The notes beneath the pieces are model-generated. The model did no database searches. It was not told where the DNA came from and saw only the letters and a list, made by a program, of their open reading frames with translations. From a virus: DNA of 22,204 bases. A program made the position numbers and the translations under genes. Positions 1 through 22,204 of the stretch are shown in pieces. Numbering within the stretch: the stretch's first letter is position 1; each line of letters begins with the position of its first letter. The stretch is from the IMG/VR virus record IMGVR_UViG_3300025086_000284, positions 1 to 22,204 of that record, one strand, 5' to 3'.

Positions 1-30
1 AAGAGCTTTAACAGTCTTTTTATTCTTCAT
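1..30 (-). CDS. 5' end of an unknown gene, cut by the window edge
   Basis: Only the first ten codons are visible (MKNKKTVKAL), running off the left edge, so no function can be given. The start is well supported: a perfect AGGAGG Shine-Dalgarno sequence lies four bases before the ATG, at 35-40 on the minus strand. The start codon lies inside the last codons of the preceding small membrane-protein gene, an 11-base overlap. The gene therefore continues the same leftward operon as the primase-helicase. Confidence 0.6.
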   Translation of the reverse strand, partial: MKNKKTVKAL

Positions 31-160
31 ATAGCCTCCTATCTCGAAAACGCTGAATCACGTTGTGTACAGCCACAAATGGCATGGAGATGAAAACAAA
101 TGTCAGCAATATCACAGCACATAGAAGGAATAACCACACACTGAACCACTCTTTAATCAC
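20..160 (-). CDS. Small single-span membrane protein (46 aa)
   Basis: This short reading frame starts with GTG, whose G is the last base of the primase-helicase stop codon (TAGTG), and ends in TAA at 20-22. The product is a short N-terminal stretch (residues 1-3), one long hydrophobic segment at about residues 5-30 (rich in Leu, Val, Phe and Ile), and a charged tail (VIQRFRDRRLYEE). That pattern fits an inner-membrane protein with its basic end in the cytoplasm. I do not recognise the family. Position and tight coupling to flanking genes argue that it is real, but the GTG start has no clear ribosome site other than coupling. Small phage membrane proteins include holins, exclusion proteins and membrane anchors; nothing here chooses among them. 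Confidence 0.5.
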   Translation of the reverse strand: MIKEWFSVWLFLLCAVILLTFVFISMPFVAVHNVIQRFRDRRLYEE

Positions 161-2325
161 TAATCATCTCCAAAGTTGGCGTTGAACCCACCACTATCAT
201 CTTCTATCGCTGTGTAGTTCAAGTCATACACCTTCTTACCATTACTTCTTCTTGGTTCTATGCCTCTTTCGTGTAAGACACGACTCGCATCTTTAATGTC
301 TGGCATCCTAGGTTGCTTGATACCTAAGTCTCTCAGTAACTTCGTCATCTGTACTGGCTTCAAGTTGTCACTATCAAAGTTGACGTGTTCTAGCAGTAAA
401 TCCTCAACACTCGACTGAGTTCTGTATATTTCATTAGAATCTTGTAATAACTCTCTCTCATCAGGGCTTAGAAACCAGTTCTTCTGACCTTTCACATACA
501 TAGTCTCCTTCACCTCAGCCCACATCTGTTGCATGTCCACCCCATGATTGACGTTGATGTCTTTGACAGCGAGAACCCAAAATCTTCGATTCCCAGACGT
601 ATCAGTCAAAAATTCTCTTGCGTTAACACTCGCATAAAAGGCTGTGCGTCTTTGATAAGTCGTAAATGCTCTGTCGTAAGGTAATCTGAGCTCATCTGTC
701 CTTGCAGTCACAAAAGCTTTCAGCTGGTCGATGTCTGACTTCTTAAAAGTGCTCTCGATCTCACCCAACTCGACAATCCAGTGTGATACAGCCCTCTTGA
801 CACTATCCTTGTCACTAGGGTTTAGTGTAGCTCCTTCTAGTAACCAACCTTTGTCATAGTCACACAGTCTTTTAAACCACAGTGTTTTACCCAGCCCTTG
901 AGCACCTTGTAATACAAGTATTCCCTCAAGTTCCACTCCTTGCTCCTCATAAGCAGCTGCTACACAGCTGACCAACCACTTTTTCATCAGCATCTCTTTC
1001 AGTTGGACACTTTCATGTGTGGTTAGACTGTCTAAGAAGGTTTGTAGTCTGGGTTCGCCATCCCAAGGCTTGCTATCTATCCACTCTACCACTGGGTTGT
1101 ATTCTTGTGCCAGTATCTTCAGATAATCTCTAACTTTAGTGTGGGGTATGCCCATGTTGATACATCTGTCCTCTACCTCGATCAGAGAAGCCTCCTCTTT
1201 CATGTCAGCGATGAATTGGGTGTTGGGTATCTCTATTTCCATTCGTTTCTTAATGACGTTGTAACGCACTTCAACACTATGGGTTTTAAGAACCCCATTC
1301 ACGTTGTCCTTGGTGTTGAGAAACCTTCCATTGGCATTGCGTTGAAAGTCATACTCGATGGGTAGGTCAAGTTTCTGTAACGAGGGTATCAGCTCGCCCT
1401 CCAGTGCATCATTCTTATGGTCGTTGTAGTCTCCTTGTGTCTGAGGCATCAAAACCTCTGCATTTCCTTTGTTCTTCAGTATGTACTGACAGGCTTTACT
1501 TGCCTCCTTTTCACCAGTCTTACTGTCATCGTTATCAGCGATAAATATGTGTTTTTTCTTATTGAAGAACTCAAACATAACCTCAGCAACAGGAGATAGG
1601 TTGTAAGCGTCAAAACTGACGACCACAGGCTGTGAGTAGTCAGCGTAAATACTAGCAGCGGTGGCGTAACCCTCTGCATAATTAATTATGTCACTGGTTT
1701 TCAATATCTCTTGTCCTAGTATAAAAAAGCTACCGCTTTTTTTAGAACCAGTGAGAAACTTCTTTGAGCCATCGTCATTAATATATTGGATGCCCACAAT
1801 CGTTAGTTGTTTGTCGTATAGAGGTATCATCAACACCCCATCAGAGCTAATTCTAAGCCCATAGGAGAGCACTTTCTTCTTTTCTAGGTAAGGATGCTTC
1901 TCGCAAGGTTGTGCTTCAGCCCAAAGGCTTTGTGCACGTTTCGCCGCCTTGGAATACTTCTCCTCTTGTTTGATACCAGCCTCTTTTCGTAGAGCTTCGA
2001 TCTCAGCCTTCTCTTCTTTAGTAAGAGGTTTCCTCTTTCTGTTTTCTGGTTTCCATTCTGCTGTAGGAGAATCAGCTGAGAATCGATAGTCACCCAATCT
2101 GCCAAAAGGCACTGATTGATCGAGCCACAGCTGATACCACCCACAGAACTTACGCTTACCACCGACATTGATGTACGCTCGACCTATTGAGCCATCAGTG
2201 ACTAAGCCTTTCTTGGGGTCTGGTTCCATGTGGTTCTCTTGTAAAAAGTTAGAGAACTCATGGATTAAATCTGTTGTAAATGGTTTATCAAAATTCTTTG
2301 TGGGGCGTGTTATTTTTAGTGACAT
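160..2325 (-). CDS. Primase-helicase: Toprim domain plus VapE-type AAA+ ATPase
   Basis: This is a replicative primase/helicase of about 721 residues. Residue numbers here count from a TTG one codon upstream of the ATG. The N-terminal part ends in a Toprim-like domain: an EG pair near 219-220 (NYAEGYATA) and an acidic motif near 265-268 (IADNDD), the metal-binding residues of this fold. The C-terminal half is a virulence-associated-E (VapE) type helicase: Walker A GAQGLGKT near 475-482, Walker B-like WIVELGE near 517-523, a sensor-like ASVN near 566-569 and a likely arginine finger at GNRRFW near 579-584. I place the start at ATG 2325 because AAAGAGA sits six to seven bases upstream; the preceding TTG at 2328 would be too close. 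It is transcribed away from the SSB/exonuclease cassette. Toprim-VapE fusions are typical of phages and satellites; the function is confident, substrate details are not. Confidence 0.9.
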   Translation of the reverse strand: MSLKITRPTKNFDKPFTTDLIHEFSNFLQENHMEPDPKKGLVTDGSIGRAYINVGGKRKFCGWYQLWLDQSVPFGRLGDYRFSADSPTAEWKPENRKRKPLTKEEKAEIEALRKEAGIKQEEKYSKAAKRAQSLWAEAQPCEKHPYLEKKKVLSYGLRISSDGVLMIPLYDKQLTIVGIQYINDDGSKKFLTGSKKSGSFFILGQEILKTSDIINYAEGYATAASIYADYSQPVVVSFDAYNLSPVAEVMFEFFNKKKHIFIADNDDSKTGEKEASKACQYILKNKGNAEVLMPQTQGDYNDHKNDALEGELIPSLQKLDLPIEYDFQRNANGRFLNTKDNVNGVLKTHSVEVRYNVIKKRMEIEIPNTQFIADMKEEASLIEVEDRCINMGIPHTKVRDYLKILAQEYNPVVEWIDSKPWDGEPRLQTFLDSLTTHESVQLKEMLMKKWLVSCVAAAYEEQGVELEGILVLQGAQGLGKTLWFKRLCDYDKGWLLEGATLNPSDKDSVKRAVSHWIVELGEIESTFKKSDIDQLKAFVTARTDELRLPYDRAFTTYQRRTAFYASVNAREFLTDTSGNRRFWVLAVKDINVNHGVDMQQMWAEVKETMYVKGQKNWFLSPDERELLQDSNEIYRTQSSVEDLLLEHVNFDSDNLKPVQMTKLLRDLGIKQPRMPDIKDASRVLHERGIEPRRSNGKKVYDLNYTAIEDDSGGFNANFGDD

Positions 2326-2349
2326 CAATTATCTCTTTTTATAGGTCTG

Positions 2350-2377
2350 TTGCAGTTTTTGGTAAAGTGTGTAAAAT
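2350..2377 (+). promoter_or_regulatory. Candidate sigma-70-type promoter for the rightward replication cassette
   Basis: TTGCAG (2350-2355) and TAAAAT (2372-2377) are separated by 16 bases. Start of transcription would fall near 2384, leaving a leader of about 40 bases that holds a strong ribosome site (AAGGAG at 2412-2417) before the ATG at 2424. This is a match to bacterial consensus only; a phage-specific promoter cannot be excluded. Confidence 0.35.
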
Positions 2378-2404
2378 ACTACAAGATTTTATTTAATTAA
2401 GCAA
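2376..2404 (-). promoter_or_regulatory. Candidate promoter for the leftward primase-helicase operon
   Basis: On the minus strand TTGCTT (2399-2404) and TAGTAT (2376-2381) are spaced by 17 bases. The -10 overlaps the -10 of the rightward candidate, so the two could compete. An alternative box pair closer to the gene (TTTACC, 17 bases, TATAAA) would start transcription inside the ribosome site and is less likely. The consensus match is only moderate. Confidence 0.3.
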
Positions 2405-2423
2405 ACAAAAAAAGGAGACTGAT

Positions 2424-3104
2424 ATGAGTTTGACAATAAAAAGTGAAGGTGACTTTGAAGCTTTGGCTGTGGGTCAGTATGAAGGGGTGTGTTATCGAAT
2501 AGTAGATATGGGTACAAGAGAAGAGGTCTACAAAGACAATCCACCAAAGAAAAGAACAACAGTGCAAATTACTTTTGAACTGCCAACAGAGAAAATGGAT
2601 GATGGCAGACCATTGAGTATTTCCAGAACTTACACACAAAGTTTGTTTGAGTCGAGTGCACTTAGAAAAGATTTAGTGTCTTGGAGGGGTAAGAACTTTA
2701 CTCCAGATGAAGAAGCTGGTTTCGACATTTCTAACCTACTGGGTAAGAACGCTCTAATAGAAGTAGCTCACACTGAGAATGGTAAAGCTAAAATAGCTGG
2801 CATCTTCAAACCAGATGGTGGTGTGCAAGAAACACCAACACATAATGAGCTGACAGCTTTTGATATGGATGTGTACTGTGATGAGTTTAATGGCAATAGC
2901 AGTGAGAAAACTAAAGCTATGTGTGATATTTTTGATACACTACCTGAGTGGCAACAAAAAGACATTGAAGATAGCTTTGAGTTAAAGGCAGCTAAGAAAG
3001 ATAGCAATGCCTCAGTAGAAGAAGCAGAAGTGGTAGAGGAAGAACCTAAAGGTCTAGCTGATTTTCAGGCAGATGCTGAGGGTGACGACAGCATACCCTT
3101 TTAA
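2424..3104 (+). CDS. Single-stranded DNA-binding-like protein with SSB-type acidic tail (DUF669-like)
   Basis: The 226-residue protein has a beta-rich N-terminal region (about residues 8-130) resembling, as I remember it, the DUF669 group of phage single-strand-binding proteins. The motif order is a short Gly-Tyr-containing strand, a long strand with TVQITFELP, then GRPLSISRTYT and a helix. A Glu-rich linker (residues 198-208) follows, and the last residues are EGDDSIPF, which closely match the conserved C-terminal tip of bacterial SSB (DDDIPF). In SSB that tip recruits partner proteins, and phage T7 gp2.5 also uses an acidic tail. It is the first gene of a rightward cassette, with a strong ribosome site AAGGAG seven bases upstream. 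The probable role is coating single-stranded DNA during replication and recombination, working with the exonuclease encoded downstream. The ssDNA-binding call is inference from tail and context. Confidence 0.65.
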   Translation: MSLTIKSEGDFEALAVGQYEGVCYRIVDMGTREEVYKDNPPKKRTTVQITFELPTEKMDDGRPLSISRTYTQSLFESSALRKDLVSWRGKNFTPDEEAGFDISNLLGKNALIEVAHTENGKAKIAGIFKPDGGVQETPTHNELTAFDMDVYCDEFNGNSSEKTKAMCDIFDTLPEWQQKDIEDSFELKAAKKDSNASVEEAEVVEEEPKGLADFQADAEGDDSIPF

Positions 3105-3115
3105 TTTAAGTTTCA

Positions 3116-3164
3116 GTGGGTGGTGTTTTTCTCTAATCTCACACAACAAGACAAATCCACCCAC
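3116..3164. other. Inverted repeat in the SSB-DUF3310 spacer
   Basis: GTGGGTGG (3116-3123) and its exact complement CCACCCAC (3157-3164) flank a 33-base loop in the 76-base gap between the two genes. It could fold in the mRNA ahead of the ribosome site at 3172-3176. The long loop and lack of a T-run make an intrinsic terminator unlikely, and it could be chance. Confidence 0.25.
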
Positions 3165-3180
3165 ACCCTTCAGGAGCAGT

Positions 3181-3447
3181 ATGGACAATCCAGACATGGT
3201 TAACCAACCACCACACTATGTGAACCAAGGTGAGGTTGAGTGCATTGACTACATTAAACAACAACTGGGCGACAACTTTAGATACTATTTAGAGGGCACA
3301 GCCATCAAATATCTGCATAGGTTCAAGTACAAGGACAAAGAAATAGAAGACTTAAAGAAACATCAGTTCTATATAGATAAGCTCATAAAAGAGTTGGAAT
3401 CTTTAGACAAGCAACTGATAGAAGAAGCAAGGAACTTCATTGACTAG
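3181..3447 (+). CDS. DUF3310 family protein (88 aa)
   Basis: This small protein matches the DUF3310 pattern as I know it: an N-terminal PPHY motif (residues 10-13), then ECIDYI, then a helix GTAIKYLHRFKYKDKEIEDLKKHQFYIDKL carried in full between about residues 39 and 69. The family is common in phage replication regions and is sometimes annotated as a nucleotide kinase-like or SaV protein, but its biochemical role is not established. The start at 3181 is chosen over a longer frame because AGGAG (3172-3176) lies just upstream and the conserved motifs begin right after this Met. It overlaps the next gene by 8 bases, so the two are probably translated together. Confidence 0.85.
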   Translation: MDNPDMVNQPPHYVNQGEVECIDYIKQQLGDNFRYYLEGTAIKYLHRFKYKDKEIEDLKKHQFYIDKLIKELESLDKQLIEEARNFID

Positions 3448-4159
3448 CTTAGAGTACGACATCTATAACTTACCATCTGCAATCATGATGGAACACAAGC
3501 TATCTACAGACACCATACAGACACTTAACACCTACTTAGACAAAGAACTGCAAGACCCTAACAGAAAGTCTCTCAGTGGCGATCTGGTAGGACAAATACA
3601 TCAAGGTGAGCAACTGTCTATGGATTTTGAATGTGACGAGCTCAAAGACTTTAGAGCTATGGTTGAGAACCTAGGGGTAGCTTATCTCAGACACTTTGTA
3701 GAACAGACAGGAACCATGATAAGACCTAAGCAAGTCGTGACAGATAAACTTTGGTCAGTTCACTCTTATGAGGGTGACTACAATCCAATCCACGACCACC
3801 TCACAGCTTCACCTATGGGTATTAGCTTTACCACTTGGACAAAAGTGCCAGAGCAGATAGGTAAGACAGCAGATGGAAAAGAAGTCGAGGATTACAATTT
3901 ATACAACTCATCTGGTGTGATAGATGGGTATATCAATTTCACATATGGTCTTAACCAGACTTCTGACCCAGAAAGGTTAAGACCTTCACAGTCTCGATAT
4001 GTGAAACCAGAGGAGGGTAAGTTGTTATTGTTTCCATCTTGGATGCAACATGCAGTTTACCCTTTCTTTGGTTCAGGAGAGAGAAGGACAGTAGCTGGCA
4101 ATATGAATTGCTTTGACGTAACAGAAGAACAAATGAAAGGAGCGAAAGATGGAGTTTAA
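3440..4159 (+). CDS. 2OG-Fe(II) oxygenase (first of two)
   Basis: The 239-residue protein resembles phage 2-oxoglutarate/iron-dependent dioxygenases of the TIGR02466-like type. The core has a YNPIHDH motif at 114-120 supplying the first iron ligands, and LFPSWMQHAVYPFFG at 197-211 supplying the distal His (H204). R215 or R216 (GERRTVAG) is placed to hold 2-oxoglutarate. Such enzymes hydroxylate or oxidise proteins, nucleic acids or small molecules; the substrate here is unknown. I place the start at TTG 3440, since AAGGA lies six bases upstream and it overlaps the DUF3310 gene; an ATG at 3485 has no ribosome site and would lose 15 residues. The next gene overlaps its end by 11 bases. It sits inside the replication cassette, which makes DNA or a replication protein worth considering as substrate, but that is speculation. 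Confidence 0.8.
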   Translation: MTSLEYDIYNLPSAIMMEHKLSTDTIQTLNTYLDKELQDPNRKSLSGDLVGQIHQGEQLSMDFECDELKDFRAMVENLGVAYLRHFVEQTGTMIRPKQVVTDKLWSVHSYEGDYNPIHDHLTASPMGISFTTWTKVPEQIGKTADGKEVEDYNLYNSSGVIDGYINFTYGLNQTSDPERLRPSQSRYVKPEEGKLLLFPSWMQHAVYPFFGSGERRTVAGNMNCFDVTEEQMKGAKDGV

Positions 4160-4922
4160 AGAAGGTTTATATGAAGACATACCCTATGAGCAGTATGACT
4201 CAATACCAGCATACAGGTCACACGATCTAACCAGTGTGATTAAGTGTCCATATACATGGAAGAACAAGAAAGGGTTAACGCCCTCTCCAGCTTTGCTGGA
4301 AGGCAGAGTGCAACACACAGTGTTCTTAGAACACCACAAGTTTGACGAGGAGTTTGTCATACAGCCCAACATAGACAGAAGAACCAAGGTAGGTAAGGCT
4401 GAGTATGAAGACTTCTTAGCTACTGTTGGTAACAGAACACCTATCAGCCAAGACCTGTACGATCTGTGCATGGAGAGAAGAGAGCTGGTCAAAGAATACA
4501 TACCTAAAGAAGACCACAAGGTCGAGTGCACATTGATGTTTACTTATCATGGACATCCATTCAAATGTAGGATGGATTGGTATGACAATGTAGATGTGTG
4601 GGATTTAAAGACTTGTAGAGATGCTTCTTTCAGAGGTTTCAAGCAAGCCATCAACGCTTTCAATTATCACATGCAAGCAGCTCTATATGTTGATGCCTGT
4701 AGGTCATTGGGTATGCCAGCTGGTAAGTTTAACTTCTTAGCACAAGAGAAGACTCATCCTTATCCTTATGTGGTTTATACCTTGTCTGATGAAGCTATGG
4801 AGTATGCTAGAGCTAAGAACCAACAGGCTTTGTCTTTGTTACTCAGATGTAAAGAAGAAGATAAGTTTGTGCCCTATGGCTTAGAAGGAACCCAAACCAT
4901 AGAGCTAGGAGACTTGTATTAG
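4149..4922 (+). CDS. PD-(D/E)XK exonuclease, DUF3799/RecE-like
   Basis: This 257-residue nuclease has the RecB-type core: GRVQHTVFLE (52-61) with the conserved His at 56, then Asp143 in CRMDWYD, the DLK triad element at 152-154 (VWDLKTC), and a QAALY motif at 176-180 matching the usual Gln-x3-Tyr. Its length fits stand-alone phage exonucleases related to the C-terminal nuclease of RecE. In that family the enzyme digests one strand of duplex DNA from ends and works with a single-strand-annealing protein. No RecT, Erf or Beta homologue is visible nearby; the SSB-like protein three genes upstream may be the partner, as in T7 (gp6 with gp2.5). A ribosome site AAAGGAG lies at 4136-4142 inside the previous gene. 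Its stop codon overlaps the stop of the convergent gene. Confidence 0.85.
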   Translation: MEFKEGLYEDIPYEQYDSIPAYRSHDLTSVIKCPYTWKNKKGLTPSPALLEGRVQHTVFLEHHKFDEEFVIQPNIDRRTKVGKAEYEDFLATVGNRTPISQDLYDLCMERRELVKEYIPKEDHKVECTLMFTYHGHPFKCRMDWYDNVDVWDLKTCRDASFRGFKQAINAFNYHMQAALYVDACRSLGMPAGKFNFLAQEKTHPYPYVVYTLSDEAMEYARAKNQQALSLLLRCKEEDKFVPYGLEGTQTIELGDLY

Positions 4923-5077
4923 TTACAGCTAGGCTTTAGTTCTTTGTAGTCTGGGTAGTGACCAGCACACACCATGTCAGTGTAATGCTGTTGAGCTAAG
5001 AGCTCATCTTGGTAATCCATAGCACCCACAAAGCCCAACATTACAAATATCAATATGGTTATAAACCAGCTTTTCAT
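4919..5077 (-). CDS. Small protein with N-terminal hydrophobic segment (52 aa)
   Basis: Residues 4-20 form a hydrophobic stretch after a short MKSW start, consistent with a signal anchor or uncleaved signal peptide. It is followed by a short polar part with two cysteines (about residues 38 and 51) and many aromatic and His residues (QQHYTDMVCAGHYPDYKELK). If exported, the two cysteines could pair in the periplasm. I have a vague memory of similar short proteins with a DYQDEL...MVxAGHxPDY pattern in other phages, but no function is known to me. I place the start at ATG 5077, with GGAG six bases upstream, rather than at a further-upstream codon without a ribosome site. Its stop overlaps that of the exonuclease gene on the other strand. 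It is the last gene of a three-gene leftward operon. Confidence 0.65.
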   Translation of the reverse strand: MKSWFITILIFVMLGFVGAMDYQDELLAQQHYTDMVCAGHYPDYKELKPSCN

Positions 5078-5116
5078 AATCTTCTCCAGTGAGAGGGGTG
5101 GCTTACGCCACCTCCT
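5075..5116 (-). repeat. Stop-in-loop hairpin/ribosome-site module, copy A
   Basis: Copy A of a 42-base direct repeat; 39 of 42 bases match copy B at 5397-5438. Read on the minus strand it holds the last codons of the upstream gene (GAG GTG GCG TAA), a hairpin GGTGGC-GTAA-GCCACC at 5097-5112 with the TAA stop inside the four-base loop, then the ribosome site GGAGAAGATT and the ATG of the next gene. The loop GUAA is of the stable GNRA class. No T-run follows, so it is not a standard terminator. Confidence 0.85.
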
Positions 5117-5399
5117 CTGTGTTGAACCTATCAAGATATGCTTTATGCTCCCCTTCTTCAAAAGAAGTTATAGCATCTTCGATTCTCCAAGTTATGAATG
5201 TCTTGGCATAGTCTAAGGTTGTATATTCGTACCTATCTCCATAAAGCTCTATGGGTCTAAAATTAGGTGTGTAAAAAGCATAATATTTTTTTCCTGTTCT
5301 GCCTTTTTCTTGTGGAATTATGTAATAACCTTTGTATTTGTAACCCCATTTGCCACCTACTGATGGTGCACCTATTTCTTTTATTAATTCTAATTTCAT
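5103..5399 (-). CDS. Unknown small protein (98 aa)
   Basis: I do not recognise this protein. It has a beta-rich first half with KYKGYYIIPQEKGRTGKKYY (about residues 20-40), then a short linker and a helix DYAKTFITWRIEDAITSFEEG, ending in EEVA. The order strand(s)-strand-helix with a YKG motif parallels the neighbouring 60-residue protein (YKGVEI, then a helix DAKTRIDRKL), so the two may be diverged copies. I place the start at ATG 5399 with GGAG six bases upstream. Both the stop codon (in the hairpin loop of copy A) and the ribosome site (in copy B) are supplied by the duplicated 42-base module. Confidence 0.7.
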   Translation of the reverse strand: MKLELIKEIGAPSVGGKWGYKYKGYYIIPQEKGRTGKKYYAFYTPNFRPIELYGDRYEYTTLDYAKTFITWRIEDAITSFEEGEHKAYLDRFNTEEVA

Positions 5400-5438
5400 A
5401 ATTTTCTCCAATAAGAGGGGTGGCTTACGCCACCTCCT
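5397..5438 (-). repeat. Stop-in-loop hairpin/ribosome-site module, copy B
   Basis: Copy B of the 42-base module, with the hairpin at 5419-5434 and the TAA stop at 5425-5427 in its GTAA loop. It joins the 60-residue gene to the 98-residue gene. Stem, loop, stop codon and the GGAG ribosome site are unchanged between copies; the three differing bases (offsets 7, 15 and 17 from the left end) all lie outside the stem-loop. Confidence 0.85.
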
Positions 5439-5607
5439 TTAGTTTTCTGTCAATTCTAGTTTTGGCATCTTTAAGTTTATGAGTAACATTTAATTTACCA
5501 TTTAGTCTGAAGTGATACATGCTGTTGTAGTAATCACTATCCATACTTAAAGGGGTTCTTACACATGTTATTTCGACACCTTTATACTCTCTATATACTC
5601 TTTTCAT
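5425..5607 (-). CDS. Unknown small protein (60 aa)
   Basis: First gene of a three-gene leftward operon. The product is basic, with an N-terminal strand-like YREYKGVEITCVRT, a central YYNSMYHFRLNG and a C-terminal helix LKDAKTRIDRKLKEVA. This resembles many short phage proteins that pair a small beta-sheet with one helix; none has a function that I can name. A clear ribosome site (GGAG at 5612-5615) precedes the ATG. An extended -10 promoter lies about 33 bases upstream. The last codons and stop lie inside repeat copy B. Confidence 0.7.
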   Translation of the reverse strand: MKRVYREYKGVEITCVRTPLSMDSDYYNSMYHFRLNGKLNVTHKLKDAKTRIDRKLKEVA

Positions 5608-5639
5608 TTTTTCTCCTTTGTTATTAATCTCACATGTCT

Positions 5640-5667
5640 ATAATAACATATGTGTACAAATGTGCAA
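5640..5667 (-). promoter_or_regulatory. Extended -10 promoter for the small-gene operon
   Basis: On the minus strand the -10 is TATTAT (5640-5645) preceded by TGT (5646-5648), an extended -10 motif. A -35-like TTGCAC lies at 5662-5667, with 16 bases between. Transcription would start near 5632, giving a leader of about 25 bases with a good ribosome site before the ATG at 5607. This is the best promoter match I see in the window. Confidence 0.55.
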
Positions 5668-5678
5668 GTATTTGCACA
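5661..5678. promoter_or_regulatory. Operator-like perfect dyad over the -35 box
   Basis: TGTGCAA-GTAT-TTGCACA is a perfect 7-base inverted repeat with a 4-base centre. One arm contains the -35 of the leftward promoter, so a protein bound here would be expected to block RNA polymerase. It lies 17 bases beyond the 3' end of the oxygenase gene, which suggests a regulatory role rather than a coding one. The binding protein is unknown; the RHH-like protein at 6482 is one candidate. Confidence 0.45.
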
Positions 5679-5695
5679 AAGAAATATTAATTAAT

Positions 5696-6409
5696 TTAAG
5701 GTATAGATTCGTACAAATCTACTGACCTTTGCTTGTCGCATAACCAGAACACCAACAAGTAACGATCTCCACCTTGTACTGGCAGACCTCTGTGTAGGTT
5801 AGTAAAGCTAGGAAAGATTAGAGCGTGACCACTGGGCAAAGGATTGAGCACACCATGATTATGAAATTCAGTGCCACCTCCTTCATAGGAGCCAGTGTTC
5901 AAAGGAACAACCACACTGATCTCAGCACTCTCGTCATGATGCCATGCACCTTGCTTCTTATCTTTCAGGTTGTAGTTGGCTATCTGTATCGTGGTGGGGT
6001 CTTTACAGTCACGTTGCCATATAGCATTGAAGATTGGGTTGAGCACAGTTTGTGTGACAAACCACATGTTCCTGTACAGCTCAGGCACTTGCTCTCGCAA
6101 CACAATCTCAGGTATCTGTCTGAGCTCGTCTTCTGCATCGTTACCTACAAACCCTATTTCTTTCTTCATCAGCTCGATCTCTTTGACCAACAACTTACAG
6201 AAGTGTCTTCTAAACAAAGGTACTCTGTAAACATCAGGGAATATCTTTTTAACCACCTTATGTACAGGAGTTTTGCCCATGTTGTCCACACCATCTCCAG
6301 CTCTGTACTTAGCTATCAAAGGCAAAGTGTCTTGCACAGCGTTGTAAGTGGTTTGGTTGACCATCCAATGAGATTGCATACTTAGTAGGTAATTCTTCAA
6401 CTTATACAT
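5696..6409 (-). CDS. 2OG-Fe(II) oxygenase (second), prolyl-4-hydroxylase-like
   Basis: A protein of about 237 residues. The C-terminal half carries the double-stranded beta-helix signature: WHHDES gives the HxD iron ligands (H157, D159), followed by a GGGTEFHNHG turn. LPSGHALIFPSFTNLHRGLPV then gives the distal His (H206), and GGDRYLLVFW gives the 2-oxoglutarate Arg (R216). This arrangement is closer to prolyl-4-hydroxylase-type enzymes than to the first oxygenase in this window, so the two are not a recent duplication. The N-terminal third is helical and not recognised. The start is uncertain: ATG 6409 is chosen; ATG 6427, 6379 and 6364 are alternatives and none has a clear ribosome site. 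It is divergent from the RHH-like gene across a 72-base A/T-rich spacer. Substrate unknown. Confidence 0.8.
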   Translation of the reverse strand: MYKLKNYLLSMQSHWMVNQTTYNAVQDTLPLIAKYRAGDGVDNMGKTPVHKVVKKIFPDVYRVPLFRRHFCKLLVKEIELMKKEIGFVGNDAEDELRQIPEIVLREQVPELYRNMWFVTQTVLNPIFNAIWQRDCKDPTTIQIANYNLKDKKQGAWHHDESAEISVVVPLNTGSYEGGGTEFHNHGVLNPLPSGHALIFPSFTNLHRGLPVQGGDRYLLVFWLCDKQRSVDLYESIP

Positions 6410-6445
6410 GGTTTTGTAGTTTAACATACAATATAAAATATATAT

Positions 6446-6474
6446 TTGTAATTTGTTGCAAATATTAGTAGAAT
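6446..6474 (+). promoter_or_regulatory. Candidate promoter giving a leaderless mRNA
   Basis: TTGTAA (6446-6451) and TAGAAT (6469-6474) are separated by 17 bases. The -10 ends seven bases before the ATG at 6482, so transcription would begin at or next to that ATG. No ribosome site lies upstream of the ATG, as expected for a leaderless message. A small dyad (ATTTG-TTG-CAAAT, 6451-6463) lies in the spacer between the boxes. Confidence 0.4.
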
Positions 6475-6481
6475 TACCCAC

Positions 6482-6655
6482 ATGGAAAATCAAGCATTAA
6501 TAGATGATAGTAAACAGAGAAAAAGTTTGGCTGTAGACGTTAAGACTTATGACTTACTTCAAGATATATGTAACCAAGAGCACAGGTCAAAGATAGACCA
6601 GCTCAAGGTCCTTATTGAGAAAGAGCATAAACGCTTGAACACAGCAGTAGTCTAA
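6482..6655 (+). CDS. Ribbon-helix-helix-like small regulator (57 aa)
   Basis: The product has the layout of a ribbon-helix-helix DNA-binding protein: a basic start, a short strand KSLAVDV at residues 14-20, a first helix TYDLLQDICNQEH (22-34), a turn RSKID, and a second helix LKVLIEKEHKRL (41-52). RHH proteins dimerise through the strand, which inserts in the DNA major groove, and usually repress their own and neighbouring promoters. It stands in a divergent spacer next to an oxygenase gene, a typical place for a regulator. There is no ribosome site; a candidate -10 lies seven bases upstream, suggesting a leaderless mRNA. Its TAA overlaps the next ATG (TAATG). The RHH call rests on pattern only. 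Confidence 0.6.
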   Translation: MENQALIDDSKQRKSLAVDVKTYDLLQDICNQEHRSKIDQLKVLIEKEHKRLNTAVV

Positions 6656-6891
6656 TGTTTTTCAAAAGCATTATGACTAAGAAACCAGTACCTCAAAGTT
6701 ATAAGCCTGTGGTAGAAGCACCAGAGGTTATAGAACTTTACAGTAGATTAACATTGCACCACCAGACAGCTCTTCTAAGGCTAATCTCTAGGAACCTAGA
6801 GATAGAGATAGATGGGCAAACTACCATGGGATATGACATGGATTTCGAGGTTGAAGGGGCAATGATTAAAGGTACTGAGTCTTTAGACTAA
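6655..6891 (+). CDS. Unknown small protein coupled to the RHH-like gene (78 aa)
   Basis: The product is not recognised. It contains a Pro-rich N-terminus (KKPVPQSYKPVVEAPEV), a probable helix (ELYSRLTLHHQTALLRLISRN in two parts, about residues 28-47) and an acidic C-terminal part (EIEIDG, then YDMDFEVEG). The start is in a TAATG overlap with the RHH-like gene and there is no ribosome site, so translation probably depends on re-initiation; an internal Met at residue 7 is an alternative. The two-gene arrangement recalls regulator-partner pairs, including toxin-antitoxin modules, but this protein has no toxin motif that I can see. Its 3' end overlaps the end of the convergent late operon by 9 bases. 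Confidence 0.55.
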   Translation: MFFKSIMTKKPVPQSYKPVVEAPEVIELYSRLTLHHQTALLRLISRNLEIEIDGQTTMGYDMDFEVEGAMIKGTESLD

Positions 6892-9279
6892 GCCAGCAAT
6901 ACCCATCTGTTTCCTCATAGCAATCTCTCTATCGTCTTCGTTAGGAAGGATAGTAGGAGACATCATTTGTTGTGGAGCTAGTGTGGGTTGTGGAGCTTCA
7001 AACATATTACCTTGTACTTGTGGCATCTGAAAGTTGTTGATAGAACCTTGTAGGTTTTCTATCATCGATTGTGGCATTTGTTGTATGCCAGTATTTTCAG
7101 CTGGTGCATCTTCTCTAGTCTCTGTTCTTACACCAGATGCAACAGCACCAGATATTAAAGGAGCTTGGAACCTATCTAATGTTTGCCTTACAGCGTTTAC
7201 TGCTGTTTTAGTACCAGCAGTTTCGTCAATAGATTTTATAATTGTAGGAGCTACAACTCTTCCAGCACCCATCATAGGAAAGTTCAACAAACCATTTCTA
7301 GCCAAACCAGACATTATCGTATAACCAGAACCTGATGGATTGAGTTTTATCTCTGCCCATAATGTAGGCATAACATCTTGTCTAAATTGTTTGATTCTTG
7401 CTATCTCATCAGGAGAAAACAGCTCTTTGATAACAGCACCTTGTTTGTTAAATACATCATTAAAGTTATTAACAATAGCTGTTCTGGTTACTTCACCACC
7501 TTTTCCAGAAAATGCTTTTGTAAGCACAGCATCCTTCATCAATGCTTGCACCTCAAGAAACTGTGCCTCTGGCAGTATGTTTCTAAGTTTAGATAAAGCT
7601 AAAGGAACTGCTTGATTAGGAGAAAATTTGTTATGTCCAAACAATAAATTAGTGACTTGAACAGGTGTATAGTCTTGGTCGGTTATTTGTGACAATATTC
7701 TGTTAGCAGCTTTCTCTTGAGCACTCTTACCTACACCTTTACCAATTAAACCCATGTAATCTTTGTACAAACCAGTAGCGTTTTGTAGCTGGTCCAAGAC
7801 AGCTTGGTCACCAGTAATAAAACCTCTTTCTATACCATTGTAAACAGCATCATCTGTGACTCTTTTCATTTGTTCAAGAGCCAACCTCTCTGCTGAACCA
7901 ATAGGAGCTTGCTTGATTGCTGTGCCTAATCTTTTTTGATAGCCATGTATGTTTTTAAGAGATACATCTGTAAACTTAGGGTTTTCAGACATTTTTATTA
8001 ATTTTCTTAAAAAATTAACCTCTTTCATCAAAGGTCCACTATCTAGCTGTCCAGCTGAAAATACTTTTCTATACTCTGCCAAAACTTCGTTTGCAACTTG
8101 ATTTACACCACTGGGGCTCATCATAGGTTGTACAGGTGCATCTTTTACAGCCTCGTATGCTTCTTGTGACTCTTTTTTCAATCTATCTGCTTCTCTACCA
8201 ACTACAGTTTGTATTTCTTCAGAAGCAGCTAATGGTATGTTTGAATAAACTCCACCACTGCCAACAGTACCAGCTCCAAACTCTTCTTGTAACTGTAGGG
8301 CATCTGATCTAATTTCATTCAGTTGTCTGTCATCAAAACCTCTAATAATATCGGTTCCTAGATCGTCAGAGGCAGACTGTCTCAACACATCTTCTTGACC
8401 TAATTGATCTGTCTGTCGAGGTGTAACACCTTCTGGTGGTAGTGCTGTTCTTTGTCCTTGTGTAAGTGGGTATTTAGATTCTGTAATAACTTCTGGTTCA
8501 AACCTAGGCAATCTGTTTACTGTTAAATCTTTCACAGCTTTCACCTTGGCACTTGCCCCTTCTGTAATCTTTTCTGCCCCTTCTCTAATGCTTTCAACCA
8601 CAGGTTTCGCTATAGGGCTAAGTATGTCAGCACCTTTTTTTACCAAAGGAGGTAACACTACATCGGCTCCAACACCTATAGCTGAAGTAACACCAATGTC
8701 TGTACCAATCTCACCAAGTGTGTCATCTCTAGCCTCAACAGTTTTAGGTGTAACTATATTTTCACCAATTTTGCTTGCAGTTTCAGTTCCTGTATAGGCT
8801 ATACTTCCTCTAGCTACTGTTCCCAACAAACTTTTAGCACCTGAAGCATATTTTGTGGCTGGCATGTATTTCAACATTTCGCCTAAGAATGTATTTACAT
8901 CAGTACCAGTAAAACCCGGCTTGTTAACATAGTAGGGTCTGTTGTTCCAAACCATCATAGGATTGCCAAACTTGTCTTGAAATTTTCCACCCCACCTCTT
9001 GTCATCTCTAAAAGCGTCTTCAAAAACTTCTAACTTTCCAAAATCATCAGCTGTCAAAGCTGCCATAGTATTGGGTAAAAGTGTTGCAAAGAAACCGGGA
9101 AAATCATTACCCATTTGTGTAATTTCTGGAACATTAGGAAACTCTACAGTAGAGCCTTCAACATTTTCATCACTTAGAATATCATCAACTAATGGGTCAG
9201 ACGTGTTCGATTCTGGTTGATCTTCTATTTCGTTTAAAACTTTTGTTGTTCCAGCTCCATCAGGTAAGGGTATGCTCAT
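6883..9279 (-). CDS. Large virion protein, candidate internal/ejection protein (798 aa)
   Basis: This is the last gene of the late operon. The N-terminal 60 residues are acidic and disordered-looking. A segment FGNPMMVWNNRPYYVNKPGF (residues 104-123) resembles a motif I recall in large marine-phage virion proteins. Two Gly/Ala-rich, partly hydrophobic stretches follow (about 145-170 and 190-225), which could be membrane-active. The middle has a PLTQGQ...EDVLRQ element, also recurrent in phage minor virion proteins, then a long helical region. The C-terminal 100 residues are Gln/Met/Pro-rich. I see no lysozyme or transglycosylase catalytic motif. A role as a DNA-ejection or internal core protein is inferred from size, composition and position at the end of the virion gene block. 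GAGG lies nine bases before the ATG. Confidence 0.55.
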   Translation of the reverse strand: MSIPLPDGAGTTKVLNEIEDQPESNTSDPLVDDILSDENVEGSTVEFPNVPEITQMGNDFPGFFATLLPNTMAALTADDFGKLEVFEDAFRDDKRWGGKFQDKFGNPMMVWNNRPYYVNKPGFTGTDVNTFLGEMLKYMPATKYASGAKSLLGTVARGSIAYTGTETASKIGENIVTPKTVEARDDTLGEIGTDIGVTSAIGVGADVVLPPLVKKGADILSPIAKPVVESIREGAEKITEGASAKVKAVKDLTVNRLPRFEPEVITESKYPLTQGQRTALPPEGVTPRQTDQLGQEDVLRQSASDDLGTDIIRGFDDRQLNEIRSDALQLQEEFGAGTVGSGGVYSNIPLAASEEIQTVVGREADRLKKESQEAYEAVKDAPVQPMMSPSGVNQVANEVLAEYRKVFSAGQLDSGPLMKEVNFLRKLIKMSENPKFTDVSLKNIHGYQKRLGTAIKQAPIGSAERLALEQMKRVTDDAVYNGIERGFITGDQAVLDQLQNATGLYKDYMGLIGKGVGKSAQEKAANRILSQITDQDYTPVQVTNLLFGHNKFSPNQAVPLALSKLRNILPEAQFLEVQALMKDAVLTKAFSGKGGEVTRTAIVNNFNDVFNKQGAVIKELFSPDEIARIKQFRQDVMPTLWAEIKLNPSGSGYTIMSGLARNGLLNFPMMGAGRVVAPTIIKSIDETAGTKTAVNAVRQTLDRFQAPLISGAVASGVRTETREDAPAENTGIQQMPQSMIENLQGSINNFQMPQVQGNMFEAPQPTLAPQQMMSPTILPNEDDREIAMRKQMGIAGLV

Positions 9280-9281
9280 AT

Positions 9282-10739
9282 CTATTTACCTCTGTTTTCC
9301 CATCCTACTATTATAAAAGGTCCAGCACTCTTGTTTGGATTCTTTCTGTCTGTAAAAATACCACGAGAATTATCAATTACAGCACCAGCTGGTAAAGAAT
9401 TAAACCACTGTAAAACTTTTTCCTCATCATTTGGGTCTATGTCTTCTGGTAATTTTTCAAAAATACCTGTATCTGTAGCTTTAAGCATTTCGTTTACAGT
9501 TTTAATGTCTGTAACTGTAGGGTCAGACAACAGCTCTTCTTCTTTTCTGTTCAACATAATTGCATTTTCTGTCATTTTTTTGAAAGCATACATGGATATG
9601 TAGTTTGCTTCTGGGGTTTTACCCAAAGAAAGAACAGCAGCTTGGTATGCCTTGAACTCCATATCAGAAGTAGAACCAGAACCAACAGGTCGCATTTTAG
9701 GTCCTAAAAAGAAAGATATAGCCTGTAAGTCTTCAGCACCCATAATTCCAGCAGATTCAGCAGAAGAACCAAAAGTTTGTTGTGCAATTTGTTTGATAGG
9801 TAAAAGAGCTTCTGTGACCAAACCTGTGTCTGTGCCTGACATAAGTAAAGACAAACCTCTGTCCACAGCTGGCAAAACATTAGTAACTTTGTCATTAAAG
9901 GCATCTTTAGTTTTCTGTATGGCTTTGATTCTTTCTTCTTGAATGATTGTGTACATAGGCATTTGTCCATCTGTACCACTCAGTAAAATATTATATACAG
10001 CTCCATCTTTAGTCAGAGGCGTGAGCTCAGTGTATCGACCACCTATGATAACTGGCGAGTTAATCTGTGCTGGGTCTTTTGCTGTAATTTTTTGTACTAT
10101 ATCTTCAAAAATTGGTAAATTTCTATTTAGACCTAAAGCTTCAATAGCCTTTTCAGCATCTTCTTTCCGCAAATATACAGCCTGTGCACCACCACCTGTA
10201 ACTTTTGTGCCTCCAGTGCTACCTCCCTCTATTCTTGTTTTGTATTTTAAAGCTTGAGATGTTGTTAAGGGTATAAAGTCACCAGCTGTATAGGTTTGTC
10301 CATCTATTGTCAGAGGTTCATTGCTAACATATAAGTATGATTTCATTTCGTTATCACTGTCAGTTTTAGCAAGTTCAGCCAAAGCTTTGTTTAAATAATC
10401 GTTAGCCCTTTCTTCGCTTTGCATGGCTAATCTAGCAGCTTGTAGACCTATCTCACGTCTAGCTTTTGCATACTCCTCTTTTTTTTGTTGCATGCTTTGT
10501 GAGGCTTGATTAAAGCCTAAAGCCAAACCACCAGCTAGAGAATTAGGTCTATCAGTTTGTTGTTGTGCTGTAAGACCTCGTGATATGTCTGTAGCTAAGT
10601 CAAAAAAATTGTATCTTTCAGGAGGTGGGCTAAATTGCTGTAAACGATCTGCATATTTTTTTTGTTCAGCCTCATAATCAAAATCTTTTGTTTGATCTAG
10701 AAGATAGTCTACATAAGAATTTCCAGTATCTACTGCCAT
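9282..10739 (-). CDS. Virion-associated protein, candidate internal protein (485 aa)
   Basis: The N-terminal 45 residues are charged. Then comes a Ser/Gly/Ala segment (NSLAGGLALGFNQ, residues 66-78) leading to a probable coiled coil at about 78-125 (QQKKEEYAKARREIGLQAAR and onward). This order, a small-residue helix then a Gln/Lys-rich coiled coil, recurs in phage internal virion proteins. The part from residue 135 on looks globular and beta-rich (SYLYVSNEPLTIDG), and I do not recognise it. The gene starts in a TAATG overlap with the upstream gene and is separated from the next by two bases, so all three large genes appear co-translated. A structural role is inferred from the neighbourhood. 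Confidence 0.5.
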   Translation of the reverse strand: MAVDTGNSYVDYLLDQTKDFDYEAEQKKYADRLQQFSPPPERYNFFDLATDISRGLTAQQQTDRPNSLAGGLALGFNQASQSMQQKKEEYAKARREIGLQAARLAMQSEERANDYLNKALAELAKTDSDNEMKSYLYVSNEPLTIDGQTYTAGDFIPLTTSQALKYKTRIEGGSTGGTKVTGGGAQAVYLRKEDAEKAIEALGLNRNLPIFEDIVQKITAKDPAQINSPVIIGGRYTELTPLTKDGAVYNILLSGTDGQMPMYTIIQEERIKAIQKTKDAFNDKVTNVLPAVDRGLSLLMSGTDTGLVTEALLPIKQIAQQTFGSSAESAGIMGAEDLQAISFFLGPKMRPVGSGSTSDMEFKAYQAAVLSLGKTPEANYISMYAFKKMTENAIMLNRKEEELLSDPTVTDIKTVNEMLKATDTGIFEKLPEDIDPNDEEKVLQWFNSLPAGAVIDNSRGIFTDRKNPNKSAGPFIIVGWENRGK

Positions 10740-12709
10740 TAGTTTGTGTACCTTGGTTGATTAGCCATGTTACCTAAAGCTCCCAACGCTCCAAGACCTA
10801 CATTGATACCAGCCATCATTGGGCTAGGTCTAGGCGTAAACTGTGTTGATGTTTGGAAAGAACCTTGTGGAGCCATACTAATGAATGGCGATAGAGCTTG
10901 ATATTGTGCCAATGGAGCTGCTTGTGCTGTCAGTTGATTAGCCCTCTGAGCGTCTATTACAGCTTGATCTTGTGCTTGTTGCATACCACCTGAACTTAAC
11001 AGTTGGTTCACATCAAATGCACCAGCCTGTTGTCTAGCAGAACCTAAGTTCTGTAGGTTACTACCTAAACCAAACTGAGCATTGGCTAGATTCTGTCCAT
11101 ATTGCGTTTCTAAAGCACCCATATTACTAAGAGCACCAGCACCAGTCTGAGCTGCTCCAAACCTTGTACCAGCTAAACCAGACAGTGTAGAACCTAAGTT
11201 TTGTTGTGCACCTAGTTGTGCTCCAGCTAATCCAGTCAACTGACTGCCTAAAGCTTGTTGTGCACCAAGTCTTTGTCCTGATAAACCAGCCAAACCAGAC
11301 GATGCAAGTCGTTCTGCTTGTCTTTGCCTTGCAAACTCACCTAAACCTGTCTGTTGAGCTTCTGAGAAGCCTCTTGACCTAATACCACCTAAAGCTTGTG
11401 CAAGACCTCTACCCAAGTCTCTTCTTCTTTCACCAGCTGATAGTCTGGCTCTGGAACCAAATGCAGATTGTCCACCAGTCATTATGTCTCTAGCTCTTTG
11501 TGCCATATCTTGTTTATCGCCAGCCTCTAATACATCATCAATAGTTTGTTGTACGACCCTTTCTTCAAAAGGGTTGTAGAATTGACTGGTTAATCCTTGG
11601 TCGTAAGCACCTGTAGTGCCTCTCAGTAAGTTCTCAGACTCTCCTAACCTCCTACCAAATCTGTCAGTAGCACCTATACCTCTTCTAGCTATGCCACCTA
11701 ATTGTGTACCAAAGTTACCAGCAGCTCCTCTTGCGATACCTTCTACACCACCTAATTCACTTCGTAAGCCACCTATACCACTCTGTAGCTCTTGTAGTCC
11801 TCTCTGTTGAAAGCCTCTGCCTCTTTCTATGCCTTCGCCTATGTCAGTAACACCTTGCCTGTAAGCCCTTTCTGCTCCTGTTAAGAATGGGTCTTGTATG
11901 CCAACATTTCTTCTGGCTAAATCCATGCCACCCAGTTGGTCTGCTGTGAAGTCAGCTCTTCTTTCTTCTACTACTCTTGGTGTGCCATCAGGGTTAAAGA
12001 AAGTTCTTTCAGCAGCTCGCATAGCACCGGGAATAAAGCCACCTTTACCATCTAAACCAAACAACAACTGTTGTGTCAGTGCATCCATACCTGTTTCTTG
12101 CCTTACTACGCTAGGTATATAGTTAGGGTCTGGCTCGTTAGAGCCTGTGTATGGAGCTAGTGGTTGTCCTGTTGGTGGGGTTACTGGCATTGTTGTGGCA
12201 AGATTAGGATTCGTGTTCATTTCATCCCTATCGTCTATGCCATTGCCATCGGCATCTTGGAAATCTGCTGTTCTAAATTGAGGTTCGGGTGTTGTTACAG
12301 GTAAAGATGGTGTTGCTACAGGTAAAGATGGTGTTGGAGTAGCAACCTCTGGAATAATATTAGGTAAAGGTGTTTGTGGTGTTATACCAGCTGCTAACAA
12401 GTTAGCATTGACCTCTTCCATGTTTATCTCTGGAATTTGTACTGTTTGACCATTTGGTAATGTAATCGTTTGCATAGGTAACACTGAACCAATACCACCT
12501 ATCTGTGTCGGCAACTCTGGTTCAAATGGTTCTATTACAGGTAAAGGACCAGTAGGCAAAGTGGGTAGATTGGATAAAGTAACTGTATTATCCAAATTAA
12601 ACAAATCAGGTATTTTCATCCCAGCTAAAGAACCACGATACCCCAAAGGATTTGCTAAATATTCTGCTTGAGCTTTTCTACCAGCTTCGGTTCTAGTGTT
12701 AAATTTCAT
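10739..12709 (-). CDS. Repeat-rich virion protein (656 aa), marine-phage internal-protein-like
   Basis: Domains in order: a Pro/Thr/Leu-rich N-terminal third (about residues 45-145) with a short tandem repeat TPSLPVATPSLPVTTP; a loop DADGNGIDDRDE (152-163) of the kind that binds calcium; a Gly/Arg/Gln-rich helical region (about 280-450) with NPFEERVVQQTIDDVL (379-394) and GGQSAFGSRARLSAGERR, which resembles a helical family I recall from marine phage virion genes (NPY...V..T, then GAFGGSR); and a Leu/Gly/Ala/Gln repeat (471-525). The C-terminus is Gln- and Met-rich. The repeating helical character suits an internal or tape-measure-like protein. The ribosome site is weak (AAGAAG). Confidence 0.55.
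   Translation of the reverse strand: MKFNTRTEAGRKAQAEYLANPLGYRGSLAGMKIPDLFNLDNTVTLSNLPTLPTGPLPVIEPFEPELPTQIGGIGSVLPMQTITLPNGQTVQIPEINMEEVNANLLAAGITPQTPLPNIIPEVATPTPSLPVATPSLPVTTPEPQFRTADFQDADGNGIDDRDEMNTNPNLATTMPVTPPTGQPLAPYTGSNEPDPNYIPSVVRQETGMDALTQQLLFGLDGKGGFIPGAMRAAERTFFNPDGTPRVVEERRADFTADQLGGMDLARRNVGIQDPFLTGAERAYRQGVTDIGEGIERGRGFQQRGLQELQSGIGGLRSELGGVEGIARGAAGNFGTQLGGIARRGIGATDRFGRRLGESENLLRGTTGAYDQGLTSQFYNPFEERVVQQTIDDVLEAGDKQDMAQRARDIMTGGQSAFGSRARLSAGERRRDLGRGLAQALGGIRSRGFSEAQQTGLGEFARQRQAERLASSGLAGLSGQRLGAQQALGSQLTGLAGAQLGAQQNLGSTLSGLAGTRFGAAQTGAGALSNMGALETQYGQNLANAQFGLGSNLQNLGSARQQAGAFDVNQLLSSGGMQQAQDQAVIDAQRANQLTAQAAPLAQYQALSPFISMAPQGSFQTSTQFTPRPSPMMAGINVGLGALGALGNMANQPRYTN
11135..11299 (-). 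repeat. Tandem ~20-residue Gly-Leu-Ala repeats inside the 656-aa protein
   Basis: About two and a half to three units of the form (S/L)xGLxGxx(L/F)GAxQ occur at residues 471-525: GLAGLSGQRLGAQQ, then GLAGAQLGAQQ, then GLAGTRFGAAQ. At the DNA level the units are similar but not identical. The pattern predicts a regular amphipathic helix or a stacked helical repeat. Confidence 0.6.
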
Positions 12710-12718
12710 ATTACTTCT

Positions 12719-14842
12719 TTAAGCTGGTCTTGCTTGACTGCTAAAAGCCTCCATAAGTTGATACATTAAATCTGTGCCTCCATCTCTACTAGGAGCACCT
12801 GTAGGGCTTAGAGTTATTATGCCACTATCGTTTTTCATGTCGTAAGAACCAGCACCTCTTACAGCCTGTCCTGTCATGACAAACTCGCCATCTGATAACA
12901 TTGCTGGTACATCGTCACTGGTTTCTGTACCTTCGCCATTAATCTGACCATTCATTCTCTCAAAGTCTTCTATAGCTACATTTCCACCTTCAGCGTAAGC
13001 CATTGGCATAACATAACCACCCATGTTGTAACCCATTCTTTTGACTACATCTGGAGCTACTTTTGCGAGTGATTCCAAACCTTTGTTGGGATATTGCACT
13101 TCTCCACCTTTAGCTGCTGCCATAACTTGTTCTCTGCCACCACTAAGTTGTGGCATTGTGTTAGCTGGTAACAAACCAAACTCAGTAGGATTAGGTGCTC
13201 TTTGACCCATTCTCCTAGCGATCTCAGCTTCTAAGTTATATCGACCAGCTGCGTTCATGGTAGTCAATGGTGTTAGTTGTACACCTTTGTCTTTCTTGGT
13301 GTCTTCATATGCTAACTTGCCCAAACCAGTAGCCAAAGCACCTATGCCCAACATACCCATGCCACTTAGACCACCTTGTGCGTTTCTCATGAAACCACTT
13401 CTCATAGGTTGACCAGTGGTTGGGTCAATAATTGGGTTGCCTTCCGAATCAGTCATAACATCCCCACCATAGACATCTCTAAGACCACTAGCACCACCAA
13501 ATCCAAAGGCATCACCAACACTTTTAATTAATTGTGGTGTTTTTCTACCAAAGAATCTACCTTGTTGGCTTGCCAACTGTTCATATTCTTGTTGTGTAAT
13601 TACATTACCTTCTGCATCTTGATAAATTAACTCACCACCCTCACCTTGCACTGGTTGTGGTAAACCGCCACCACCAAGCAATTTACCTATACCACCAGCT
13701 ATATTTTTAAATAATCCTTTTTTATCAGCACCGGGCAATATAAATTCTTTTGCTCTACCTAATAAATCAGAGATACCACCACCAGCTGTAGTAGCAGCAC
13801 TTGGGTTTATGCCCGGTGTTCTACCAAAAAATTGACCTATCTTACTATCACCACCAAAACCACCAGCTGCTGTCATAAGGTCGCCAATGCCACCTTCACC
13901 TTTTGCAATGTTTACTACAGCTCTACCTCTGTTGTAAGCGATAGCTGGTGCTTGCCAAGGACCGGGCACTATAGCTGCGACTGGGGCTATTACTTTAGCT
14001 ACTTTTTTTATGCCTTTAGCTATTTTCTTTATAAAACCATGTTGTTCAGCACCAGTGACTTCGTTAAGACTAGCGATACCTGTGCCATATACCATTGATT
14101 CTGGGTCAATCCCTACTTCAAGAGCAGCTTGTTCTATCATATCTTCGAGCTGAGGGTTGTTTTCTAACATCTCCCTAGAAACATTGATGTCTCCTGACCT
14201 GACATGTGCCATCATGTCATCTTCACCAGCTCCTTGTGATAGTTGGTCAACCAAATCAGCTTGAGGTGCAAGTGCCTTAGTAGTTGTATTTTCTATCATT
14301 CTACTCAATAACTCTTTCTCTTCTGGGTCATTGGTCATCTGCCTTCGTGCTTCTAGTTCTTGTAAAGCTTTTTGTAGCTCCATCAATTTTGTATCTGATG
14401 CACTGGGTTCGTATATGCCCATATCTGTCATTGGTTGCATAACACTAACTTTTGCTCTATCTAAAGGGGTAAGCATGCCACTACCCACAGCTCCTCTTGT
14501 AGGAGACATATCTTCCATCTGTCCTGTAGCTGTAACTTCGTCTATGACTTGTATGGGCTGTGATAGCTGTATAGCATCATCAAAAGATATGTTACCTATG
14601 GCATAGTTATTAATCACTTCTTCAGGTGCGGTTCTGTCTGTTGTGTCTAAGTAAGAAGCAAAAGCCATAGCTCTTTGCTCTACAGGGCTAATACCTTGTC
14701 TAGCACCTTGTTGGGCTATCATCATGTTCATGTCTTGGTCAGACATTTGACCAGCTCCCTGTACATCAGTCATACCAGCATTAGGAGTCATTTCACCTGT
14801 CAGACTGCTTATTCTTCTTTGTAGTTCTTCGCTTATAGCCAT
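12719..14842 (-). CDS. Large virion protein with cationic helix and SDGEFVM motif (707 aa)
   Basis: The first 260 residues are acidic and helical. A strongly cationic amphipathic segment follows (KKIAKGIKKVAKVIA, about 272-286), then a hydrophobic PVAAIVPGPW stretch, resembling membrane-active peptides. Residues 310-400 are Gly/Ala/Leu-rich with FFGRTPGI; a second FFGRKTP occurs at 430-436, so this part may be internally repeated. The C-terminus carries TSDDVPAMLSDGEFVMTGQA (residues 641-660), a motif I recall from the C-termini of many marine-phage structural proteins; its role is unknown. Between these are short GGE and GGY turns. The likely role is an internal or ejection protein crossing the host envelope during infection. 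This is inference; there is no enzymatic motif. Confidence 0.55.
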   Translation of the reverse strand: MAISEELQRRISSLTGEMTPNAGMTDVQGAGQMSDQDMNMMIAQQGARQGISPVEQRAMAFASYLDTTDRTAPEEVINNYAIGNISFDDAIQLSQPIQVIDEVTATGQMEDMSPTRGAVGSGMLTPLDRAKVSVMQPMTDMGIYEPSASDTKLMELQKALQELEARRQMTNDPEEKELLSRMIENTTTKALAPQADLVDQLSQGAGEDDMMAHVRSGDINVSREMLENNPQLEDMIEQAALEVGIDPESMVYGTGIASLNEVTGAEQHGFIKKIAKGIKKVAKVIAPVAAIVPGPWQAPAIAYNRGRAVVNIAKGEGGIGDLMTAAGGFGGDSKIGQFFGRTPGINPSAATTAGGGISDLLGRAKEFILPGADKKGLFKNIAGGIGKLLGGGGLPQPVQGEGGELIYQDAEGNVITQQEYEQLASQQGRFFGRKTPQLIKSVGDAFGFGGASGLRDVYGGDVMTDSEGNPIIDPTTGQPMRSGFMRNAQGGLSGMGMLGIGALATGLGKLAYEDTKKDKGVQLTPLTTMNAAGRYNLEAEIARRMGQRAPNPTEFGLLPANTMPQLSGGREQVMAAAKGGEVQYPNKGLESLAKVAPDVVKRMGYNMGGYVMPMAYAEGGNVAIEDFERMNGQINGEGTETSDDVPAMLSDGEFVMTGQAVRGAGSYDMKNDSGIITLSPTGAPSRDGGTDLMYQLMEAFSSQARPA

Positions 14843-14846
14843 ATTC

Positions 14847-15158
14847 TTAACCTATTGTAACAGTTACTGCACCGACACTCATTGTAGCACTAACACCAGT
14901 AACGTATGTCCTATGTTCATAAAGATTTCTGAACTCATTGCCATCAAAAGCCTGATGAACCTCTACTGTAGAGTTAAATATAATCTGCCCTGTAGCAAAT
15001 TGCAATTCAGAAGTCTCTGTGTTTGTGAAATGCTTAATCCTTTCTGGGTCGTGTGCACTCAAGTTTAATTCCAATACACGAACCAAACGATTAAATGTTT
15101 CGATTGAAACCATGTCACCTTGTGCTATAGGCAATCTGGTTTCTAATAATTTGCCCAT
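14847..15158 (-). CDS. Unknown small virion-operon protein (103 aa)
   Basis: Not recognised. The first half is helical (FNRLVRVLELNLSAHDPERI, residues 23-42), and the second half is beta-rich and ends in SATMSVGAVTVTIG. That ending resembles the end of the 103-residue protein encoded at 19150-19461 (ELTASIGTVTVTT). It starts in a TAATG overlap with the 629-residue structural gene and ends four bases before the next start. A minor virion or assembly role is inferred from position only. Confidence 0.55.
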   Translation of the reverse strand: MGKLLETRLPIAQGDMVSIETFNRLVRVLELNLSAHDPERIKHFTNTETSELQFATGQIIFNSTVEVHQAFDGNEFRNLYEHRTYVTGVSATMSVGAVTVTIG

Positions 15159-17047
15159 TATCTACGACCTGAACTTTGTACGTCTAAACGTGTTGCTCCA
15201 AGCCTCCACCTGTAGTTTTTACGACTAGCAGTATTGTCATCATCTGACTCAAATCTAAGTACCAACTGCCTACTTCGTGTTCTCAAACTAGAAAAAGTAG
15301 ATGTGCTAGTGACTTGTGTGGTCGAGTCTGTAGTAAGGCTTTCACCATTGAAGTTTCTGCTTTTAACCACTATGTTCATGGCTGGTGATGGGGCTGTGCC
15401 TGTCTGACTGTCAAACTTAATGTCTGGTATCACCTTTTTAACAAAAGCAAAGTTCTCACCATCAGCTATATCTATATCTGCTGATTCTATAAAGACATTA
15501 TCCATAGCACTGTCATCATCGTTAAATCCTGTTTCATGTAAGAACAAACAACTAGCAGAGGAGCTTGTGCCTGATGCTATTGGTTTGTTTTCTATGCCAG
15601 CATCTAGCCAAGCGTATCTGACCAAGGAACCAATACTCCAAGAATTTTCTTCATAGTTATAGATGACATAACGAGAAATTTCACCTGTGCCATCTGCTAG
15701 TGAAGGATAGAAAAACCATATCTCAGAAAATTCTGTATTGGTAGCAACGTGGCATTTATATGCTTGAGACACATCAAGATCAGAGAAAACATAGTCTTGC
15801 ACTGAACAAGGTAGTTTCTGTACAGAACCATTGTAAAAGTAAAAAGCGTTTTTAGACATGAAGAATACACCATTAGGTGCATTAGTAGCAGCTTTAGGTC
15901 CTATCAATCCAGCACCTTCATTGATTAAGTTCACTGCAAAAGTAAGAGGAGGTCCTATAAATGACATGCTATACAAACTGGTATCTGTCCACACCAATAC
16001 TTCTTGTCTTGATTTAAGACCACCCACTATAAGTGAACCACTGGATAATCTAACATCTCCAGCACTGTTGGTGTTAAGTGGCTCAAACTCTAGAGCATTT
16101 TCAGAGTCACTAAATGCTATTAACATAGGGTCAACAGCACCTGTTCTTGCACCACTGCTTATTGGGTCAGCACCCAATACTATCAAATGTCTGTCTGTCT
16201 CTGAGGTAATGACTTGTAAACCTACAGTTGGCACTAAATTAGCTCCTGTTGTACCTGACAGGCTAACAGCTCTTGTTGATAAACCATCGTTTTCAACCCA
16301 TCTGTATATACTGCCACCTCTAGGATTTATAATTAAATCTTCACCAAAGTTATCGTGTGTCCATAATCTTAACTGACCAGAAGCAGACAAAGCACTGGTC
16401 GAACCAAATGTACTAGCACCCCAAGTGCCAGAACCCCAACCAGCAGATTGCACAAAAACGTCTAATCCTGAGTTAATTTGGTAAACACCATCAACACCAG
16501 AACCACCATTACCACTGTCACTGCTATTTGCTGTGACAGTAGTGCCACTTGTATCTACAGCAGTGAAAGTGTAAGTGTTTGCATTAGCAACGCCTGTAAT
16601 TTTGTATTCTTGGTTGAGAACAGCAGCTGTGATGTTACCACCCAAAGAAACTGCTCCTGATATGGTTACAAAGTCACCTACAACAGCACCATGACTCGAA
16701 TCAGTAGCTGTGATTGTAGATGAACCATTAGTAGCTGAAAATGTAATACCATTAGTAGTAGTGGCTCGTACAGGTGTGATGTCGTTGTAATTGCCACCAT
16801 TGTCTATGTAGTATTTAGATGTAGTACCAAAGCCTAAGTAACGCTGACCTCCCAAAGAAATCCAACTGTGAAGGGCTCTAGCTGTATCAAAAAAGGTATT
16901 AGAACTTTTCTTTTCCCAACCACCTATTTTTTCAACACCACCTTTTCTAAAACGTACTAAATTGCCATCGACCCAACCATTTTCATTAGAATAGTCAGTT
17001 TCTTCTTTGTTGATTCCCGGCTTAAAATTAAATTTTGTGAGTGGCAT
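15158..17047 (-). CDS. Structural protein, probable tail hub/nozzle or stabilisation protein (629 aa)
   Basis: The N-terminus (GINKEETDYSNENGWVDGN, then VRFRKGGVEKIGGWEK, residues 11-46) and later segments (GGQRYLGFGTTSKYYIDNGG; HLIVLGAD; EVLVWTDTSLY; SWSIGSLVRYAW) follow a pattern familiar to me from a widespread phage protein with repeated beta blades, likely a propeller. A Thr/Ser-rich beta-sandwich-like insert occupies about residues 97-184 (with VGDFVTISGAVSLGG and ITGVANANTYTFT) and seems to interrupt the propeller. In podoviruses proteins of this type sit at the tail nozzle or tail-stabilising ring; that role is inferred. Its stop codon overlaps the next start (TAATG). The ribosome site is weak. 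Confidence 0.65.
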   Translation of the reverse strand: MPLTKFNFKPGINKEETDYSNENGWVDGNLVRFRKGGVEKIGGWEKKSSNTFFDTARALHSWISLGGQRYLGFGTTSKYYIDNGGNYNDITPVRATTTNGITFSATNGSSTITATDSSHGAVVGDFVTISGAVSLGGNITAAVLNQEYKITGVANANTYTFTAVDTSGTTVTANSSDSGNGGSGVDGVYQINSGLDVFVQSAGWGSGTWGASTFGSTSALSASGQLRLWTHDNFGEDLIINPRGGSIYRWVENDGLSTRAVSLSGTTGANLVPTVGLQVITSETDRHLIVLGADPISSGARTGAVDPMLIAFSDSENALEFEPLNTNSAGDVRLSSGSLIVGGLKSRQEVLVWTDTSLYSMSFIGPPLTFAVNLINEGAGLIGPKAATNAPNGVFFMSKNAFYFYNGSVQKLPCSVQDYVFSDLDVSQAYKCHVATNTEFSEIWFFYPSLADGTGEISRYVIYNYEENSWSIGSLVRYAWLDAGIENKPIASGTSSSASCLFLHETGFNDDDSAMDNVFIESADIDIADGENFAFVKKVIPDIKFDSQTGTAPSPAMNIVVKSRNFNGESLTTDSTTQVTSTSTFSSLRTRSRQLVLRFESDDDNTASRKNYRWRLGATRLDVQSSGRR

Positions 17048-17076
17048 TTTTTGACTCTACCATTTCAAAAAAAAAA

Positions 17077-17502
17077 TTAAGCTATTCTGATAATGGCAGC
17101 AGTCGCACTAGCTGCTGGAAATACGACTGTAAAGTCTCCAGCTGTGCTTGTCTTGTCTCCTCCAAAGTCAATAGTAGCTAAAGCTTTGTTACCATTTGTG
17201 CTGTTGTAAATTAAACAACCTCTAGCAGTAACTGTAGCTGTGCCAAATGTTAAGTCTGCAAAATCTACTATAGCTGTAGTGCCTGAAGTTGTTGGTGTCA
17301 CGTTGGTCAACGCTGCTCCAGCTGCTGTGTAATTTGTACCTGTTACCTCATTAGTGGTTGCATAGGCTGTTGTGCCAGCACCCATAGTTGCTGATGAAGT
17401 ATATAAAGCCAACTTTATTGAGTCAGCTCCATTGGTTAAATTGTGTCCTTCTACAAGGATTTCTTGTTTAAAACTTGTGCATATTGCTGATGTTATTGCC
17501 AT
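17077..17502 (-). CDS. Small beta-rich virion protein (141 aa)
   Basis: The protein is almost all beta-forming, with Thr/Ala/Gly-rich strands: KLALYTSSATMGAGTTAY (about residues 30-47), TNEVTGTNYTAAGAALTNV, and GCLIYNSTNGNKALATIDFGG. It has very few charged residues. I recall close relatives as a common unannotated protein of marine and freshwater phages next to tail genes, plausibly a decoration or tail-surface protein, but no function is known to me. An AAGGAG ribosome site lies nine bases upstream. The 29-base gap after it contains a run of ten T on the coding strand without a stem. Confidence 0.6.
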   Translation of the reverse strand: MAITSAICTSFKQEILVEGHNLTNGADSIKLALYTSSATMGAGTTAYATTNEVTGTNYTAAGAALTNVTPTTSGTTAIVDFADLTFGTATVTARGCLIYNSTNGNKALATIDFGGDKTSTAGDFTVVFPAASATAAIIRIA

Positions 17503-17505
17503 TTC

Positions 17506-17790
17506 TTAAAGCTCCTTAATTATATTAGCCATGTCTTCATGACCTTGTTGCCTTAATAAATTCACATATGTCACGTTTTTAGAATTTATTGCGTTCTTAA
17601 TAGTATATAAGATTACAGTATAAACTTGATTTTGGAAAGCCATAGCCTGTTGTTTTACATGCTCTGGTGCATCCATAGATATTTCGCATATTTTCTTAGT
17701 TGCTTGCTCTGCCCAAAACTCAGGGTCATGTCCTTTGTTTTGTGTGGTATGAACACCAACTTTTCCTAATTTTATAAAACTATCTGTCAT
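17506..17790 (-). CDS. Unknown small helical protein (94 aa)
   Basis: Not recognised. It is mostly helical: FWAEQATKKICEISMD (about 25-40), HVKQQAMAFQNQVYTVILYTIKNAIN (two parts, 44-69) and YVNLLRQQGHEDMANIIKEL at the end. The start overlaps the stop of the DUF115-like gene (ATGA, 4 bases), and the stop lies three bases before the next start. Such a small helical protein in a late operon could be an assembly chaperone or minor virion component; nothing in the sequence decides. Confidence 0.55.
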   Translation of the reverse strand: MTDSFIKLGKVGVHTTQNKGHDPEFWAEQATKKICEISMDAPEHVKQQAMAFQNQVYTVILYTIKNAINSKNVTYVNLLRQQGHEDMANIIKEL

Positions 17791-18506
17791 CCTTTGTATG
17801 GTTCTGGTGGCTCTTCATCTTTGTGTAAAACCAAACCATGCTCTGCTAATTTTTTATCAATATCTTCAAATGGTTCTATTATCCATCTGCCCTCATGTGG
17901 TATTGCTACTAAAGGCTTGTCTAGTCTATGAAAACCATACAGTCTATCAGTGGCTACTACATTAGAATCTAAGACAGTAGATCGTGAACTAATACCTACT
18001 ATTATATCTGCTTCCATGCACTTGCATATCCAAAACTCAACACAAGCCCTTCCAGCTTCTGCAAAGTGCATATTTTCTTTATATGAAAAATCTATGCCAT
18101 ACAGGTCAATAGCACCTACTTTATTGAACAAAGCAAAAGCAATAGCGTAGGCTACTGTGTTGTTTAAGTAAGCACAACGAGTAGCGTTACAAACAGCTTC
18201 TATAGGATAAACCACAGCACTAGGCACTCTTTCATCTAATTCACAGGTATAAATAGGATAGTCAGCGGTTGGCAGTATTCTAGTCAACGCACCAGTCTGT
18301 TTGCCAGCATCATCGCTGTCAAAAAATCGACTGGCTGGGTCTAACATAAACATTCTGTCTGTTTTATAAACAGCAGCTGCTGAATTGATAGTCCAGACTT
18401 CATCCCAAGTTTTGCCATTTTCTATGCCTACAGCAAAATCTACTTGCGATATACCAAGTCCTACTATGGCAATGCGTTTGCCTTCTAACGATTCAATGGG
18501 TTGCAT
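17787..18506 (-). CDS. Rossmann-like protein, DUF115/MptE-like
   Basis: The N-terminus GKRIAIVGLGISQVDF (residues 9-24) is a beta-strand plus glycine-rich turn of a Rossmann fold. Downstream are WTINSA (38-43), MFMLDPASR (52-60), LYGIDFSYKENMHFAEAGRA (135-154) and STVLDSN (176-182). This set resembles the DUF115 group (archaeal MptE, flagellin-modifying Maf proteins) and a recurrent phage branch of unknown function that carries a LxGxD motif and a conserved Tyr-Gly near the end (here LYG at 189-191). A nucleotide or nucleotide-sugar ligand is possible. It lies inside the virion operon between adaptor and tail genes and is coupled on both sides (TAATG and ATGA), so it is expressed late. The family call is moderate; the function is unknown. 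Confidence 0.55.
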   Translation of the reverse strand: MQPIESLEGKRIAIVGLGISQVDFAVGIENGKTWDEVWTINSAAAVYKTDRMFMLDPASRFFDSDDAGKQTGALTRILPTADYPIYTCELDERVPSAVVYPIEAVCNATRCAYLNNTVAYAIAFALFNKVGAIDLYGIDFSYKENMHFAEAGRACVEFWICKCMEADIIVGISSRSTVLDSNVVATDRLYGFHRLDKPLVAIPHEGRWIIEPFEDIDKKLAEHGLVLHKDEEPPEPYKG

Positions 18507-19153
18507 TAAGATACGCCAGTGCGTAACTGATCATATCTATATTCATCTCGTGTGCCACGACCTTCTGATAGAGTTTTCATTCTGCCAACTGCCTCCTTAA
18601 ATCTAGCCTCAAACAGACCAATGACATCAGGGGGTTCTTTCAGAAAGATAGCTCCTTCTACTAAACTTCCATACAACAGAGCATCTGGATAATCAGAACT
18701 TAACACTGTTGTACCGCTGTCACTACCACTCGTTAACGAGGCTGGTTTATACAAATAATGTAATTCAATAGTATATGCTGAGTCTGGAACTGGAGCAAGT
18801 TCAAAAGAAGTATCATCAAACTGTGAATAATACTTAGGTTGCCCTGTAGCAGATGAAGAAGGTGCATACTCCTTAATAAAAGAAGCATGTTTAAAATCTA
18901 AGTAATCGTATGTACTACTGCTAGTAATTGCCAAACTAAAAGGTGCATAAAAATCTGTTGGTGTAGCCAAAAACCTATTACTAACTGTTAAAGTGCCTGT
19001 TACATTCTTTCTTTGAAAAGGCAGTTGAACCATATTAAATATACGATCTTCTGCTTCTTGTATAAATCTAGGCAGTTGCGTTGTGAAAGTAGTTTCAGAG
19101 ACTTGTAAGTAGTCTTGAACTGCTGTTTTAAGTGTAGCTAGTGTAAAACTCAT
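18506..19153 (-). CDS. Head-tail adaptor-like protein (215 aa)
   Basis: The pattern TLKTAVQDYLQVSETTFTTQ (residues 6-25), then LPRFIQEAEDRIFNMV, followed by a beta-rich middle (TGTLTVSNRFLATPTDFYAP; FELAPVPDSAYTIELHYLYKP) and a C-terminal helix with YPDALLYGSLVEGAIFLKEP fits the phage adaptor group that bridges portal and tail in short-tailed phages (SU10-type adaptor as I remember it). The length is typical. It overlaps both neighbours (ATGA upstream, TAATG downstream) and is one gene away from a second connector-like gene at 19461, as expected for a head-tail joining set. Confidence 0.65.
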   Translation of the reverse strand: MSFTLATLKTAVQDYLQVSETTFTTQLPRFIQEAEDRIFNMVQLPFQRKNVTGTLTVSNRFLATPTDFYAPFSLAITSSSTYDYLDFKHASFIKEYAPSSSATGQPKYYSQFDDTSFELAPVPDSAYTIELHYLYKPASLTSGSDSGTTVLSSDYPDALLYGSLVEGAIFLKEPPDVIGLFEARFKEAVGRMKTLSEGRGTRDEYRYDQLRTGVS

Positions 19154-19461
19154 GTGGTTACTGTGACTGTTCCTATGCTTGCTGTCAATTCAAAAGAGGT
19201 TAGGCTAGTGCCTAATTTCCCATCTCCAACATTAGTATAAAGTGTAAAAAAATTGTTAGTGTCACTGCTTTCAACTCTTGCATCTCTAATGGCTTCTGGG
19301 TCAGTAGGTGAAGGTTTTGGCATGAGTTGTGGGTGTTTTGCATCCCACTGATCTTTACCAACTAGCAAACCATCCCAAGTTTTTCGCAAATCTTTATGCT
19401 TGTACCTAAAACCTGTTAAATCACAGATTCCATAGGCGTTTTTGTTTGATGCGAAAGCCAT
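19150..19461 (-). CDS. Small structural protein with a decayed zinc-finger-like N-terminus (103 aa)
   Basis: The N-terminus GICDLTGFRYKHKDLRKTWD (residues 11-30) and AKHPQLMPKPSPTDPEAIRD (41-60) match a phage family I recall, in which the first part reads C-x2-C ... C-x2-C and binds zinc. Here only C13 remains; the equivalent positions are T16, G35 and Q38. The C-terminal half is beta-rich and ends SIGTVTVTT. It lies between the connector and adaptor genes, coupled to both (TAATG and ATGA), so a minor head-tail role is likely. The family identity rests on memory. Confidence 0.55.
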   Translation of the reverse strand: MAFASNKNAYGICDLTGFRYKHKDLRKTWDGLLVGKDQWDAKHPQLMPKPSPTDPEAIRDARVESSDTNNFFTLYTNVGDGKLGTSLTSFELTASIGTVTVTT

Positions 19462-20156
19462 TATGCGTTGTTATAACTTCTTAAATTAGGTGAAATATGA
19501 AATGAACTTCTTTCTTCGTCTTGTGACAGTGCCCTGTTAAATTCCTCTTCGTAGATAGCTTTCAACTGACCTGTAAGTTGTGGTGCTCTTTTCATAGACA
19601 TATAATAAGCCAAACCAGCTGTCAAACATGGGTAAAACCTAAATGGTAAATCCATCGTGTTAGTCGCTGAGTCAGCATCATCCATTCTAGTCAATACATT
19701 CATGTGCAAAGTGTAGGTGCTTGATAAGTCAGGTACTGGATATACTGTGACTGTAGGAGACAACTGTTTGTCAACAAAATACTGATTAGGCTTACCAGTG
19801 GTTGATTTGTTAGTTACATGTGAATACTCAGCTCTACTTAATCTGCTTAAAGGTATGTCAGTTGTTTCAGAACCAGATGTTTCTCTAATAAATACGTCTA
19901 GTACATCTATAGGAGCTGTAGAGTTAGTGCTGTCAATGTTGTAAGTAGATGTTGAAGCCACCATAGCTACTGTCTTTTCTGTTACAGTCCATTGGTTTAA
20001 GCCTCTGTTAGCCCACTCAGCCAACATAATATTTAAACTTCTGGTAGCACTTTTTAGGTCATAGCCAGTGCGTAGTTCTATGCCACATCTTTCAAAAGCT
20101 TCTTCAATGTATTCAGCTACATCAGGCTCAAAATTCTTACTGCTACTTGTTGCCAT
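19461..20156 (-). CDS. Head-tail connector-like protein (231 aa)
   Basis: The N-terminal segment FEPDVAEYIEEAFERCGIEL (residues 9-28) followed by RTGYDLKSATRSLNIMLAEW (29-48) and ANRGLNQWTV is a signature I recall from a widespread podovirus connector/head-completion group (P22 gp4-like or T7 gp11-like in position). A beta-rich middle follows (STYNIDST; DVLDVFIRET; LSPTVTVYPVPD), then a helical C-terminus (LPFRFYPCLTAGLAYYMSMK). The start shares a base with the stop of the preceding 40-residue gene (TAATG). It forms a head-tail joining set with the adaptor two genes on. Confidence 0.65.
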   Translation of the reverse strand: MATSSSKNFEPDVAEYIEEAFERCGIELRTGYDLKSATRSLNIMLAEWANRGLNQWTVTEKTVAMVASTSTYNIDSTNSTAPIDVLDVFIRETSGSETTDIPLSRLSRAEYSHVTNKSTTGKPNQYFVDKQLSPTVTVYPVPDLSSTYTLHMNVLTRMDDADSATNTMDLPFRFYPCLTAGLAYYMSMKRAPQLTGQLKAIYEEEFNRALSQDEERSSFHISPNLRSYNNA

Positions 20157-20278
20157 TATTTTTTCTTAGATTTTTTTAGTGACTTTTCTATTTGGTCAGC
20201 TTGCTTTGCGTGTAACTTTGATGCACCTCGGAGCTCTTTAACCAACTTTCTTTTTTGTGCTACTGTCAAATCAACCAT
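20156..20278 (-). CDS. Very small Lys-rich protein (40 aa)
   Basis: This short gene fills what would otherwise be a 123-base gap. The product begins MVDLTVAQKRKLVKELRGAS, continues with one long amphipathic helix and ends in a poly-Lys tail (SLKKSKKK); 13 of 40 residues are Lys or Arg. GAGGAAG lies about seven bases before the ATG, and the stop overlaps the connector start (TAATG), so both its start and its role in coupling are well supported. It could bind DNA or a capsid surface during assembly; no family is recognised. Confidence 0.7.
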   Translation of the reverse strand: MVDLTVAQKRKLVKELRGASKLHAKQADQIEKSLKKSKKK

Positions 20279-20279
20279 C

Positions 20280-20957
20280 TTAATCTTCCTCACTATATAA
20301 ATTATTAAAAGTTATGTTTGGGTCCATGTAACTTTCATGTTGTTCAGCTGAATGTGTCCATTGAGAAGGCATAAAGTCAGGAGCACCTTCACCAACTCGC
20401 CACAGGGCTGGGTTTGTTGCTCTTACTCTGTTGTTAGGTAAAGCTACAAAATTACCTGTCCACTCTCCAGCATCTGTTAAATATAACACATGTGACTGTT
20501 TATGTTGAGCTGGGTCATCAGCTATAGAATTATCTGTGTAGTCAACTGTAAACATATACTTTCCTGTTACAAACTCTCCTCCTATCTTACATATCCATGG
20601 AGATGAGCTTACCCTGTCCATAATAACCACAGAATGGTGATGACTCAAGCAATCCCAAGGTTGTGCTAAGTGATCTTCCATTGGTTCAGGAGGTTCATCT
20701 AGTGGTATGTCAGCAACAAGTGCCTGTATGGGCATCCTAGCCCACATAGCACCACCATGCACATTAGGTGCATCTTCCATGTCATCTATCTCGCAACCTG
20801 TAAAAACCACCTGAAAAGACAATGATCTGTCTGGTAGTGTATTAACAGCTATAGCCAAAGCGTGTAAATACTCACCATGATAATCACTATGGTTTGCTGT
20901 AAATTCCTTTCTTACCCAACATTTAAACTGCGGTATGTTTGATATTAAATACGCCAC
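20280..20957 (-). CDS. Conserved marine-phage protein of unknown function (225 aa)
   Basis: I recall this family from many marine phage genomes, always near the head genes: an N-terminus of the form YLISNIPQFKCWVRKEF (residues 3-19), a WARMPIQALV strand (72-81), QPWDCLSHHHSV (99-110), GKYMFTVDY (132-140) and an HVLYLTDAGEW...NNR element near the C-terminus. The conserved Asp-Cys and the beta-rich layout suggest a structural or ligand-binding domain, but no function is established to my knowledge. The start codon is GTG at 20957, with AAGGA nine bases upstream. It follows the basic-protein cluster in the late operon. Confidence 0.6.
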   Translation of the reverse strand: MAYLISNIPQFKCWVRKEFTANHSDYHGEYLHALAIAVNTLPDRSLSFQVVFTGCEIDDMEDAPNVHGGAMWARMPIQALVADIPLDEPPEPMEDHLAQPWDCLSHHHSVVIMDRVSSSPWICKIGGEFVTGKYMFTVDYTDNSIADDPAQHKQSHVLYLTDAGEWTGNFVALPNNRVRATNPALWRVGEGAPDFMPSQWTHSAEQHESYMDPNITFNNLYSEED

Positions 20958-20980
20958 AATATTTAATCCTTATAATTTAG

Positions 20981-21262
20981 TTAAATCGTATAGTCGCCAC
21001 CTCTGATAGCTGCACCCATGCCTCTAGCTACGCCTCTTCTCTTAACAGGTCCACCTTTGGACATATACTTAGTGCCTTTGCCTTTAGCCATACCACCTTT
21101 AGCCATGTATTTAGTGCCTTTGCCTTTTCCTTTAGCAGCACCACCTTTAGCCATATACTTAGTGCCTTTACCTTTACCTTTGGTAGAACCACCTTTAGCC
21201 ATGTATTTAGTGCCTTTGCGTTTAGCCATGCCACCTTTTTTCATACCTTTAGTACCTTTCAT
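20981..21262 (-). CDS. Lys/Gly repeat protein (93 aa), candidate DNA-binding virion protein
   Basis: The protein is built of four near-identical units around GKGTKYMAKGG (about residues 11-71), followed by a distinct C-terminus PVKRRGVARGMGAAIRGGDY. About 30% of residues are Lys or Arg, against a single Asp near the end. The C-terminal RGxGAAxRGG element recurs, as I remember, in small basic proteins of marine phages. The unit spaces Tyr and Lys regularly and would not form a compact fold; binding along DNA or RNA is plausible. It is the fourth gene of a block of four basic-protein genes, and a good ribosome site (AGGAGT) precedes it. Confidence 0.65.
   Translation of the reverse strand: MKGTKGMKKGGMAKRKGTKYMAKGGSTKGKGKGTKYMAKGGAAKGKGKGTKYMAKGGMAKGKGTKYMSKGGPVKRRGVARGMGAAIRGGDYTI
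21051..21230 (-). repeat. Tandem 42/48-bp coding repeats
   Basis: Four tandem units start at 21051, 21093, 21141 and 21189 (lengths 42, 48, 48 and 42), and a partial fifth starts at 21231. The Lys-Tyr codons alternate between units: AAG TAT in units 1 and 3, AAA TAC in units 2 and 4, although the encoded residues are the same. This suggests growth by copying two units at once, with 6-base indels between them. Confidence 0.85.
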
Positions 21263-21270
21263 AATAACTC

Positions 21271-21573
21271 CTATCTTCTGCCAAACAATCCCATGTTGCC
21301 TGATCTTGATTTTCTTATCTTACCACCTCTAGAGGCGAATGTAGAAACATTAGTTGGCTTACCACCAACACCTTGTTTTTTTGCTCTTTTGCGTCTTACA
21401 GCAGAAGAAATTTGTTTTTTGCTCATGCTTGCAGCTTTAGAGGCTGGTACACACTTAGGATAACCACGCTTAGAACCTTTGGTTTTAGACCTACCACATT
21501 TTTTGTAGCCACCACCTTTTTTTGGTGAACCTATATCAACCCAGTCTTCTTTAAACCACTTCGTCAAACTCAT
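21271..21573 (-). CDS. Small basic protein with paired cysteines (100 aa)
   Basis: The pattern WFKEDWVDIGSPKKGG (residues 6-21), YKKCGRSKTKGSKRGYPKCV (23-42), then MSKKQISSAVRRKRAKK and GGKP(T/N)VST matches a small basic family that I recall from marine phages and also from giant-virus genomes. The two Cys (C26, C41) with surrounding basic residues could bind metal. About 29% of residues are Lys or Arg. No function is established for the family to my knowledge; DNA binding or packaging is inferred from charge. It is preceded by a weak AAGAAG ribosome site and lies two bases after the previous stop. Confidence 0.65.
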   Translation of the reverse strand: MSLTKWFKEDWVDIGSPKKGGGYKKCGRSKTKGSKRGYPKCVPASKAASMSKKQISSAVRRKRAKKQGVGGKPTNVSTFASRGGKIRKSRSGNMGLFGRR

Positions 21574-21574
21574 A

Positions 21575-21859
21575 CTAACTTCTTGGTATTTTAGTTTTCT
21601 TACGTTTGTCGTTCATCATAGCACCACAGCCTCTGCCCTGTACCATGACTGTACCACCTTGGTTCAACCTTATTGCTCCACCTGTGGCTTTCTTTTTACC
21701 TTTGTACTTACCACCCATTTTTTTATATTCTTTAACCATGTAAGCATTTGCATAAGCTGACGGGTAAACATCAAACTTAGCTTTAGCCTTGCTTTTAGCT
21801 TTTCTATATAAACTTGGGTTTGCTACGCTCTTTGGTATTTGTGATCTTCCTGTTGCCAT
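21575..21859 (-). CDS. Small basic protein, DUF5872-like (94 aa)
   Basis: A core KAKAKFDVYPSAYANAYMVK (residues 24-43) followed by EYKKMGGKYKGKKK matches a domain I remember as DUF5872, found in phages and large eukaryotic viruses. The C-terminal part (GGTVMVQGRGCGAMMNDKRK) recurs in marine-phage basic proteins. Lys plus Arg make up about a quarter of the residues, with three acidic ones. I place the start at ATG 21859 because it shares a base with the stop of the upstream gene (TAATG); a further-upstream in-frame start lies inside that gene. Function unknown; the family name is from memory and could be wrong. Confidence 0.6.
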   Translation of the reverse strand: MATGRSQIPKSVANPSLYRKAKSKAKAKFDVYPSAYANAYMVKEYKKMGGKYKGKKKATGGAIRLNQGGTVMVQGRGCGAMMNDKRKKTKIPRS

Positions 21860-22167
21860 TAGCACTTCCACCTTCTTCTTGCTTGCCTAATTCTTGAATT
21901 AGGATTGTTTCTTGTTTTAGCAGAGCTTCGCTTTAATTGTCCAAGCGATCTTGCACAATAAGACTTACGCCTTTTCGCAGCTTTGCTACCTTTTTTTACT
22001 TTGCCTGTTACAGCAGTTTTTAACTTAGAGCCGGGATTAGCTTTACGATAAGCAGCTACGCCCTTTTTTGTCATGCCAGCACCTTTACTGGTAGGGCGGT
22101 AATTACCGCCCTTTCCAGTCGTTTTCCTTATAGGTTTAGCCTTTTTTTTTGGTTTTTTTACAGCCAT
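21859..22167 (-). CDS. Extremely basic small protein, DUF6321-like (102 aa)
   Basis: 36 of 102 residues are Lys or Arg and there is no Asp or Glu at all. The N-terminus is a poly-basic tail (KKPKKKAKPIRKTTGKGG), followed by GMTKKGVAAYRKANPGSKLK, KAAKRRKSYCARSLG (residues 62-76) and a C-terminus IRQARRRWKC. The KSxCAR element and the terminal Trp-x-Cys match a family I recall as DUF6321, seen in marine phages and giant viruses. A role in neutralising or packing DNA is inferred from composition. It is the first complete gene of the late operon in this window. The ribosome site is weak; the sequence up to the window edge is A/T-rich. Confidence 0.65.
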   Translation of the reverse strand: MAVKKPKKKAKPIRKTTGKGGNYRPTSKGAGMTKKGVAAYRKANPGSKLKTAVTGKVKKGSKAAKRRKSYCARSLGQLKRSSAKTRNNPNSRIRQARRRWKC

Positions 22168-22204
22168 TCATTAATAATTTTTATTCAAAACCAATATGAT
22201 TGAA
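22168..22204 (-). other. A/T-rich spacer and possible 3' end of the next upstream gene
   Basis: The last 37 bases contain, on the minus strand, a short open stretch ending in TAA at 22181-22183 (FNHIGFE), which could be the end of the next upstream gene. Too little is present to identify it. I see no terminator or clear promoter here. Confidence 0.2.

Follow-up and report, generated by a model that had tools for sequence, protein, structure and literature searches.

A repeated joint with the stop codon in the loop of a hairpin links small genes in a group of uncultured phages

The window, by which we mean the whole 22,204-nt stretch of viral DNA that was analysed, contains a short array of small genes on the minus strand, between an exonuclease gene and a gene for a 2OG-Fe(II) oxygenase-like protein (Table 1). 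We refer to the array genes as A, B and Z. Searches of known families with genes A and B matched no family. Gene Z is the most constant gene of the array; it is present in 15 arrays and has homologues in Stenotrophomonas, Pseudomonas and Vibrio phages. Elsewhere in the window, positions 2424-3104 encode a phage replication initiation family NGO0469 protein whose tail, DDSIPF, is similar to the one on single-strand DNA-binding proteins.

Table 1. Features of the small-gene array and its flanks in the window
Feature	Positions	Strand	Description	Basis or remark
Exonuclease gene	4149..4922	+	PF12684; exonuclease VIII-like; converges on the array	Fixed flank
Gene Z (terminal)	4919..5077	-	52 aa; membrane-type small protein	phrog_6168 match, E 1e-13
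Shine-Dalgarno of gene Z	5082..5087	-	GGAGAA	Sequence
Hairpin 2	5097..5112	-	GGTGGC-GTAA-GCCACC, gene B stop in loop; outer AGAGG/CCTCT pairs, interrupted by a bulged A	
Gene B	5103..5399	-	98 aa; ends ..NTEEVA, stop	
Shine-Dalgarno of gene B	5404..5409	-	GGAGAA	Sequence
Hairpin 1	5419..5434	-	GGTGGC-GTAA-GCCACC, gene A stop in loop; outer AGG/CCT pairs, interrupted by a bulged A	
Gene A	5425..5607	-	60 aa; ends ..KLKEVA, stop	Four different next genes in relatives
Candidate array promoter	5640..5678	-	TTGCAC (5667-5662), 16-nt spacer, TATTAT (5645-5640)	Sequence and conservation
2OG-Fe(II) oxygenase-like gene	5696..6400	-	Upstream of the array	Fixed flank

An earlier note on this DNA had described two near-identical copies of a module linking three small genes, with TAA in a GTAA loop, and this was confirmed, on the minus strand. 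The joint copies occupy 5072-5116 and 5394-5438 and are 45 nt long and 93% identical (39/42 over the span first described). Each holds the hairpin 16-mer GGTGGCGTAAGCCACC (5112-5097 and 5434-5419, minus strand) and reads GGAGGTGGC-GTAA-GCCACC followed by CCTCTYAYT-GGAGAA-RATT-ATG, the ribosome site and start of the next gene. The TAA inside the loop is the stop of gene A (5427-5425) and of gene B (5105-5103), and both proteins end in EVA. All three mismatches between the copies lie outside the hairpin, as had been stated. At both joints the distance from the stop to the next start is 25 nt, with GGAGAA 4 nt ahead of the ATG. GGAG begins 15 nt past the stop and 9 nt past the hairpin, a little more than the distance of about 10 bases first described. 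Allowing up to 3 mismatches, the 16-mer had 5 matches in the window (four of these are the two sites read on both strands) versus 0.06 expected in shuffles, and the folding of the two joints compared with shuffles gave z = -3.1 and -3.7.

An 18-bp palindrome, TGTGCAAATACTTGCACA (5678-5661, minus strand), overlaps the -35 box of the candidate array promoter, and the arrangement of promoter and palindrome recurs in L007, L009 and L018 and in the distant L013. Since a simple promoter scan of the window did not flag the site at 5640-5678, this candidate rests on its conservation; the palindrome is a candidate operator for the whole cassette array. The same scan gave 3 sites in all, versus 3.5 expected. 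No minus-strand promoter-like site was found in the joints, the sole minus-strand match (5344-5317) lying inside gene B. A terminator scan of the coding strand flagged one of the two joints as terminator-like, with weak T content. We rejected an intrinsic terminator in the window, where the stem is followed by CCTCTTATTGG or CCTCTCACTGG and there is no proper U run. Because no clear U tract follows the window hairpins, transcription should continue past them.

A 23-base core of the joint was found in 11 IMG/VR contigs with differing flanking genes, in keeping with the expectation that in related phages this module would separate small genes that differ from phage to phage. The gene orders that follow a shared leader include A-B-Z (the window, L005 and L008), B-Z (L009), A-D-Z (L007), C-D-E-Z (L001), A-F-G-E-Z (L003), A-C (L006), K-M-D-Z (L018 and L020) and I-N-Z (L019). 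Only the last codons of gene K remain ahead of the joint in L011, apparently a deletion scar. The window and L007 have core proteins that are 98-100% identical, and their arrays differ. Within some 40 bases at the joint, ungapped identity drops from 95-100% to about 25%, or rises by as much; such steps were seen from both sides in comparisons of the window with L007, L006 and L004 and of L018 with L001. As read from these contigs, one and the same joint connects a variety of small genes, and it is at the joint that their order changes. The phages of this group, which are uncultured, are probably marine.

A sample chosen independently of the hairpin, by homology to the neighbouring exonuclease, comprised 80 loci, in which the array was taken to run from the exonuclease to the 2OG-oxygenase-like gene. 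The array region held 98 gene families across the 80 loci. Among 47 complete arrays there were 43 different orders, and 34 of the 47 families seen at least twice had more than one upstream neighbour. By these gene contents, the locus is a hypervariable array of small genes. The form of the joint varied with exonuclease identity to the window's phage. At 92% or more, the GGTGGC hairpin was present in 8 of 12 arrays and an overlap joint in none of the 12. At 69-78%, 22 of 39 arrays carried a hairpin-free overlap joint, GGAGGTRGYGTAATG (41 copies). At 63-68%, a second hairpin, GGCGGC-GTAA-GCCGTC, occurred in 6/12 arrays and the matching overlap GGAGGCGGCGTAATG in 2/12. The hairpin is absent from some array joints.

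In the overlap form the same 5' sequence is a Shine-Dalgarno in the last codons of the gene, and the stop overlaps the next start (TAATG). In relatives, (A)AGGAGGTGGCGTAA, which makes up the 5' half of the joint, forms a perfect Shine-Dalgarno within the gene's last codons; in the window's clade, the 3' arm (GCCACC) and a second ribosome site replace the start of the overlap form. Both forms can end related genes: the homologue of gene B in L013 (59% identity) terminates in the overlap joint GGAGGTGGCGTAATG. An overlap joint, AAGGAGGTGGYGTAATG, was found in at least 120 stretches, with at least 61 upstream and at least 77 downstream families. No Shine-Dalgarno/TAATG junctions were found outside arrays in the fetched parts of the sample contigs, and whole contig records do hold a few of them at other places. 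Two related contigs have overlap joints far from the exonuclease array (G010:C1:24249-24752 and G003:C1:21475), which suggests a second cassette site there.

Several observations bear on whether the hairpin is maintained as an RNA structure. Stop-in-loop stems numbered 17 at the stop codon versus 1-9 at other offsets, and GNRA-type loops 11 versus at most 1, figures in which a few of the joints listed, including those in the stop-offset scan, are probably there by chance. Among the matches listed for GGAGGTGGC-NNNN-GCCACC, the loop was GTAA in 26, and no other single loop occurred in more than 3. Over 31 distinct sites, 98.9% of cells were paired; U-A had become C-G in five, and the other paired changes were to G-U. 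The second hairpin, of distant relatives, carries the compensatory change of U-A to C-G. Homologous genes that are 34-72% identical have the same or a pair-preserving hairpin at their ends. The joints folded with z between -2.9 and -5.3, and the GGAGG in the 5' arm is predicted to be paired, the bulged A excepted. In L019 the hairpin is kept, and even lengthened, although the gene's real stop lies upstream of it. The proposal that structure and stop are conserved together was thus borne out in that the stem is conserved, with one compensatory change, and the stop-in-loop position is enriched over other offsets. Most copies have one and the same sequence, so that independent changes are few and the covariation test is a modest one; the covariation belongs to one or two clades and may reflect one or two events. 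A search of the window with Rfam covariance models gave no match above the gathering score. Since the enrichment of the stem falls precisely on the stop codon and its base pairs have been retained, the hairpin is probably an RNA element: the comparisons indicate that it, with its GNRA-type loop and the stop therein, has probably been kept as RNA structure.

The explanation that we favour, giving the whole of it about an even chance (roughly 0.5), is a constant joint in which the hairpin locks an orphan Shine-Dalgarno and the translation of neighbouring cassettes is separated. In the overlap form, the strong Shine-Dalgarno inside the upstream gene would directly serve the next gene. In the hairpin form, the Shine-Dalgarno-like sequence is almost fully paired by prediction, no start codon lies at the right distance from it, and a new ribosome site follows. 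The most likely function of the hairpin would be to hide the orphaned strong Shine-Dalgarno and so to separate the translation of adjoining cassettes. A ribosome ending the upstream gene would open the hairpin and slightly free the next ribosome site, after which the hairpin would refold; we infer this opening step tentatively, because the next ribosome site is predicted to become only modestly more accessible, and in one variant not at all. A constant and self-contained joint of this kind would make small genes interchangeable without harm to their neighbours, whatever recombination swaps them.

The main rival to the hairpin-lock reading is that the hairpin is chiefly an element of RNA stability or processing, which would shield the 3' end of each cassette's message from exonucleases or mark where cistrons are cut apart. 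A stable GNRA-type hairpin does end unrelated genes, the same hairpin with a T run is terminator-like in L042 (with further stop-in-loop terminators there and in two other stretches, described below), and the hairpin kept in L019 without a stop inside fits a role independent of termination. Against this, the window hairpins have no clear U tract after them, and a translating ribosome would cover the hairpin at every termination; we regard this as a serious possibility, if a somewhat unlikely one. That the EVA or EAA ending is instead a protein tag, a C-terminal degradation signal, appears very unlikely. Both endings look like hydrophobic degrons of C-termini, ssrA among them, and 24 EVV, 23 EVA and 9 EAA endings occur among 165 non-terminal array genes. 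However, the codons themselves are fixed (GAG GTG GCG), as is the non-coding 3' arm, changes of V to A are matched by a change in that arm, and EVV and EVA are equally common where the sequence is a ribosome site. A recent duplication within one phage, without constraint, would account for the 93% identity of the two window copies, but it is refuted by the occurrence of the module in 11 contigs between different genes, by the matching end in homologues only 34% identical, and by the kept stem pairs, and we give it practically no weight. The outcomes that the earlier note had set against its own idea, an unconserved stem and a match owed only to recent duplication of a whole gene, were neither of them found.

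The earlier note had also proposed the repeat as a recombination seam, an idea borne out only by half. Exchanges do fall at the joint: homology switches there, and 74 homology breakpoints lay within 30 nt of joints versus 21.6 expected, which looked strong. The control set of gene borders without a joint, however, was equally enriched (190 versus 56.6 expected), and hairpin-free arrays of relatives are as scrambled as hairpin arrays. Because the joint-free borders gave the same ratio, we rejected preferential recombination at joints and dropped the causal claim; on this comparison the joint accompanies exchange, and a causal role for it is unsupported. A recombination site proper, in which the repeat or its DNA hairpin recombines to swap cassettes, would find some encouragement in the exonuclease VIII-like gene that adjoins the array. 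It seems quite unlikely in view of these controls and of the recombinases found. No tyrosine-recombinase integrase (PF00589) was found in 15 related contigs, most of them fragments. A serine recombinase (PF00239) is present in 5 of the 15 relatives of the window's phage (e.g., G013:C1:28484-28984), and in the contig of L197 it sits among other genes, far from the array. An integron or other site-specific system is likewise unsupported, there being no tyrosine recombinase and a serine recombinase in 5/15 that is distant from the array where examined.

The array nevertheless invites comparison with known systems. Integron gene cassettes are arrayed small genes that lack promoters of their own, lie behind a single promoter and each carry a folded repeat at the 3' end; the present array is alike in having small genes behind one candidate promoter and a folded repeat at 3' ends, and differs in that no integrase was found and the joint is far smaller than attC. 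In the nin region of lambdoid phages, exchangeable small genes, many of them overlapping, follow one another in chains and have conserved borders, a likeness to our array at the level of description; we know of no stop-in-loop hairpin in nin boundary sequences. The closest known kinds are the PeSLs (promoter early stem-loops) of T4-type phages and the SAS/ESAS of mycobacteriophages, and the joint fails the defining features of both. PeSLs, as they are discussed in PMC4503421, are short conserved intergenic stem-loop cassettes, repeated between small genes, that carry promoters, and they have been linked with gene shuffling between close relatives (Arbiol et al. 2010, Comeau et al. 2014, as discussed there). 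Going by that discussion, both systems combine a repeated intergenic stem-loop cassette with shuffling of small genes between close relatives, but the window joints have no promoter and no convincing terminator tail, place the stop codon inside the loop, come from a different phage group and have a hairpin-free ribosome-site form in relatives. The SAS/ESAS of Cluster K mycobacteriophages are unusually conserved repeats that mark the ribosome sites of non-structural genes from different families; about half are preceded by an inverted repeat, and their function is unknown (PMC3203893). Microbacterium phages carry similar motifs (PMC7302621). Here too, genes from different families share a conserved motif at their ribosome sites. 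SAS, however, follows its inverted repeat in a non-coding gap, whereas here a strong ribosome-site sequence within the upstream gene belongs to the stem, the stop lies in the loop, and the consensus is another one; the 13-bp SAS consensus, GGGATAGGAGCCC, was absent from the window even when up to 2 mismatches were allowed. The limited literature searched yielded no account of joints between exchangeable genes that hold a stop codon in a GNRA-type loop.

A wider reading, which we put forward as speculative and consider unlikely, is that a general portable joint (stop, GNRA-type hairpin and ribosome-site sequence) interconverts between an open-overlap, coupled state and a hairpin-locked, separated state, and that with it phages assemble operons from exchangeable small genes without an integrase. 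Apart from this reading, the joint matters in that operons need intact stops, ribosome sites and spacing despite fast turnover of phage accessory genes, and one constant joint, with a probable RNA structure around the stop, carries all three; it is a concrete, testable answer to how small genes can come and go while their neighbours stay intact. Metagenomes could also be searched with the joint as a sequence tag for phage genes of unknown function that are exchangeable and probably early.

The 19-mer GGAGGTGGCGTAAGCCACC was found in 35 viral stretches, versus about 0.2 expected by our estimate for a collection of such size. It ends at least 10 unrelated gene families, always in frame as EVA and stop. 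Bacterial and archaeal genomes gave 2 exact matches in 257 Gb, both ending in EVA; as this is about the chance number, we rejected the hairpin element as a host feature. A DNA search of isolated phages with the array region gave no match, and a search of them with the 44-nt module gave weak matches, one of which, in Synechococcus phage S-CAM3, lies away from a gene end. Isolates with a DUF932-type domain do exist, as found with an L021 query whose first 20 or so residues are approximate; in one of them, Melnitz, the gene end lacks the hairpin. The cultured Variovorax phage VBv52 (PV558791.1 near 45,590; L391) carries GCGAGGCGGCGTAAGCCGCCCTCGC where a 317-codon frame ends, in a BLAST match that was not significant; the gene ends in EREAA and stop within a GGCGGC-GTAA-GCCGCC hairpin, with a ribosome site after it, and VBv52 is a possible laboratory model.

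L042, part of a 172-kb phage contig, has the same hairpin as the window followed by a T run, and this looks like a true terminator. Several intrinsic terminators in L042 differ in their stems and likewise enclose the stop codon in the loop, which suggests that the stop-in-loop arrangement arose more than once. Other stop-in-loop terminators were found in L252 and L254; from these three cases, such phages appear to use the arrangement for other purposes too. The L254 hairpin, ggaggcTTAGgcctcc, resembles a bidirectional terminator, and its four-base loop holds the stops, TAG/TAA, of both converging genes, whose ends are given as 4383 on the plus strand and 1186 on the minus strand.
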